Origin: Salibacteraceae bacterium
Lineage (GTDB): Bacteria > Bacteroidota > Bacteroidia > Flavobacteriales_G > Salibacteraceae
DNA length: 64,000 nucleotides
NCBI GenBank assembly: GCA_018401875.1
Contig: JAGYJZ010000003.1
Location: forward strand, 62,001-126,000
Reading direction: 5' to 3'
Of the stretch, positions 1 through 64,000 are shown in pieces; within the stretch, counting starts at the first letter, position 1; the number at the start of each line of letters is the position of its first letter. Below the pieces are notes generated by a model. It did no database searches. It saw only the letters and a program-made list of their open reading frames with translations, and had not been told where the DNA came from. A program made the position numbers and the translations under genes.

Positions 1-5
1 CTGCC

Positions 6-557
6 ATGGCAACAACCTTCAAACACAAGCGCGATTCTGAAGTAACCATTTCAGAACTCATGAGTCCATCTCACTCTAATTTTAGCGGAAAAATACACGG
101 AGGATACATCCTTTCTATGATGGATTCGGTAGCCTTTGCTTGTGCCTCAAAGCACTCAGGCAATTACTGTGTTACCGCATCGGTCAATACGGTTGACTTT
201 TTAGCCCCCATTGAGGTTGGCGAATTGGTGCCAATGAAAGCCATGGTCAATTATGTGGGCAATAGCTCAATGGTGGTAGGCATTCGCGTAGAGGCCGAAA
301 ACATCAAGACTGGCGAAGTGAAACACTGCAATTCCAGCTATTTTACGATGGTGGCCAAGGATGACGAAGGCGAGAATGCTGAAGTTCCAGGACTGATTAT
401 GGAAACGGCCGAAGATGTGCGTAGATTTCTCAGAAGCATAGAGCGTATGCGGGTAAAGAAACAACGTTCAACCGAATTCGGACACGATGGATTCGAACTG
501 AAAAAACACCTCGACAAGATTCGGAAACACAAAGTAAAGGTCGAGCTCACCGCCTAA
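6..557 (+). CDS. Acyl-CoA thioesterase, hotdog fold (YciA/BACH type)
   Basis: This 183-residue protein has the single-hotdog acyl-CoA hydrolase pattern. The motif HGGYILSMMDSVAF (around residues 31-44) is the hotdog helix, followed by the strand pattern TASVNTVDFLAPI. Family members hydrolyse acyl-CoA thioesters in the cytoplasm and control free CoA and acyl-CoA pools. The C-terminal 40 residues are charged and lysine-rich, a tail seen in many bacterial members. The ATG at position 6 is only five bases into the window, so an upstream start cannot be excluded, but the N-terminus MATTFKHKRDSEV fits the family. The substrate chain length cannot be read from the sequence. Confidence 0.9.
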   Translation: MATTFKHKRDSEVTISELMSPSHSNFSGKIHGGYILSMMDSVAFACASKHSGNYCVTASVNTVDFLAPIEVGELVPMKAMVNYVGNSSMVVGIRVEAENIKTGEVKHCNSSYFTMVAKDDEGENAEVPGLIMETAEDVRRFLRSIERMRVKKQRSTEFGHDGFELKKHLDKIRKHKVKVELTA

Positions 558-571
558 CCTTTAGCAAAGGT
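557..571 (+). terminator. Short hairpin after the thioesterase gene
   Basis: ACCTTT-AGC-AAAGGT is a perfect 6-bp stem starting within the thioesterase stop codon region. No T-run follows directly, so it is only a weak terminator candidate. Confidence 0.25.
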
Positions 572-644
572 GGTCTTCAATTTCTAACTTTTAACCCCCT
601 CCAATTCCATAAAACACTAATTTGGACGTCTTAAACCCAACACC

Positions 645-1517
645 ATGAAACTACTTTATATTTTACTAATAGGATGTTTTCTTTCAAGCGCGGGCCTTGC
701 CCAAACCCAAATCATCTTTTACACCACTATGGGTGAATTTACGGTTGAGATGTCTGACTCTTTGACTCCAATCACATCTGGCAATTTTATTGACCTGACA
801 GAGCAAGGTTATTATGATGGAATCATCTTTCACCGTGTGATCGATAATTTCATGATTCAAGGTGGTGACCCAACAGGCACAGGTTCTGGCGGCCCTGGAT
901 ATACCATCGAAGATGAGTTCGACTCGACAGGTACATTGAGCAACATTCAAAAAACCATATCTATGGCCAATACCGGTGCGCCAAACAGCGGTGGAAGTCA
1001 GTTCTTTATCAATTTGGTGAACAATACTTACCTCGATTTTGACAAAGCACCACTCACTTCAAAGCATCCTGTATTTGGAATGGTCATCGAGGGCTTTGAT
1101 ATCGTTCAAGACATTGGAGATGTTGCTGTAAACGCTCAAAACAGACCCATCACGCCTGTGGTTATGGACAGTTTGAGAATTGTTAGCACAGACACCGTTG
1201 ACACCCTTCCTCCGCCTGAACCTGAAGGTATTGCATCACACGATCAAGACGCTTTTAAAACAAAGGTTTTTCCTAATCCTGTTGGTGAAACGGCTGTGAT
1301 TTCTATTGAATCAGCCCAAAGTTGTGATGCTGTGATCAGCGTAATCGACATCAACGGCCGCGTTGTGCATCAGTTCAAGCAATCGCTTCGAAAAGGGATG
1401 AATCGCATCGATTCGGAGGCCATTTCAAACGACTTTCTGAGTGCTGGCATTTACACCCTTTCCATAAAGAGTTCAGATCATTCTTCGAGAATAAAGTTTG
1501 TATCAACCGGAATGTAA
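645..1517 (+). CDS. Secreted cyclophilin-type peptidyl-prolyl isomerase with T9SS sorting domain
   Basis: The protein begins with a signal peptide (MKLLYILLIGCFLSSAGLAQ). A cyclophilin domain follows at about residues 21-185, recognisable from FHRVIDNFMIQGGDPTGTG and the NSGGSQFFI core. A short proline-rich linker (about 186-200) leads to a C-terminal type-A T9SS sorting domain that starts at KVFPNPVGE and contains the usual INGRVV and AGIYTLSI pattern. The enzyme catalyses cis-trans isomerisation of prolyl bonds during folding. The layout predicts export by Sec and then transport to the cell surface or outside by T9SS. The next gene starts within or just after its 3' end. Confidence 0.93.
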   Translation: MKLLYILLIGCFLSSAGLAQTQIIFYTTMGEFTVEMSDSLTPITSGNFIDLTEQGYYDGIIFHRVIDNFMIQGGDPTGTGSGGPGYTIEDEFDSTGTLSNIQKTISMANTGAPNSGGSQFFINLVNNTYLDFDKAPLTSKHPVFGMVIEGFDIVQDIGDVAVNAQNRPITPVVMDSLRIVSTDTVDTLPPPEPEGIASHDQDAFKTKVFPNPVGETAVISIESAQSCDAVISVIDINGRVVHQFKQSLRKGMNRIDSEAISNDFLSAGIYTLSIKSSDHSSRIKFVSTGM

Positions 1518-1539
1518 CAGAAACTGCGCTCAAACCATT

Positions 1540-2067
1540 GTGACAGCATACGAGCTTTTAAGCAATCATCCCAACATTCAAAAGCGATCAATTACCCTTA
1601 ATCGAGGTGCGTTTTTGATTCGACAAGGTGAGGTAGAACGCGAAATCTACTTTATTCATTCCGGAGCGATTCATGCGTTTTATGTTTCAGAACACGAAGA
1701 ACACACGATTCGTTTTGGCTACAAAGACTCGTTGATCACTTCGATTCCATCGTTTTACAATGGTGCGCCATCGCACCTTTATTTGCAAGCCATTCGAAAA
1801 ACAGAAGTGACGGCTTTTTCGCGTCAGTCGTTTTTTGATGAGCTGCATCAATCAGAAGAACTGATGACGTTTTACACCAATTCACTTGAGCAGTTGGCTG
1901 CCCAGCAGATGGAGCGGGAGCTTGACTTGCTCACGTCATCACCCCACGAGCGGATTCAGCGGGTGTTGAAACGCAGTCCACAGGTTTTTCAGGAAATTCC
2001 ATCAAAATACATCGCTTCCTATTTGCGCATGACTCCTGAAACACTGAGCAGGATTCTGAATTCTTGA
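1540..2067 (+). CDS. Crp/Fnr-family transcriptional regulator
   Basis: An N-terminal cyclic-nucleotide-binding fold (GAFLIRQGEVEREIYFIHSGAI) is followed by a dimer helix and a C-terminal HTH. The recognition helix is TPETLSRIL; its E-x-x-S-R pattern is the one FNR uses to read TTGAT half-sites. The ORF is open from a TTG at 1498 that overlaps the cyclophilin stop. I prefer the GTG at 1540 because the domain starts there and the upstream codons overlap the neighbour. That choice also removes the only two cysteines, so this is not an Fe-S FNR. The inducing ligand is unknown. A perfect TTGAT-N4-ATCAA box lies at its own stop codon. Confidence 0.88.
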   Translation: MTAYELLSNHPNIQKRSITLNRGAFLIRQGEVEREIYFIHSGAIHAFYVSEHEEHTIRFGYKDSLITSIPSFYNGAPSHLYLQAIRKTEVTAFSRQSFFDELHQSEELMTFYTNSLEQLAAQQMERELDLLTSSPHERIQRVLKRSPQVFQEIPSKYIASYLRMTPETLSRILNS

Positions 2068-2077
2068 TCTGAATCAA
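2064..2077. promoter_or_regulatory. FNR-like box TTGAT-N4-ATCAA
   Basis: TTGATCTGAATCAA is a perfect dyad with the spacing of classical FNR/ANR boxes. It overlaps the stop codon of the Crp/Fnr gene and lies 36-49 bases upstream of the DinB-like start. A TAnnTTTG-like element (AAACTTTG, one mismatch) follows near 2099-2106. Regulator and box being adjacent suggests, but does not prove, that the regulator acts on the next gene. Confidence 0.5.
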
Positions 2078-2112
2078 GGTGCAGCAAATATTCCTGTTTA
2101 AACTTTGTGGGT

Positions 2113-2658
2113 ATGAAACAATCAGAACTTATTGCCGACTTAAAAGCCAGAACGAACGAAGTGATTTCGCAGGCCGAAGTATTTAAAAACCTCAGTGATG
2201 AACAACTCAACGCGAAGCCATCGCCCGTATCGTGGAGTGTATTGGAATGCTTAGAACACCTCAACCTGTACGGTGATTTCTATTTGCCAGAAATCGAAGG
2301 GCGCATTATTAACGCTAAAAAAACGAAGTCAGATCCAAACTTCAAAAGCGGATGGTTTGGCGAAAAAACCGTTCAAGACATGCTGCCCAAAAATGGTGCG
2401 GTGCGAAAAATGAAAACGTTCAAGGATAAAAATCCCATTCACTCATCATTGAATATTTCAGTGATTGATCGCTTTTTAAAGCAGCAGCAAGGCATGCTTC
2501 GGCTATTGGATTTGGCAGCTTCTGTGGATATGGGCAACGTGAAAACAAAAATTACATTGCCTTTGATAACGTTTAAGCTGGGCACAACTTTCAGGTTTGT
2601 TGTTTACCACAACCAACGCCACATTTGGCAGGCTAACAATGTGGTGAATAGAAAATAA
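2113..2658 (+). CDS. DinB-superfamily (YfiT-like) metal-binding protein
   Basis: The protein has the four-helix DinB_2 layout: a helix with SWSVLECLEHLNLYGDFY and a C-terminal HNQRHIWQ motif, which together supply the histidines that bind a metal ion in this superfamily. Members are damage-inducible proteins or thiol-dependent transferases and hydrolases, so the exact reaction cannot be assigned. The track starts at a GTG at 2107; the ATG two codons later (MKQSELI) is the more natural start. It sits directly behind the Crp/Fnr gene with the FNR-like box between them. Confidence 0.8.
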   Translation: MKQSELIADLKARTNEVISQAEVFKNLSDEQLNAKPSPVSWSVLECLEHLNLYGDFYLPEIEGRIINAKKTKSDPNFKSGWFGEKTVQDMLPKNGAVRKMKTFKDKNPIHSSLNISVIDRFLKQQQGMLRLLDLAASVDMGNVKTKITLPLITFKLGTTFRFVVYHNQRHIWQANNVVNRK

Positions 2659-2719
2659 CTCCGATAGGTTTTAGATTTAGAATTTAGATTTATGTTCGTT
2701 TGAACTAAACCTAATAAAC

Positions 2720-3148
2720 ATGCTCAACGAATTTAAAAAGTTCATCAACAAAGGAAATGTTGTTGAAATGGCCGTAGGTCTCATTATGGCCACCTATTTT
2801 GGCGCAATTGTAAAGTCTCTTGTTAACGACATCATCATGCCGCCAATTGGTTTGCTCATGGGAGGTGTCGATTTTTCTGAACTAAAATTTGTTATTCAAT
2901 CGGCTGTAGCCGAATCGGCTGAGGGCGCAGGAGATGGAGTTGCAGAAGTGGCCATTTCGTATGGATCATTCATCAACACCATCATAACCTTTATCATTGT
3001 TGCATTCGCCATTTTCATGGTTGTGAAAGGATACAACAACATGAAAGAACGCATGGAAAAGAAAGAAGCCGAAGCACCTGCTGCGCCAGTTGCTGCGTCA
3101 AAAGAGGAAGTGCTTTTGGGTGAAATTCGCGACTTGCTGAAGAAATAA
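2720..3148 (+). CDS. mscL: Large-conductance mechanosensitive channel MscL
   Basis: The 142-residue protein shows all MscL hallmarks: an amphipathic N-terminus (MLNEFKKFINKGNVVEMAVGL), TM1 lining the pore (MAVGLIMATYFGAIVKSLVNDIIMPPIG), a periplasmic loop at about 50-80, TM2 (SFINTIITFIIVAFAIFMVV) and a C-terminal helical bundle (EEVLLGEIRDLLKK). It releases small solutes when membrane tension rises on hypo-osmotic shock. The second mechanosensitive channel of the window, MscS-like, lies on the opposite strand about 470 bases downstream. Confidence 0.98.
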   Translation: MLNEFKKFINKGNVVEMAVGLIMATYFGAIVKSLVNDIIMPPIGLLMGGVDFSELKFVIQSAVAESAEGAGDGVAEVAISYGSFINTIITFIIVAFAIFMVVKGYNNMKERMEKKEAEAPAAPVAASKEEVLLGEIRDLLKK

Positions 3149-3179
3149 GTCACGTTTCATTTAGGTTACAAGCAGGATT

Positions 3180-3229
3180 GTATCCCTCGGCCGCCAAAGG
3201 CTTGCCGCGGGCGATGCGAGAACGACTAG
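3180..3229. repeat. Dispersed intergenic repeat, copy 1
   Basis: The sequence GTATCCCTCGG...GCCGCGGGCGATGCGAGAACGACTAG also occurs, with a few changes, at 25515-25566 and 25724-25805. All copies lie in non-coding DNA. It contains small inverted repeats (GCC-AAA-GGC and GCCGCGGGC). Confidence 0.75.
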
Positions 3230-3306
3230 AAGATTGTTCAATGTCTGTCTGCTTCTCGATACTTTTTTCTGCGCTGAAGCTTCGAAAAACACTCGAAGTG
3301 ACAGAC
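3218..3306. repeat. 89-bp direct repeat, unit A
   Basis: It starts GAGAACGACTAGAAG and ends GTGACAGAC. It matches unit B (3382-3470) with only two differences. Inside, TGTCTGTC and GACAGAC at the ends and a central GAAGCTTC palindrome allow an imperfect hairpin. Confidence 0.85.
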
Positions 3307-3343
3307 AATTAGGAGCTTTCTGTCAGTTCGAGTGATCGCACTT

Positions 3344-3393
3344 GAATTAACCTTTTCAACGAAAAGCCCACCGATCGTATCGAGAACGACTAG
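3344..3393. repeat. Dispersed intergenic repeat, copy 2 (lacks a 33-bp block)
   Basis: AACCTTTTCAACGAAAAGCC then CACCGATCGTAT runs straight into CGAGAACGACTAG. The copy at 25724-25805 has the same flanks but carries 33 extra bases (CCCTCGG...GCGATG) at this point, so a block has been cleanly gained or lost. Confidence 0.75.
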
Positions 3394-3470
3394 AAGATTG
3401 TTCAATGTCTGTCTGCTTCTCGATACTTTTTTCTCCGCTGAAGCTTCGAAAAACACTCGAAGAGACAGAC
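3382..3470. repeat. 89-bp direct repeat, unit B
   Basis: Second copy of the 89-bp unit, 164 bases downstream of unit A. It differs at two positions (CCGCTG for GCGCTG; AAGAG for AAGTG). Confidence 0.85.
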
Positions 3471-3619
3471 AGACCATGAGCATTTCAAGCATTAACTACG
3501 AAGAAGAAAAGATCACTCGAAGGACATTTCACTTCATTTCTTTTGGGCACAAAAGAATACAAGAAATACAACTTCCAAAAGAGGGGTAAACATCTCGAAG
3601 TGAGTTGGAACAGTAAATC

Positions 3620-4477
3620 CTAACTATCAGGGCTTTCTGGTTTGCCTTCCGAGAATAAATGCACATCCCTTTGCGGAAAAGGAATTTTCACTTTGTTTTT
3701 TCTGAATTCTTCATCGATTTGAAATCGCATTTCGCTTTTTACAAACTCGATTTCCCATGAGTTTCGCGCCCAAAAGAAAACCGCAAAGTCAAGACTGGAA
3801 TCGCCAAAATCTTTAAACTGCACCTTCACAGGCAGTGTTTGGTCAACGGCAGGGTGGTTTTTTGCCACGTCAGTAATTATATTCTTGACAAGATGGGTGT
3901 CTGAGCCATACGCGACTCCTGCGCTTACATGAAAGCGCGTCAAATCATCCATGGTGGTCCAGTTGATCACGTTGTCTGAAACCAATTTACTGTTAGGGAC
4001 AATGATGGTGATCCCGTCACGCGTTTTGATCTTGCTGGTTCTAAAATCAATTTCAATAATGCGCCCAACGGTATTGTTGAACTCAACAATGTCGTTGACC
4101 TTCACCGTGCCACCGAAAAGCAAGATCAATCCGCTCGTGAAGTCGTTGAATATTTGTTGAATTCCCAAACCAACACCCACCAACAACGCAGCCGAACCCG
4201 CTAAAACAATGGTCAGGTTAATGCCGATGGCTTCTAGGGCAATTGCTGTAGCGATGGTGTAAGCGAAATAGGCTGCAAGTTTTTCCAATGCATAGAGCGT
4301 ACTGCGCTCCATCCACGACCTTCGCTTTATGCTGCGATTGATAAATAAACGGAAGAGTTTGAGGAAAAACCATGTGAGAACATAGGTAGCTGCAACAACT
4401 CCAAGGTTGAATACCGTGAGCGAAAACTTCTTGTAGCTAAAAATCTCAAATTCCAGTATGCTGATCAATTCTTCCAT
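3620..4477 (-). CDS. MscS-family small-conductance mechanosensitive channel
   Basis: The 285-residue protein has three N-terminal transmembrane segments. The third (pore) helix carries the Ala/Gly-rich LAGSAALLVGVGLGIQQIFNDFTSGLILL pattern typical of MscS. The cytoplasmic beta domain follows, with VGRIIEIDFRTSKIKTRDG and IVPNSKL. The start codon overlaps the dnaG stop by one base (TAATG on the minus strand), so translation of the two is probably coupled. It likely works beside MscL in osmotic-downshock protection. Confidence 0.95.
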   Translation of the reverse strand: MEELISILEFEIFSYKKFSLTVFNLGVVAATYVLTWFFLKLFRLFINRSIKRRSWMERSTLYALEKLAAYFAYTIATAIALEAIGINLTIVLAGSAALLVGVGLGIQQIFNDFTSGLILLFGGTVKVNDIVEFNNTVGRIIEIDFRTSKIKTRDGITIIVPNSKLVSDNVINWTTMDDLTRFHVSAGVAYGSDTHLVKNIITDVAKNHPAVDQTLPVKVQFKDFGDSSLDFAVFFWARNSWEIEFVKSEMRFQIDEEFRKNKVKIPFPQRDVHLFSEGKPESPDS

Positions 4478-6429
4478 TAATGCAATACAGTTCTTCCGAG
4501 GGTTTTGTTGATTTCTCGTTTGATGGTTTCGAGTTTGATTTGGGTTTCCAAATACGGAGTGGGGTCAGCGCCTAAAGCACTCGAGTCTTTCATGGCCAAT
4601 TGGTTCTCTCTGATCATGCGTTCTACACGTTTCGATTTGTAGGCATAAATCGACTCTATGACTGCACGCCTTAGTTTTTGGTCTTCTGACACCACCATGA
4701 TTTCCATTCGCTCCCAATTATCGAGGTTGTAGGGAAACGTCATAAGATCGACAAAAAGGCTGCGGATGGTTTCCAAATCATGATGGATGAAAAAATTCTG
4801 ATCAAACTTTTCTGTTTCATCATACACCCGCGAAATTTCGTCAAACAGTTGTTTATACGCTGTCGTCTCAAACCGAAGGTCGTCTCCTTCAATTTCGTCC
4901 AGCATAAACTCAAGGATGTTTATCTCTTCTGCTTCTTCGTCCTCCAATGGATCTTCTAAGCTAAACATGCGATCGTGGTAGTTGATCATGATGCGCAAGA
5001 TGTCGCGCTCTTGGTGCTCGATGGTGTCTTCATCGAACTTCTTTTGCTCATTAAAATCCGTTTTAATGATCGGAGCTTCGGCAAAATCTTCATCCCTGCG
5101 GTTGTTGCCCCTGAAGCTCTGTTTGTGGTTTTTCCGAAGCGATTTATTCAACTCTGAAATCAGCGCACTTTCAGAAATGCTCATCAAGCGGCTGCATTCG
5201 TTCACGTAGATCGATCTGAGAATGGAGTCGGGAATCAAGGCAATGGAATTAACCATCGCGTGCACTACTTCGTTGGTTTTAATCGGGTCGCCTTGCGCGT
5301 CTTGCATCAGCAATGCAGCTTTGAACGCAATAAAATCTTGTGCGTTTTTACTCAGGTATTCTTTGATCTCTATGCGATCGTGCTCCTTGCTAAACGAGTC
5401 GGGGTCATGGTCATCCGGAAGAAGAATGACCTTCACGTTCATTCCCTGTTCTAAAATCAAGTCAATACCACGCAAACTAGCTTTTACACCAGCTTTATCG
5501 CCATCATACACCAAGGTGATGTTTTGGCTGTACCTCGAAATGAGTTTGATTTGCTCTTTGGTGAGGGCAGTGCCTGAAGAGGCTACGGTATTTTCAATGC
5601 TTTTTTGGTGAAATGAAATCACATCGGTGTAACCTTCCACCAAGAAGCAATTATCTTCTTTGGCAATGGACTGTTTGGCGAAATACAAGCCGTAGAGCGA
5701 ACTGCTTTTATCGTAAACAAGATTCTCAGGCGAGTTGATGTATTTCGGGATGTTTTTGTCGGCCTTCAAGGTGCGGCCGCCAAAGCCAATCACGCGGCCA
5801 CTTAAATTGTGGATTGGAAAAATCACGCGGCCTTTATAGCCGTCATAAAAGCGTCCGTTTTTCTCTTTTACAAGCGCTGTGGCGAGCAAGTACTCGTCTT
5901 TGTATCCGCTTGATTTGGCCGTGTTTGTAAAGGCTTGGTAGTCATCAGGATTGTAGCCCAATTGAAACTTTTGAATCGCACTTTCTTTAAAGCCGCGCTC
6001 TTTGAAATAACTTAATCCTATGTTTTGACCTTCTTCCGTTTCCCACATTTGTTGGGTAAACCAATTACGCGCAAAATCATTGATCACATAAAGGCTTTCG
6101 CGTTCGTTTCGCGCTTCTTCTTGTTCAGGAGTTGGCTTTTCTTCTTCCACCTCGATGTTATATCGCTTGGCAAGCCAGCGAAGCGCTTCGGGGTATGTGA
6201 AGTGCTCGTGTTCCATGATGAAGGTCACTACGTTGCCGCCTTTACCTGAACTGAAATCTTTAAAAATTCCCTTGGCCGGAGACACCATAAACGAGGGCGT
6301 TTTCTCATCCGACCACGGGCTCAGTCCTTTGAGGTTCGAACCCGATCGTTTCAAATTCACAAACTCACCGATCACCTCATCGATGCGCGCTGCGCCTAAT
6401 ATTTCGTCTACTTTGTGAGGAGGAATCAT
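4477..6429 (-). CDS. dnaG: DNA primase DnaG
   Basis: It synthesises RNA primers at the replication fork. From the start MIPPHKVDEIL, the order is a CHC2 zinc-finger-like domain (about 1-100), the RNA polymerase core with TOPRIM (acidic motifs VEGYTDV and YDGDKAG near residues 255-310) and a C-terminal helicase-interaction region. The upstream extension to 6459 in the track is not needed. In the CHC2 domain all four zinc ligands are replaced: GLSPWSDEKTPSF has Ser37 and Ser40 where Cys and His belong, and KDFSSGKGG has Asp58 and Ser61 where the two Cys belong. From memory, other Flavobacteriia show the same change. mscS is translationally coupled downstream. Confidence 0.97.
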   Translation of the reverse strand: MIPPHKVDEILGAARIDEVIGEFVNLKRSGSNLKGLSPWSDEKTPSFMVSPAKGIFKDFSSGKGGNVVTFIMEHEHFTYPEALRWLAKRYNIEVEEEKPTPEQEEARNERESLYVINDFARNWFTQQMWETEEGQNIGLSYFKERGFKESAIQKFQLGYNPDDYQAFTNTAKSSGYKDEYLLATALVKEKNGRFYDGYKGRVIFPIHNLSGRVIGFGGRTLKADKNIPKYINSPENLVYDKSSSLYGLYFAKQSIAKEDNCFLVEGYTDVISFHQKSIENTVASSGTALTKEQIKLISRYSQNITLVYDGDKAGVKASLRGIDLILEQGMNVKVILLPDDHDPDSFSKEHDRIEIKEYLSKNAQDFIAFKAALLMQDAQGDPIKTNEVVHAMVNSIALIPDSILRSIYVNECSRLMSISESALISELNKSLRKNHKQSFRGNNRRDEDFAEAPIIKTDFNEQKKFDEDTIEHQERDILRIMINYHDRMFSLEDPLEDEEAEEINILEFMLDEIEGDDLRFETTAYKQLFDEISRVYDETEKFDQNFFIHHDLETIRSLFVDLMTFPYNLDNWERMEIMVVSEDQKLRRAVIESIYAYKSKRVERMIRENQLAMKDSSALGADPTPYLETQIKLETIKREINKTLGRTVLH

Positions 6430-6484
6430 GGCCAACGAAAATACAATTCTGCACACCAATTCAATATCACATTTTGGAACAACG

Positions 6485-6513
6485 TTTGATAACGCTTGTT
6501 TCTCATTTCTTTG
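6485..6513 (+). promoter_or_regulatory. Candidate Bacteroidota promoter for the outer-membrane protein gene
   Basis: TTTG at 6485-6488 and TTTCTTTG at 6506-6513 (one mismatch from TAnnTTTG) are 17 bases apart, 21 bases upstream of the ATG at 6535. Spacing and position are close to the Bacteroidota consensus. Confidence 0.35.
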
Positions 6514-6534
6514 ACCTACCTAATCTACCCGATT

Positions 6535-7249
6535 ATGAAAATCATCATTCTATGCATGGCCATCGCTGCGCCATTTTTTGGAAATGCTCAATTGGTGCAA
6601 GATGCCATACAGATGGAAGAAACCAAACGCCCACAAGTCAAAGAAATTGAAAAAGAATTTCAGGTTTCTTTAGATGTTACTTCATTGACCGCAGCATTTA
6701 TGGGGGCAAATATTGGGTCTAATTTTCATGTGGGTGTGCAATTAAAACGAGTTTTTGGAAACACTGCGTTTCGCTTTACGGGCGAGTATTATCCTCAAAG
6801 CAGATTGAACTCTTTTTTTTCGAGCGTCATGGTTGAAGAGATCGCTGGCAATGAAGCCAGGTATTGGGTGTCGGAGCAGAAAAACGAAAAGCCTTTGCTT
6901 GGGGGCAAGGTTATGCAGGTGCGGATGTGATGCTGATTGGCGAAGGATTGATTTTGCCACCACAACCTATTGGGAAAATCCGAGTGATTCAACACCATCT
7001 TTACCGATGAATTGGAACTACATGCAAGTCCATTCGTTTGGGGTTGGTTTAGCACCGTTTGTAGGCTACGAATTTCAACCTTGGAAACATCTAGGATTCA
7101 ACCTTGAGGCAACACTTAATGCCATGTTGATGACAAGCGAGGGTTACAATTTTAATCGAGAAACTGCCGCGATATCACCGGGCTTAAGGCACTATTATTT
7201 TAGTTGGGGAAGTGGCTTGATCAATGCGCGCATTCACTATCGCTTTTAA
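6535..7249 (+). pseudogene. Outer-membrane beta-barrel-like protein, frame disrupted twice
   Basis: The N-terminal ORF starts with a signal peptide (MKIIILCMAIAAPFFGNAQ) and beta-strand-like sequence. It runs to a stop at 6930. The rest (ending ...LINARIHYRF, a typical barrel C-terminus with terminal Phe) is in another frame. Between them a third frame reads AWGQGYAGADVMLIGEG. Adding one base near 6894-6905 (TTT/GGGGG) and one near 6948-6957 (TTGATTTT) gives one continuous protein of about 238 residues. Two single-base losses at homopolymers could be real decay or assembly error. The function is unknown; secretion to the outer membrane is inferred. The 3' end overlaps the convergent lipoprotein gene by 4 bases. 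Confidence 0.7.
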
Positions 7250-7713
7250 TCTTCTGACAGTGTTGTGGTAGATTTACCTTTTGTGCTGAAGTCCATTTTT
7301 TGCAGAAGACTGCCATCTTTATTGTAAAAGTTCCAGACACCGCTTTTTTCATCATTGGTATACTGCCCTTCGTAGCGTTTCATGCCATCGGGCCAATACA
7401 CTTCCTTTTTCCCGTCTTTCAATCCGTTTTTATAAAACCCAAGGCTCCACAATTGTCCTGAAGGGTAAAAATAGCGCCACTCGCCATCGCGTTCACCTTC
7501 TTTATCAAACGAACCAAAGTATTCCTGTGTTCCGTCCGTATAAAATTTCTCTTCTTTTTGTTTCCAGCGGGCTTCTCCTTCTGTGATGAAGTAGCCTACC
7601 ACCTTGGCTTGATTTGGTGTCCATTGTTCTAAAACTTCGCGCTCTTGCTCGGGTTGGCATGCGCTGAAGATAAATAGGGTGAATAGAACACATAAAAATG
7701 AAAGTCGATTCAT
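7246..7713 (-). CDS. YwqK/MORN-repeat lipoprotein
   Basis: A lipoprotein signal (MNRLSFLCVLFTLFIFSAC) ends in a lipobox-like FSAC. Three to four repeats of the toxin_YwqK/MORN type follow, each about 22 residues long: DGEWRYFYPSGQLWSLGFYK, DGKKEVYWPDGMKRYEG, SGVWNFYNKDGSLLQK. In Bacteroidota such repeats form surface-exposed beta-hairpin proteins of unknown function. The track ORF starts seven codons upstream; the internal ATG puts the signal peptide at the N-terminus. Confidence 0.8.
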   Translation of the reverse strand: MNRLSFLCVLFTLFIFSACQPEQEREVLEQWTPNQAKVVGYFITEGEARWKQKEEKFYTDGTQEYFGSFDKEGERDGEWRYFYPSGQLWSLGFYKNGLKDGKKEVYWPDGMKRYEGQYTNDEKSGVWNFYNKDGSLLQKMDFSTKGKSTTTLSED

Positions 7714-7792
7714 GCCGTCAAAGTTAAAATCCAATTCACAGGAATCAACAGTTGTTTCGTATTCGGATAAGAAACGCGCTTGATCAGAAAAC

Positions 7793-8209
7793 TCACTTCT
7801 GAAGTAAACTTTCGTAATAGGTGTTCATTCTCTCATCACCCAAGCCGAAATAAATCCCGCTCAGCATGCGCAAAACATCTTGATGCGTTTGATTTCTTCT
7901 AAAAGCCATCAATGCTGGATCTAACGCCTTGCGAAACAATTCTTCTGTTTTCTGCTGCTGAGCTTGTATGTTGGGGTCTTCATAATTGAGGCTTTCAATT
8001 TCATTGACTGCCTGATTGTAATAATGCAAGGCAAGATTGTAATTCGGCTCAAATGCTTGCGGATCTTTTTCGAGTTGTGTAATCAATTCAGATTCACTTA
8101 ACTGAACGGCTTCTAATGCAGAGTAGTTGTGCTGATTAGGTTCGTTTTGCGCTAAAGCAGAGAAACTTAGTTGTCCGAAAAGAAAAATGAAGAGGCTTAT
8201 TCGTACCAT
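7793..8209 (-). CDS. Exported TPR-like small protein
   Basis: A clear signal peptide (MVRISLFIFLFGQLSFSALAQ) precedes about 115 helical residues. The pattern FEPNYNLALHYYNQAVNEI followed by AQQQKTEELFRKALDPAL resembles one or two tetratricopeptide helices. It is probably a periplasmic scaffold protein. No family can be named with certainty. It may be transcribed with the YwqK-like lipoprotein 79 bases downstream. Confidence 0.7.
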   Translation of the reverse strand: MVRISLFIFLFGQLSFSALAQNEPNQHNYSALEAVQLSESELITQLEKDPQAFEPNYNLALHYYNQAVNEIESLNYEDPNIQAQQQKTEELFRKALDPALMAFRRNQTHQDVLRMLSGIYFGLGDERMNTYYESLLQK

Positions 8210-8519
8210 AATACGTTGGATTGAAAATCGAATTTACCTAAAAATTGTGGCCGACAATCGCATTCAGAAATTAAATCAAGCACCTGAGCTTGTAATAGAG
8301 TTAATGAACGCGCGGGAAAGACTATGTTTGACCTAATGTGCACCGAACTGAGCAACTTAGTCCTGCACACACATAGCCCTTCAAGGAAGAAAAAATTCTA
8401 ATGGTATAAAATACTATAAGATACTTATTAGTACATTCGAAAATCATTGTTAAATTTTTGTGCTTTAACCTGACCTTTAAATTAACCACAACACAGACCT
8501 AAAACCTACCTCACCTCGC
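8210..8519. promoter_or_regulatory. Divergent intergenic region upstream of the glucan operon
   Basis: These 310 bases hold no convincing ORF. A TAnnTTTG element (TATGTTTG) occurs at 8323-8330, and AT-rich DNA with ATTGTTAAATTTTTGTG lies at about 8450-8465. Either could start the glucan operon. No palindromic operator was evident. Confidence 0.35.
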
Positions 8520-10085
8520 ATGAAGTCAAAGAATTATATCGTCATGATGATCGCCATTATTGTGGCGCTCGGTGGCCTACTCATGGGCTTTGATGCCTCG
8601 GTTATTTCAGGAGTAGTAAAGTTTATTGAACCCGAATTTGGGCTGTCTAAATTAGAACTAGGTTGGTCGGTGGCCTCGCTCACATTAACGGCCACCCTCG
8701 CAATGATGGTGGCTGGGCCAATTAGCGATGCAGTGGGAAGAAGAACTGTGCTGCGCTATGCAGCAATTCTCTACGCGGTTTCTGCCCTTGCTTCGGCTCT
8801 GGCGCCCACCTTTTTGACCCTCGTTATCGCACGAATGATCGGTGGTTTTGGGGTTGGCGCCTCATTAATCCTCGCTCCGATGTACATCGCAGAGATGTCG
8901 CCACCCGCTTTGAGAGGACGTATGGTGTCCTTCAATCAACTGAACATTGTAATCGGTATTTCACTCGCGTTCTTCACCAATTACATGATCCTCCAATTCG
9001 CAAAATCAGACGCTTCATGGGCAATTGCCCTTAAGTTTGATCAGTACAATTGGAGGTGGATGCTCGGCTTAGAAACCATTCCGGCCGTACTTTATTTCTT
9101 CGGATTGTTCTTTGTTCCAAACAGTCCGCGTTGGCTCATTCTAAAAGGGCGGTTTGACGAAGCCACAAAGGTGATGACGAAGTTTTCATCAAAAGAAGAA
9201 GCAGAACTTGAGATCAAACGCATCAAGGAAAGCATTGACAATCAGAAAGACAAAGAGGAAGGAAAAATCAAAGACTTACTCAAGCCTAGCTTGCGCCTCG
9301 TGTTGACCATAGGCATCGTTGTAGCCGTGCTGCAGCAAATCACAGGAATCAACTCCGTGTTTTTTTACGCTCCAATGATTTTTGAGCAGTCGGGAATCGG
9401 TACCGATGCTTCGTTTATCCAAGCCATATTGGTCGGTTTAACCAACCTGGTTTTCACCATTATTGCCATTGCCTTTATTGATAAATTGGGCCGCAAACCT
9501 TTACTGGCATTTGGAGTTGCGGGAATAGCATTATGCATGTTTTTATTGGCGTATGGTTTCAGTTCAGCCACGTATTCACTCACCGCAGAAACGATTTCAG
9601 TGCTTCCCGAAACAGTAGATCAGTCGAGCCTTGAACCGCTCATTGGAACGGTTTTCAACAGCGATCTTGACTTTCAAGAAGCCATGATTTCAGCCCTCGG
9701 CTATGAAGTGTTTTCACAATTTAAATCTGACTTGGTTACGGCTGCCATTTCGATGAACCCGATGCTCATATTGATCGCAATTTTAGGCTTTGTAGCTTCC
9801 TTCGCCATTTCTATTGGGCCGGTGATGTGGGTTTTGTTTTCTGAATTGTTTCCAAACAAAATTCGAGGCATCGCCATTTCGTTTGTTGGCCTGATCAATT
9901 CAGCCGTAAGCTTTATCGTGCAGTGGATCTTTCCGTGGGAATTGGATGCGCTCGGCAATGTGCTCACCTTTACTATTTACGGTGTATTTGCAGCTCTCGG
10001 ATTAATTTTTATAATTAAGGTAATTCCTGAAACAAAAGGAAAATCGTTGGAAGAAATCGAAGCCCAATTGGTTAAGGAAGATTAA
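8520..10085 (+). CDS. MFS sugar porter (sugar:H+ symporter)
   Basis: The 521-residue protein has 12 predicted transmembrane helices and sugar-porter signatures: GRRTVLR after TM2, the loop RIIGGFGVG-like RMIGGFGVGASL, PNSPRWL after TM6 (canonical PESPRWL with Glu replaced by Asn), DKLGRKPLL after TM8 and the C-terminal PETKGKSLEEIE. An insertion of about 60 residues between TM9 and TM10 enlarges an external loop. It probably imports glucose or short gluco-oligosaccharides made by the two glycosidases encoded 10 and 1,289 bases downstream. Confidence 0.92.
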   Translation: MKSKNYIVMMIAIIVALGGLLMGFDASVISGVVKFIEPEFGLSKLELGWSVASLTLTATLAMMVAGPISDAVGRRTVLRYAAILYAVSALASALAPTFLTLVIARMIGGFGVGASLILAPMYIAEMSPPALRGRMVSFNQLNIVIGISLAFFTNYMILQFAKSDASWAIALKFDQYNWRWMLGLETIPAVLYFFGLFFVPNSPRWLILKGRFDEATKVMTKFSSKEEAELEIKRIKESIDNQKDKEEGKIKDLLKPSLRLVLTIGIVVAVLQQITGINSVFFYAPMIFEQSGIGTDASFIQAILVGLTNLVFTIIAIAFIDKLGRKPLLAFGVAGIALCMFLLAYGFSSATYSLTAETISVLPETVDQSSLEPLIGTVFNSDLDFQEAMISALGYEVFSQFKSDLVTAAISMNPMLILIAILGFVASFAISIGPVMWVLFSELFPNKIRGIAISFVGLINSAVSFIVQWIFPWELDALGNVLTFTIYGVFAALGLIFIIKVIPETKGKSLEEIEAQLVKED

Positions 10086-10095
10086 TATTAAGACT

Positions 10096-11358
10096 ATGAT
10101 GAAACACACGTTTATTTTACCATTCTCCCTAGCAGTATTACTTTTTTCGTGCACTCCTCCGCCCGAGCAGAATGGGTCTTCGAGCAATCTTACAGATGCC
10201 ATTCAATCGGATGACTTTATTTCAGTGGAAGCCAAGAGTTTTTATGCCGCATCCTCTGAAGATATCGTAAAAGCAAAGGTGATGAGGTTGAATAATGAGC
10301 AGTGGTTGAGTTATGAAGTCACTATTCCTAAGGCAGGCAGATATAAAGTAGAAGTGGTGGGCTCCTCAACCGATGGCGGCTCTGTTTGGCTCGAAGACCA
10401 CATCGAAAATACCGATGGTCGAACCTACAATATCACCGGAACGATGCCTTTTGTAGAAGGCGCAATTTCTGCGTCAAGGGATGGCTCACCCCTGAATGCC
10501 GGACTCCATAAAATAAAGCTTCACGTGCAAGGAAGTGTGTTTGTCGATCAAATCAATTTTGCTTTGATGCAAGGCCACGTTGAGACACCACAAAGCTTCA
10601 CGCAAACCATGGAGGGCGAAGAATGGGAACTGGTTTGGTCGGATGAATTTGACGGATCGGGACTGCCGGATTCTAACAAATGGAGCTACAACGTTGGCGA
10701 TTGGGGATGGGGAAATAATGAACCACAATACTATACCAACGCTCGGTTAGAGAATGCCAGACTTGAAGACGGAAACCTCATCATTGAAGCCCGGAAAAAC
10801 GACATGGAGAAACCATGGACTTCAGCACGACTTACCACCCAAGGCAAGCAATCGTTCCTATATGGAAAAGTGGAATTCCGCGCAAAAGTGCCTGTAGGAA
10901 GAGGAACCTGGGCTGCCGGTTGGCTGCTTGGTGATGATTATAAAGACGAATTGTCTTGGCCGTATTGCGGTGAAATTGACGTGCTCGAATGCGTGGGCTA
11001 CGAAATTGATGATGAAACAGGTGATGGAATCAACCACGCCACTTGCCACACTCGTGCATATTACTTCAAACAAGGAAACCAAATCGGAAGCGAAATTGAA
11101 GTGGCAAACATGAATGGCGAGTTTCACACTTATGCCATTGAGTGGTATCCAGATGTAATTTATGGTTCGGTGGATGGCGTGCGCTATTATACCTATGATA
11201 AAAACGCCAACGAGCTAGAGTGGCCATTTTTTAAACCGCAAAACATCATCCTTAACCTTGCGGTGGGAGGCGGTTGGGGTGGTGCGCAAGGCATCGATGA
11301 GTCGTGGGATTCTCATAAATACATCCTTGATTACGTGCGTGTGTATCAATTGAAATAA
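10096..11358 (+). CDS. GH16 endo-beta-glucanase (laminarinase-type) lipoprotein with CBM-like N-domain
   Basis: A lipoprotein signal ends at LLFSC. Residues about 30-165 form a beta-sandwich resembling family-6 carbohydrate-binding modules (ISVEAKSF ... QWLSYEVTIPKAGRYKVEV). The GH16 catalytic domain starts near WELVWSDEFDGSGLPD, and the catalytic motif E-x-D-x-x-E is seen as GEIDVLE at about residue 292-298. It ends with YILDYVRVYQ, the usual final strand. GH16 enzymes of this type cut beta-1,3- or mixed beta-1,3/1,4-glucans. The lipid anchor predicts location on the outer membrane or in the periplasm. Confidence 0.93.
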   Translation: MMKHTFILPFSLAVLLFSCTPPPEQNGSSSNLTDAIQSDDFISVEAKSFYAASSEDIVKAKVMRLNNEQWLSYEVTIPKAGRYKVEVVGSSTDGGSVWLEDHIENTDGRTYNITGTMPFVEGAISASRDGSPLNAGLHKIKLHVQGSVFVDQINFALMQGHVETPQSFTQTMEGEEWELVWSDEFDGSGLPDSNKWSYNVGDWGWGNNEPQYYTNARLENARLEDGNLIIEARKNDMEKPWTSARLTTQGKQSFLYGKVEFRAKVPVGRGTWAAGWLLGDDYKDELSWPYCGEIDVLECVGYEIDDETGDGINHATCHTRAYYFKQGNQIGSEIEVANMNGEFHTYAIEWYPDVIYGSVDGVRYYTYDKNANELEWPFFKPQNIILNLAVGGGWGGAQGIDESWDSHKYILDYVRVYQLK

Positions 11359-11374
11359 TTGTTGAGTTTTAACG

Positions 11375-12856
11375 ATGCGTTTTGCCCTAACCTCATTCAT
11401 CTTCTTGGTTCTTATGTCCTGCACTTCGCCAAACCAACAAGCGCTTAAGCTTACAGTGCTTCAAACTTCTGCTTCTGGCCATAAGCTTACAGAATTGGAA
11501 GTGTCACCTGTAGCTGTATCGCCCATTGACACCATTGAGATTGATCCCAGTGTTCATTTTCAAACCATTGAAGGCATTGGTGGTGCGTTTACCGAATCGT
11601 CCGCATTTTTACTCAACAACATGAGTGCTGCAAAGCGAGCAGAAATAATAAACGCATACTTCAGCCCTTCAGGAGCAAACTATTCGCTTACTCGAACGCA
11701 CATGAACAGTTGCGACTTTTCTCTGGATCATTATTCCTATGCCGAAGTTGCTGGAGATACAAGCCTCGACAGTTTTTCCATCGCGCATGATTTAAACGAT
11801 TTGATCCCCATGATCAAGGACGCCCAAACGGCTTCAAAAGACGGCTTCAAAATTATCGCCTCACCGTGGACTGCTCCTCCTTGGATGAAAGACAACAACG
11901 ATTGGAATGGAGGTAAACTAAAAAAGGAATATTACTCCACATGGGCAAAATTCTTTGCCAAATACGTGCACGCATACCGTGAACAAGGAATTGAAATTTG
12001 GGGATTTACGGTCGAGAATGAGCCTTTAGGCAATGACGCCAATTGGGAAAGCATGCACTTCACACCGGAAGAAACAGCGGATTTTGTAAAAGGCTATTTA
12101 GCGCCTCAATTAACCAAGGAAAACATCGATGCTAAAATTTTAGTGTTCGATCAAAATCGCGGAGAAGACCTGCTTGAGTGGGGACAAGTGCTGCTGACAG
12201 ATGCTGAGTTATTGCCGTTAATTCACGGAACAGCCGTGCATTGGTATGCCAGCACCTACGATTGGTTTCCTGAAAACTTACAAAAAACACATGCTTTGGC
12301 ACCGGAGAAGAGCATTATCCAAACCGAAGGCTGCGTTGATGCAGAAATTCCACATTGGAACGATGATCAGTGGTATTGGTCAAAAGAGGCAACCGATTGG
12401 GGGTGGGATTGGGCGCCAGAAAAAGACAAACCGTTGCATCCTAAATACGTGCCCACGTTCCGCTATGCAAGAGACATCATCGGCTGCCTCAATAATTGGG
12501 TAGAAGGCTGGGTAGATTGGAACATGGTGCTCGACCGGCAAGGAGGCCCTAACTTGGCCGAAAATTGGTGTGTGGCACCCGTGATTGTTGACGTAGAAAA
12601 AGACGAAGTTTACTTCACACCACTCTACTACATCATGGCCCACTTTAGCAAGTATGCCAGGCCAGGAGCGAAACGCATTAAGGCCGATTGCACGGCTGAA
12701 TCATTGATGACTACCGCAGTTTTAAATCCTGATGGTTCCATCGCCATATTTGTGTTAAACACCAGCGTTGAATCGAAGCATTTTGTGGTTAAGAAAGAAG
12801 GACGAGTAAAAACCATAACTATCGAAGGGTCGGCCCTTCAAACTATAATTATTTAA
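11375..12856 (+). CDS. GH30 beta-glucosidase/beta-1,6-glucanase-like lipoprotein
   Basis: After a lipoprotein signal (LVLMSC) the 493-residue protein shows the GH30 pattern: EGIGGAFTESSA, SPWTAPPWMKDN, the acid/base Glu in FTVENEPL (about residue 214) and the nucleophile Glu in IIQTEGCVD (about 318). A C-terminal beta domain follows. GH30 members near this type act on beta-1,6-glucosidic bonds or as exo-glucosidases. In this operon removal of beta-1,6 branches from laminarin is the natural reading. It lies 16 bases downstream of the GH16 gene. Confidence 0.93.
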   Translation: MRFALTSFIFLVLMSCTSPNQQALKLTVLQTSASGHKLTELEVSPVAVSPIDTIEIDPSVHFQTIEGIGGAFTESSAFLLNNMSAAKRAEIINAYFSPSGANYSLTRTHMNSCDFSLDHYSYAEVAGDTSLDSFSIAHDLNDLIPMIKDAQTASKDGFKIIASPWTAPPWMKDNNDWNGGKLKKEYYSTWAKFFAKYVHAYREQGIEIWGFTVENEPLGNDANWESMHFTPEETADFVKGYLAPQLTKENIDAKILVFDQNRGEDLLEWGQVLLTDAELLPLIHGTAVHWYASTYDWFPENLQKTHALAPEKSIIQTEGCVDAEIPHWNDDQWYWSKEATDWGWDWAPEKDKPLHPKYVPTFRYARDIIGCLNNWVEGWVDWNMVLDRQGGPNLAENWCVAPVIVDVEKDEVYFTPLYYIMAHFSKYARPGAKRIKADCTAESLMTTAVLNPDGSIAIFVLNTSVESKHFVVKKEGRVKTITIEGSALQTIII

Positions 12857-12878
12857 GAAATCCCTGTTTTTTCGAGGT

Positions 12879-15800
12879 ATGAGTGAAAAAGAGTTGTTTG
12901 TAGGTAAAACGCCAATTCGTAAACAAGATAAACGTGTTTCTGGCGCCTACGTAGAGGTGGAAGGTGAAGTGTTTTATAAGATCGAAAACGCAGATGCAAT
13001 GCGTCCGTTTTTTATGACGGTAGTGAGCAGCGCTGATCATTGGCTGTTTATTTCGAGCAATGGAGCGCTTTCGGCCGGGCGCAAAAATCCGGATAACGCG
13101 CTGTTTCCCTATTATACGGACGATAAGATTACGGATTCAGCAGATATTACGGGCAATAAGACCATTGTGCGCGTGCAGCAAGATGGAAAGACCTATTTAT
13201 GGGAACCCCATTCTGACCGCTTTGCCGGAGCGTATGCCATCCAGAGAAACATTTACAAAAATGCGATCGGAAACAAGGTGCTTTTCGAAGAAATCAATGC
13301 TGACCTCAATCTAACGCACCAATACAGATGGACATTCTCTGACGCGTTTGGCTTTGTAAAGCGTTCGAAATTGATCAACCATTCTGATACAGCGCGTGAA
13401 ATTGAACTGGTGGATGGGTTCCAGAACATTTTGCCCTATGGTGTCGATAGTGGGCTTCAAAATGCGCGAAGCACCTTGGTAGACGCCTATAAAAAGAATG
13501 AACTTGACTCGGAAACAAAGCTCGGTCTATTCACCCTAAGCGCGATGATCATTGATCGCGCTGAACCCAGCGAGGCATTGAAGGCAACCGCAGCATGGTC
13601 TGTAGGCCTCGATAATTTTAGTGTGCTTTTGTCGTCATTGCAACTCGAACATTTCAGACGCGGTTATACCATCCACGAGGAAGCTCAAATAAAGGCGGAA
13701 CGCGGTGCGTATTTTGTTCATTCTCAGTTTCAGCTAGCTGCCAATGCGGGGCTTGAATGGTATGTGGTGGCTGACATCAATCAGTCAATGATCCATTTGG
13801 CCCAGCTTAAACAAGATTTGAAGTTTAAAGACAGCCTTGTCCAAAAAATTATTGCCAGCATTAACGAAGGCACCAATGCGCTGCGCAAGAAAGTGGGGTC
13901 TGCTGATGGTATTCAAGTCTCTAACGATAAGCTTTCTGCCGGTCGTCATTTTTCGAACGTTTTGTTCAACATCATGCGTGGCGGCACTTTTGACGATCAA
14001 TACTTTATCGATATCGATGACTTAAAGAAGTATGTGCGTAACATGAACAGAAAAGTATACGATGCGCATAAAACTTTTCTCGTTTCCCTCCCCAAGTTAT
14101 TGACCTATGCTGAGTTGATGAGTAGGTCTGCCCAAGAAGCAAATGCTGATTTAGAGCGAATTTGCATTGAATATTTGCCGCTTTCGTTTAGCCGTAGGCA
14201 TGGCGATCCGAGTCGTCCGTGGAATTATTTCACCATCGACACGGAAGACGAAAAAGGAAGAAAGATTAGGAATTATGAAGGTAATTGGCGCGATATTTTC
14301 CAGAATTGGGAAGCGTTGGCATACTCGTATCCCGACTTTATCGAAGGCATGATCACCAAATTTGTGAATGCCTCTAACATTGATGGTTACAATCCTTACC
14401 GAATTACCCGTTCGGGCATTGATTGGGAAATCAACGAGCCAGACGACCCGTGGTCGTATATCGGATATTGGGGCGATCATCAAATCATTTATTTGCTCAA
14501 ACTGATGGAAGTTTCAGCGAAATTTCATCCAGAGAAACTTCGCAAGCTGCTCCAAAAACCCGTGAATGTGTACGCCAATGTACCATATCGCATCAAAGGA
14601 TACGATGCTATTTTGAGTAACCCGCGCGATACGGTTGATTATGACCACAGGCTCGCAGATGCTATCAATGAAAGGGTTTCAAGCGTTGGAGCTGATGGGA
14701 AAATGGTGTGGAATCAGCAAGGTGAAATGATTCGCGCCAACCTCACAGAAAAAATATTGGTTACGGTGCTCACCAAGCTTTACAATTTCATTCCCGATGC
14801 TGGAATTTGGCTCAATACCCAACGGCCCGAATGGAATGATGCCAATAATGCCCTTGTGGGCAACGGCACTTCTATGGTTACGCTCTATTATTTGCGCAGG
14901 TTTTTGCGCTTTGGCGTGAAGGAGTTTCAGTCGATGCACGACACAGAAATTGAAATCAATAAACCGGTAAAGGATCTTTTGGACGCCTTGTATAGAGCCA
15001 TGCACGTGAGAAAACACCTCATCGGAGAAGTGATTACTGATCATGAACGCAGGCGAATTATGGATCGTTTTGGAATTGCTGGTGAACACTATCGCACCAC
15101 AGCTTACTCAGGTTTATTCAACGAAAAACGCATGCTCAAGGCATCTGAGATCGTCTCGTTTTTTGAAATGACGCTTGGTTTTGTCGAGCAAACCATCTCA
15201 ACCAACAAACGCGAAGATGGACTCTATCACGCGTATAATTTGATTCACATTACCGATGGCGAAGCCAAGGTTGATCGCTTGTATGAAATGCTTGAAGGCC
15301 AAGTGGCAGTGCTGAGCTCTGGATTTCTTTCAGCAGATGAGGCGCTGCGCGTGATCGATGCACTAAAAATGAGCAAGATGTTCCGTCCTGATCAATACAG
15401 CTACATGCTCTACCCTGATCGCGAGTTGCCCTCGTTCGTTGAAAAGAACAACATTCCGGCTGCATTCATTGAAAAGTCGGCATTGGCGATGCAGTTATTC
15501 GAGCACAATGACCGCACGTTAATCACAAAAGACATCGAAGGAAACTACCATTTTAATGGTAATTTTCACAATGCCGCAGACGTGAAGGCGCAGCTAATTC
15601 GATTATCAAACAACGGTTATTCGGCCTTGGTAGCGCGCGAACACGATGCGTATTTAGAAATGTTTGAAAAGATGTTTAACCACAAAGCGTTCACGGGCAG
15701 ATCGGGCACATTCTTCGGCTACGAAGGTTTGGGGAGTATTTATTGGCATATGGTGTCGAAGCTCTTACTGGCAACGCAAGAGAATTTATACAAAGGCGCT

Positions 15801-16334
15801 CGCACTGGTGCAGACGATGTGGTGATGGGCAGATTAACCGAGCATTACTATGAAATCAGGGCAGGAATCGGAGTAAACAAAGCACCTGACCTTTATGGGG
15901 CTTTCCCCACTGATGCTTATTCGCACACACCGGGTAATGCAGGCGCGCAACAACCAGGCATGACCGGCCAGGTAAAAGAAGACATCATTAACCGATGGGC
16001 CGAGTTGGGCGTAGCGGTTGACGAAGGTAAACTCTCATTCAAGCCTTTCTTTTTAAGGTCAATAGAGTTTTTAGAGGCCGAAGATGAAATGGTGTATTAC
16101 GACCTCAAGGGGCAAGAGCAGCACTTGGCATTAAAAGCGGGAAGTTTTGCTTTTACCTATTGCCAGCTTCCAATCGTATATCGCAGTTCAAAACACGCAG
16201 CAATTACCATCTTTTTCAATGACGGCACATCCCAAAAGATGGACGGCAATGGGTTAGGATTGGAAATGTCGAGTGAAATTTTTACGCGTAGTGGCAGGTT
16301 AGCCCGTTTAGAGGTTGATGTAATAGTCGCCTAG
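12879..16334 (+). CDS. GH149/GH94-like beta-glucan phosphorylase
   Basis: The protein is very long (1151 residues) with no signal peptide or membrane segment, so it is cytoplasmic. An N-terminal super-beta-sandwich (YKIENADAMRPFFMTVVSS) precedes an (alpha/alpha)6 barrel. The motif EWND near residue 650 matches the catalytic DWND of GH94 phosphorylases. The C-terminal part has QQPGMTGQVKEDIINRW (about 1025), the phosphate-side motif of this clan. Length and these motifs fit GH149, which phosphorolyses beta-1,3-gluco-oligosaccharides to glucose 1-phosphate. The family number is from memory and needs a profile search. It is last in the sugar porter-GH16-GH30 operon, 22 bases after GH30. Confidence 0.82.
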   Translation: MSEKELFVGKTPIRKQDKRVSGAYVEVEGEVFYKIENADAMRPFFMTVVSSADHWLFISSNGALSAGRKNPDNALFPYYTDDKITDSADITGNKTIVRVQQDGKTYLWEPHSDRFAGAYAIQRNIYKNAIGNKVLFEEINADLNLTHQYRWTFSDAFGFVKRSKLINHSDTAREIELVDGFQNILPYGVDSGLQNARSTLVDAYKKNELDSETKLGLFTLSAMIIDRAEPSEALKATAAWSVGLDNFSVLLSSLQLEHFRRGYTIHEEAQIKAERGAYFVHSQFQLAANAGLEWYVVADINQSMIHLAQLKQDLKFKDSLVQKIIASINEGTNALRKKVGSADGIQVSNDKLSAGRHFSNVLFNIMRGGTFDDQYFIDIDDLKKYVRNMNRKVYDAHKTFLVSLPKLLTYAELMSRSAQEANADLERICIEYLPLSFSRRHGDPSRPWNYFTIDTEDEKGRKIRNYEGNWRDIFQNWEALAYSYPDFIEGMITKFVNASNIDGYNPYRITRSGIDWEINEPDDPWSYIGYWGDHQIIYLLKLMEVSAKFHPEKLRKLLQKPVNVYANVPYRIKGYDAILSNPRDTVDYDHRLADAINERVSSVGADGKMVWNQQGEMIRANLTEKILVTVLTKLYNFIPDAGIWLNTQRPEWNDANNALVGNGTSMVTLYYLRRFLRFGVKEFQSMHDTEIEINKPVKDLLDALYRAMHVRKHLIGEVITDHERRRIMDRFGIAGEHYRTTAYSGLFNEKRMLKASEIVSFFEMTLGFVEQTISTNKREDGLYHAYNLIHITDGEAKVDRLYEMLEGQVAVLSSGFLSADEALRVIDALKMSKMFRPDQYSYMLYPDRELPSFVEKNNIPAAFIEKSALAMQLFEHNDRTLITKDIEGNYHFNGNFHNAADVKAQLIRLSNNGYSALVAREHDAYLEMFEKMFNHKAFTGRSGTFFGYEGLGSIYWHMVSKLLLATQENLYKGARTGADDVVMGRLTEHYYEIRAGIGVNKAPDLYGAFPTDAYSHTPGNAGAQQPGMTGQVKEDIINRWAELGVAVDEGKLSFKPFFLRSIEFLEAEDEMVYYDLKGQEQHLALKAGSFAFTYCQLPIVYRSSKHAAITIFFNDGTSQKMDGNGLGLEMSSEIFTRSGRLARLEVDVIVA

Positions 16335-16359
16335 TTAACACATGTTATGCGTGAGCGGC

Positions 16360-17292
16360 TTAAGTTTTAGGCTTGTGCTCAAACCACTCAAAATGGCGGT
16401 GCATGATGTCGTTTTTGTTTGCTTTGATGTACTCTAAAAACGCTTTTGCTGGGGGCGAAAACTTCTTACTCTTAAGCCAAATGAGGTTCCAACTCGACTC
16501 GATGGGCATGCCTTTCACCGAAATGATGTTTAGATCGCCTTGGGCCAACTCATTCTTTATTCCTATTAGGGGCATGATCGAGTAGCCGAGACCTGCAATT
16601 ACGGCTTGCTTCACCGCCTCGTTTGAGGTGAGTTCCATCATTTTCCGCGGTTTGATGTTGTGACTCTCTAGAAAGCGTTCCATCGTTTGCCTGGTGCCCG
16701 AGCCGTTTTCACGATAAATCAACGGCAAATCGGCAATGAAGCTTGGCTGTTGTGTTTTTTTCGGTCGTTTTGCCGCTTTTCCACCCACCAAATACAAGGT
16801 GTTTTTCATGAGCTCGATGTTTTGAATGGCAAGCGCTTCAGGTAGAATGGACACCAAAGAGAAGTCAACACTATTGGCGTTCAATGATTGAATGACGGAC
16901 GATTTGTTCGTTACATCCATGGCCAATTCCACGCCCGGATTTTCATTCAAAAAGTCACTCAAAAAATACGGCATGATGTATTTGGCCGTTGAAACAATCG
17001 ATAAGGTCATCTTCCCCGTAAGATGTCCTTTGTAAGCCATCGTGGTTTCCTCAATCTTTTTGGTTTCATTCAGAATATTGATACAAGCAGCATGAATTTC
17101 TTCTCCGAAAGCAGTCACGTAGAGCTGTCTGCCAATGACTTCGGTAAGCGAAATGTCAAATTGATCTTGAAAGTTCTTCAGCTGAATCGATGCGGCAGGC
17201 TGCGTCATATGGAGCGCTTCAGCCGCTCTTGTGATGCTCTTGTGCTCACAAATTTTAGTAAAAACCTCTAGTTGACGTAAGGTGTAATTCAT
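16360..17292 (-). CDS. LysR-family regulator (CbbR-like)
   Basis: A winged HTH occupies the first 60 residues (LRQLEVFTKICEHKSITRAAEALHMTQPAAS). The LysR effector-binding domain follows from about residue 90, with LIYRENGSGTRQTMERFL and NEAVKQAVIAGLGYSIMPL, typical of CbbR/CysB-like regulators. It is divergent from a two-gene operon for a small protein and an SbtA-type bicarbonate transporter, which is its likely target. The effector cannot be deduced. Confidence 0.93.
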   Translation of the reverse strand: MNYTLRQLEVFTKICEHKSITRAAEALHMTQPAASIQLKNFQDQFDISLTEVIGRQLYVTAFGEEIHAACINILNETKKIEETTMAYKGHLTGKMTLSIVSTAKYIMPYFLSDFLNENPGVELAMDVTNKSSVIQSLNANSVDFSLVSILPEALAIQNIELMKNTLYLVGGKAAKRPKKTQQPSFIADLPLIYRENGSGTRQTMERFLESHNIKPRKMMELTSNEAVKQAVIAGLGYSIMPLIGIKNELAQGDLNIISVKGMPIESSWNLIWLKSKKFSPPAKAFLEYIKANKNDIMHRHFEWFEHKPKT

Positions 17293-17374
17293 AACGCAAA
17301 GCTATGAAATGTATTTAGAATATAAATAACGGTATATGTATTATTCCCCTCAATTTTGCCTCAAATTAATCAAC
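17293..17374. promoter_or_regulatory. Divergent regulatory region between LysR and SbtA operon
   Basis: In these 82 bases TATA-AATAACGG-TATA (about 17321-17336) is a short dyad of a size LysR proteins can bind (T-N11-A type). TAGCTTTG on the minus strand (17304-17297) matches TAnnTTTG and lies very close to the LysR ATG, which would give an almost leaderless mRNA. Confidence 0.3.
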
Positions 17375-17680
17375 ATGAAAAATCAAAACCCAGACCTCGA
17401 TCTTCACTTAATCAACAGCACATTTGATGCGAAAGACGCCTTCGAAATTTTGATTGATCTGCTCGACCACAAAATCAATTTCCACAAATGCAAGCAACTT
17501 AGCAATGAGCTTCGACTTGTTGAAGGCGAGCAGGCCGATGCCCGTGTTGCAGCGCTTAGAGAAGAAAAAAAACGATTAATTTCTTTTTACAACAACATGG
17601 ATAAATCGCAAAAAATCTACGTCAGCAGCCTGGTTCAACTGCAAGTGATGCAACCTAAACCTGCGCAAGACGAAGCATGA
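17375..17680 (+). CDS. Small unknown protein in operon with SbtA-type transporter
   Basis: I do not recognise this 101-residue soluble protein. It is helical and charged, with an N-terminal part of NSTFDAKDAFEILIDLLDHKINFHK and a coiled-coil-like DARVAALREEKKRLISFYNNM. I use the ATG at 17375; the track's ATG at 17336 adds 13 codons in the promoter region. The stop overlaps the transporter start by four bases (ATGA), so the two are translationally coupled. Co-location suggests a regulatory or structural partner of the transporter, by analogy only with cyanobacterial SbtB, to which I see no sequence likeness. Confidence 0.75.
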   Translation: MKNQNPDLDLHLINSTFDAKDAFEILIDLLDHKINFHKCKQLSNELRLVEGEQADARVAALREEKKRLISFYNNMDKSQKIYVSSLVQLQVMQPKPAQDEA

Positions 17681-18636
17681 ATTTAGACCTGCTTTTTGAC
17701 AATTTGTCAAATCCTGCATTGCTGTTTTTTGTTCTTGGAATTTTTGCCGTTCAGTTAAAAAGCGACTTGGCGATTCCTGATAACTCATCAAAGTTTATTT
17801 CCCTCTACCTCTTGTTTTCTATTGGTTTTAATGGTGGACAAGAGTTGTCGCACAGTGCGTATAGCACAGAAATAATTCGTGTTATTTTATTCAGCATTTT
17901 GCTGGCTGCATTGGTCCCAGTCTATGTTTTTTTCGTGATGAAGAAGAGGCTCGGAGTAGAAAATGCAGGAGCAATTGCCGCTGCATACGGCTCAGTAAGT
18001 GCAGTAACTTTTATTACGGCTATCTCATTTTTAGAGGTGCATGCTACACATTTTGACGGATATATGGTGGCTATTTTGGCATTTATGGAAGCTCCTGCCA
18101 TCATCATTGGAGTGCTTTTGGTACGCTATTTTAGTCAATCTAACCAAGACCAAATCAGCGTTGGAACATTGGTGAAGCACGCCTTAACCAACGGCAGCGT
18201 AATGCTCATCTTGGGTAGCTTGATCATCGGTTTTGTAGCGAATGACGAGCAGGCCAACGGAATCAAGCCATTTACAACAGATATTTTTAAAGGTTTCCTT
18301 GCGATCTTTCTTTTAGATATGGGCATTACCAGCGGACGAAGACTCAAAGATTTCTTTGCACACGGTTGGTTTACCCTTCTCTCAGCTGTGGCTTTTGCTC
18401 TGATAAATGGCATCGTAGTTTCTTTTGCAAGTGGTTTGGTTACACAAGAGCCCGGAAACCGTTTTTTACTGGCTGTTTTGGCGGCAAGCGCCTCATACAT
18501 CGCGGTGCCGGCAGCCATGAAAATAGCCGTACCCAAAGCAAATCCTGGGATTTATCTACCGATGGCTTTGGCAGTAACTTTTCCAGTCAACATTACACTC
18601 GGATTACCCATTTATTATTATTTGGTGCATCTATAG
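17677..18636 (+). CDS. SbtA-family sodium-dependent bicarbonate transporter
   Basis: The 319-residue protein has about ten hydrophobic helices in two inverted halves. Signature stretches of the SbtA (DUF897) family are visible: FSIGFNGGQEL, AAYGSVSAVTF, LLDMGITSGRRL and AASASYIAVPAAMKIAVPKANP. SbtA imports bicarbonate with sodium across the inner membrane. In a heterotrophic marine bacterium it could feed carboxylases, including the acetyl-CoA carboxylase subunits encoded at the end of this window (inference). It is expressed with the small upstream gene and probably controlled by the divergent LysR regulator. Confidence 0.9.
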   Translation: MNLDLLFDNLSNPALLFFVLGIFAVQLKSDLAIPDNSSKFISLYLLFSIGFNGGQELSHSAYSTEIIRVILFSILLAALVPVYVFFVMKKRLGVENAGAIAAAYGSVSAVTFITAISFLEVHATHFDGYMVAILAFMEAPAIIIGVLLVRYFSQSNQDQISVGTLVKHALTNGSVMLILGSLIIGFVANDEQANGIKPFTTDIFKGFLAIFLLDMGITSGRRLKDFFAHGWFTLLSAVAFALINGIVVSFASGLVTQEPGNRFLLAVLAASASYIAVPAAMKIAVPKANPGIYLPMALAVTFPVNITLGLPIYYYLVHL

Positions 18637-18667
18637 AATACTTTATAGTGGTTTAGGTGGTTGATTT

Positions 18668-18693
18668 GCAGGCTCAAGTTTTCTTGGGCCTGC
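18668..18693 (+). terminator. Strong hairpin after the SbtA-type gene
   Basis: GCAGGCTCAAG-TTTT-CTTGGGCCTGC forms an 11-bp stem with one mismatch. It sits 31 bases past the transporter stop. No long T-run follows, so termination is plausible but not certain. Confidence 0.45.
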
Positions 18694-18792
18694 TTCGTGC
18701 GTGACTAGGACTTGCGTCTTTCGCTAGGCAGTTGGCATTAAGCATTGGAGGTCATTTCTTCGCATTGGTGCTTCAACTATAGCCCGTCTTGC

Positions 18793-18800
18793 TACTTTTG
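18793..18800 (+). promoter_or_regulatory. Candidate -7 element for pheT
   Basis: TACTTTTG matches TAnnTTTG exactly, 24 bases upstream of the pheT ATG. A TTGG lies 24 bases further upstream, slightly too far for the usual -33 spacing. Confidence 0.35.
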
Positions 18801-18823
18801 CCGCTTCACTTTCAATCTTACGC

Positions 18824-21256
18824 ATGAAAATTTCATACAACTGGCTGTCCCAATACCTCCAATTAGAAGAATCACCTGAAGAAATCAGTGCCTTGCTCAC
18901 GAGTATTGGATTAGAGGTAGAAGGATTAGAGAAATTTGAATCGATTAAAGGTGGTTTGCAAGGATTGATCGTTGGCGAAGTGAAAGAAAAATGGCAGCAC
19001 CCTAATGCCGATAAATTGAGTTGCACAAAAGTGGATGTCGGAACGGGTGAATTGCTCTCGATTGTGTGCGGAGCACCAAATGTTGAGTCAGGGCAAAAAG
19101 TGATCGTAGCCACTGTAGGCACAAAACTCCCTTCGGAAGATGGAAGTGAATTCGAAATTAAAAAGGCGAAGATCAGAGGCGAAGCGAGCGAAGGAATGAT
19201 CTGCGCAGAAGACGAAATAGGAATTGGTGAAAGTCACGATGGCATCATGGTTCTGCCACCGGATTCTGTGATTGGAACGCCCGCTGCAAAGTTGTTTAAG
19301 GTTGAAATTGATTACGTTTTTGAGATTGGATTAACCCCAAATCGTGCTGATGCCGCCTCGCATTTTGGTGTGGCCAGAGACTTAAAAGCTGCGTTGGCGC
19401 ATCGAAAAGGACAAGATGTTCACTTAAAGAAACCACCAGTTGAGGCGTTTAAAGCCACCAATAATGAATTATTCATTCCGGTTGAAGTGGAGAATCTAGA
19501 AGCATGTCCTCGTTATGTAAGCGTCACGATTGCCAATGTTACTGTTCAGCCGTCACCTTCGTGGTTGCAGAACAGGTTGCGGGCGATAGGGGTGAGGCCA
19601 ATCAATAATGTGGTGGATGTTACCAATTACATCAACCACGCGTTTGGTCAACCGCTGCATGCCTTTGATGCCGATAAAATTGAAGGTAAAAAAGTGATCG
19701 TAAAGACATTGCCTGCAAAATCAAAGTTCACAACGTTGGATGAGGTTGAGCGTGAATTGCACGAAGACGACTTGATGATTTGCAATTCTAAAGAACCCAT
19801 GTGCATGGCAGGCGTATTTGGTGGTGCTAAATCTGGTGTTACAGAATCCACAAAAAACATTTTCCTAGAAAGCGCATACTTTAATCCTGTTTCGATTCGA
19901 AAATCAGCCAAGCGCCACGCCTTGAATACGGATGCATCGTTTCGATTTGAGCGCGGCATCGATCCGAATGTTACAGCTTATGCAGCGAAGTTAGCGGCAT
20001 TGATGATCGCTGAAGTGGCCGAGGGAACCATCAGCAGTAAAATGAGTGATACGCATCCTGAAGGTTTTCCTGATTTTTCTGTAGCATTTAGACCTGGCAA
20101 AGCCAACGCCTTGATCGGGACAAATATTCCTTCTGAAACTATGAAACGTATTTTGACTAACCTCGAAATTGGTGTGGGAGAAGGTGATGGAGAAACATGG
20201 CAATTGCGTGTACCACCGTTTAAAGTAGATGTAACGCGCGAGGCTGACGTTATTGAAGAGGTGCTCCGCATTTATGGTTACGATGAGGTGCCCGTATCGT
20301 CAAAGGTGCTATCAACCATCAAAGACTTGAAACCGACAGAGAGTGCTATGGCCAAAGAGGCCATTACAAAGCAATTGGTGAGCAATGGCTTTTTGGAGTG
20401 TATGACCAATTCTATGACGGACGGAAATTATTCAACCTTTTCGGAGGAATGGGATGAGTCAGAAATAATAGTGATCAACAATCCGTTGAGTTCTGAATTG
20501 GGAATCATGCGACCCGCGATGATTTTTTCTGGATTGGAGAATGCGGCATACAATGTGAATCGGCAACAATCCAACCTTAAGTTGTTTGAATTTGGCAATG
20601 TCTATCGGGTGAAAGGCGATGCGTTTAAAGAAGAGGAACACTTAAGTATCACGGTGAGTGGTCAAGCGATCAACGACACTTGGCGCAGTGCAAACCTTGA
20701 CGCAGATTGGTATGAATTAAAGGCGGCATTTGAGCAAATCCTAGTTCGACTTGGCATCGATAACTCAAAACTCAAGACCAATGAGACCGAAACCGACTGG
20801 TTTAAGTTTGGATTGGATTGGAAAAAGGGAGATAAAGTGATTGCCTCGGCAGGCGCAGTTTCTGACCGTTTAAAGAAAAAATTCGACCTAAAAAAGGAGG
20901 TCTTCTTTATGGAAATCAGATGGAGAGAATTGGTGAAAATGCGCCAGCGCGAAATCAGCATTGGTCAATTGCCAAAGTATCCTGAAGTTCGGAGAGACTT
21001 GGCTTTATTGGTAGATGAAGCGCTTGAATATGCCAAGCTTGAAGAATTGGCCTTTCAAACTGAACGAAAACTTCTAAAATCAGTGACACTTTTTGATGTG
21101 TATCAAGGCAAAGGAATGCCAGAGGGTAAAAAAAGCTATGGACTTGCATTTAGCCTACGTGATGACAGCAAAACCTTGACAGATCAAGAAGTTGACAAAA
21201 CGATGAAGCGTTTGTTTGAGCGTTTCAATCGCGAGGTTGGGGCGGAGTTGAGGTAA
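18824..21256 (+). CDS. pheT: Phenylalanyl-tRNA synthetase beta subunit
   Basis: The 810-residue length is normal for bacterial PheT. The domain order is the N-terminal MKISYNWLSQYL, a tRNA-binding OB-fold (about 40-150, VGEVKEKWQHPNADKLSCTKVDVG), B3/4 editing domain (about 215-390, NNVVDVTNYINHAFGQPLHAFD), B5 (about 410-475), the catalytic-like core (about 490-690) and a ferredoxin-like anticodon-binding domain at the end (YPEVRRDLALLVDE). It forms the (alpha-beta)2 enzyme with PheS, whose gene is not in the window. Confidence 0.98.
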   Translation: MKISYNWLSQYLQLEESPEEISALLTSIGLEVEGLEKFESIKGGLQGLIVGEVKEKWQHPNADKLSCTKVDVGTGELLSIVCGAPNVESGQKVIVATVGTKLPSEDGSEFEIKKAKIRGEASEGMICAEDEIGIGESHDGIMVLPPDSVIGTPAAKLFKVEIDYVFEIGLTPNRADAASHFGVARDLKAALAHRKGQDVHLKKPPVEAFKATNNELFIPVEVENLEACPRYVSVTIANVTVQPSPSWLQNRLRAIGVRPINNVVDVTNYINHAFGQPLHAFDADKIEGKKVIVKTLPAKSKFTTLDEVERELHEDDLMICNSKEPMCMAGVFGGAKSGVTESTKNIFLESAYFNPVSIRKSAKRHALNTDASFRFERGIDPNVTAYAAKLAALMIAEVAEGTISSKMSDTHPEGFPDFSVAFRPGKANALIGTNIPSETMKRILTNLEIGVGEGDGETWQLRVPPFKVDVTREADVIEEVLRIYGYDEVPVSSKVLSTIKDLKPTESAMAKEAITKQLVSNGFLECMTNSMTDGNYSTFSEEWDESEIIVINNPLSSELGIMRPAMIFSGLENAAYNVNRQQSNLKLFEFGNVYRVKGDAFKEEEHLSITVSGQAINDTWRSANLDADWYELKAAFEQILVRLGIDNSKLKTNETETDWFKFGLDWKKGDKVIASAGAVSDRLKKKFDLKKEVFFMEIRWRELVKMRQREISIGQLPKYPEVRRDLALLVDEALEYAKLEELAFQTERKLLKSVTLFDVYQGKGMPEGKKSYGLAFSLRDDSKTLTDQEVDKTMKRLFERFNREVGAELR

Positions 21257-21260
21257 AATG

Positions 21261-21986
21261 CTACTCCGTAATGTCTAGTTTAATAGAGTTTTCATCGGGA
21301 GAAACACGTTTTATAATTTCCCATTCGCCATACTCATTGAGCCGTTGAATCTGATACTCTTTTACGCCTTTTTCCCATTGATTGTAATCGTTCCATTTCA
21401 ACTCTACCTCAAAGCCATCTTGGGTTTTTTGCAGTAAGATTGAACTTCCTGGCGATCCTTTTAAAGGAAGAATTTCGCAAGCGTTGCGAATTTCAATATG
21501 ATACGCAGCAAACTCTGCTTGAACGTCCGTTTCATAGTCGATAAAATCAGTTTGAAGCGGATTAAGCTCATAAATCACAGTGGGTCGTTGCTCAACCATT
21601 TTATGCAATTCAAACCGTTTTATCAGGTGCGATTCTAATTCGAGGGGCTTCCATTGAATGAGAATGCTTTCGTCTTCTAAAACCGTGGCCAACACAATGT
21701 TCACGGCTTTTCTCAATGAAGGCAAGGTGTCAACTACGATGGTTTTTACATTGCCAATCGCCTCAACGCCAAGGTCGCTCAAGTTGGTGGCAACAATGCG
21801 GTATTCCACTTTTTCAGGACAAAGGGCAGAGGTATCTCCAATGGCAGTTAACACCTCATTTCCGATGGTCCACGTCATCGATGGATTTACAGCGTATTGC
21901 GAAGCATCGCTTACCTCCACCGTTACCGGAATGCAATTCCCCAATTGCTTCGCTTTTGGTTTCGAAATAGGGGTTCTCTGTTTCAT
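21261..21986 (-). CDS. Orphan fibronectin-III-like fragment of a T9SS surface protein
   Basis: The ORF has FN3-like beta sequence (WKPLELESHLIKRFELHKM; VELKWNDYNQWEKGVKEYQIQRL) similar in style to the large type-B sorted protein at 56021-58804. It has no signal peptide and lacks the C-terminal gliding-motility (CHU_C) domain that normally follows such modules; it stops at SIKLDITE. The ORF is open up to 22142, eight bases from the initiator tRNA; the ATG at 21986 (MKQRTPIS) is one possible start. It is most likely a remnant of a longer surface-protein gene cut at both ends. Confidence 0.55.
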   Translation of the reverse strand: MKQRTPISKPKAKQLGNCIPVTVEVSDASQYAVNPSMTWTIGNEVLTAIGDTSALCPEKVEYRIVATNLSDLGVEAIGNVKTIVVDTLPSLRKAVNIVLATVLEDESILIQWKPLELESHLIKRFELHKMVEQRPTVIYELNPLQTDFIDYETDVQAEFAAYHIEIRNACEILPLKGSPGSSILLQKTQDGFEVELKWNDYNQWEKGVKEYQIQRLNEYGEWEIIKRVSPDENSIKLDITE

Positions 21987-22146
21987 GGTGGAGTGATTTG
22001 TGTTTCTCACTTTCAACATCAAAAGTATCTGGGCTCCAGCCGGATTAGTGTGACTCACATCATGTTCGAGGTTGAGAACGCACGACTTTATTAAATGAAA
22101 TACCACTTGATAATTGAGAATATGATTGTATCTTCGCAGCATAAAT

Positions 22147-22219
<73 letters not shown>

Positions 22220-22260
22220 CATAGAAGTTCAAAAGTGACTTATTGTAAGTTGTAAGGAAA

Positions 22261-22364
22261 GGATAGCTCGTTGGGCTCATATCCGCCAGCAGGCGGACGC
22301 AGGTTCGAGTCCTGTCCCCGCAACATAGAAGTTCAAAAGTGACTTATTGTAAGTTGTAAGGAAA
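22261..22364. repeat. tRNA-fMet 3'-half repeat, copy 1 (anticodon arm replaced)
   Basis: TAGCTCGTTGGGCTCAT is followed by ATCCGCCAGCAGGCGGA in place of the anticodon 3' stem and variable region. GCAGGTTCGAGTCCTGTCCCCGCAAC and the tRNA's own downstream flank (ATAGAAGTTCAAAAGTGAC) then follow. The inserted piece is a perfect TCCGCC-AGCA-GGCGGA hairpin. It cannot form a normal tRNA because it has no 5' acceptor strand. Confidence 0.85.
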
Positions 22365-22467
22365 GGATAGCTCGTTGGGCTCATATCCGCCAGCAGGCGG
22401 ACGCAGGTTCGAGTCCTGACCCCGCAACATTGAAGTCCAAAAGTGACATTTTGTAAGTTATTTGAAA
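22365..22467. repeat. tRNA-fMet 3'-half repeat, copy 2
   Basis: A tandem copy, 103 bases long, nearly identical to the previous 104-base unit, including the hairpin insertion. Differences concentrate at the 3' side (CCTGACCCCGCAAC, ATTGAAGTCC). Confidence 0.85.
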
Positions 22468-22588
22468 GGATAGCTCTTTGAGCTCGCAGGTTCGGATTTC
22501 AAGCGACTTAATTTTTTGATAGCTCTTTGGGCTCTCAGGTTTGAGTTAGCTAAAACACGACACTGAGCCCCGCAAAGGCGCTTTTTTT
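22468..22588. repeat. Degenerate tRNA-derived copies upstream of the GIY-YIG gene
   Basis: Two shorter, decayed units start TAGCTCTTTGAGCTCGCAGGTTCG (22471) and TAGCTCTTTGGGCTCTCAGGTTTGAG (22520). The last ends GAGCCCCGCAAAGGCGC followed by a run of seven T immediately before the GIY-YIG ATG. Confidence 0.65.
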
Positions 22589-22834
22589 ATGTTCACAGTC
22601 TATGCATTATATTCAGAGTCGAATGACAAGATTTACATTGGTTACACCAGTGACCTTGATGCACGAATGATTTCGCACAATGAATTATCTACAAAAGGCT
22701 ACACGATGAAGTATCGGCCGTGGAAGTTGATTTATACAGAAGTTTTTGAAGATAAAAGAGCGGCAATTCAGCGCGAAAAGTCGTTGAAATCAGCCAGAGG
22801 AAGGGCATTTATTTGGTCCATTATAGGTGGTTAG
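22589..22834 (+). CDS. Small GIY-YIG nuclease (UPF0213/YhbQ type) inside the tRNA-repeat array
   Basis: The 81-residue protein is one minimal GIY-YIG domain: VYALYSESNDKIYIGYT supplies the VYxLx/YIGYT strands, and the helix carries the catalytic-type Arg in DLDARMISHN. Glu in EVFEDKRAAIQREKSLK and a basic tail KSARGRAF follow. The family is widespread in Bacteroidota; its natural substrate is not settled. The gene is flanked on both sides by tRNA-fMet 3'-half sequences, and its last codons (TATAGGTGGTTAGCTC) run into the D-arm-like start of the next copy. That arrangement resembles a homing-type or tRNA-targeting element (inference). Confidence 0.9.
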   Translation: MFTVYALYSESNDKIYIGYTSDLDARMISHNELSTKGYTMKYRPWKLIYTEVFEDKRAAIQREKSLKSARGRAFIWSIIGG

Positions 22835-22903
22835 CTCAATCGGCTCCCAGGTTCGAGTCCTGTCCCCGCAACATAGAAGTTCAAAAGTGACTTAATTTTT
22901 TGA
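22832..22903. repeat. tRNA-fMet 3'-half repeat, copy downstream of GIY-YIG
   Basis: TAGCTCAATCGGCTCCCAGG then TTCGAGTCCTGTCCCCGCAAC and ATAGAAGTTCAAAAGTGACTT repeats the T-arm, acceptor 3' strand and flank of the tRNA-fMet gene exactly. The anticodon arm is missing. A further decayed trace lies at about 22904-22931. Confidence 0.8.
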
Positions 22904-22958
22904 TGGTAATTCGGGCTCTTACGCTCGATTTAGACCTTCAAAAAGATACGATTGGGAA

Positions 22959-24467
22959 TTAAAACAAAGGTTTACCCGTCATTTCCTTCGGAGGATCAAG
23001 ACCTACTAACTTGAGGATTGAAGGCGCAACATCAGCCAATATACCATCTGCCACAGTTGTCACATTTTCGTTTACAACAATGCAAGGAACTAAGTTGGTA
23101 GTATGCGCTGTATGTGGGTTGCCGTTATCTAAGAAGGCAATGTCTGCGTTGCCGTGGTCAGCGATCACGATAAAAGAATAGCCCCGTTTCTTGCCTTCGG
23201 TTAAAACCATTCCCAAACATGCGTCTGTTGTTTCTACTGCTTTTATAATTGCATCATAAACCCCTGTATGTCCAACCATGTCAGGATTGGCAAAATTCAG
23301 GCAAACGAAATCGGGTTGATCATCGCGCATACTATGCACTGCGCGTTCGGTTACGTCATAGGCACTCATCTCGGGTTGCAAATCATAGGTAGCCACTTTT
23401 GGTGAAGACACCACGATGCGTTGCTCACCTTCAAATACTTCCTCACGCCCGCCTGAAAAGAAAAATGTGACGTGCGGATACTTTTCTGTTTCTGCAATTC
23501 TCAATTGTTTCAATCCATTCGTGGCCAGCACTTCACCTAGGGTGTTGACCAAATTATCCTTTTCGAAAATGACGTGTACGTGTTTAAACGTCTCGTCATA
23601 CTTGGTCATCGTGACATAATAAAGCGAGAGTGCTTTCATGTTAAACTCCGGAAAATCGCGTTGCGTCAATGCCTCCGTAATCTGCCTGCATCGATCGGTT
23701 CTGAAATTGAAGCAAATTACTACATCGCCTTCTTTGATGCGCCCTTCTTGTGAATGGATGACGCAAGGCTTGAAAAACTCATCGCTGAGGTCTTCCGCAT
23801 AGAATGTCGCACATTGATCGGAAAAACTATGGGTTGAGATGCCTTTGCCTCCAACCAATAAGTCGTAGGCCATTTTTATGCGCTCCCAACGCTTATCTCG
23901 ATCCATTGCATAGTATCGTCCTACCATTGATACGAGCTTCGATTTTTTTCCATCGAGGGTTTTTTCCAATTCTGAGATGGCGTCTATCGCATTTCGAGGT
24001 GCCGTATCGCGGCCATCGGTAAAGGCATGCACAAAGACATCCTTCACAGCAGTGGTTTCAAGCAGCTGAATCAAAGCCACCAAGTGGTCTTGGTTTGAAT
24101 GCACGCCTCCTCGGCTTACCAAGCCCATTAAATGTATGGCAACACCCTTGTCTTCAGCGTGTTTGATGGCCGATTTTAGGGCGCTCATTTGCGCAAATTC
24201 ACCCGATTCAACAGCCCGATTGATCTTCAATAAATCTTGATACACAATGCGTCCTGCGCCAATGTTTAAGTGACCAACTTCACTGTTTCCCATTTGGCCC
24301 GGGGGAAGTCCAACATTTTCACCAAACGTTTTTAATGTGCCGTGTGGAAAGGAATGCATCAATTCGTCAAAAACAGGTGTTTTCGCGCTGCTTATGGCGT
24401 CAGCCTTCGATCCATCGCCAATGCCCCAACCGTCTAAAATGATTAATGCTGCTTTTTTGTTTGCCAT
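22959..24467 (-). CDS. gpmI: Phosphoglycerate mutase, 2,3-bisphosphoglycerate-independent
   Basis: The 502-residue enzyme interconverts 3- and 2-phosphoglycerate in glycolysis. The N-terminal LIILDGWGIG and C-terminal VIADHGNAD are the alkaline-phosphatase-superfamily metal sites. MGNSEVGHLNIGAGR holds the phosphorylated Ser, and HAFTDGRDTAP and GRYYAMDRD are further active-site motifs. Length and motifs are complete. The histidine-kinase gene upstream ends only three bases before its start, so they are co-transcribed. Confidence 0.98.
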   Translation of the reverse strand: MANKKAALIILDGWGIGDGSKADAISSAKTPVFDELMHSFPHGTLKTFGENVGLPPGQMGNSEVGHLNIGAGRIVYQDLLKINRAVESGEFAQMSALKSAIKHAEDKGVAIHLMGLVSRGGVHSNQDHLVALIQLLETTAVKDVFVHAFTDGRDTAPRNAIDAISELEKTLDGKKSKLVSMVGRYYAMDRDKRWERIKMAYDLLVGGKGISTHSFSDQCATFYAEDLSDEFFKPCVIHSQEGRIKEGDVVICFNFRTDRCRQITEALTQRDFPEFNMKALSLYYVTMTKYDETFKHVHVIFEKDNLVNTLGEVLATNGLKQLRIAETEKYPHVTFFFSGGREEVFEGEQRIVVSSPKVATYDLQPEMSAYDVTERAVHSMRDDQPDFVCLNFANPDMVGHTGVYDAIIKAVETTDACLGMVLTEGKKRGYSFIVIADHGNADIAFLDNGNPHTAHTTNLVPCIVVNENVTTVADGILADVAPSILKLVGLDPPKEMTGKPLF

Positions 24468-24470
24468 GTC

Positions 24471-25421
24471 TTATGCATTGAATTTTATACTGACTACAGT
24501 GCCGTGAGGACTGTTATCGCGGATAGAAAGTTGTGCGCCATGGAGGTGCAACAGCGAGTGCACTAAATACAGCCCTAACCCGCTGCCTTTTTGACTGCGT
24601 GTTTCTTCGTTGCCCATGCGATAAAACTTTTTAAGCACTTGTTCGCGTTCCTCTTTGGGTATCCCACTGCCATGGTCGGCCACCTCAAGGATTATTCTTT
24701 TTCCCTCTTGTTTAGCGCTGATCTTTACCTCTGTTTTGGGAGCATATTTCAGTGCGTTTTCGATTAAATTGCTGATGATGGAATCGATGGCGCTTCGGTC
24801 TGCATGAAGTTGCACATCCTCATCGCAGGATACTTTGAATGTATTTCCCGATTTCTCGGCTAAGGATGTAAAACGATGAATTACGGTTTCGATGGTTGGT
24901 TTCAATGGAATGGTTTCTTGATACACTTCAAATTTGCCGCCATCAAGCCGTGAAGCGAGCAGAATATTGGATACAAGCAACTCAAGCCGCTGTGCTGAAC
25001 TTAATGCTCCATCGATCATTTGGTGCCGTTGGGATGCATCCATCTCTCTTTTTTCGAGGGTTTGGAGGTTGAGTTTAATCGATGCAATAGGAGAATTAAA
25101 TTCGTGGGTTGTAGCCAAGATAAAATTGCGCTCTTGCATGGCGAGACGCTGTTCGCGTAAGATGGATTTTTGAATAAAATAAGCGCCAACAATGAGCAGC
25201 GATAAGAAAACACTTCCCTCGCCAAGTATCATCCACAACTTATTGCGCAAATCAGTAGGTGCATTTTCAAGTCCTGCCACACCCAGTTGAATCAATTTTG
25301 CGTTGGCTGAAGCTATCTCTGCGTTGAGGTTGTAAATAAGATAGGCCCACCAAGAAAATTGCGCGAACACATAACCCAATAAGACATACAGCAACAAAAT
25401 GACCTTTGGCGTTTTTTTCAT
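24471..25421 (-). CDS. Orphan membrane sensor histidine kinase
   Basis: Two transmembrane segments (about 7-30 and 68-86) bracket a short periplasmic loop of about 40 residues. A dimerisation H-box follows (ATTHEFNSPIASIKLNLQTL, His at about 106), then the HATPase_c domain with N-box NLIENALKYAPK, G1 VADHGSGIP and G2 GSGLGLYLV. It autophosphorylates and passes phosphate to a response regulator. None is encoded nearby, so the partner is unknown. A TACCTTTG element on the minus strand (25433-25426) lies five bases from the ATG, suggesting a near-leaderless transcript shared with gpmI. Confidence 0.93.
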   Translation of the reverse strand: MKKTPKVILLLYVLLGYVFAQFSWWAYLIYNLNAEIASANAKLIQLGVAGLENAPTDLRNKLWMILGEGSVFLSLLIVGAYFIQKSILREQRLAMQERNFILATTHEFNSPIASIKLNLQTLEKREMDASQRHQMIDGALSSAQRLELLVSNILLASRLDGGKFEVYQETIPLKPTIETVIHRFTSLAEKSGNTFKVSCDEDVQLHADRSAIDSIISNLIENALKYAPKTEVKISAKQEGKRIILEVADHGSGIPKEEREQVLKKFYRMGNEETRSQKGSGLGLYLVHSLLHLHGAQLSIRDNSPHGTVVSIKFNA

Positions 25422-25514
25422 TGGTCAAAGGTACTTCTATCCTAAAATCAAATCCTGCTTCGTTTCCATTATGACTAAAAGAGAGTGGCGCTTCAGGTGA
25501 TTTCGCCAAAGGCG

Positions 25515-25566
25515 GGATCATACCCCTCGGCCGCAAAAGGCTTGCCGCAGGCGATGCGAGAACGAG
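25515..25566. repeat. Dispersed intergenic repeat, copy 3
   Basis: GGATCATACCCCTCGG...GCCGCAGGCGATGCGAGAACGAG matches copies 1 and 4. It is preceded by a CGCC-AAA-GGCG hairpin. The ORF 25267-25680 on the minus strand is a translation of this non-coding DNA. The gene-free stretch 25422-25813 otherwise holds only copy 4 and a terminator. Confidence 0.75.
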
Positions 25567-25660
25567 CAATATCTTTTTAAACATATTCTTTTTACTTATC
25601 CCAACAGCTAGAATGGAAACCCTAGTCGAGCCGACAGATTCAAACCATCTTAAATCCCGA

Positions 25661-25690
25661 AAACAAAAAACCCCGAGCATCGCTCAGGAT
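25661..25690 (-). terminator. Rho-independent terminator after the truncated T9SS gene
   Basis: Read on the minus strand, CCTGAGC-GAT-GCTCGGG forms a 7-bp stem with one G-T pair. GTTTTTTGTTTT follows. It would end transcription of the gene at 25814-26461. Confidence 0.75.
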
Positions 25691-25723
25691 TTATTTGCCT
25701 CCAGGCGCTTCAGTGCAGGCTGA

Positions 25724-25805
25724 AATAACCTTTTCATCACAAAAGCCCACCGATCGTATCCCTCGGCTGCCAAAGGCTTGCCGCAGGCGATGCGAGAACG
25801 ACTAG
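25724..25805. repeat. Dispersed intergenic repeat, copy 4 (fullest copy)
   Basis: It contains both the left part seen in copy 2 (AACCTTTTCATCACAAAAGC...CGATCGTAT) and the 33-base block seen in copies 1 and 3, ending GCGAGAACGACTAG. It therefore links the two halves of the family. Confidence 0.8.
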
Positions 25806-25813
25806 GAAATCCC

Positions 25814-26461
25814 CTAATACACCACCACCTTCTTAACACCAACTGGAGCACTATCCTTTAGAAAATGCACATAATACACTCCAGCACCGTGTAAGGATAA
25901 GTCGATCGCTTCGGTGGCCGATTGGGTGCTTCGTTGGAGCACCAACCTGCCATCGGCATTGTAGATTTTCAATTGTGCGTTCTTCTCCGTCAATACATCT
26001 CCATTCACTGTAAATTGCCCAAAATTCGGATTGGGATAAATCAAGATTGAACGTGCTTGAGCTGCATCTGAAATTCCCACACAAGTATCATTGGCAATGG
26101 AAATGCTATCGGTGAAGCGGCATCCTTCAGCACTTTCAACGGTGAGGATGTAGGTACCAAATGCAGTGACCGTTTCTGTGGGTTGATCGCCACCGGTTGA
26201 CCATGCGTAAACAGCTTGACCTGCTGGCCCATTTAAATCTAATCCCAACTCCAAGTCTGCGATGCAAAGGATGGTGTCGTTGCCGAGGTCAAATGCGGGT
26301 AAGTCAAATTCCACTACTTCAATAGTATCCGAACCAGAACACCCCGTTGTTTCGGTGACAAAAACTGAATAAGTTCCTGCACTTTGAATGGTGATGCTTT
26401 CAGTAGAATCGCCAGTTGACCAGTCGTATGTTGCACATGAACTCGTGCATCTAATCCACAT
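25814..26461 (-). pseudogene. 3' remnant of a secreted adhesin-like protein with T9SS sorting domain
   Basis: The 215 residues hold Ig/PKD-like repeats with the YDWSTGDST and YAWSTGGDQPTET pattern and a complete type-A T9SS sorting domain (LIYPNPNFGQFTV ... GVYYVHFL ... VKKVVVY). No signal peptide is present, and the ORF begins abruptly at an ATG formed at the junction with unrelated DNA near 26460. The family normally has a long N-terminal region, so most of the gene has been lost, apparently at the edge of the accessory island. Confidence 0.7.
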
Positions 26462-26564
26462 GAATTATACATCCGAATTCTGGAACGAGTTGGATAAGAT
26501 TTTACCTAATTATGATAAACAAGTTCACTGGTTAAAGCTAAACGGTGCCGGTATGGATTTGTAA
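26460..26564 (+). pseudogene. Short orphan reading frame at the island edge
   Basis: Thirty-four codons (MNYTSEFWNELDKILPNYDK, ending GAGMDL) read like the natural C-terminus of a soluble protein. They face the truncated T9SS gene head-on; the ATG overlaps that gene's first codon. It is too short for the ORF track. It is either a gene fragment left by the rearrangement or a tiny gene; I do not recognise it. Confidence 0.35.
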
Positions 26565-26582
26565 TTGATGTACTCTTTAGTT

Positions 26583-27614
26583 TTATGAAATAAAAGAATC
26601 AAACTCAATTTCGGAAGATTTAAAATTTGTTTCGAATCCAGTAAACATTTCCTTTCTCCTCAGTTGTATCATCCCCGTGGGCCCTTGTTTGTTTTTAGCC
26701 ACATCAAGATCAGTAATACATTGGGTTGAATAACCATCGGCATCTTGAACAATACTATAGTACTCTGCTCTATACATAAAAACAACCTTATCCGCGTCCT
26801 GCTCAATAGCTCCAGACTCGCGTAAATCACTCAGTTGTGGTCTTTTATCTCCACCTCTTGTTTCCACCGCTCTGCTCAATTGAGATAATGCAACCACAGC
26901 CACATTGTGCTTTCGTGCAATGTTTTTCAGATGACGGCTAATAGATCCTATCTCTGCTTCTCGGCTTCCGCTATTACGTCTAGAACTAAGCAATTGTAAA
27001 TAGTCGATTAAGATCACCTTTACACCGTGCTTTGAAATGTGCTCTTCGCACATGGATTCAAAAACAGAAATGGAATCGTTGCCACTGTCATTCAGAAACA
27101 GTTTGTGTTTCTCTTTCAAGTCAGTGTAAGCCTGATTCAGTTGCTTGCGCTCATCATCAGTCAACCGCTGCTGTAAGATTTTATCTACGGTAATATCTGT
27201 TAAATAGCTTAGCATGCGGTAGGCTTGAATATCCATGCTTTGATCGAATCCAAAGTACAATACCGGAACCTGCTGAGATACTTGCATGGCTAATTGGTTC
27301 AACCAAACACTTTTACCCATACCAGGTCTACCGCCAAAAATCAAAAGCTCACCGCACACAAGTCCACCAAACTGATCATCATAGGGTGCATAGCCTGTTG
27401 GTATGATCAAGTCTTGCCCTTGCCTCTTCTCTAGTTTATCCAAACCAGCCTTAACCAAATCTTCCATCTGTTGAGAAGGCTTAGGCGGATTTCTCGAAAA
27501 TTCAGAAGTAAAGAGCCACGCCTTTACATTCTTCAAAAGAATCTCATCTGTTTTACTTTCTATAATAGCATTTTGAAGTGCTTCTTTTTTTAGTTCTAGG
27601 TCGTTTGTTGTCAT
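26583..27614 (-). CDS. DnaB-like RecA-fold ATPase without the DnaB N-terminal domain
   Basis: The C-terminal helicase domain of DnaB is clear: linker GYAPYDDQFGGLVCGELLIFGGRPGMGKS (Walker A), Walker B VILIDYLQLL, ALSQLSRAVE and the arginine-finger region RPQLSDLRESGAIEQDADKVVFMYR. The first 65 residues are too short for, and unlike, the helical N-terminal domain needed for DnaG binding and hexamer ring formation. The normal replicative helicase must be elsewhere. In the island it is the last gene of the unit behind DUF2779 (6 bases apart), which suggests a role in mobile-element replication or in defence. Confidence 0.88.
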   Translation of the reverse strand: MTTNDLELKKEALQNAIIESKTDEILLKNVKAWLFTSEFSRNPPKPSQQMEDLVKAGLDKLEKRQGQDLIIPTGYAPYDDQFGGLVCGELLIFGGRPGMGKSVWLNQLAMQVSQQVPVLYFGFDQSMDIQAYRMLSYLTDITVDKILQQRLTDDERKQLNQAYTDLKEKHKLFLNDSGNDSISVFESMCEEHISKHGVKVILIDYLQLLSSRRNSGSREAEIGSISRHLKNIARKHNVAVVALSQLSRAVETRGGDKRPQLSDLRESGAIEQDADKVVFMYRAEYYSIVQDADGYSTQCITDLDVAKNKQGPTGMIQLRRKEMFTGFETNFKSSEIEFDSFIS

Positions 27615-27620
27615 AGGGTT

Positions 27621-29105
27621 CTAATGTTTTTCATTACTATTAATTCTGTCCCAAAGCACACGCCAAATCTCTACCATAGCCAGTGTATCAAGCTTACAGT
27701 ATGCCTTAAGGTCTGCCAAGGTTTTTACCAGGTTGCCTTCAAACCGGTTTTCAAGCATACTCAGGTAAACTTCACTGGCCGTGTTGCCATCTTGTATATC
27801 CAAGTCATCGTATTTGAGATCTGTCAAAGCAGGCAACACCTTCTTTATGGATGCTGAGCCATTCATGGCAGGCATATAACACCAATGACTACGGAATGGT
27901 ACGATAAGGTCAACCACCCGATCATGAATGGCCATTAATTCATCCGCATAGCTAGGGAAGCTCTCAGCCAAGGCTTTGATCTTTCCTTTTTCGAAGCCCA
28001 TGTTGTAGGTTACAATGCTGCCTTCCGTTCCCAAGTCAAGCAACATTTGTTGGATCACCGTCTCCCTTGGATCGCCCAAAGGATCGGCTAATAATTCTCG
28101 ATGCTCTAACTCACCATCAGGCGTATGCAGAATATGCAAGCTGTATTGATGTGGATATTGCTGGTAAGGTCGCGTGCCATCAAAAAGCGGTATAGAAGGT
28201 CCTATGGTCTCAAAATCGAAGAAGTACAAAGGATACTGCCATTCTGATAAGAAATCACGTATCGCGTTCTTATCAAAAACCTCCTTATTATACTTCTCTC
28301 CATCTACTTGATTGCGTTGTTTAGCATTCAAGTCTAAATCATCTGGAATATCCGTAATGGCAATAATTCCTTCGTTGAATAACTGCCAACCACGTGCACC
28401 GATGCGTGAAATATTCAATACATTTTGCTCTGGCACGTCCATCCAACAAAAACTTATAAAGTCACAAGGAAACGGATCGGAACAATGGGGACCAATTGCA
28501 ACCTCTGGTGGCGATGATTGTCTCAATATGGCTGAAAAAGCTTCTATGCGATCGGGAATCCCATTTTGTAACGGCAGGATTTCTTCCAAAACAGATTGCC
28601 GGGTAAATAGCTGGTTTAAATCCAACTCACCTTGTCTTTCATATTGGTTATTGATGTACATCACTTCAATGTCCACCAAGTGAATTCCTGCTTGCCTGAA
28701 TGCATAAAACTGAACTGCAGTATCATTGATGTGATAGGCCTTTACGCTTGTGCTACTTTTCACCTCTATTGCTTGCCATCCTCCTGCTTCCTTTACTAAT
28801 ATATCCATTGCAGCATAAATACCTCCCGCAGATACTGCAGCCTCGTAAATCACCTCTGCACCCTCTTCAATCCATTGCTTTGTTTGTTGCAATCCAACAG
28901 GAATTCCATCAGGACGACTAAAGTCTGGGGTGGCATCCTTTCCTCCAGGAAATATGTGCTGAGCTAACTCACCCACAGAAGATCCCTGAGCAAACAATGC
29001 CTCTTGTGCATAGCTAAGCGCATCTCGCAGGTCTGGCTGATGCTTGTCAAGCCACAATCGTTTTTCACATTGTAAGCCCTTAATGTATTTAGATTTTGAA
29101 AGCAT
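27621..29105 (-). CDS. DUF2779 protein: Cas4-like nuclease plus DEDD exonuclease-like domain
   Basis: The N-terminal half resembles a Cas4/PD-(D/E)XK nuclease. Cys13 lies in GLQCEKRLWL, D101 in AMDILVKE and E114-x-K116 in QAIEVKSST. A later cluster, PHCSDPFPCDFISFC, could complete a four-cysteine iron-sulfur site. The C-terminal half (about 290-490) has RNase-H-like exonuclease motifs: FFDFETIGP, TYNMGFEKGKI and YCKLDTLAMVEI. This two-domain layout is that of DUF2779 proteins, whose function is not established. Four-cysteine binding and exonuclease activity are inferred. Confidence 0.8.
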   Translation of the reverse strand: MLSKSKYIKGLQCEKRLWLDKHQPDLRDALSYAQEALFAQGSSVGELAQHIFPGGKDATPDFSRPDGIPVGLQQTKQWIEEGAEVIYEAAVSAGGIYAAMDILVKEAGGWQAIEVKSSTSVKAYHINDTAVQFYAFRQAGIHLVDIEVMYINNQYERQGELDLNQLFTRQSVLEEILPLQNGIPDRIEAFSAILRQSSPPEVAIGPHCSDPFPCDFISFCWMDVPEQNVLNISRIGARGWQLFNEGIIAITDIPDDLDLNAKQRNQVDGEKYNKEVFDKNAIRDFLSEWQYPLYFFDFETIGPSIPLFDGTRPYQQYPHQYSLHILHTPDGELEHRELLADPLGDPRETVIQQMLLDLGTEGSIVTYNMGFEKGKIKALAESFPSYADELMAIHDRVVDLIVPFRSHWCYMPAMNGSASIKKVLPALTDLKYDDLDIQDGNTASEVYLSMLENRFEGNLVKTLADLKAYCKLDTLAMVEIWRVLWDRINSNEKH

Positions 29106-29139
29106 ATAGTTAGTCAGTCGGTATTAATTATAATAATGA

Positions 29140-29532
29140 TTAAGCATAGTCAATGAAATCGAGCGTAAAAGCATTGGCACATAAGTTCCCTTTTAACTTC
29201 ATTTTTTTCATCCATTGATCTATTGCGTCTAATTCAGTTTGATCCGTAATCTTTCCTCGGAAATCAACATGATAAACGCTCTCTTCTCTCACGAGTAAGG
29301 CATGTCTATGGCATTCTTCTGTTCTATTCAACACCCGAAAACTAAACAAACGTCCTACACCTTCAAAGCATGGCCTCAAAAATCGGTTACCGATGATGGC
29401 GAGTCTCTCATTATCCCTATAAAACTCTGAAGGACTTATGTATTCTCTGATGACATAAATATTACTACCAGCAAGTATTACCTGGGGTTTGCTCCTTTTC
29501 TTTTTCCATGAAACCGGTGATTCAAATTCCAT
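29140..29532 (-). CDS. Island protein of unknown function (130 aa)
   Basis: I do not recognise this protein. It is basic at the N-terminus (SWKKKRSKPQVILAG), probably alpha/beta, with no membrane segment. It ends in KGNLCANAFTLDFIDYA. It is first in a unit followed by DUF2779 (34 bases) and the DnaB-like gene. Its promoter shares the 27-base element found before the AAA+/M41 gene, so its expression is probably tied to that gene. Confidence 0.7.
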   Translation of the reverse strand: MEFESPVSWKKKRSKPQVILAGSNIYVIREYISPSEFYRDNERLAIIGNRFLRPCFEGVGRLFSFRVLNRTEECHRHALLVREESVYHVDFRGKITDQTELDAIDQWMKKMKLKGNLCANAFTLDFIDYA

Positions 29533-29549
29533 TTGTTCTAATTACAAGA

Positions 29550-29588
29550 ACAAACGTAAAGACCCGGTCTGCCAAAAGCTGTCGGACT
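29550..29588 (-). promoter_or_regulatory. Shared island promoter/operator element, site 2
   Basis: On the minus strand AGTCCGACA-N4-TTGGCAGA-N-CGGGT is followed seven bases later by TTTGT; TACGTTTG matches TAnnTTTG exactly. TTTG ends 18 bases before the ATG of the 130-aa gene. The same element with the same spacing occurs before the AAA+/M41 gene. Confidence 0.7.
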
Positions 29589-29646
29589 AAATAGATTTGG
29601 TAACAAGAAGAAAAAATTGATATTGAATCTCTAGTAAAAGAACACC

Positions 29647-30390
29647 TTATGTGCGAGTGTTTCTATTCCACAACCCTTGTCTAAACTTAGTAATATAGGA
29701 AAACTCCATTGCGCTGATTTCATCTTTTGTAGATTCATTCATACTATGAATTGCTATACCTATTTTTTTCCCAATTAGAATTTCATTATTGACTAACTGA
29801 TTAATTCTGACACTAGTAGCTTGGCCTCCTATTATACACTTCCGAGGTGTTACTTTCAAATAATTGGTCAGTCTTTCAAATGATGACTTTGCTTCGCCAA
29901 AGTATAAAGGACAAAACGATTCTAGATTATAGAAACAATAAACACCTTTTGACCTTATCAGTTCTTTGCGTGTCTCAGAATGAATATCAATAAAGCAATA
30001 TGGCCCAAAACTGCTTTCAAAAAGCAATAACTTATTTCTTCGATCGTGCTTATTAACCAGTTCCGGAAGTAATACCCTGAGAGGAGTTAAGAGCTCATCA
30101 CCATCAAAACTCATCAAAATTTCATGTTGTAATGCTTTCGAGCATTGATCATTTAGGGCGAGATCCATGGGTGTTGAGCTACTCCTGAGTAATGAAAAAT
30201 CCACATCAACATTCAATTGAATATTACGAATGGGAACTTCAGTAAATGAACTCAACCAATCTTTATCACATTTCTTTGACATTTTGTAGCTCCATGTTTG
30301 TTGGGTCTTTTTAATATTCAATGAATAATCCTTCAGATTTATAACTCTCTTCGAATTTTCATAATAATCAAACAAATCTGCATCACCCAA
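29647..30390 (-). CDS. GIY-YIG-like protein, 3' part of a split gene
   Basis: The C-terminal 110 residues carry a divergent GIY-YIG pattern: KGVYCFYN, PLYFGEAKSSFERLTNYL with the Arg, and a late Glu in SAMEFSYITKFRQGLWNRN. The N-terminal half is unrecognised. The track start is a TTG. The same frame is open upstream for 25 more codons (NYELRYYLYLVQSTCCLSS) up to the TAA that ends the preceding ORF, and no ATG lies in that stretch. The two ORFs are therefore probably one gene of about 414 residues broken by a single stop. If intact, the product would be a nuclease with an unknown N-terminal module. Confidence 0.7.
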   Translation of the reverse strand: MGDADLFDYYENSKRVINLKDYSLNIKKTQQTWSYKMSKKCDKDWLSSFTEVPIRNIQLNVDVDFSLLRSSSTPMDLALNDQCSKALQHEILMSFDGDELLTPLRVLLPELVNKHDRRNKLLLFESSFGPYCFIDIHSETRKELIRSKGVYCFYNLESFCPLYFGEAKSSFERLTNYLKVTPRKCIIGGQATSVRINQLVNNEILIGKKIGIAIHSMNESTKDEISAMEFSYITKFRQGLWNRNTRT

Positions 30391-30465
30391 AAGATCATCA
30401 CAAAAACTGGATAAGCAACAAGTTGATTGAACAAGATATAAATAGTATCGAAGCTCATAATTTTC

Positions 30466-30891
30466 TTAGTCTTTAATTAAAAATAAGAAGTGATGAATGC
30501 TCGCCCATTTTGCTAATATATCGAGCTCTTTTCTATGGATAGGTTTTGAAGGCCTACCTAGAACTTCGGTTATAACATTTCCCTCCGTCACGAATACAAT
30601 GTGGTTTTCAAGAAAATCGTTTTGCCAACGAGAAATATCCCAAACATGAATTCGCCCTTCCTCGCAGTCTTCAATTCTCTTATGAAGGTCATTCCTAAAT
30701 AGGAATGCCTCATTAAACAACTCGAAACCGTTCGTTAGCTCATGGAAACAATATTCCAAGCCGCGTTCAGATTTCAAGATGGTGTCTGAAATGCCTAATC
30801 CAGACCAAATCGAGATCAACAATGGCTCGGCATTCACTCTTTGAGCAGACAAGGTTCGTTGCTGCACTTCTTCAATTAGTCTGTTATTCAT
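30466..30891 (-). CDS. Island protein of unknown function, 5' part of a split gene
   Basis: I do not recognise this 141-residue protein. It is soluble and mostly helical at first (MNNRLIEEVQQRTLSAQRV), with a beta-rich middle (GRIHVWDISRWQNDFLENHIVFV) and a C-terminal helix ASIHHFLFLIKD ending at TAA. It starts three bases after the AAA+/M41 stop and is surely co-transcribed with it. The frame continues past the TAA into the GIY-YIG-like ORF, so it may be the amino-terminal part of that protein. Confidence 0.7.
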   Translation of the reverse strand: MNNRLIEEVQQRTLSAQRVNAEPLLISIWSGLGISDTILKSERGLEYCFHELTNGFELFNEAFLFRNDLHKRIEDCEEGRIHVWDISRWQNDFLENHIVFVTEGNVITEVLGRPSKPIHRKELDILAKWASIHHFLFLIKD

Positions 30892-30894
30892 TTC

Positions 30895-32883
30895 CTATGA
30901 TTTAGAGTGATTCAAGCTAGGATTAACCAATAGTTGGTATGTAGTCTGATCTGAATTTTCATTATCAAACAGCATACTCCTGTAATCTCCTTTTGATTCA
31001 ATTACTTCGAGTTGAAACTTATTCAATATCAATTGAAATTGCTCTCCAGTTAGTTTAGCCTCATTCGCTAATACCTTTGCTACCGTTTTCAAAACATGAA
31101 TATTCTTGTTCAATAATCCTCTTGCACGATCCGCATTATATTCAAGTAATCGTTTTACTTCGGCATTGGTATCATCGCACGGTCTTAGCGTATCGTCAAT
31201 AAAGATGCTCGACTCTGAAAACACCATTAGTTTACCCGACATACCCGAGGAATTAACCGCTGATTTTGCAAACTCCGTGGCAGCTCGCAAATCAGATTCG
31301 GCACCAAACGATATGTTGTCTTTTCCAAACACCAATTCTTCAGCGATCAATCCACCAAAGAGAATGGTGAGTTCATCCTGGAAGCGGGTTTTATTCATGA
31401 TCCGTTTTGAATACCTGCGTTCTACACATCCACTAATTGAATCGTTTGCACTTTGAGCAATGATCTGCTCTGGCACCTCATGATTCAACAAGTAATGCAG
31501 AAGTGCATGCCCCGCCTCATGCACCGCAACCAATGCCTGCATGTCGTCTTTCTTTGGCCTCTTAAGCTTTTCAATAAACGAAAACAGCTCATGCTTCAAA
31601 ACCAACTTTTCACCTCTATTGATCAACACTTTGTTTGATTCAATTTTCCAAATAAATACCTCGTCATTCTTTAGATCATGTTGTTTCGAGAAAAGCAATA
31701 AATGAGGCAATTGAGCATCCACCACACTTGAAATAGTCCCAAATAAAGGTCGCGCTCCATGGGCTGGTGTAACTCCTTCGGATATGATGTAGTCAATAAC
31801 AGAAGATTCGAATTCGCAGTTGATTCCAAACCTTACAGCAAGTTGATTGCGGGTAGACTCCAATTTCATTCCTACAATTTGTTTGAATTCTGAGGTTCCA
31901 AAAGCAGGATAAATCACGTGGTTATTGCCTAGCCTCGCCACTTGTTCGGGCCTAAACCTCTTCAATAGAGACTCCTTGATCTTACTCACCGAAATGTTTT
32001 CACTTTGTTTTCTAAGGTTATCTGCACTACTGTCGCTGCTCGTATTGCGACTCATCTGAAATGCCTCATCCAAATTTCCAACTACGAACACCAAGCACTT
32101 TGTGCAATCTATAATGATCGGGTTTAGACTGGCCTTGCACGCACGTTCCATAAGTTTCAGGCTTCCTATGTGGTCAAGGCTCAAAATTTGCTCCTTGAGC
32201 ACTGCATAGGAAGAGTATTCTCCTCTTAATTCCTCGTAAATATTTGCCCAATAATCCGTTGGGATAAACCAGTCTTTAGGCTTGCTATTTGAAGCTTCTG
32301 AAAGATTGCGAACCTCGTTTACTAGCTTCTTCCCTTTGGTGACTTTACCATTTTCAGCTTTCACTCCGCGTTCTACAAGAAAGTTCAGTTGACGCAACAG
32401 ATCATAAAGATCGTAGCGGCCAAACGACTGCTCATAGTATTGAATCTTTCCTGAATCAAATAAGTCCCAAATCGGCTGAACATCTAATAAATTTGTTTCC
32501 TTTCCGATTTCATCAATTGTTCTAGCATGTTGAAACTCATCCAGCAAAATGACATGCTCTTTTCCATTGCGCTCTTTGTAAAGGTTTTCGAGTTTTGCTA
32601 AGAAACCTGTTCTCCTGCCCCTTCCAGTATCTAGAACCGTAGAATAATCGTTGAAATCAAGAAGGGTGATGAGCTCGCGAACAAGTTGTGTTTTTCCTGA
32701 ACCGGTCAATCCCCAAAGATTTATGATTACCGGTCGAGTTTGTAAATCGGGTAAAGCATACCAAGGAGTAACAAGATGGATGACTTGATCTATGATCTCA
32801 TCTAATCCAACAAATTTTGATTTCAGCTTTTTACGAGCGTTTTCCAGGGTCTGAAGTCTCCTGTTCAGTTCTTTTGTACTCAT
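30895..32883 (-). CDS. ClpB-type AAA+ ATPase fused to an FtsH-type M41 metallopeptidase
   Basis: The N-terminal AAA+ module has Walker A GLTGSGKT (58-65), Walker B VILLDEF (111-117) and, after a long helical insertion (about 150-240), an arginine-finger region LLKRFRPEQVARLG. A ClpA/ClpB-type lid GARPLFGTISSVVDAQLPHLLL (about 380-402) follows. The C-terminal module is peptidase M41: HEAGHALLHYLL (about 455-459, HExxH zinc site), GCVERRY, FGGLIAEELVFG and the third-ligand region FGAESDLRAATEFA. FtsH normally has its own AAA type and two membrane helices; neither is present here. The product should be a soluble ATP-dependent protease. Confidence 0.85.
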   Translation of the reverse strand: MSTKELNRRLQTLENARKKLKSKFVGLDEIIDQVIHLVTPWYALPDLQTRPVIINLWGLTGSGKTQLVRELITLLDFNDYSTVLDTGRGRRTGFLAKLENLYKERNGKEHVILLDEFQHARTIDEIGKETNLLDVQPIWDLFDSGKIQYYEQSFGRYDLYDLLRQLNFLVERGVKAENGKVTKGKKLVNEVRNLSEASNSKPKDWFIPTDYWANIYEELRGEYSSYAVLKEQILSLDHIGSLKLMERACKASLNPIIIDCTKCLVFVVGNLDEAFQMSRNTSSDSSADNLRKQSENISVSKIKESLLKRFRPEQVARLGNNHVIYPAFGTSEFKQIVGMKLESTRNQLAVRFGINCEFESSVIDYIISEGVTPAHGARPLFGTISSVVDAQLPHLLLFSKQHDLKNDEVFIWKIESNKVLINRGEKLVLKHELFSFIEKLKRPKKDDMQALVAVHEAGHALLHYLLNHEVPEQIIAQSANDSISGCVERRYSKRIMNKTRFQDELTILFGGLIAEELVFGKDNISFGAESDLRAATEFAKSAVNSSGMSGKLMVFSESSIFIDDTLRPCDDTNAEVKRLLEYNADRARGLLNKNIHVLKTVAKVLANEAKLTGEQFQLILNKFQLEVIESKGDYRSMLFDNENSDQTTYQLLVNPSLNHSKS

Positions 32884-32900
32884 CTATTCTTAATTTGAGT

Positions 32901-32939
32901 ACAAAGGACTTCACCCGCTCTGCCAATTTGTGTCGGACT
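32901..32939 (-). promoter_or_regulatory. Shared island promoter/operator element, site 1
   Basis: On the minus strand AGTCCGACA-N4-TTGGCAGA-N-CGGGT-N7-TTTGT lies with TTTG ending 18 bases before the AAA+/M41 ATG. Twenty-two of 27 core bases agree with site 2 (29562-29588), and all spacings are equal. The adjacent WYL protein is the obvious candidate binder. Confidence 0.7.
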
Positions 32940-32969
32940 GGAAACCTATTTTAAAAAACCTCCAGTAAT

Positions 32970-33881
32970 CTATCCGTTATAAAACTCGTTCAATTGCTTA
33001 ATCCAATCCCCCATTTCTTCCCTTAGCCATTGAGGCTCTAAGATTTCCACTTCAGGGCCTTTCATGAGTATACGTTGCTTAAACTCATAGTTTGGCGCGA
33101 GGTAAAAACCGATTAATACCGAGTCTTCATTCTCTTCTAATAGCATTTGAGATATATGCAGCGGTTGAGATAATTGGTACTTAGCTTCTTTGGTGGTATA
33201 CCTCACTTTAATTTGGCACTCTTCTCCTTCTGAGTATATCAGGCCTACAATAGATCGCAACCTGTCAATGACTTTATCGCGTTCGCTTTTCTCAAACGCT
33301 TCCTCTGTAAGTTCTAAGGATTGAATTCTCTCCAATCCGAATGTTCTAATTTCTTTCCAGTGGGTCTCAAACCCAATCAAGTACCATCTTCCCAAGTATT
33401 CCTTCAGCAGGTATGGATATAAATTGTGAGGCTTAGCTTTATCTGAGCTAAATGATTTGTAATCAAACTTAACCTTCACTTTGGCTTTCATAGCTTCAAG
33501 AAGAACAGGAAAATACTCAAAACCTCCCTCTACCTCTTCATTCACATCAAAATCCACAAAATTCATCACCTGCTTTGCGTCCTTCATGGAATCAATTAGA
33601 AACGATGCTTTATCGGCTAGCTGAAATAGGTGAATGAATCGGTTGAGGTTTACTTCGCTTTCTGATTCAACATAATATCCTCGTGCGTCACGATCATAAG
33701 CAATCTCAATACTTAGATCATTTCGAATTTCATGAAACTTGCGTTCAATGGTTCTGGTGGAAAGATTCAAACCTCTATTCTCCAATATTACTTGCAGGTC
33801 ATCTAAACTGGGATAAGTTTTCGACTTTAAAGCCCGAATGATCGTATGATATTCTTTCCAAGTTTGACTGCGTTTTGACAT
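32970..33881 (-). CDS. WYL-domain transcriptional regulator
   Basis: The 303-residue protein has an N-terminal winged HTH (about 1-75, LDDLQVILENRGLNLSTRTIERKFHEIR). The WYL domain (about 130-220) follows with NLYPYLLKEYLGRWYLIGF and RTFGLERIQSLEL, then a WCX-type C-terminal extension (ILMKGPEVEILEPQWLREEM). WYL proteins sense ligands, often nucleic acid related, and frequently control anti-phage loci. It lies upstream of, and on the same strand as, the AAA+/M41 unit and probably controls the shared promoter element (inference). Confidence 0.92.
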   Translation of the reverse strand: MSKRSQTWKEYHTIIRALKSKTYPSLDDLQVILENRGLNLSTRTIERKFHEIRNDLSIEIAYDRDARGYYVESESEVNLNRFIHLFQLADKASFLIDSMKDAKQVMNFVDFDVNEEVEGGFEYFPVLLEAMKAKVKVKFDYKSFSSDKAKPHNLYPYLLKEYLGRWYLIGFETHWKEIRTFGLERIQSLELTEEAFEKSERDKVIDRLRSIVGLIYSEGEECQIKVRYTTKEAKYQLSQPLHISQMLLEENEDSVLIGFYLAPNYEFKQRILMKGPEVEILEPQWLREEMGDWIKQLNEFYNG

Positions 33882-33939
33882 GGTTGTATAGATTAGGCCA
33901 ATTAATTTCTAATTTCTGCAGAACTTTCTTGCAAGATTA

Positions 33940-33952
33940 TTACTTGTAGTAA
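33940..33952. promoter_or_regulatory. Small dyad upstream of the WYL gene
   Basis: TTACT-TGT-AGTAA lies 59 bases upstream of the WYL ATG; TCTTGCAAGA (33928-33937) is a second palindrome beside it. Either could be an operator. No further copies were noticed. Confidence 0.25.
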
Positions 33953-33980
33953 GATTAAGCTATTAAAGTCAATGAGGGGT

Positions 33981-34574
33981 TTAACCTCTTTGATATTGGC
34001 CTACGTCAAATGAAAAGGTATCTTTTTGAATATTCAAGAAGGTATCGGAAAAGGTAAGTTCAAAATCTAAGGAAGACCTCAAATCAAAGGTGCTGTCTAA
34101 TGAAAAAACGTAAGAGTACTCTCCACTTCCTGCACATGACGCCAAAGTCCATCCACTGGGCCACCCAGCAAGACCGCTAGTTCCTTTCGTTTTCCAACCT
34201 GGGATAATTGCATCACCAGCGTAATCCTCTGAATTATTAATTCTATGATAACTCAATGCCCCTTCTTCGAGTACCATGCACTTTGAGTTTAAGGACCTGA
34301 GAGTTCCTTTTAACCCCAAAAGCGTATCTATTCCCACATTTTCCATAATAACCTTAATGTACACAATTGCTCCAGTGTCGATGTAACAATCTCTGGCCTC
34401 GTCACCATCATCCGGGTAAACCATCTCAATACTTGAAATAATCAACTCTATACTTGCAATATAGTCCACACTTTTTCCATCCAATGGATTATCACGATCA
34501 AGAGATAGTTTTTCACACGAAACAAAAAAAACGACTACAACTAGAAATAATATTTTGATCGAATTTGTCTTCAT
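33981..34574 (-). CDS. Lipoprotein of unknown function
   Basis: A lipoprotein signal (ILFLVVVVFFVSC) is followed by DRDNPLDG, a motif common just after the lipid cysteine in Bacteroidota surface lipoproteins. The rest (about 160 residues) is beta-rich with four cysteines that could form disulfides (ARDCYIDTG, NSKCMVLEE, LASCAGSGE). It probably sits in the outer membrane. It follows the 584-aa membrane protein by two bases and so belongs to its operon. Confidence 0.7.
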   Translation of the reverse strand: MKTNSIKILFLVVVVFFVSCEKLSLDRDNPLDGKSVDYIASIELIISSIEMVYPDDGDEARDCYIDTGAIVYIKVIMENVGIDTLLGLKGTLRSLNSKCMVLEEGALSYHRINNSEDYAGDAIIPGWKTKGTSGLAGWPSGWTLASCAGSGEYSYVFSLDSTFDLRSSLDFELTFSDTFLNIQKDTFSFDVGQYQRG

Positions 34575-34576
34575 TC

Positions 34577-36322
34577 CTAATTTTTAAAATTCAAGCTTCG
34601 TTTATAAGATCGATTCCTAGAGACGTTTCTAAACCCTTGCCAGGTGGTCCATGCAATATCTGAAACCCAAAATGTGCCACCTAATCCCAAACAAACAAAG
34701 CTGGCAATTCTTTGATTATTGGCCTGTCTATAATACATATCTATATTCTCTTGGGTTGAGGCAAGATGATATAGTTCGTAAGACCCTCGCCAGGAATAAT
34801 TTAATATCAAACCGGAAGCAATCAATCCAAGAGTCATAATTGTTGTAACTACTGGTTTTACTCTTGGACCGAACATTGATCCGTTTCCATTATTTACACC
34901 TGAGTTTCCAAGACCTGGTAAAATGATTGAGGATAATGCGTTGTATGGACCATTATGAGTTCTAACAGACATTACATCCGCATTATAACTTTGTGTTTTA
35001 TTGACTTTTGCTTCAACAACTTTGAGCGTGGCCCTTCCCGAGTTAAAACCAGCCAACTCTTTTTCGAGCAACTGCTTGTTTTTGTAATAAATCGACTGAT
35101 CTCCCCGTATTAATTCGAGACCATTTTCATTCTTTTTTAATAAAATTTGATGCTCAGACCTATCAAATTTCGCTGAATAATTCGCCATTGAAAATACTTT
35201 ATAGTCGTATTCTTTGGGAACGGGGCCTTTAACTTTATTAATACACTCAACAATTTCATCATAGTCACTGATTATTTCAGGGTTATTTCGTTCGATATGT
35301 GAAGGGATGCCGAATGTGTCTAATCGAATTGCCACTTTAAATGAAAATGGATGATTGATTTCTTCTTTACCCAATAACCAAGCATTTAGATCCTGATCAA
35401 GATCAGATCTATATTCATTCATAAGGCTGGGGTACTCTGATAAATTGTATGAGGTATCCAGACGAGTTGATAAAAAGTACTCCCTTTTCTTTCTCTCAAT
35501 GTCTTCTGCTAAGAGCGCTTTGGCTTTAGCCACGCTATCCGCTTTGAGCTTTTTCACATACAGTGGATAAAACTCTTTCTTCCACATTTCATGTACCTCC
35601 GATGTATTTAAAGGCTCTATTAAATCGCCAGTGGTATTGAACTCCCTATTCAATGAAGATCTTTCTGAAACCGCAATCATCATTAAAGCACTAACAGCAT
35701 ATTCTTTTTTATCGGACTTTGAATAATACGTATTCCACAACCCAATATTCTTTACATAATATTCTATATAATCATAACGAAATCTAGGCCCATTTGACAC
35801 TTCCAGCCTCACAGCTTCATGTAATTCTCCTTCAATCATAACAGCTGCCATGCTCGCCTTGTAAGAAATTCTGCGTCCCTTATAGTATTCGGTCCATTCT
35901 ACATTTTGGTAATCTCCATTAATCAATGGTATTTTTAAAACTGCAGCGCTATGCACATCTATTGTAGTGGGCCTATAATCAAGCAAAGCATGCCTTTCGA
36001 TTCTATTGTACAACTCTACATCTGACCCTCTAAATATGTATTCATTCTGATCAATTGAAAGTCTAAGGTTATCAACCATAAAAATTTCCGTAACCTCAGC
36101 TTGGTTATTATTTATCCACTTGATAGAATGAATAGTTTCAAAATCATTAAAACTCCATATTCCATCAGGACCAGCATGCTGATAACTTCGAGCAGTAAAC
36201 CTTTTATCAGGAAGAAAATAATCTTCAGCCTTCAAACTTTGCGCTAAGCAGTCATTTAAAAAAACGGATATAAAAACCACCCATACTACAACCAGAAACA
36301 ATCTATAATTCTCGATTTTCAT
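34577..36322 (-). CDS. Large exported/membrane protein of unknown function
   Basis: From the ATG at 36322 (MKIENYRLFLVVVWVVFISVF) the protein has a signal peptide or membrane anchor and a beta-rich domain (about 30-220). A charged helical stretch (ADSVAKAKALLAEDIERKKRE) and a C-terminal part with two membrane helices (VVTTIMTLGLIASGLILNYSW and ASFVCLGLGGTFWVSDIAW) follow. The segment LSSIILPGLGNSGVNNG before these helices resembles the DUF5683-type membrane domain of Bacteroidota. No function can be given. It lies near the right edge of the island. Confidence 0.65.
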   Translation of the reverse strand: MKIENYRLFLVVVWVVFISVFLNDCLAQSLKAEDYFLPDKRFTARSYQHAGPDGIWSFNDFETIHSIKWINNNQAEVTEIFMVDNLRLSIDQNEYIFRGSDVELYNRIERHALLDYRPTTIDVHSAAVLKIPLINGDYQNVEWTEYYKGRRISYKASMAAVMIEGELHEAVRLEVSNGPRFRYDYIEYYVKNIGLWNTYYSKSDKKEYAVSALMMIAVSERSSLNREFNTTGDLIEPLNTSEVHEMWKKEFYPLYVKKLKADSVAKAKALLAEDIERKKREYFLSTRLDTSYNLSEYPSLMNEYRSDLDQDLNAWLLGKEEINHPFSFKVAIRLDTFGIPSHIERNNPEIISDYDEIVECINKVKGPVPKEYDYKVFSMANYSAKFDRSEHQILLKKNENGLELIRGDQSIYYKNKQLLEKELAGFNSGRATLKVVEAKVNKTQSYNADVMSVRTHNGPYNALSSIILPGLGNSGVNNGNGSMFGPRVKPVVTTIMTLGLIASGLILNYSWRGSYELYHLASTQENIDMYYRQANNQRIASFVCLGLGGTFWVSDIAWTTWQGFRNVSRNRSYKRSLNFKN

Positions 36323-36458
36323 GCACGCCAAATTTCAATCAGAAAAACAATGTTCTATTTGATGGCAGTCAGTTAAGCTGTTGATTATTATCAGCTAGCA
36401 TTACAAATCAGCATTATATCCAATTAATTAACATCTCTTTTTGCGAGATTCATTGATT

Positions 36459-36572
36459 ATGAGCAAAAGTGGAAGCAGATCAGCAAGATTTATTGGCGAA
36501 CACAAAGGAAAAACTCCTAAGATTAGTTCAGGATCAAAAAGTAAATCGAAAGCAGGTGGAGTCAAGATGTAA
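36459..36572 (+). CDS. Possible 37-residue basic peptide
   Basis: ATG to TAA encodes a Ser/Lys-rich peptide (MSKSGSRSARFIGEHKGKTP, ending KAGGVKM), too short for the ORF track. The low-complexity basic composition resembles small nucleic-acid-binding peptides. No promoter was recognised. The minus-strand ORF over the same DNA looks like its shadow. Confidence 0.3.
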   Translation: MSKSGSRSARFIGEHKGKTPKISSGSKSKSKAGGVKM

Positions 36573-36632
36573 GACTCCCAAAAGAATATTTTAAAGCAAT
36601 TCCGACCCAATTTCCGACCCAACAAAAACAAA

Positions 36633-36665
36633 AAAGCCTTTAACTGTTTGATAGCTAAAGGCTTT
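36633..36665 (-). terminator. Terminator of tRNA-Gln
   Basis: Read on the minus strand, AAAGCCTTTA and TAAAGGCTTT form a 10-bp stem followed by TTTG TTTTTG. It lies 14 bases past the tRNA 3' end. Confidence 0.75.
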
Positions 36666-36678
36666 AGTTTTCAATCTG

Positions 36679-36750
36679 TTGCCCCACTAGGACTCGAACC
36701 TAGACTGACGGTACCAAAAACCGCTGTCCTGCCAATTAGACGATGGGGCA
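36679..36750 (-). tRNA. tRNA-Gln (TTG)
   Basis: On the minus strand the 72-base sequence TGCCCCATCGTCTAATTGGC... folds into a cloverleaf. It has acceptor TGCCCCA/TGGGGCA, anticodon arm GCGGT-TTTTGGT-ACCGT with anticodon TTG, and T-arm CTAGG-TTCGAGT-CCTAG. CCA is not encoded. It marks the right boundary of the accessory island. Confidence 0.95.
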
Positions 36751-36812
36751 TCCTCGTAAAAGGAGCGCAAATGTAAAAAAGATTTCATTTTTGCAGTCAA
36801 GCAATTTTTCTT

Positions 36813-37427
36813 TTGTACTTAAAACATATTCCATCAGTCGTAAAGCCTCTGGCTAAAGATTTGGTATTCGATCTTCCCAACGATCGAAATGCCATCTACC
36901 TCACCTTTGACGATGGGCCACACCCAACACTGACCAACCAAGTGATGGACTTGCTGGCTCAATACCATGCGAAAGCAACGTTCTTCTTGGTGGGGGAAAA
37001 TGCGGTAAAACACCCCGAACTGATCCCTCACTTGACCAATGCCAACCACGCCATAGGTCTGCACGGCCACAAACACCTCAGCGGATGGAAAACGAAAAAC
37101 AAGGCTTACTTCGAAGACATTGCCTCCTCTGCTGAAGTCATCAACAGCACGCTTTTTCGTCCTCCGTATGGTGAGATCACCTTTTCACAGGCAAAAGAGT
37201 TGAAAAAGCACTATAAACTGATCATGTGGAGCCACCTTAGCGCTGATTTTGACCACAAGCTTTCCAGCGAGCAATGTGCTGCGTTCGCCACCAAAAAAGT
37301 AACACCGGGAAGCATCATCGTATTTCACGACAGCGAAAAGGCAAAACCGCGCATGATCGAAGCCTTGAAACTCAGTTTAGATGTTTACGCTGAAAAAGGT
37401 TTCTCGATGGAAGCCATTAGCTTCTAA
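36813..37427 (+). CDS. Polysaccharide deacetylase (NodB homology domain)
   Basis: The 204-residue single-domain enzyme has the NodB motifs in order: TFDDGPHP (catalytic base Asp and metal Asp), GLHGHKHL (H-x-x-x-H metal ligands), LFRPPYG and FHDS near the end. It removes N-acetyl groups from a carbohydrate such as peptidoglycan or an envelope polysaccharide. The start is a TTG; the resulting MYLKHIPSVVKPLAKDL fits the N-terminus I know from Bacteroidota homologues. Its stop overlaps the convergent MBL-rhodanese gene by four bases. Confidence 0.92.
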   Translation: MYLKHIPSVVKPLAKDLVFDLPNDRNAIYLTFDDGPHPTLTNQVMDLLAQYHAKATFFLVGENAVKHPELIPHLTNANHAIGLHGHKHLSGWKTKNKAYFEDIASSAEVINSTLFRPPYGEITFSQAKELKKHYKLIMWSHLSADFDHKLSSEQCAAFATKKVTPGSIIVFHDSEKAKPRMIEALKLSLDVYAEKGFSMEAISF

Positions 37428-38821
37428 ACCACCTCTGATTGCACGTAAGGCACACCTGCCGCCTTCAATCCATCAAAACCTTGCTTGATGTCTGTAATGT
37501 ATTTAAATCCTTTAGAAGCGAGGATGCTCCATGCAATCACTGAGCGATAACCGCCTTTGCAATGGATGACGTAGGGCGTATTGGAATTCACTTCACTAAG
37601 GTGATCAAGCATGTAATCTAAGGTGAGCAGTTGCGCACCATCGATGTGGCAATTGTCATACTCTGATTCCTTTCTCACATCAAGCACTTGGCCTTCAGGC
37701 CGATTTTGTTTAAACGATTCTGGTGTGATGGAAGGAATCATTCGCACTTCGTTTCTTGACGATGCATAGGCGTCAAAACCACCTTCGAGGAATCCGATCA
37801 CATTGTCGTATCCAACGCGCGCCAAGCGCATAATGGCTTCTTGTTCTTTTTCTGGCTCAGCAATAATTACGATGGCTTGGTGCATGTATTCGATTAACGC
37901 GCCTGCCCATGGAGCAAACTGCCCGTGCAAGCCGATGTACCAAGCATTAGGCACGTGCCCTTGACTGAATTCGTTTTCGCGCCTCGTGTCGAGCACCAAG
38001 GCACCCTGTTGCTGCGCAGCCAGCATTTGATCAACCGAAAGAGCTGTCATCGAGTTTTTGAAAACCTCATCGATGGATTTATACCCTTTTTTGTTTTGCG
38101 CTGCGGCCTTTGCGAAGTATTGAGGTGCGGGAAGAATACCTGTGGTTAATTCTTTCACAAACTCTTCCTTCGTTAAATCGCCCAACGCATAGTTCGTCTT
38201 TTTTTGATCGCCCAATAAAGCCGATGTTTCACTCGACATATTTTTTCCACAAGCCGAACCTGCACCGTGTGCTGGATAAACAATTATGTGATCGGGCAAT
38301 GGAAGAATCTTTTCGCGCAGCGAATCATACAACGTAGCCGCCATGTCTTCGGCAGTCATGTCGCCACCTTTTTGCGCTAAGTCGGGCCTGCCAACATCAC
38401 CGATGAATAATGTATCACCCGTGTAGATCGAATGCTCTTTGCCGTTTTCGTCAAACAAGAGGTAGCAGCTCGATTCGGGCGTGTGGCCGGGCGTATGCAA
38501 TAATTTTATATTTAAATCGCCCACTGAAAACACCTGTCCGTCAGTAGCTCGAATGATTTCAAAATTGGTTTCTGCCGTTGGACCGAACACAATGGGTGCT
38601 CCTGTTTTGGCGGAAAGATCGAGGTGACCGCTCACAAAGTCAGCGTGAAAATGCGTTTCGAAAATGTACTTGATTTTTGCTCTGCGCTCGCGTGCTAATT
38701 GAATGTAGGGTTCGGTCTCGCGCAAGGGATCGATGATGGCTGCTTCACCGTTTGATTCTATATAATAGGTAGCTTCAGCTAAACAGCCGGTATAAATCTG
38801 TTCTACGTACATGGCCTTCAT
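37424..38821 (-). CDS. MBL-fold persulfide-dioxygenase-like protein with two rhodanese domains
   Basis: Residues 1-250 form a metallo-beta-lactamase domain with THFHADFVSGH, TPGHTPES and YTGDTLFIGDVGRPD, which place it with ETHE1/BlaB-type persulfide dioxygenases. Two rhodanese domains follow (about 265-360 and 370-465). The first has no catalytic Cys at the expected loop (VIIAEPEKEQEA) and should be inactive. The second has it in HCKGGYRS. Such fusions oxidise glutathione persulfide or move sulfane sulfur in the cytoplasm. Confidence 0.92.
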   Translation of the reverse strand: MKAMYVEQIYTGCLAEATYYIESNGEAAIIDPLRETEPYIQLARERRAKIKYIFETHFHADFVSGHLDLSAKTGAPIVFGPTAETNFEIIRATDGQVFSVGDLNIKLLHTPGHTPESSCYLLFDENGKEHSIYTGDTLFIGDVGRPDLAQKGGDMTAEDMAATLYDSLREKILPLPDHIIVYPAHGAGSACGKNMSSETSALLGDQKKTNYALGDLTKEEFVKELTTGILPAPQYFAKAAAQNKKGYKSIDEVFKNSMTALSVDQMLAAQQQGALVLDTRRENEFSQGHVPNAWYIGLHGQFAPWAGALIEYMHQAIVIIAEPEKEQEAIMRLARVGYDNVIGFLEGGFDAYASSRNEVRMIPSITPESFKQNRPEGQVLDVRKESEYDNCHIDGAQLLTLDYMLDHLSEVNSNTPYVIHCKGGYRSVIAWSILASKGFKYITDIKQGFDGLKAAGVPYVQSEVV

Positions 38822-38850
38822 TTGATTAATGACGACAAAAATAGAAAGTA

Positions 38851-38876
38851 AAAACCCCGCATGAGCGGGGTTAGTT
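38851..38876 (-). terminator. Terminator of the SprB-like/PorP operon
   Basis: AACCCCGC-ATGA-GCGGGGTT is a perfect 8-bp stem with a TTTTTAC tract on the minus-strand exit side. It follows the PorP/SprF-like stop directly. Confidence 0.9.
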
Positions 38877-38877
38877 T

Positions 38878-39822
38878 TTATTGTGCTTGAATCATTGGAG
38901 CATCATTCCGTTTATTGAACCGAATGCCCAGCACTACTTCATGCGAGCCCGAAGTGGCAGCGCCAATTCTTCCCACGTTGAGGTCGTAGGCGTAACCAAT
39001 GCTCAAGTTGTTTTCAAACTGATAGCCTGTCATAAACCCTATGGCTTGCACAGAAGCGCCCGACACCACTGCATAGCGCACTGATGATCCTAACCAAACC
39101 ATGTCTCTGTAAATTCCTCTCACTTGTGTGTCGTAGATATCAATCGATCCCACAATCTTGCCCAAGAAATTAGCTTCTATCGCCCATGTGTCGTCAAAAT
39201 CATAGCGGTAACCACCATTGATGTAATAGTGGCGCGCGAGCACATTTTCTGTCTCAGAATAGTCGTTAAAAAACTGCGCTTTCAGTCCTGCTATTTGAGG
39301 AACATAAAAACCTGCATGCCAATTCTTAGCCGCGAAACGAACTCCCGAACCAAAGTCAACCGACCACAGCGACATCAATCCGCTGCTCAGCGCGATGTCA
39401 TTGTTCTGATCTAAATCGATCTTGCTTCCATCTACAGCAAATTGAAGCATCCCTGTTGAAAGGGCAAAACTCAATTTATAACCTTCAGCTACTTTGAGGT
39501 GGTAGGCGTACGATGCTTGAAAACCGTTTCTTCGGGTTTGGCCCACTACATCACTGAATAAGGTTCCGCCAATTCCCATGGTTTGCTTCAAAATAGGGCC
39601 TTGCACACTCATATAATATGTGCGAGGTGCGTCTTGAATTCCCACCCACTGATCGCGGTAGAGGGCATTGGCTTGAAAGTAATTCTCAGCTCCGGCAACA
39701 GCTGGATTTACCATGTATTCGTTCATGTAGAACTGTGTCCACTGTTCGAGCTGTTGCGCTTTCAGTTGAAAGAAGGCAACGAACAATATCGATATGGCGA
39801 TGAGCTTTTTCATAGGTCTCAT
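38878..39822 (-). CDS. PorP/SprF-family type IX secretion membrane protein
   Basis: A signal peptide (MKKLIAISILFVAFFQLKAQ) is followed by the PorP/SprF opening QLEQWTQFYMNEYMVNPAVAGAENY. Beta-barrel strands continue to the C-terminus, with YRDQWVGIQDAPRTYYMSVQGPI and IGYAYDLNVGRIG also typical. SprF-like proteins are needed for export or anchoring of the adhesin encoded next to them. The gene follows the SprB-like gene on the same strand with about nine bases between stop and ATG, so they form an operon. A TTG and a second ATG are alternative starts. Confidence 0.93.
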   Translation of the reverse strand: MRPMKKLIAISILFVAFFQLKAQQLEQWTQFYMNEYMVNPAVAGAENYFQANALYRDQWVGIQDAPRTYYMSVQGPILKQTMGIGGTLFSDVVGQTRRNGFQASYAYHLKVAEGYKLSFALSTGMLQFAVDGSKIDLDQNNDIALSSGLMSLWSVDFGSGVRFAAKNWHAGFYVPQIAGLKAQFFNDYSETENVLARHYYINGGYRYDFDDTWAIEANFLGKIVGSIDIYDTQVRGIYRDMVWLGSSVRYAVVSGASVQAIGFMTGYQFENNLSIGYAYDLNVGRIGAATSGSHEVVLGIRFNKRNDAPMIQAQ

Positions 39823-39831
39823 AGGTTTCAA

Positions 39832-42800
39832 TTATTTAAGAATCGTAACTGGTCCAGTAATTAAGTTTTTCACTTGATCGTCCTTCAGATCAATTACGTA
39901 GTAGTAAGTACCCACGGTAAGTTCTTTACCATTGTGTTTGCCGTTCCAAGGATTCGTGTACCCAGCAGAAGACTCATAGATTAGGTTACCCCAACGGTTG
40001 AATATCTGAACAATCGCATTTGGGTATCGGTCAATGCGATCGATCAAGAAGAATTCATTCACTCCGTCACCGTTTGGTGAGAATCCTCCAACTGGGTCGA
40101 CCAAGTCTTCAACAGTTACCGTCATGCTATCCACGCCAAAACAACCGTCAGCATCTGTAGCGCTTACATAGTAAGTAATGGTTTCCAATGGATTCGCTTG
40201 AGGATTGTACTCTGTTACACTGGTCAAATCACGTGCTGGTGTCCACACAACATCTACACCTGAATTGGCCGTTGGCGCTCCACCGATGGATGTAATTCCG
40301 CCCGGCTCGATGGTTTTATCAGGGCCAGCGTCAACACCCGGACCTGGAGTCCACGAGATTCTCAAGGTGTCGCGAGCAACACACACATTATTGATTCCTT
40401 CGTAAATGATGGTAGTAGTTTGCTCGGTCGTATTTACTACGGTTGAGTTTCCACTGCCAATCACCACACCATTTGATCTCAACCATCGGGCCGATGATGC
40501 ACCTGAGTTTGTGCCGGTAACAGTTATTTCATTGCTAAACGGACACACCTCAAAATCATCCATTACCGTTACATCTACAAAGAACTCTGTGTCAATCGTG
40601 AATGAATCAGTGATGATACAACCCGATGCATCGGTAACGATCAAGGTATAGTCGCCTGCAATAACTCCGGTTAAATCAGACGCAGTCAGAATTGAAACTG
40701 AATCGCTGATCCAATTGTAGGTGTATGGCGCGGTGCCGCCTGTTACAGTGATTTGCACTTCTCCGTCACCCGTATTGGTGCAGGTGGCATTGTTGATAGA
40801 ATCAAGCGTAATCACCATCGGTGATGGTCCGCCCGCGGTTTGAGTAGTAATAAATGTACATCCGTTGGCATCCGTTACAGTGAGCGTATATGCTCCTGCG
40901 CACAATCCTGCGATGGTGCTATCAGTTTCGCCATTGCTCCAAGCGAATGAGTAAGGAGTTGTTCCGCCAGTGATGCTTACATCTATCGTTCCATCACAAT
41001 CAGCACCGCACGTCACGTCTGTAATTTCTACAGACTGCAGGTTGATCTCTGTTGGTTCACTGATGGTATAGATATCAAACGAAGCACAAAGGTTCGCATC
41101 TAAAACCGCAATCGTGTCATTGCCCGCACAAAGCGAGTCGATGTCATCTGTGGTGTCTCCGTTCGACCAAAGGATGGTGTATGGTGCTGTTCCTCCAGAG
41201 ATGGTAGTGTTTATTTCACCATCGCACTCGCCAAAACAACTCACATCCACCAAAAGATCGAGGTCGATCACTGGCGCATTAGCATTGTTTAAGATGAATC
41301 CAGAGGTATCTGTACAACCGTTTGCATCAACAATCTTCAAGGCATAGATTCCAGCGAACAAGTTTGTAGCTACACTATCGGTTTGCGCGGGAATCAAAGG
41401 CGTTCCAAAAGCATCGAGCCATTCGTAGGTGTATGGTCCGCCATTTCCACCGGCTGCGGATACCGTGATTGAACCATTATTCACCTGACAATCAGGATTC
41501 ACTTGAGAAATCAAGTTTCCTACTATTGGCGCAGGATCATCGATCACAAATTCTAGGCTATCAGAGCATCCGGCAGTATCTGTAATGGTAACACTGTAGG
41601 TTCCACCGCACAAATCTGTGATTGCAAGGGTGGTGTCGCCTGTATTCCAAAGAATGCTGTACGGTGGATTTCCACCGGCCACGTTGATGGCTATGTTTCC
41701 ATCACATTCGCCCGGACAAGTGACATCATTCACCACAGAAGTGATGGTGAATGGTTGTGGGTCAGCCAACTCAACAGAGTCGATGATGGTTGCTCCGTTG
41801 TCATCGGTCAGCGTTAAAACGTATGTACCTGAACAAAGACCAGTGATCAATGATGCAGTGGCACCGTTTGACCAGGCAAAATTGTATGGAGGAACTCCGC
41901 CTGTTGCAACAGCATCAATTTCACCATCGCAGCCGTTGCCAGCGCATGAAATCTCGATCACGTCAAACGTTACATCCAATACATCTGGTTCAGTAATGGT
42001 AATGGTATCAATGGTTGAACATCCGCTGCCATCAGTTACTGTAACAATGTAAAATCCTGCACACAAGTTAGAGGCCGTTTGCGTGGTTTGTCCATCAGAC
42101 CATAAGTAGGTGAGGGGAGTAACCAAGGAGTTTACCGTGGCTGTTCCGTCACACACACCACTCGCTGAAGTGTTTGTTGATGTCAATAAAATACCAGGGC
42201 CGTTTATTTCAGATACGGGATAACCAAACACTTCAAAGCAACCTGAAGCATCTGTTACCGTGAGGTCATAAAAGCCTAGGCAAAGTGACCCTAAGGTATC
42301 TGATGCAGCGCCCGTTGACCATGCATAGGTGAAACCACCTGCTCCACCCGCGATTGTTGGGATGATAGATCCATCGCACACGCCACATGTGGCATCGTTT
42401 ACTATTACAGCAGTTTGAACAATTGCTGCTGGTTCAGTGATAGTGAATGTATCGAGCGTTGTACAGCCATTAATGTCGGTCACCGTTAGGAAATACGTTC
42501 CAGCACACAGTCCGCTTGCGAGCGATAATCCATTGCCATTTCCAGGCACTGGACTCCAATTGAATGAGTAGTTTCCTGCACCTCCTGAGGCAGTGATCGA
42601 AATAGAGCCGTCACATACTCCGTTGCACGAGGCATCTGAGATGGTGCTTGCAAGAACGATTTCTGTAGGTTGGTCAATGACGAACGTGGCGATTGAATCG
42701 CAGCCCGCACCATCACTAATTGTAACGGTATAACTGCCTGCACAAAGTCCTGCATTCGTTGCGGAGGTTGATCCGTTGCTCCACGCAAAGGTGAATACTC

Positions 42801-45800
42801 CAGAACCACCCGTTGGTGCCAAGGCAATAGACCCGTCACATGCGCCAAAGCATGAGGCGTCAGTAATCGTTTCATTCGGGTCGATGAGGTCGGGAACATT
42901 CACAGAAACGATGTCTGAGCTTATACAACCTGCACCATTTGTCAACTCAACACTGTATGTTCCAGCGCAAAGGTTTGAGATGGTATCAGTTGTTCCGATC
43001 ACCAATCCGGTGCCAAGGTCAGTCCATTCAATCGTGCAAAGCGGACTTGTGCACGTGTATGAAGCAAATACTTGACCATCGCAATTTCCGCAAGAGGCAT
43101 CAACACTGTCGGCTGTTACAAGATCAGCACCATTGGCGTTGATGGCAGCATTCGCTACCAAAGTACAACCATTAGCATCGGTGATCGTAACTTGGTTCAA
43201 TCCGGCACAAAGTGCGTTATTGGTCGCTGTGGTTTGACCATTGTCCCATGCGAATGAATACGGTGCACCTGCAGCGGGAAGTGGGTTAGCCGTGGCTGTT
43301 CCGTCACACACGATGCAACTTGAATTTGTTATTCCTGAGAAGGTGTTTGTGATTGGAGCAGGGTCAACCAGTAAAATACAGAACTGCTCTATACACCCGT
43401 TGGCATCGGTAATATCAACACAATGATTTCCTGCGGGAAGTCCAGTTTCTGTTTGGGCAGTGTTACCAGAAGCCCATAGATAGGTGTACGGACCAGTGCC
43501 TCCTCCGCCAGTGATTGTTGCTGAGCCATTTGCATCACCAGCACACAATGGGTTGGTTACCCCTGAGAATACTCCTGTAATGGCTGCAGGGTCGGTCAAT
43601 ATCACCGTATCAAGTGCGGTACATCCACCAGCGTCTGTGACTTCTACAATGTACGATCCTGCAGAAAGTGAGTTCAATGTATCAGTGACGAACACTCCGT
43701 TCCAGATGAACGAGTACGGTGCAGTGCCTCCAGTGGCTGCAGCTGCAACCGATCCATTGTTGTCGCCATTACAAAGCAAGGTGTTGATTGCAAAGGCATT
43801 TACCGATACGCCATTGGCAGGCTCATCGATGATCACGCATGCCGTGTCTGTACAACCCAATGCGTCCGTTACCGTTACGCAATGCACACCAGCGCTGAGC
43901 GAAATGGCAGTGGTAGTTGTTTCTCCATTATCCCAAAGAACAGTGTAACCAGGTGTTCCTCCTGTAGCTGAAACAGATGCTGATCCATCAGCACCGCCAG
44001 GGCAAGACACATTGGAAATGAATACCGTTGAAGCCACAACAGCTGTTGGCTCTGTAATTGAAATCGTATCGAGGCTAACGCAACCTGAGTCGTTCGTCAA
44101 TTGGGCATAATATGTTCCTGCACTCAGACCCGTGGCTAAATCTAGATTACTGACAACCGCTCCTGAGGCAGAATCGATCCAAGCGATGGTGCACGGAGCA
44201 ACGTTACAGTTGTATGTTGCCAAGGCAGAGCCATCGTTTCCACCATTGCAGGTAGCGTCAGTTACTACAGCAGCGAAAACAGTATCAGCACCGAGGCTTC
44301 CAATGTTTACAAAGAAGGTATCAACGCAACCATTAAAATCGGTTACTGTCACTGCATTGGTTCCAGCGCAGAGGCTGGTTCCGTTGGCTGTTGTTGATCC
44401 ACTCGCCCAAGCAAATGTGTAAGGCGCTGTGCCATTGGTAATGGTTACTGTGGCTGTTCCGTTGCACGTGCCACATGCTGAAACCGTAGTTCCAGAGAAC
44501 GAAGCAGTCATTGCAGCTGGATTCACCACATTCACAGTGCTGTTTCCTGAACATCCGCTTGCGTCTGTTACGGTGTAAGCGTAAGTGCCTGCAGAAAGAT
44601 TTGTTCGTGTGGCGTTTGTAGATGCATCATCCCAAAGGAAGGTATAAGGTCCTCCGTCTCCGCCTGCTCCCGTGAGCGTTACCGAACCATCATTGCCATT
44701 CGGACACGTTGGCAATGCAACGGCTGTGGTGGCGGTCACTGGCAATGGGTCAACAATAGTTACGCATGCGGTATCCTCACACACCCCACCGTCACTTACC
44801 GTTACACAGTAAGAGCCGGCTGGCAATAATACCGTGGCTGTTGTTTGACCATTTGGCCATAAGAAAGTGTACGTTCCACTTCCACCTGCTCCAGAAGCGG
44901 TGATGGAAGCGCTGTCTCCAGTGCATGAAGGTTGTGAATTAACCACCAATGAAGCACTTAACCCCGTAGCGGGTTGATTGATCATGATGTTGTCTGTTGC
45001 AATACATCCATTCGCATCTGTTACGGTAAGGATTACCATTCCTGCGGGCAGCGAATCAGCGGTTGCGCCAACATCGCCATTTGACCATGTCAATGTATAA
45101 GGTGCGGTGCCGCCACTTCCTGCTCCAGTTGCCGAACCGTCAGTTCCATTGAAACAAAGGTTGTCTACGCTGCCAGTAATTGTAGCAACAAGTAAAGTGG
45201 GTTCATCAATCGTTACCGAAGCTGAATCAACACATAATGTGGTAAGGTCGGTTACAGTTACGGTGTGGAGTCCTGCTGTTAGGTTGGAAACAATAGCGGT
45301 TGTAGAACCATTATCCCACGCAAAAGAATAGGCTCCCGAACCGCCTGTTATTACTTGTACTTCGGCCTCACCATTGGTGTTTCCATTACAATCAATGTCT
45401 GTGCTATCAACAATAGCCACGGTAAAGTTTCCTGGAGGATTCAAGAAGTAGGAAGCATTGTTTTGACATCCATTTGCATCCGTAGCGGTAACGCTGTAGG
45501 TGCCGGTAGTTAAACCAGTGATCGAATTTCCTGTGGAACCTGTATTCCATAAATACGTGTGGGCGCCTGTTCCACCGATGGAAGCCACGATAATCGCTCC
45601 GTCATTTCCAGGGCCAACGCATGAAATGGGCGTTTCCGTAAAGGTGAAGGTAATTGCATCAGGGTCAGAGATACTTACACACGCTGTATCGGTGCATCCA
45701 AGTGCATCCGTAACGGTAACACAATGTATACCTGAATCGAGAGCAATGGCTAATGCGTTGGTTTCACCGTTATCCCACACAAATGTGTAGGGTGCTGTGC

Positions 45801-48800
45801 CGTTTGTTCCCTGCGCAAGGGCAGAGCCATCGCTTGAGCCGTCACACAATGCGTTGATCGGATTACTGATTGATGCAACAAGGTTAGAAGGGGCATTTAC
45901 CGTTACTTGAGCGGTGTCGGTGCATCCGTTATTGTCTGTTACAGTAACAATGTAGGTTCCAGCATTTAAATTTGAAATGGTGTCGGTGGTTCCGCCATTA
46001 CTCCAAGCATAGGTATATGCTGGCGCTCCGCCTGAAACGGTTACACTGGCGACTCCATTGGCTACACCGCATGCAGCATCAGTAGAATCCATAACAAGAT
46101 TCAGTGGAGAAGGCGCGTTGATAATAATAGTATCATAACCATCACATCCAAAGTTCGTGGTTAATCTTCCTAAATAAGTTCCAGGACAAAGACCTGTAAT
46201 AAGATCTCCAGTCCCTATAAGGTTCGTAGTATCCAGTCCACTATACCATCTGTATGGTTGACAACCAAAGAAACACGTATAATTTGCATCTGCAGTTCCA
46301 TCGCAAGTATTGGCGCAACTAGCTGCGGTTGCTGTAATAGTAACGTTAGGAACAAAATTATCACTGACATTAACGGCATTTGAGTCCACACAACCATTGG
46401 CATCAGTAACCGTAATACCATAAGGGCCAGAACATAAAGCTGTAAGTTGATTTGTTGTGGTTGCAACACTATTAACCACACCATTACTCCAACTGTATGT
46501 GAATGGAGCCAATGCCCCAGTAACAGTAGCTGTTGCTGTCCCCGTGCAAACAAAACAGAAGCTATTTGTCGATGCAATTCCAACATTAATTGCCGCACCA
46601 TTTGGTAAGGTAGTGCTCGCAGTAACTGTACATCCATTGGCATCGGTTACCGTTACTGTATTTAAACCTGCGCTTAAGCCAACGGCAGCTGCTGTTGTCT
46701 CACCGCTGGTCCATAAGAATGTATATGGTGCATCGCCACCGGATGGCGCTACCGTTGCTTGTCCGTCATTGCCACCAAAACATGTTGGCGCTGCACTAGA
46801 CACTATTGAGGCCAACACTGGAGCTGGTTCACCGATCGTGAAATTCACCACATCGCTGCACGTTCCATCTGCAGCGGTAACGGTATAATTGCCTGCCGGT
46901 AAAACGCTAGATGACGCTCCCGAACCAACGCTTGACCAAGTATATGTGAAGTTTTGAGTAGTCGGAATGAAGGCTACATAATCATTGGTAGCACTGAAGT
47001 TGGTCAAGTTTCTTCCTGGCACTGCATACGCTTCAGTACCAGCAAAATTTTCAATTCCTTGCACCAATGGACTGCCATTAGGATTCAGCGCTTCAGAGTG
47101 GATCTGAATAATGTTTGACGTTTCGTATAAAACGATTTGGAATGTAGAAAGAATATTTGGAGACGGTGCTGCGAAATGATCAATATCGATGTAGTTGACG
47201 ACACGAACACGGTTTGGCGCAGTTCCAATCAAATATGTTTCCAAAGTTGTTACCCCCGTTGAAGGGTCTAAGTCGTCCCAATAAGCAGCGATAAAATCTC
47301 TTGGAGTGTTAGGTGCCGCACTTGGAATAGCTGTTGGAACTGAAAACTGACCATTCACCTGACCACTGTTCGGATTGGATAAATCAAAGGTGATGAACCC
47401 TTGAGAGTTCATGATAAAATGCGTGTGGTTGACGCCAAAGAAGCTAAAGTTTGCACCTCCGAAAATGTTGATGGTATCAGAAGTAGCGTCATCATCCAAG
47501 GTGATTGACTTATAGTTATGTGCATTCCACGGACGTCCTTGTGGATAGGGCTCGTATTCGCCTTCTGTTTGGTCGATGACGTATTCAGCGGTGCTTGTTG
47601 GGGCAACAGTTCCTCCATAAGCCGATAAAAATGCCGCTCCATCGGCAACTCCGTTGCAGCTCGCGCTATCCGTACTATCCACAACGGCATAAATTGAAGG
47701 TGGCTCAACCAAAGCCAGGGTTTCAACAATTTGACATCCATTGGCATCCGTCATGGTTACAGTATGTCCGCCACCGCAAAGACCTGTGGCCGAAGCTGCG
47801 GTAGAACCTGAACTCCATGCAAAAGTAATTGGGCTCGTTCCACCTGAAATGGTTGCTGAAGCTGCTCCATCGCAGGCGTCATCGCAACCTGGGTTTGTTA
47901 TTCCTGTAAACCCTCCAAACACCAAAGTATCTGGCTCAGTAATAATTGCTGTATCAACAGCTGAACAGCCGTTAGCATCCGTAATCGTTCCGATGTATGT
48001 GCCTGCTACAAGGCCAGCAATCGTATCCGTAGTTTGTCCATTGCTCCATGCGTATGTGTAAGGTAGTGTTCCACCAGCGCCCGTGATTACTGCAGAACCG
48101 TCATTGCCTCCATTGCATGTAACGTTGGTTAAGTTTAACGAAGATTTATCGAGGACCATACCAAAGGGTCGTACTTGAAAAGCTGCAAGGTCATTCCAGA
48201 AGTAACTGGCGCCAACGAATTCAATATAGTCTTCGTCACCACCAAAGTTGTTTGGCTCACCGGCATTCCAATTGAAATAAGTGGCTACCGTGCCATCAAC
48301 CCAAACATAAGTTCCTTCTACAACTTCATCCGTAAGACCAATCCAGCTATTGCCTGGTAAAACAGAACTGTAATACGCTTGATCAGTTGCATCGCTAATT
48401 ACTATAAGATCTCCCCCCGCAGCCAAAGCTGTCGCGCGAGCAGCGGTCCATGTTTGACTTGCCGCGTGATAGTATATAAACTCATTGCCATTCTCACCGA
48501 TATAAGTAAACCCGGGGATAACTGGCGGAGAATAAACTGTAGCAGAAAGAACGGTTGGCTCATCGATTACGACAGATGCCGTATCGGTGCAACCATTCGC
48601 ATCGGTAAGGGTAACCGTGTACGTTCCTGCTGGCACATTGACCAGTGAGTCGTTTGTGCTTCCGTTTGACCATGCATAAGTAATTGGTGCTGTGGCTCCA
48701 GTATTTGAAACAGTAGCTGTTCCGGTATTATCACCGTTGCACAATACATCGTTGACAAGAACGCCCGAGGCGGTCCAATTACAAGAGCATGAATCTGCCA

Positions 48801-51800
48801 CAATCACCTGAGCAGTGTCAGAACAGTTATTGACGTCAGTAACCGTAGCGATGTATGTACCAGCATCTAAGTTAGAAATCGTTTGTGTTGTTCCACCGCC
48901 TGTCCATGCAAATGTGAGAGGTGCTGTTCCGCCAACAACTGTCACTGAGGCTGAGCCATCATTTGTAACACAGCTTTCGTTGGTTATGAGCACGCCAGTT
49001 GCAGTGAGTGTTGGCGCAGCATCAAGTATTACTGATGCACTATCTGTACAGCCGTTGCCATCTGTAGTTGTAACGATATACGTTCCTGCGGGAAGTGCGG
49101 TAATCAGCGCTGATGTCCCTCCATTGCTCCAAGCATAGCTCAATACTCCTGTTCCACCTGTGGCTAATGCTTCTGTAGAACCGTCATTATTTGCGCATGT
49201 TGGGTTTATTGAATCAATGATAGAAACATTTAGCGCGGTAGGATCAACTAAGGTAAAGGTTGTATCATCTTGGCAACCAGCACCATCAGTAACGGTGAGT
49301 GTGTATGTTCCCGCGGGGATTCCATTTAGGAACTGGAACGTAGCTCCTGTTGACCATGCATAACTAAACGGTAACGTTCCTGTTCCGCCCACTACGCCTC
49401 CAATTGCTGAACCTGAACTTTCTCCCGCACATGTGGGGTCAAAAACAGAAACAGAAGCCACTACACCAACGCCATCAGTGATTACCACACTGTCTATCGC
49501 TTGGCATGAATTATTGTCTGTAACGGTTACTAGATAAGTACCCGCTGCAAGATTAGATATGGTATCTATTGTTGCACCCGTTGACCAAGAAAAAGTATAA
49601 GGACTCGTGCCTCCGGTTGGAGTTACTGAAGCACCACCATTATTGACACCAGCACACGAAGTATTGGTTGAATTGAATGTGAGTGAAATAGCCGTAGGTG
49701 CTGTCATGTTCTCCGTCTCAGTATCCGTGCATCCGTTAGCATCAGTCAATGTAACGGTATAAATGCCTACTCCTAATCCCGTGATTGAGGATGTTGTTGC
49801 ACCTGTGCTCCAAAGGAAGGTGTAAGGTGGAGTTCCGCTGCCTGGAAATCCAATGGCAGAAATGCTGCCGTCAGTTGCACCAAAGCAGGAGATTTGGGTT
49901 GTATTCGTAAATACTAAAGGAATGCTTGTTGGCGAATTTACGGTTCCACTTCCCGTTCCAGAGCATCCATTGGCATCGGTAACGGTTACATCGTAAACAC
50001 CACCCGCCAATCCTGTGATGTTAGCTGTCGTTCCGCCATTGCTCCAGGCGAACGTCAGTGGCGCAGTTCCACCGGTAAGCGATGCAGTTGCTGTCCCGTC
50101 AGAAAGGCCAAAACATGATACTCCGGTAGTTGTAACCGTTGCTGCTAATCCAGTAGCAGGCTGGTCAATAACCACCGTTTCATCATCGGTGCAACCGTTG
50201 GCATCCGTTGCCGTAACTGTATAACTTCCAGCTATTAAGCCATTGATTGACTGCGTGGTTGCTCCTGTAGTCCATAGATAAGTGTAGCCGGGCGTGCCTC
50301 CAGTGGCATTGTTCGCAGTAGCTGTTCCATCATTTCCTCCAATACAGCTCACATCTGTTGATGATGCCGTAACGCTCACTGCACTCAGCGGCTGGGCAAC
50401 AGCTTGTGAAGCCACATCATCACAGCCATTTACGTCCGTTACGGTAACGGTGTAATTACCAGCAATGAGCGAAGAGATGGTTTGGTTTGTAGAGCCTGTG
50501 CTCCAAAGAAAAGTATATCCTGGCGAGCCGCCTGCACCGTTTGCAGTAAGCTGACCGTCAGAACCAAGAAAACAACTTACATCACTGTCTAAGTTGATCG
50601 ATGCCACCACCGCTGCTGGATCAGTGAGGGTAATGGATATATTGTTGGTACATCCTGAAGCATCTGTTGCTGTAACAGAATATACTCCTGCCGTGAGGTT
50701 CGTAATTGTGGGGGTTGTAGCTCCAGTGCTCCACAGAAAAGTAAAAGGCCCGCCATTAGAACCCGATGCAGATGCTGTGATTGAACCATCAGCATCTCCT
50801 GCACACGATGGCTGAGTGAGCACTGTGTCAATTACGATTGGTGTAGGCTCTGCGATGGTAAACTGCACCGTATCTGAGCAGCTTCGCGCATCGCTGATGG
50901 TTACTGTATAGTTTCCTGCTGTAAGGTTCGTAGCTGATGTACCTGAACCAATTGCTGACCAACTGAGTGTGAAGTTTTGGGTTTCTGGAATGAATGCGAT
51001 GTAGTCGTTCGTTGCCGACCAGTTTGCGGCTGTTCTTCCGGGTGCCGCAAATGCGATTGTTCCAGTACTATTCTCAATGCCTTGGGTGTGATTGCCTCCA
51101 TCAGAAGGAAGGTTTGAACCAAAGATTTCAATGATGTTTGAAGTTTCATGGAGCACGATTTGAAAAGTTACTTCATTTGCACTGCCAAAATGAGGTACTT
51201 CTATAAAATTGACGACCAAGGCTCGATTAGCGCCTGCACCGATGGTATAAAATTCAATTTCACCGCCAACTGCAGGGTTGAGGTCTTCCCAATATGCAGC
51301 AATTAAATCATTGGGTAATCCCGCGGCAGGGATATTCTGTCCGCTGCAACATCCATTTGCTGCGCTTCCAGAAAACGTGATAAATCCGTTAGACGAAATC
51401 CTGAAATTAGTGTAGGTATTGCCAAAAAACTCAAAACTGAAACCAATCGGTAAAACTGGCGATACTTGATCATCGCCTAACGCTACAGATGTGCCACCTG
51501 CAAAAGATGTGTCATACGGCTCGAATGTACCTTCGGTTTGGTCGATGATATAGCCTGCAGTAGAAGTAGACGGGCCGTATCCCCCGTGAGGCGAAAAATA
51601 GGCTTGACCGTCATTTCCACCATTGCAGGTTGCATCAAACGTAGAATCCACTGTGGCGAATATTGCAGGACCATCGGGTATGACTACTTGATCGACCACT
51701 TGACAACCGCCAGCTTCAGTAACCGTTACTGTTCTTACCCCGCCACATAGTGCACTATTTGTAGGACCCACCGTAGAACCGTCATCCCATAAATAGGTTC

Positions 51801-53397
51801 GAGGATTTGTACCTCCAAAGGTCAATGCTCTGGCACGGCCATTACACACGGTATCGCAAGCAGCTAAAATGCTGTTAAAACCAGCGGAAATGAAGTTTGT
51901 GCCTTGGATGACGACCACTGAAGTTACAGAGTCTTTTGTAAGGTCGTTGCTATCGACCACATGTGCGTCATAGTTGGTTGCTTCGAGGTTGGTAAAGACA
52001 TTGTTGGTTTGTGTTATGGTGTCAAGAGACACGCCATTAAAAAACACTAAGTAGAAACCAAATGGGCCCGTGCCGCCAGCTCTATTGATGGTAATTTGCC
52101 CATCTTCTAGTCCAGCGCATGTTTCATGCACTACATCAACGCTCGTAATGCTCACTGGAACAGCTGATTCCTGAACATTAACTCTAATTTTTTGCGCGCC
52201 TTTTCCAGAGATATCACATGCATTATCTTCTGCACTGATGGTGATAAAATGGGTTCCTACATCAGCACCTGTGGGTGTCCAGTTAATGGTCATGGTGGTG
52301 GTGGTTCCTGCTGTTGAAACCGAAGTAGAGCTTCCACCTAAGAACGAAGTAGCTGTAGTTTGCAATGAAACCGTTTCGCCAGCCGTGCCTGTAAACGCAA
52401 AATCAAAACTTGCCGCTTGCCCGGTATCGATCGTAACTTCATAGTTTGAAATGAGTGCTGCGTTGGTCACATTGGTGATTGTTGCTACAGCAACCGGACC
52501 ATCATTGGTGCATGCATTGTCTACATGGATCTGAAAATCTCTAAACACCCTACTTTTTTGTAAACCAGTGGCGCGGTCATATTCATCCACTCGTATGGAA
52601 ATTTGATAGTGACCCGAAGCCGGTGAGGTAAAATCAAGAATTCCTGTTTCAGAGTCAATGGTGATTCCATTTCCCATGGGGTCGGCTAATGAAAAACCAG
52701 GGGCATAAGGAATGGGCGTTGAAGAAAGAGCACCGGCACCGGTTAGCGGCTGACTAAACGAAAACACCAAGCTATCGCCTTCTGTTTCGGTTACTTGAGG
52801 GTCAAATTTTGTGGTCGATCCACTACAAACAAAAGGATGCCCATTGGCGCCAAAAACAGGCGTTGCGTTAGAAGCAAAATTCACGAGAAATAAGTCCATA
52901 TTCACCCTCATTAGGTCTGATGAAGGCGTAGCGCTGTTGGCTAAATTATCAGTGTTGGTTCGCTGCTCGGGGTAAATTCGAAAGGTTATTGGATTACACG
53001 CAGCAAAGGGAGCTAGAGCTACGGGGCCTTCATAAACGACTCTTCGTTCGCCAACTCCACCACCCAATCCACAGATCGGGAAAGTAGCGGGACATACGTC
53101 AGAAATTTCTTCATCCAACACCAAGGGCAAGTCAGCATCTATGAATACACAATTACTTTTTAAGGTAACAATGCCCGGAAAAGCAACAGCTGTTGGGCAA
53201 TCGTAAAACACTTCGAGCGTTAAGATCAAACTGTCTTGCGTGGCATTCATTCGGCTCGACATACTTGCGCCTGAATAAATATCACCAGAATTTAAAACAC
53301 TTTGTGCTGCGGCATCACTTATGGTAAGGAAAAAACCAAACAAGCTGATTGCAACGATTGCGCAAAATCGAGTAAATAGGTACATAGTAAGTTTCAT
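39832..53397 (-). CDS. Giant SprB-repeat adhesin with C-type lectin-like domain and type-B T9SS sorting domain
   Basis: About 4,520 residues. The ATG at 53397 gives a signal peptide (MYLFTRFCAIVAISLFGFFL to AAAQ). The N-terminal region (about 50-430) is cadherin/PKD-like. Several dozen SprB repeats of roughly 75 residues follow, each with SCNGxxDGxA, GGTxPYTFxWSNG and AGTYTVTVTDANGC. Two homologous modules of about 200 residues (starting IDQTEGTFEPY and IDQTEGEYEPY) are each inserted inside a repeat. A C-type lectin-like domain sits at about ORF residues 1640-1770 (WIGLTDEVVEGTYVWVDG, EPNNFGGDEDYIEF, WND). The end FSPNGDGVNEFF ... GTYYYVIDLKDD is the CHU_C sorting domain. It is a secreted surface filament for gliding, adhesion or glycan binding. 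Confidence 0.95.
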   Translation of the reverse strand: MKLTMYLFTRFCAIVAISLFGFFLTISDAAAQSVLNSGDIYSGASMSSRMNATQDSLILTLEVFYDCPTAVAFPGIVTLKSNCVFIDADLPLVLDEEISDVCPATFPICGLGGGVGERRVVYEGPVALAPFAACNPITFRIYPEQRTNTDNLANSATPSSDLMRVNMDLFLVNFASNATPVFGANGHPFVCSGSTTKFDPQVTETEGDSLVFSFSQPLTGAGALSSTPIPYAPGFSLADPMGNGITIDSETGILDFTSPASGHYQISIRVDEYDRATGLQKSRVFRDFQIHVDNACTNDGPVAVATITNVTNAALISNYEVTIDTGQAASFDFAFTGTAGETVSLQTTATSFLGGSSTSVSTAGTTTTMTINWTPTGADVGTHFITISAEDNACDISGKGAQKIRVNVQESAVPVSITSVDVVHETCAGLEDGQITINRAGGTGPFGFYLVFFNGVSLDTITQTNNVFTNLEATNYDAHVVDSNDLTKDSVTSVVVIQGTNFISAGFNSILAACDTVCNGRARALTFGGTNPRTYLWDDGSTVGPTNSALCGGVRTVTVTEAGGCQVVDQVVIPDGPAIFATVDSTFDATCNGGNDGQAYFSPHGGYGPSTSTAGYIIDQTEGTFEPYDTSFAGGTSVALGDDQVSPVLPIGFSFEFFGNTYTNFRISSNGFITFSGSAANGCCSGQNIPAAGLPNDLIAAYWEDLNPAVGGEIEFYTIGAGANRALVVNFIEVPHFGSANEVTFQIVLHETSNIIEIFGSNLPSDGGNHTQGIENSTGTIAFAAPGRTAANWSATNDYIAFIPETQNFTLSWSAIGSGTSATNLTAGNYTVTISDARSCSDTVQFTIAEPTPIVIDTVLTQPSCAGDADGSITASASGSNGGPFTFLWSTGATTPTITNLTAGVYSVTATDASGCTNNISITLTDPAAVVASINLDSDVSCFLGSDGQLTANGAGGSPGYTFLWSTGSTNQTISSLIAGNYTVTVTDVNGCDDVASQAVAQPLSAVSVTASSTDVSCIGGNDGTATANNATGGTPGYTYLWTTGATTQSINGLIAGSYTVTATDANGCTDDETVVIDQPATGLAATVTTTGVSCFGLSDGTATASLTGGTAPLTFAWSNGGTTANITGLAGGVYDVTVTDANGCSGTGSGTVNSPTSIPLVFTNTTQISCFGATDGSISAIGFPGSGTPPYTFLWSTGATTSSITGLGVGIYTVTLTDANGCTDTETENMTAPTAISLTFNSTNTSCAGVNNGGASVTPTGGTSPYTFSWSTGATIDTISNLAAGTYLVTVTDNNSCQAIDSVVITDGVGVVASVSVFDPTCAGESSGSAIGGVVGGTGTLPFSYAWSTGATFQFLNGIPAGTYTLTVTDGAGCQDDTTFTLVDPTALNVSIIDSINPTCANNDGSTEALATGGTGVLSYAWSNGGTSALITALPAGTYIVTTTDGNGCTDSASVILDAAPTLTATGVLITNESCVTNDGSASVTVVGGTAPLTFAWTGGGTTQTISNLDAGTYIATVTDVNNCSDTAQVIVADSCSCNWTASGVLVNDVLCNGDNTGTATVSNTGATAPITYAWSNGSTNDSLVNVPAGTYTVTLTDANGCTDTASVVIDEPTVLSATVYSPPVIPGFTYIGENGNEFIYYHAASQTWTAARATALAAGGDLIVISDATDQAYYSSVLPGNSWIGLTDEVVEGTYVWVDGTVATYFNWNAGEPNNFGGDEDYIEFVGASYFWNDLAAFQVRPFGMVLDKSSLNLTNVTCNGGNDGSAVITGAGGTLPYTYAWSNGQTTDTIAGLVAGTYIGTITDANGCSAVDTAIITEPDTLVFGGFTGITNPGCDDACDGAASATISGGTSPITFAWSSGSTAASATGLCGGGHTVTMTDANGCQIVETLALVEPPSIYAVVDSTDSASCNGVADGAAFLSAYGGTVAPTSTAEYVIDQTEGEYEPYPQGRPWNAHNYKSITLDDDATSDTINIFGGANFSFFGVNHTHFIMNSQGFITFDLSNPNSGQVNGQFSVPTAIPSAAPNTPRDFIAAYWDDLDPSTGVTTLETYLIGTAPNRVRVVNYIDIDHFAAPSPNILSTFQIVLYETSNIIQIHSEALNPNGSPLVQGIENFAGTEAYAVPGRNLTNFSATNDYVAFIPTTQNFTYTWSSVGSGASSSVLPAGNYTVTAADGTCSDVVNFTIGEPAPVLASIVSSAAPTCFGGNDGQATVAPSGGDAPYTFLWTSGETTAAAVGLSAGLNTVTVTDANGCTVTASTTLPNGAAINVGIASTNSFCFVCTGTATATVTGALAPFTYSWSNGVVNSVATTTNQLTALCSGPYGITVTDANGCVDSNAVNVSDNFVPNVTITATAASCANTCDGTADANYTCFFGCQPYRWYSGLDTTNLIGTGDLITGLCPGTYLGRLTTNFGCDGYDTIIINAPSPLNLVMDSTDAACGVANGVASVTVSGGAPAYTYAWSNGGTTDTISNLNAGTYIVTVTDNNGCTDTAQVTVNAPSNLVASISNPINALCDGSSDGSALAQGTNGTAPYTFVWDNGETNALAIALDSGIHCVTVTDALGCTDTACVSISDPDAITFTFTETPISCVGPGNDGAIIVASIGGTGAHTYLWNTGSTGNSITGLTTGTYSVTATDANGCQNNASYFLNPPGNFTVAIVDSTDIDCNGNTNGEAEVQVITGGSGAYSFAWDNGSTTAIVSNLTAGLHTVTVTDLTTLCVDSASVTIDEPTLLVATITGSVDNLCFNGTDGSATGAGSGGTAPYTLTWSNGDVGATADSLPAGMVILTVTDANGCIATDNIMINQPATGLSASLVVNSQPSCTGDSASITASGAGGSGTYTFLWPNGQTTATVLLPAGSYCVTVSDGGVCEDTACVTIVDPLPVTATTAVALPTCPNGNDGSVTLTGAGGDGGPYTFLWDDASTNATRTNLSAGTYAYTVTDASGCSGNSTVNVVNPAAMTASFSGTTVSACGTCNGTATVTITNGTAPYTFAWASGSTTANGTSLCAGTNAVTVTDFNGCVDTFFVNIGSLGADTVFAAVVTDATCNGGNDGSALATYNCNVAPCTIAWIDSASGAVVSNLDLATGLSAGTYYAQLTNDSGCVSLDTISITEPTAVVASTVFISNVSCPGGADGSASVSATGGTPGYTVLWDNGETTTTAISLSAGVHCVTVTDALGCTDTACVIIDEPANGVSVNAFAINTLLCNGDNNGSVAAAATGGTAPYSFIWNGVFVTDTLNSLSAGSYIVEVTDAGGCTALDTVILTDPAAITGVFSGVTNPLCAGDANGSATITGGGGTGPYTYLWASGNTAQTETGLPAGNHCVDITDANGCIEQFCILLVDPAPITNTFSGITNSSCIVCDGTATANPLPAAGAPYSFAWDNGQTTATNNALCAGLNQVTITDANGCTLVANAAINANGADLVTADSVDASCGNCDGQVFASYTCTSPLCTIEWTDLGTGLVIGTTDTISNLCAGTYSVELTNGAGCISSDIVSVNVPDLIDPNETITDASCFGACDGSIALAPTGGSGVFTFAWSNGSTSATNAGLCAGSYTVTISDGAGCDSIATFVIDQPTEIVLASTISDASCNGVCDGSISITASGGAGNYSFNWSPVPGNGNGLSLASGLCAGTYFLTVTDINGCTTLDTFTITEPAAIVQTAVIVNDATCGVCDGSIIPTIAGGAGGFTYAWSTGAASDTLGSLCLGFYDLTVTDASGCFEVFGYPVSEINGPGILLTSTNTSASGVCDGTATVNSLVTPLTYLWSDGQTTQTASNLCAGFYIVTVTDGSGCSTIDTITITEPDVLDVTFDVIEISCAGNGCDGEIDAVATGGVPPYNFAWSNGATASLITGLCSGTYVLTLTDDNGATIIDSVELADPQPFTITSVVNDVTCPGECDGNIAINVAGGNPPYSILWNTGDTTLAITDLCGGTYSVTITDTAGCSDSLEFVIDDPAPIVGNLISQVNPDCQVNNGSITVSAAGGNGGPYTYEWLDAFGTPLIPAQTDSVATNLFAGIYALKIVDANGCTDTSGFILNNANAPVIDLDLLVDVSCFGECDGEINTTISGGTAPYTILWSNGDTTDDIDSLCAGNDTIAVLDANLCASFDIYTISEPTEINLQSVEITDVTCGADCDGTIDVSITGGTTPYSFAWSNGETDSTIAGLCAGAYTLTVTDANGCTFITTQTAGGPSPMVITLDSINNATCTNTGDGEVQITVTGGTAPYTYNWISDSVSILTASDLTGVIAGDYTLIVTDASGCIITDSFTIDTEFFVDVTVMDDFEVCPFSNEITVTGTNSGASSARWLRSNGVVIGSGNSTVVNTTEQTTTIIYEGINNVCVARDTLRISWTPGPGVDAGPDKTIEPGGITSIGGAPTANSGVDVVWTPARDLTSVTEYNPQANPLETITYYVSATDADGCFGVDSMTVTVEDLVDPVGGFSPNGDGVNEFFLIDRIDRYPNAIVQIFNRWGNLIYESSAGYTNPWNGKHNGKELTVGTYYYVIDLKDDQVKNLITGPVTILK

Positions 53398-53548
53398 TTC
53401 GAACTCAAATTTAAATGGAAAATGCACTGGTTCCGCATAATCAAAATGATTCACGTAGAATTTGCGGTAAAGGTTGGGTTCAGTAAAAATTTATTCTTGT
53501 AAAAAGAGGGTTTGAAAAAAAAGTGAAAGCCCGCGGTTGGTTAAACAG

Positions 53549-55336
53549 CTAGTCTAACTTTAACACAGCTAAAAAGGCCTGTTGTGGAATTTCCACATTG
53601 CCAATTTGTTTCATTTTTTTCTTTCCCTTTTTCTGCTTCTCTAGAAGTTTACGTTTTCTGCTGATATCACCACCGTAGCATTTCGCAGTCACATCTTTTC
53701 GCAAGGCTTTCACTGTTTCGCGCGCAACAATTTTTGCTCCGATTCCCGCCTGAATAGCAATTTCAAATTGCTGTCTTGGTATCAGCTCTTTCAGCTTAAT
53801 GCAAATCTTTTTCCCGAGGTTGAAAGCGTTGTCTTTGTGAATCAAAGCACTCAAAGCGTCCACTTGATCGCCATTCAAAAGAATGTCCATTTTAACCAAA
53901 TTAGACACCTGATAGCCAATAGGGTGGTAGTCAAACGAAGCATAGCCTTTGGAAATTGACTTTAATCGGTCGTAAAAGTCAAACACTATTTCGGCTAGGG
54001 GCATGTCGAATGACATTTCTACGCGATCGGAAGTCAAATACACTTGATTTTTGAGTGCGCCACGCTTCTCGATGCATAAATTCATAACGGCACCAACGTA
54101 TTCTGATTTCGTGATGATTTGCGCATTGATGAAAGGCTCTTCCACCGTTTCTAATCGCGATGGATCGGGAAAATCGGATGGATTGTTAACCACCAAACGC
54201 TGCTGATCTGTGGTGGTGGCGAAGTATGATACGTTTGGCACGGTGGTGATTACGGTCATGTCAAATTCGCGCTCCAATCGCTCTTGAATGATTTCCATGT
54301 GGAGCATTCCTAAAAATCCGCAGCGGAATCCGAATCCCAGAGCAGCTGAAGATTCGGGTTCAAAAGTTAGCGAAGCATCATTCAGTTGAAGCTTGTCCAT
54401 TGCGTCTCTCAGCTCTTCGTAGTCGTCCGTTTCAACAGGGTAAATACCCGCAAAAACCATCGGTTTCACATTCTCGAATCCATCGATGGCCTCGTTACAC
54501 ATTCTTTCAAAATGCGTTAGCGTATCACCCACTTTGATCTCTTTTGCCTGTTTGATTCCTGAAATAATGTATCCCACATTACCGGCCGAAATTTCTTTCC
54601 GCTTTTCTGGTTTCATGCGAAGCACACCAATTTCTTCAGCGATATATTTCTTGTTCGTGTGGTAAAACTTCACTAAATCCTTCTCGCGCAGGGTGCCGTT
54701 CATCACTCTGTAATATGCAATAACTCCCCTAAAAGGGTTAAACACACTGTCAAAAATGAGTGCTTGCAAAGGTGCGTTGGGGTCGCCTTGTGGTGAGGGA
54801 ATTCGGGCAATGACGGCTGCGAGCAATTCGGCAACACCTTCTCCGGTTTTTCCGCTAGCACTAATAATATCTTCCCGCTCACAGCCCAAAAGCTCAACCA
54901 TTTGGTCTTTCACCTCCTCTGGCATGGCAGAAGGAAGGTCCATTTTATTCAACACTGGAATGATCACTAGATCGTGTTCCATGGCTAAATACAGGTTGGA
55001 AATTGTTTGCGCCTCAATACCTTGGGTGGCATCTACAAGCAGCAAAGCGCCTTCACACGCGGCAATTGCGCGCGACACTTCGTAGGAAAAATCCACGTGC
55101 CCGGGGGTGTCGATAAGGTTCAACACATACTGCTCACCATTCAGTGGATAATCCATCTGAATGGCATGACTTTTTATCGTAATGCCACGTTCTCTTTCGA
55201 GGTCCATATCATCGAGCGTTTGCTCTTTCAAGTCGCGCTCGCTAACGGTGCCCGTAATTTGCAATAAACGATCAGCAAGGGTGCTCTTGCCATGATCGAT
55301 GTGGGCTATTATACAGAAGTTTCGAATGTGCTTCAT
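53549..55336 (-). CDS. lepA: Elongation factor 4 (LepA)
   Basis: The 595-residue translational GTPase has G1 [10 protein letters not shown]2 region RERGIT, G3 DTPGHVDF and G4 NKMD. It then has the EF-G-like domains and the LepA-specific C-terminal domain ([23 protein letters not shown]). It back-translocates or remodels stalled ribosomes under stress. Length and motifs are complete. Confidence 0.98.
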
Positions 55337-55417
55337 GCACTAAAAAAATTGGCTGCGAAAATACATGAATTTTAAGGCTGTGGATGAGAAACTATCCTTC
55401 CACAAATTGACTTGAGA

Positions 55418-56011
55418 TTATACCTGCATGCGCCTTTGAGCCTCGAGTACATATTTACCGAGAATATCGAACTCGATATTGACACGATCGCCCACTTTTA
55501 GGTGTTTAAATGTGGTGTGCTCGTAGGTAAAAGGAATGATTGACACCGAGCAAAATTGCTGTGATGCTTCCACTACAGTTAGGCTTACTCCGTTAATAGA
55601 AATACTTCCTTTTGAGACTACCAGTGCGTTTTCGGGTTGATCAAATTCAAGACGGAAGTTCCAAGAACCTCCAACTTCCTCAATAGATTCCACCTTCGCT
55701 GTTTGGTCAACATGGCCTTGCACAATATGTCCATCAAACCTTCCCGAGGCCGACAAGCACCGTTCGAGGTTTACGTAGGCTCCTTCTACCCATTCATTTA
55801 AACTCGTTTTTTTCAATGTTTCGTCAATCGCGGTGACTTTGTGCAGGCCATTTACAAGATCGACTACCGTCAGACAAACGCCATTATGTGCCACGCTTTG
55901 GTCAATTTTTAACTCGCTGAAAAAAGGCGCTGAGACCCAATAGTGCTTATTCGTTTCTTCTTCTTCTATGCGTTCTATTCGCCCGAGGGCTTCAATGATT
56001 CCTGTAAACAT
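55418..56011 (-). CDS. ribE: Riboflavin synthase alpha chain
   Basis: Two lumazine-binding repeats are visible. The first opens MFTGIIEALGRI and contains VAHNGVCLTVVD; the second contains GHIVQGHVDQTAKV and GSISINGVSLTVVEA. The enzyme dismutates 6,7-dimethyl-8-ribityllumazine to riboflavin. The 197-residue length is normal. No FMN riboswitch was seen upstream; the surface-protein gene ends ten bases before it. Confidence 0.98.
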   Translation of the reverse strand: MFTGIIEALGRIERIEEEETNKHYWVSAPFFSELKIDQSVAHNGVCLTVVDLVNGLHKVTAIDETLKKTSLNEWVEGAYVNLERCLSASGRFDGHIVQGHVDQTAKVESIEEVGGSWNFRLEFDQPENALVVSKGSISINGVSLTVVEASQQFCSVSIIPFTYEHTTFKHLKVGDRVNIEFDILGKYVLEAQRRMQV

Positions 56012-56020
56012 GCAATATTT

Positions 56021-58804
56021 TTAAGGTGCTAAGGGCTGGTCTTCGCCCTCTCGAAGAAGGTGAAGTGTGCCTTTTAATTCACGCGTCTCGATGCCGGTGA
56101 GGCGAATTTCGTTGACTTGACACACGTAAAAGTAAACTCCTGAAGGAAGGTCTTTTCCTGATCGCTGCTCGGTTCCATCCCAATTAATGGCGGGGTCTTG
56201 GGTTGAAAAAACTTCTACGCCCCAGCGGTTGTAAATGATCAAATCAATGCTCTCAACAAATTTGTAAGGAAATGGGATAAAAAAGTCGTTGATGTTATCG
56301 TTGCCTGGAGTAAAAATATTAGGCAGCTCATACAATGGGCAATTATCAACACACAACGCTTGGTCCATTGCACTCTCATTGTTGAAGCTATCAACAGCTA
56401 TCAACGCGTAGCAACCCGCAATCGAGCCTTCGCTTTCCTTAATAAAGCTGGTTTGATTTGGGTCTGAGATTTCTTCCAATAATTCAAGCGGTTGACCTAA
56501 AAATGGAGCGAAATAAACCCTATAACCGATCACATCGTCTGTATCCTCGCAGTTTTCATTTGGATTAGACCAAGAGATGGACGTTTGCTCCAAGTCGCAA
56601 TCGCCCTCGATCAATAAATCTGGCGGGTTGCAAGGAGGCTCATTATCAATTGGAATGCCTGTGTGAATTTGCGATTTGTTCATTAAAACTCCGTCTAAGT
56701 CAGCCGCTGTATACTCACCGATAGATTTTACAAAATACCTGTATTCATATGTGTTTGCCAATCGTTGATCGATGTATGAGGTCGTGGAAACCGTGTCTAA
56801 CGCAAAGAAACGATCAAGAGAATCGGGTTGGTTTGAGAACCGATATACGACATATTCAGAATTCTTCCAGGGCACATCTACGCTCCAATTTAGTGTTAAC
56901 GTATTGTCACTGGGTTCAGAAGTTAGGTAAATCGAAGCCGCTGAAACTGATTTCCCGATCGATACTTTTTCTGCACCGCTCAGCATTTCGATGGAATAGT
57001 AATATTGCTTTTCGAGCGTATTAAGCCCCTGATCTTCAAACACAGTGTCAAGCGTAAACGGATCGTTTGATTCTTGACTGAGATAAACCTCTTCGTAGAT
57101 TCCATTTTTACTTTCTGACCTTGAAAGCTTGTATTGGTATGGCGGGCCAAAAACATCAAGTTTCATCTCAATGGGCTTAAACCATGCGATGCTATCACTG
57201 CCATTTTGGGCATCGGTGCTATTCACCGACACCATATTAATAATCGGTACGTCTCGAATTAATTTTCCGCAGACTTCTTCTGATGGATAACTTTCTGACC
57301 CATCGCCAAACGTAGTTACGATCATGTAGCAATACCGCTGGCCGTGAATCAATCCTTTCCCGCCATTGTTATCAATGAATGATGTTTCATTGATGTTTTT
57401 CAATTGACCGATACCTTCATAACCCAATTCACTAGGAACTCCTGTGATGCATTCTGCCGCTGTGTATCCCAAGCTATCGTTGTATCTGTAAATATCATAA
57501 CCTGTGGCATGTTCGCATTGAGCGCGTGTCCATGAAACAGCCAGAGAGGTGCCTGTTGGTTCGACTGAAGTAATGGTTACTGCCGGTGATTTTACCTCCA
57601 TTTCAAGGGTTTTAAAAAACACCAGATCTGACGAAAGACCGCGGTCTTCCTTCACTTTAAAGTAGACCCAATAAGGCGCTTGCCTGACATGAACGCAGGA
57701 GGTTTGCCATCTGAAGGTAAAGTTTACAGGTGGATTGCCAGCCGAACTATCAGCGGGCGTTAATGTGCCGCCATTGCCTTCGTCTAAAGGAAATCCAACA
57801 GCTGATAGGCTGATTTTGTCTCCATCTATGTCGTCAGCAACTACTGATCGTAAAAGCACATTGCCTGCCGTAATGCATGCGCGGTCATCAAGTATAATCG
57901 TTGGAGGATTGTTTGGTGGGCAGTTTCCAATGTCTATTTGCATGTCTCTCATGATGGAGCCGACTTTAAATACTACTCCACTGTTTGGATTCTTTCTGTA
58001 TTCCTCTATTAAAATGGCAACGTTATATTCACCTGCAGTTTGTGGTGAGATCCAAGACATAGTGCCTGTATTTGGATCTATGGTCATCACATTATCAAGT
58101 CCAGCTTCGATGGCATCTGGAAACTGATATCCTGAAATTTGTTGGCCGCTGAATGAACGGCTTTGAACAATTGAATATACTAAGCTATCGCCATCAACGT
58201 CTACTGCCCCTGGATTGTGGTAAAACGGCACTCCAACACAGCCATTATCAATCGGTGGGTTTTGAAGAATGGGCGCTCTGTTTCCACCTGTCGTAATATC
58301 AATAGTAAGAAAGCTTTCGAGGTAAAAAGGCACATTGTCAGAGTTTGGAATGTTGAGAACTCCACCATTTCTCATCGGGTCTTCCATGCTCAGTTTGTAA
58401 GTGCCTGCGCCTGGATATTCGTGCGTTGTGGTATAAACGTTGTATTTCGTTTGATTCGCAATGATTTCACCGATGCCAACTCCGGGGTCGCAGCCTTGAG
58501 TTAACGGGCCATTTACCCTGCTCACTACAGCGCTTGAATTGTCACCAAAAAAAAGCTCCAACTCACAGCGGTCAGCTGCATCGCTTTGGCCGCCTGTTTT
58601 AGTATATGTGATGATTGAAATTTCGTAGAGGAAGGGATTGGTAGAATTGACGCGTGAGTATATAATTTCCCCAGCTCGATTATGCGTAGCAAAGGCTGCC
58701 GAGCCGATGAGCGTTAAAAGCAACAAAATGAAAATGTAAAGGCCTTTCGTTTTCACAAATGTCAAGACGTTAAAATCATGCGTTTCGTTGCAATAGCTAT
58801 TCAT
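56021..58804 (-). CDS. T9SS type-B sorted surface protein with FN3 domains
   Basis: From the ATG at 58804 (MNSYCNETHDF) an N-terminal membrane/signal segment (GLYIFILLLLTLIGSAAFA) precedes the THNRAGEIIYSRV domain often found at the start of gliding-associated proteins. Cadherin/PKD-like sequence (about 160-300) and three to four FN3-like modules (VSWTRAQCEHATGYDIYRY; LNWSVDVPWKNSEYVVYRF) follow. The CHU_C domain ends the protein (NIFTPGNDNINDFF, YNRWGVEVF, LPSGVYFYV). It is predicted to be on the cell surface. The track's GTG start seven codons upstream is less likely. Paralogous fragments lie at 21261-21986. Confidence 0.9.
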   Translation of the reverse strand: MNSYCNETHDFNVLTFVKTKGLYIFILLLLTLIGSAAFATHNRAGEIIYSRVNSTNPFLYEISIITYTKTGGQSDAADRCELELFFGDNSSAVVSRVNGPLTQGCDPGVGIGEIIANQTKYNVYTTTHEYPGAGTYKLSMEDPMRNGGVLNIPNSDNVPFYLESFLTIDITTGGNRAPILQNPPIDNGCVGVPFYHNPGAVDVDGDSLVYSIVQSRSFSGQQISGYQFPDAIEAGLDNVMTIDPNTGTMSWISPQTAGEYNVAILIEEYRKNPNSGVVFKVGSIMRDMQIDIGNCPPNNPPTIILDDRACITAGNVLLRSVVADDIDGDKISLSAVGFPLDEGNGGTLTPADSSAGNPPVNFTFRWQTSCVHVRQAPYWVYFKVKEDRGLSSDLVFFKTLEMEVKSPAVTITSVEPTGTSLAVSWTRAQCEHATGYDIYRYNDSLGYTAAECITGVPSELGYEGIGQLKNINETSFIDNNGGKGLIHGQRYCYMIVTTFGDGSESYPSEEVCGKLIRDVPIINMVSVNSTDAQNGSDSIAWFKPIEMKLDVFGPPYQYKLSRSESKNGIYEEVYLSQESNDPFTLDTVFEDQGLNTLEKQYYYSIEMLSGAEKVSIGKSVSAASIYLTSEPSDNTLTLNWSVDVPWKNSEYVVYRFSNQPDSLDRFFALDTVSTTSYIDQRLANTYEYRYFVKSIGEYTAADLDGVLMNKSQIHTGIPIDNEPPCNPPDLLIEGDCDLEQTSISWSNPNENCEDTDDVIGYRVYFAPFLGQPLELLEEISDPNQTSFIKESEGSIAGCYALIAVDSFNNESAMDQALCVDNCPLYELPNIFTPGNDNINDFFIPFPYKFVESIDLIIYNRWGVEVFSTQDPAINWDGTEQRSGKDLPSGVYFYVCQVNEIRLTGIETRELKGTLHLLREGEDQPLAP

Positions 58805-58887
58805 ACCTTTGATCACCGAATTCAAAGTAAGACATTTTGAAACAACAAATGTTGATAGATTAGGAATACGGTTTAATAATTTAACGA

Positions 58888-59931
58888 ATGAGTAAGCACA
58901 AGAAGCTTAAGGTTGGAATAACGTGTGGAGATATCAACGGCATTGGGATCGAGATAATTCTTAAGGCGCTTTCCGATTCGCGCGTTTACGAGCACTGCAC
59001 TCCGATCATTTATGCATCTTCAGACCTTATTAAGCAACAGAAGCACGAACTAAAGTTGGAAGGGTTTCATTTTCATGTGATTGAAAGCGCTGAAAAGGCA
59101 GATGCTACCAAGGTAAATGTGTTAAATGTGTGGAGTGAAAAGGTGGAAATAGAATTCGGTCAATCCACTGCTAAAGGAGGTGAGTATGCATTCAAATCAT
59201 TGAAAGCCGCTGTTGAAGACATTGCCTCTACCAAGATTGATGTGTTGGTTACTGCACCGATCAACAAGAAAAATATTCAGTCTGAAGAATTCAATTTCCC
59301 AGGCCACACTGAATTTTTAGCAGCGTATGCCAACGAAGAAAATCCATTGATGATCCTTGTGCACAACAACCTTCGAGTAGCAGTGGCCACGGGGCATATT
59401 GCGGTTGAGGACATTAAATCACATATTTCAAAAGACCTTATCGTTTCAAAACTCAGCGTTTTTGCAAAATCGTTGACGCAAGATTTTGGAATACACCGCC
59501 CAAAGATTGCGGTATTAGGATTGAATCCACACAACGGTGATGAAGGACTAATGGGCGACCAAGAGTCAAAAATTATAGTTCCCGCGATTGAAAAGGCAAA
59601 AGATGAGGGCGCTCTTGTGTTTGGCCCATTTGCCGCTGATGGGTTTTTTGGGTCGCCACATCGGAATAATTTTGACGGAGTATTAGCGATGTATCACGAT
59701 CAAGGCTTGGCGCCTTTTAAGGCGTTGGCATTTGAAGAAGGAGTGAATTTTACAGCAGGACTCCCCATCGTGAGAACTTCCCCAGACCACGGTGTAGCCT
59801 ATGATATCGCTGGCCAAGGCATTGCTTCTGAGGTGTCTTTCAGACAGGCCATTTTAGCCGCTTGCGACATCGCCAATGAACGGAGACACTACCGAGAAAT
59901 TTCGTCAAATCCATTGCCCATTTCGAAATAA
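58888..59931 (+). CDS. pdxA: 4-hydroxythreonine-4-phosphate dehydrogenase
   Basis: The 347-residue enzyme has the PdxA signatures: GITCGDINGIGIEII at the start, TAPINKKNI, FPGHTEFLA, GLNPHNGDEGLMG and YHDQGLAPFKALAF. These include the three metal-binding histidines. It catalyses the NAD-dependent oxidation and decarboxylation step of vitamin B6 synthesis. It is divergent from the T9SS protein gene and precedes the fatty-acid cluster. Confidence 0.98.
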   Translation: MSKHKKLKVGITCGDINGIGIEIILKALSDSRVYEHCTPIIYASSDLIKQQKHELKLEGFHFHVIESAEKADATKVNVLNVWSEKVEIEFGQSTAKGGEYAFKSLKAAVEDIASTKIDVLVTAPINKKNIQSEEFNFPGHTEFLAAYANEENPLMILVHNNLRVAVATGHIAVEDIKSHISKDLIVSKLSVFAKSLTQDFGIHRPKIAVLGLNPHNGDEGLMGDQESKIIVPAIEKAKDEGALVFGPFAADGFFGSPHRNNFDGVLAMYHDQGLAPFKALAFEEGVNFTAGLPIVRTSPDHGVAYDIAGQGIASEVSFRQAILAACDIANERRHYREISSNPLPISK

Positions 59932-59950
59932 AATTCAAATTAATAATACT

Positions 59951-59967
59951 CGCTTGTTTTTCAAGCG
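59951..59967 (+). terminator. Hairpin between pdxA and the DUF177 gene
   Basis: CGCTTG-TTTTT-CAAGCG is a 6-bp stem 20 bases after pdxA. It lacks a T-run on the plus strand and overlaps the candidate promoter, so its role is unsure. Confidence 0.3.
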
Positions 59968-59981
59968 ATTCATTACATTTG
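59954..59981 (+). promoter_or_regulatory. Candidate promoter of the DUF177-rpmF-plsX-fabH-accBC cluster
   Basis: TTG at 59954 and TACATTTG at 59974-59981 (an exact TAnnTTTG) are 17 bases apart. The -7 element ends 22 bases before the first codon, which suits a short leader. Confidence 0.55.
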
Positions 59982-60003
59982 CAACCCTTTTTTAGATAGC
60001 TCT

Positions 60004-60477
60004 TTGAAACCAAAATATTCATACGAACTCAATTTTGTAAGTCTAGCACTAGGCAAGCACGAATTCAACTACAAGGTTGATTCATCGCTTTTCGAAGCGC
60101 AAGATGTAAGCGAATTTGAAGATGTTAATTGCTCTGTTATTGTTTACTTAGAGAAACAGGAACGGCTGATGAAGCTCGATTTTGAAATCGATGGATTTGT
60201 AAAAACACTTTGTGATCGCTGTGGCGAAAGCCTTCAAATAATGGTGAGTACAGAAAATAATTTGGTCGTTAGATTTGCAGAAGAATCAGATTTCACTGAT
60301 GACGAAGTAGTTTTTTTAAGCGAAACTGCGTCAGTGATAGATCTAGGTCAGTTCATTTATGAATACGTTATGGTAGGCTTGCCCACCAGAAGGGTTCATG
60401 AGGAAGGAAAATGCGATCCAGCTGTGCTGCAGTACTTAGAAGAAGTATCTGAAAAAGAAGAAGACGCAGATAATTAG
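60004..60477 (+). CDS. DUF177 / YceD-family protein
   Basis: The 157-residue protein has the DUF177 core, with [12 protein letters not shown] (a CxxC pair), a Cys near the end ([10 protein letters not shown]) and the acidic C-terminus of this family. YceD is almost always encoded before rpmF and is linked to 23S rRNA biogenesis and L32 regulation. The start is a TTG ([12 protein letters not shown]). It is the first gene of the L32-fatty-acid cluster. Confidence 0.9.
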
Positions 60478-60529
60478 TTGGACCCGTGATGGGAAGCACT
60501 CAAAAAATTTAAAAACTAAAGCTTGTAAA

Positions 60530-60721
60530 ATGGCACATCCTAAACGAAAAATCTCGAAAACGAGAAGAGACAAGAGAAGAACTCACTACAAAGCTGAGTT
60601 ACCAACAATCGCGACTTGTCCGACTACTGGTCAGCCTCACTTGTTTCACAGAGCTCATTGGTATGAAGGAAAACTTTACTACAAAGGTAGAGTGGTGATG
60701 GAGAAAGAATCAATGGCTTAA
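60530..60721 (+). CDS. rpmF: Ribosomal protein L32, zinc-free type
   Basis: The 63-residue protein starts [19 protein letters not shown], diagnostic for bL32. The usual four-cysteine zinc ribbon is reduced to one cysteine ([17 protein letters not shown]), so it is the C-minus form. It lies 52 bases after DUF177 and six before plsX, the classic order. Confidence 0.98.
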
Positions 60722-60727
60722 CATCAG

Positions 60728-61672
60728 ATGGCCAAGAAGGTAGGCCTTGATGTTTTAGGCGGAGATTTCGCCCCTGACGCGAATGTTCTTGGTGCAATTG
60801 CAGCCCAAGAAGATCTTGGCGAAAGGGCTTCTATTGTCCTATATGGAGATGGCTCAGTCATTGAATCTATTTTATTGGCCAACGGCAAATCAAAAGACTC
60901 CTTTGAGATCGTTCACACCACCGAAAATATTTCGATGAGTGAGCACCCTGCTAAAGCGTTTCTAAAAAAACCGAATTCTTCGATTGGATTAGGATTCAAA
61001 GCGTTGCAAGACGACACAATTCAAGCGTTTTCAAGTACGGGCAACACGGGTGCTATGCTCGTGGCGGCCATGTACACCATCCGCACAATACCGGGCGTCA
61101 TCAGACCTTGTATTACAACAGCACTGCCTGTGTTGGAAGGCGGGATGAGCGTTTTGCTCGATGTTGGAATTAATTCTGACTGCAAAGCGGACGTACTCTA
61201 CCAATTTGGTGTGTTAGGAAGCATTCTTGCCGAACAGGTTTATAACATCGAACAACCAAAAGTTGGTTTGATTAATATCGGTGAAGAAGAAGAAAAAGGC
61301 AACATGCTTACCCAAGCCGCCCACCAACTGATGAAAGACTCACAAGAGTATAATTTCATTGGAAATATAGAAGGTCGCGATCTTTTTAGCGGAAAGGCTG
61401 ATGTTGTAGTTTGCGATGGTTTCACGGGTAATGTCATACTGAAGCAAGCAGAAGCGTTGTACACGCTGATCCGAAAGAGAGGCATCAAAGACGAGTACTT
61501 TGAACGTTTCAATTATGAAATTTACGGTGGCACCCCGGTTCTTGGTGTCAATGGAAATGTTATCATTGGGCATGGTATTTCAAACGCGAATGCCGTTAAG
61601 AATATGATTAAACTTTCAGTGGATACTGCTGAGGCAAATTTGGCAGATCGCATTAGAAAGGTCTTTAAGTAG
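60728..61672 (+). CDS. plsX: Phosphate acyltransferase PlsX
   Basis: The 314-residue protein opens KKVGLDVLGGDFAPD and contains SSIGLGFKAL, AFSSTGNTGAMLVAA, LLDVGINSDCKADVLYQF and VVCDGFTGNVILKQAEA. All are PlsX motifs. It makes acyl phosphate from acyl-ACP for phospholipid synthesis. Seven bases separate it from fabH. Confidence 0.98.
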   Translation: MAKKVGLDVLGGDFAPDANVLGAIAAQEDLGERASIVLYGDGSVIESILLANGKSKDSFEIVHTTENISMSEHPAKAFLKKPNSSIGLGFKALQDDTIQAFSSTGNTGAMLVAAMYTIRTIPGVIRPCITTALPVLEGGMSVLLDVGINSDCKADVLYQFGVLGSILAEQVYNIEQPKVGLINIGEEEEKGNMLTQAAHQLMKDSQEYNFIGNIEGRDLFSGKADVVVCDGFTGNVILKQAEALYTLIRKRGIKDEYFERFNYEIYGGTPVLGVNGNVIIGHGISNANAVKNMIKLSVDTAEANLADRIRKVFK

Positions 61673-61678
61673 AAACCT

Positions 61679-62677
61679 ATGGCAAAAATTAACGCTGCTA
61701 TCACTGCGGTTGCATCGTATGTTCCTGATTATGTTTTAACCAATAAGGAACTTGAAAAATTAGTGGACACCAATGACGAGTGGATCACCTCTCGAACAGG
61801 AATTAAAGAACGAAGAATACTCAAAGGCGAAGATCAAGGCGTGACCGAAATGGCCAAAGTTGCCGTTCAAAGATTGCTCGAAAAGAGGGGTATCGGTCCC
61901 GAGGAAATCGACTTGGTTATCTTTTGCACCGTCACCCCCGATAAAGTTTTTCCCGCATCCGCGAATATCGTAAGCCGAAAAGTTGGGATGAATAACGCAT
62001 TTGGTTTTGACCTCAATGCCGCGTGTTCGGGGTTCATCTATGGACTCATTACAGGATCAAAATTTGTGGAGAGCGGCACCCATAAAAAGGTGGTGGTCAT
62101 TGGAGCAGATAAAATGTCCTCTATTCTAGATTACACTGACCGCGCCACGTGCATTATTTTCGGTGATGGAGCAGGTGTGGTTTTGCTCGAAGCAGATGAA
62201 AACGGCAATGGAATTCAGGACTCTATTTTAAAGAGTGATGGCAGTGGCGAGGAATTCTTACACCAAAAAGCCGGAGGATCAGAGCGACCTGCTACGCATG
62301 GCACGGTGGATAGAAAAGAACACTTCGTATACCAAGAAGGGAAAACGGTGTTCAAATTTGCTGTTTCAAATATGGCTGATGTGAGTTATCAAATCATGCA
62401 ACGAAATAATTTAACAGCCAATGAAATCGCCTGGCTCGTTCCACATCAAGCTAACTTGCGTATCATTGATGCCACGGCACACAGAATGGGTGTCGGAAAA
62501 GAAAAAGTAATGATCAATATTGACCGTTATGGAAATACAACAAATGGCACTATACCTTTATGCCTTTCTGACTGGGAAAGCCAGCTTCACAAAGGTGACA
62601 ACATAATTCTTTCAGCATTTGGAGGAGGATTTACCTGGGGGTCAGTTTACCTCAAATGGGCGTATGATCCTTCTTAA
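61679..62677 (+). CDS. fabH: Beta-ketoacyl-ACP synthase III
   Basis: The 332-residue condensing enzyme has the catalytic triad: Cys in LNAACSGFIYGL, His in VPHQANLRI and Asn in YGNTTNGTIPL. The opening (VASYVPDYVLTNKELEKLVDTNDEWI) is typical. It starts fatty-acid synthesis by joining acetyl-CoA with malonyl-ACP. Its neighbours accB and accC make the malonyl-CoA. Confidence 0.98.
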   Translation: MAKINAAITAVASYVPDYVLTNKELEKLVDTNDEWITSRTGIKERRILKGEDQGVTEMAKVAVQRLLEKRGIGPEEIDLVIFCTVTPDKVFPASANIVSRKVGMNNAFGFDLNAACSGFIYGLITGSKFVESGTHKKVVVIGADKMSSILDYTDRATCIIFGDGAGVVLLEADENGNGIQDSILKSDGSGEEFLHQKAGGSERPATHGTVDRKEHFVYQEGKTVFKFAVSNMADVSYQIMQRNNLTANEIAWLVPHQANLRIIDATAHRMGVGKEKVMINIDRYGNTTNGTIPLCLSDWESQLHKGDNIILSAFGGGFTWGSVYLKWAYDPS

Positions 62678-62732
62678 TATTGCCGATCATTCATATTAAA
62701 TTACTTTAGTATCCCCTTATAAAATAAACCAT

Positions 62733-63230
62733 ATGGATATTAGTCAAATACAATCGTTAATCAAGTTCGTATCTAAATCAGGTGTGAACGAAGTAGAACT
62801 TGAGACCAAAGATTTCAAGATCAATATCAAAACCAATAAAGCCGGAGATGCAACCACTCAAATGATGGCTGTGCCTCAGCAGAATTACGCTCCACAGCAA
62901 GCTCCAGCTGCGCCAGTGGCAGCGCCTGCGCCAGCGCCTTCTGCAGATGGTGGTAGCCAAAACAACGAATCGAAAAGCGATGACAATAAGTATGTAACTG
63001 TGAAGTCTCCAATGATTGGTACTTTTTATCGTTCTGCTAATCCTGAATCAGATTCTTTTGTGAATGTTGGTGATGATATCAGTGCAGGAAAGGTAATTTG
63101 CATCATTGAGGCTATGAAACTTTTCAATGAAATAGAAGCAGAAATTTCTGGTAAGATTGTGAAAGTGTTGGCAGATGATGCTACACCCGTTGAATACGAT
63201 CAACCACTATTCCTTGTTGATCCTTCATAA
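62733..63230 (+). CDS. accB: Biotin carboxyl carrier protein of acetyl-CoA carboxylase
   Basis: An N-terminal MDISQIQSLIKFVSKS domain and an Ala/Pro/Gln-rich linker (about 50-85) precede the biotinyl domain. That domain carries IIEAMKLFNEIEAE, with the biotin-bearing Lys. The product carries CO2 from AccC to the transferase. The gene is 33 bases before accC. Confidence 0.98.
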   Translation: MDISQIQSLIKFVSKSGVNEVELETKDFKINIKTNKAGDATTQMMAVPQQNYAPQQAPAAPVAAPAPAPSADGGSQNNESKSDDNKYVTVKSPMIGTFYRSANPESDSFVNVGDDISAGKVICIIEAMKLFNEIEAEISGKIVKVLADDATPVEYDQPLFLVDPS

Positions 63231-63263
63231 GACAACGCCAGGAGATATTTAAAATCAAATCAT

Positions 63264-64000
63264 ATGTTCAACAAAATACTAATCGCAAATCGCGGTGAGA
63301 TAGCATTGCGTATTATCCGCACTTGCCGAGAGATGGGAATTAAAACCGTGGCGGTCTATTCGAAAGCCGATGCAGATAGTTTGCATGTGCGCTTTGCCGA
63401 TGAGGCGGTTTGTATTGGCCCAGCAGTCAGTAGCGAATCTTACCTAAAAATCCCGAATATTATTGCCGCTGCTGAAATCACAAACTCTGATGCCATCCAT
63501 CCGGGTTATGGTTTCCTCTCAGAAAACGCCAAATTCTCTAAAATTTGCCAGGAAAACGGCATCAAGTTTATAGGGGCTTTGCCTGAGCAGATCGAAGGAA
63601 TGGGCGACAAGTCGAGCGCAAAGAAAACCATGATTGACGCAGGGGTTCCAACAATTCCAGGTTCTGCAGGTCTTTTGAAATCACAGGAAGACGCCCTTAA
63701 AGTGGCCAAACAAATTGGCTATCCGGTGATCATGAAGGCTACTGCAGGAGGTGGCGGAAAAGGCATGCGCATGTGCACCAATGATGAAGAGGTTACTACA
63801 GCTTGGGGTTCGGCCCGAAAAGAAGCACTCGCAGCTTTTGGAAATGACGGCATGTACATGGAGAAATTCATCGTGGAGCCTCGTCACATAGAAATTCAAA
63901 TTGCAGGCGATCAACAAGGTAAAGTTTGCCATTTATCTGAACGTGATTGTTCGGTGCAGCGAAGGCATCAAAAACTGGTAGAAGAAACACCTTCTCCATT
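63264..64000 (+). CDS. accC: Biotin carboxylase subunit, 3' end outside the window
   Basis: The reading frame is open from [20 protein letters not shown] to the window edge (245 codons of about 450), which is why the ORF track lacks it. The pre-ATP-grasp N-domain has [11 protein letters not shown]. The ATP-grasp domain has [14 protein letters not shown] and [17 protein letters not shown], with the next expected motif [16 protein letters not shown] at the edge. It carboxylates biotin on AccB using ATP and bicarbonate. Confidence 0.97.

Follow-up and report, generated by a model that had tools for sequence, protein, structure and literature searches.

The window, by which we mean the whole 64-kb stretch of DNA analysed here, contains a small gene for a GIY-YIG endonuclease-like protein that lies among broken copies of a tRNA-fMet gene, downstream of one copy that has stayed whole. 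The locus is laid out as follows.

22147–22220, forward strand: intact tRNA-fMet (CAT), the putative target gene kept whole (ARAGORN; Rfam RF00005, 66.2 bits)
22221–22263, forward strand: tRNA 3′ flank, copy one, beginning ATAGAAGTTCAAAAGTGACTTA (exact 22-nt repeat)
22264–22324, forward strand: broken tRNA-fMet copy 1 (blastn E = 1.7e-34 to tRNA plus flank; 104-bp repeat family)
22282–22297, forward strand: palindrome TCCGCCAGCAGGCGGA in copy 1, standing where the tRNA has its anticodon 3′ strand ACCCAAAGGT (exact positions)
22368–22428, forward strand: broken tRNA-fMet copy 2, structured as copy 1 (104-bp repeat, blastn)
22386–22401, forward strand: palindrome TCCGCCAGCAGGCGGA in copy 2 (exact positions)
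about 22471–22501, forward strand: degenerate copy 3, TAGCTCTTTGAGCTC then GCAGGTTCGG, without the palindrome (from the sequence; repeat family D1, 61%)
about 22516–22549, forward strand: degenerate copy 4, without the palindrome (from the sequence; repeat family D2, 71%)
22566–22588, forward strand: terminator-like stem remnant and T-run (AGCCCCGCAAAGGCGCTTTTTTT), abutting the ATG start codon (from the sequence)
22589–22834, forward strand: gene for an 81-aa GIY-YIG endonuclease-like protein that consists of the catalytic domain alone (PF01541, E = 8e-19)
22826–22872, forward strand: right-hand broken tRNA copy, D-loop then T-arm to the tRNA end, palindrome lost (22845–22894 at 98% over 50 nt, E = 7.9e-20)
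22873–22894, forward strand: tRNA 3′ flank behind the right-hand copy (exact 22-nt repeat)

A first-pass annotation, made from the sequence alone, had placed the GIY-YIG gene between tRNA-fMet copies, with its last codons running into the D-arm-like start of the downstream copy and the exact tRNA flank restored behind that copy. Comparison of tRNA-fMet plus 40 bp of flank with the 64-kb window bore out each of these points. Matches with E < 1e-10 were confined to this locus and lie on both sides of the gene: the tRNA itself, 22264–22364 (E = 1.7e-34), 22368–22459 (E = 1.5e-22) and 22845–22894 (E = 7.9e-20), while all other matches in the window had E of at least 0.065. The fMet copies are confirmed as real, far beyond chance. 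The stop codon of the gene is a D-loop-like TAG (GGT GGT TAG CTC, 22826–22837), and the 22-nt flank ATAGAAGTTCAAAAGTGACTTA occurs three times without a mismatch, at 22221–22242, 22325–22346 and 22873–22894. Two 104-bp repeats (22191–22294 and 22295–22398) each hold TCCGCCAGCAGGCGGA, and broken copies 1 and 2 both consist of tRNA positions 20–37, the palindrome and the T-arm to the tRNA end, followed by the flank. The terminator-like remnant before the start codon has an intact form in a genome of the same genus (G012), which reads ...AAGCCCCACAATGGGGCTTTTTTT-ATG.

The tRNA-fMet at 22147–22220 is the sole intact CAT tRNA of the window. It is uninterrupted according to ARAGORN and Rfam, so there is no group I intron layout, and Rfam found tRNA alone and no other family in the region of the locus. 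The window's tRNA-Gln (36678–36750) has no sizeable repeat nearby. Between pheT and tRNA-fMet lies a 293-aa ORF (21261–22142, reverse strand) with no Pfam match above the cut-off.

Judged by its profile match and conserved catalytic residues, the window protein is a member of the GIY-YIG nuclease superfamily: Y5, Y16, R26 and H30 are invariant in 26 relatives, and E63 is present in at least 90% of them. It has no recognisable DNA-binding domain. Its closest solved sequences are the UPF0213 (COG2827) proteins 1zg2 and 1ywl (E about 3e-15), followed by SLX1, whose catalytic domain matches with E between 1e-6 and 2e-8. Between measurable relatives dN/dS ranges from 0.06 to 0.27, indicating that the protein is maintained by purifying selection.

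We found matches to the family HMM in 194 of 297 Bacteroidota genomes, with copy numbers that reach at least 19 per genome. Tandem arrays are common, with units of about 306–398 bp and up to 8 units. An intact tRNA lies within 1.5 kb of the gene in 113 of 134 non-redundant Bacteroidota loci and within 200 bp in 99, and gene and tRNA are co-oriented in 113 of 113. Across the 134 loci, tRNA density falls about 200-fold, from 2.4 per kb at less than 100 bp to 0.012 per kb at 1.2–1.6 kb. Among the 21 loci without an intact tRNA within 1.5 kb, about nine keep tRNA fragments, several end at contig ends and three are immediate 5′ neighbours of RNase P RNA. About a dozen of the 134 lack both an intact tRNA and a tRNA fragment, among them the genes next to RNase P RNA and others of the ordinary UPF0213-like kind. 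The enrichment near Bacteroidota tRNAs that the first-pass annotation mentioned is thus borne out by these 113 loci; for the linkage to rRNA genes that it also mentioned we saw no case, finding three genes at the RNase P RNA gene.

A second set of 79 loci came from named genomes scanned with a Met-clade alignment, and is biased to that clade. It spans Bacteroidota, Balneolota, Rhodothermia, Ignavibacteria, KSB1, Marinimicrobia and Cloacimonadota, with all loci on chromosomal contigs. A tRNA is nearby in 66 of the 79, always on the same strand, and a single tRNA was found in 191 kb beyond 1.5 kb. We found no description of this tRNA-linked GIY-YIG family in the open-access PMC literature. Judged against that literature, a large and apparently undescribed family of mobile genes of about 300 bases inhabits Bacteroidota and their relatives.

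The Bacteroidota loci fall into two layouts. Type D (82 loci) has an intact tRNA, usually its terminator, the gene and then a tRNA 3′ fragment that mostly starts between tRNA positions of about 11 and 60. In type U (31 loci), the intact tRNA lies 3′ of the gene and mostly a tRNA 5′ fragment lies upstream, with its break mostly at tRNA positions 16–23; this type is frequent at Arg, Ser, Pro and Ala tRNAs. The linkage is therefore broader than the proposed one to tRNA 3′ ends: in 31 of the 113 loci the intact tRNA is downstream. Often the gene begins within a few bases of the tRNA end or of the T-run of the terminator, and in many cases tRNA-derived sequence supplies its stop codon, as in the window.

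The clade of the GIY-YIG gene predicts the isotype of the tRNA. A tree built from 134 domains requires 31 changes of isotype label, against 81 when the labels are shuffled (0 of 200 shuffles); the tree has few alignment columns and many open forks, so that it shows clustering and no resolved phylogeny. Met and Cys labels require one change apiece, and the three rnpB-linked genes cluster together. In the second set the tRNA is tRNA-Met at 64 loci, tRNA-Asn at one and tRNA-Ile2(CAT) at none, and among CAT tRNAs near Met-clade genes tRNA-Ile2 accounts for 0 of 67. The fMet and elongator Met tRNAs used by the Met clade have TCATAACCCnaAGGTC in common, a shared sequence which suggests that the target of this clade lies in the anticodon arm.

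Several loci stand apart. The Met-clade relative at tRNA-Asn, in a Candidatus Cloacimonadota MAG (L224), carries TCCGGCAGTTGCCGGA directly behind the anticodon GTT, positioned as in tRNA-Met copies. The genes next to RNase P RNA (L066, L078 and L139) form a GIY-YIG branch of their own immediately upstream of rnpB on the same strand, and 19–24 nt of the rnpB 5′ region recur inverted upstream of the GIY-YIG gene. The deepest branch (L001, L027, L033, L074 and L142) has no tRNA nearby and may be of the ordinary UPF0213 kind.

The window's genome (G000; 2.6 Mb, 82% complete) has three further small GIY-YIG genes. One is at tRNA-Phe and is followed by a tRNA-Phe 3′ fragment and a duplicated terminator, and another is at tRNA-Pro with broken tRNA copies. 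The UPF0213-like gene L001 (G000:C35:19251-22469) has no tRNA near it and is surrounded by long direct repeats in which GAGAACGACTAGG and CTTCTCGATAC occur.

In most broken tRNA copies of the family, one of the tRNA loops holds a GC-rich palindrome. Its usual place is the D-loop in type-U copies and either the anticodon arm or the T-loop in type-D copies. Among broken copies, 56% contain a perfect stem of at least 7, against 18% of intact tRNAs and 11% of control windows, a comparison that replaced a weak test of the longest perfect stem against simple shuffles (23 of 71). The Met-clade form, CTCATA, TCCGCC-N4-GGCGGA, C, replaces ACCCNAAGGT, the 3′ part of the conserved core, at a fixed position in the tRNA and with a sequence conserved across phyla. 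All 264 of 264 pair cells are paired in 44 distinct Met-clade sequences, of which only the inner two pairs count as evidence because the search pattern fixed the outer four. In 13 cells these two variable pairs have U-A instead of C-G, with both partners changed together, an agreement that is lost when the partner is slid.

The leftover copy thus has its core replaced by the palindrome, and the intact tRNA of filled alleles keeps the core. We would regard the palindrome as a part of the element through which the leftover copy loses its target core; that it is also a nuclease-binding or regulatory site is speculation by analogy with the SLX1 relatives. In a mosaic test of fMet against elongator-Met sequence, both palindrome flanks match the resident tRNA at nearly all Met loci, whereas a simple donor-arm model predicts donor sequence on one side. 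This weakens the simple version in which a donor brings the tRNA arms, and appears to favour local duplication, conversion or donors within the species. The T-arms of the two copies at one locus (L207) differ, which suggests foreign sequence in one of them.

Comparison of orthologous tRNA loci, mostly between species rather than strains, revealed presence/absence polymorphism at fixed tRNA targets in relatives. In genus g19 (G204, G280), presumably Flavobacterium, the elongator-Met locus is filled in 1 of 30 species and empty in 29. The G204 locus holds five units and the decayed start of a sixth, and in the ten genomes closest to G204 the locus is empty, with upstream identity of 92–96% and an identical tRNA. 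At the fMet locus of the same genus 4 of 30 are filled, and at least one has palindrome copies alone. The terminator before the G280 fMet gene is unlike the one common among its relatives, and the genus-common terminator (AAAGCTTCAGAGAAATCTGGAGCTTTTTTT) sits behind the broken copy; the G204 sister element occupies a different tRNA gene from that of G280 and has a homologous foreign terminator. Within the genus of the window, G012 has an element at the pheT-fMet locus, G011 a truncated relic there, and the G013 locus is empty. The insertion polymorphism on which the first-pass annotation had made its proposal depend is thus present, together with relics, and its homing-like, tRNA-linked reading is supported and extends across the phylum.

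We also observed gene-less loci. Three fMet loci of G280 relatives (L281, L288 and L302) carry element-type terminators or palindrome-bearing tRNA copies and are probably scars of lost elements. Tandem duplications of a whole tRNA-fMet without a GIY-YIG gene (L285, L287, L289-L294 and L303) are common in G280's genus. Two loci of the window's genus, L152 (G020) and L154 (G014), have a palindrome-bearing tRNA-fMet fragment behind the tRNA and no gene, and their tRNA-fMet is inverted relative to pheT.

Taken as one reading, it is likely that these genes are chromosomal, isotype-specific, free-standing homing-like GIY-YIG elements of tRNA genes in Bacteroidota and related phyla, and that the window locus is a partly decayed array of such a minimal mobile element. 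The GIY-YIG protein would break or nick the tRNA gene in a loop: at the anticodon core TCATAACCC-N-RAGGTC in the Met clade, presumably in the D-loop for type-U clades and in the T-loop for some others. Recombinational repair would then install the element and re-form one complete tRNA beside the leftover part, whose target core the palindrome would destroy; recombination between the repeated tRNA parts could give rise to arrays and relics. As the cell needs the tRNA, survival would be limited to outcomes that include an intact one, and since a working tRNA is always left, elements could occupy essential genes and the host would live. Several observations count against a simple form of this scheme. 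The protein lacks a recognisable DNA-binding domain, the palindrome flanks at Met loci match the resident tRNA, about a dozen loci have no tRNA part at all, and the palindrome is missing from some copies in the window. In filled alleles, moreover, the putative target is preserved in full in the intact tRNA, so that homing by cutting, inserting and becoming immune is an incomplete account and self-cleavage must be avoided in some other way. Recoding of the intact tRNA to escape cleavage was considered and rejected, as the anticodon core is the same in filled and empty loci.

We offer a bolder version tentatively, as a possibility that we would not yet expect to hold in full: minimal autonomous elements of about 300 bp, each made of one catalytic-domain GIY-YIG gene, one hairpin and half of a tRNA and spread across the superphylum, might break tRNA genes and rescue them at once as a natural cleave-and-rescue drive, with each clade reading its isotype by a tRNA loop and an SLX1-like nuclease using the palindrome for recognition, immunity or regulation.

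Among other explanations, local duplication survives best. Staggered nicks about 50 nt apart would let the terminator and ORF be pasted in, and gap filling would duplicate half of the tRNA, as for a small transposon. The match of the palindrome flanks to the resident tRNA speaks for such a process, as do the occurrence of both 5′ and 3′ half-duplications and the joint movement of terminator and gene between fMet and elongator-Met genes with local tRNA pieces. However, there is no transposase, the duplications vary widely in length, with fragments starting anywhere from about position 11 to 60, the palindrome is left unexplained and the T-arm difference at L207 suggests foreign sequence; recombination, moreover, explains the arrays equally well. 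We consider local duplication alone unlikely.

If the gene were instead a conserved cellular nuclease co-transcribed with tRNAs, serving tRNA-gene repair or turnover, its same-strand placement, purifying selection and wide distribution would follow, and the broken copies would be recombination debris. A host gene, however, sits poorly with orthologous loci filled in just 1 or 4 of 30 congeners, with decayed relics and arrays of up to 8 units, and with isotypes that differ between clades, and we find this account very hard to sustain.

Another possibility is that the palindromes belong to ordinary genome-wide REP-like repeats, which would have reached non-functional tRNA copies independently of the element. 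Similar palindromes are indeed dispersed in some genomes, with 9 in all in the window's genome and 28 in G073. In G204, however, the pattern occurs five times, all five inside the element and none elsewhere in 4.8 Mb; this exclusivity, the fixed form and tRNA position, the cross-phylum conservation and the compensatory changes speak strongly against a plain genome-wide REP for the Met clade, and unrelated repeats in general seem highly improbable.

tRNA 3′ ends are classic attachment sites, and the genes could in principle be leftover cargo of integrases, islands or prophages that use them, but array units of about 306–398 bp hold the GIY-YIG ORF alone and no integrase, 5′ half-duplications and palindromes misfit integrase sites, and collections of phages, plasmids and viral contigs yielded distant, weak relatives only, which makes hitch-hiking the least credible account. 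An origin of the family from phages or plasmids was likewise rejected: the plasmid and phage matches are below 46% identity, and the two matches that we inspected have no annotated tRNA beside them.

Bacterial selfish nucleases are known mostly from introns, inteins and phages. Under the preferred reading, of homing-like elements that leave a working tRNA, a family present in about two thirds of the sampled Bacteroidota genomes, with copy numbers of up to at least 19, would represent in nature what cleave-and-rescue drives are by engineering. The very common and so far unexplained gene annotated as ‘GIY-YIG nuclease family protein’ would then be accounted for, as would the broken copies and the short tandem arrays that accompany Bacteroidota tRNAs. 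The family would also be a ready natural set of nucleases whose target preference, the isotype, can be read from context.

The elements share domain and size with UPF0213 (COG2827) proteins, for which we know of no described mobile habit. SLX1 offers a precedent for reading DNA structure over sequence and is no mobile element; it has a second domain and a partner, SLX4. The REP sequences that accompany tyrosine transposases are likewise short GC-rich palindromes. Unlike them, the palindrome described here has a fixed place within a tRNA copy beside a GIY-YIG gene, and is sometimes exclusive to the element.

One of the two closest parallels is SegB of phages T4 and T6, a GIY-YIG homing endonuclease that is free-standing and encoded in the phage tRNA region. 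SegB cleaves within tRNA genes, after which recombination tandemly amplifies the segment of tRNA and nuclease; cutting of the donor is thought to be inefficient, and the association shows no isotype preference (PMC13096335, citing Brok-Volchanskaya 2008). Both systems have a GIY-YIG gene adjoining tRNA genes, with tRNA cleavage shown for SegB. In contrast to the phage-borne SegB, the elements described here are chromosomal, isotype-specific by clade, made of the catalytic domain alone and accompanied by a palindrome-bearing half tRNA.

Group I introns with homing endonucleases, which occur in bacterial tRNA genes, are also selfish, nuclease-linked and leave a working tRNA (PMC3984707). They interrupt the tRNA and are spliced out, whereas the elements here have no intron and the tRNA would be re-formed at the DNA level.

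The other closest parallel is found in fungal mitochondria, which harbour mobile ORFs at atp6 in Allomyces and at atp6, atp9, cox2 and nad3 in Glomus; there, a free-standing endonuclease arrives in an essential gene with a replacement gene end, and the native end is left downstream (PMC3630166). The same text concerns mitochondrial protein-coding genes and mostly LAGLIDADG enzymes, with one GIY-YIG; it describes no palindrome in the part available, and the inserted end there is clearly foreign, which is less clearly so here (PMC3630166). The G280 terminators fit such a supply of a gene end; the tRNA halves themselves are indistinguishable or local.
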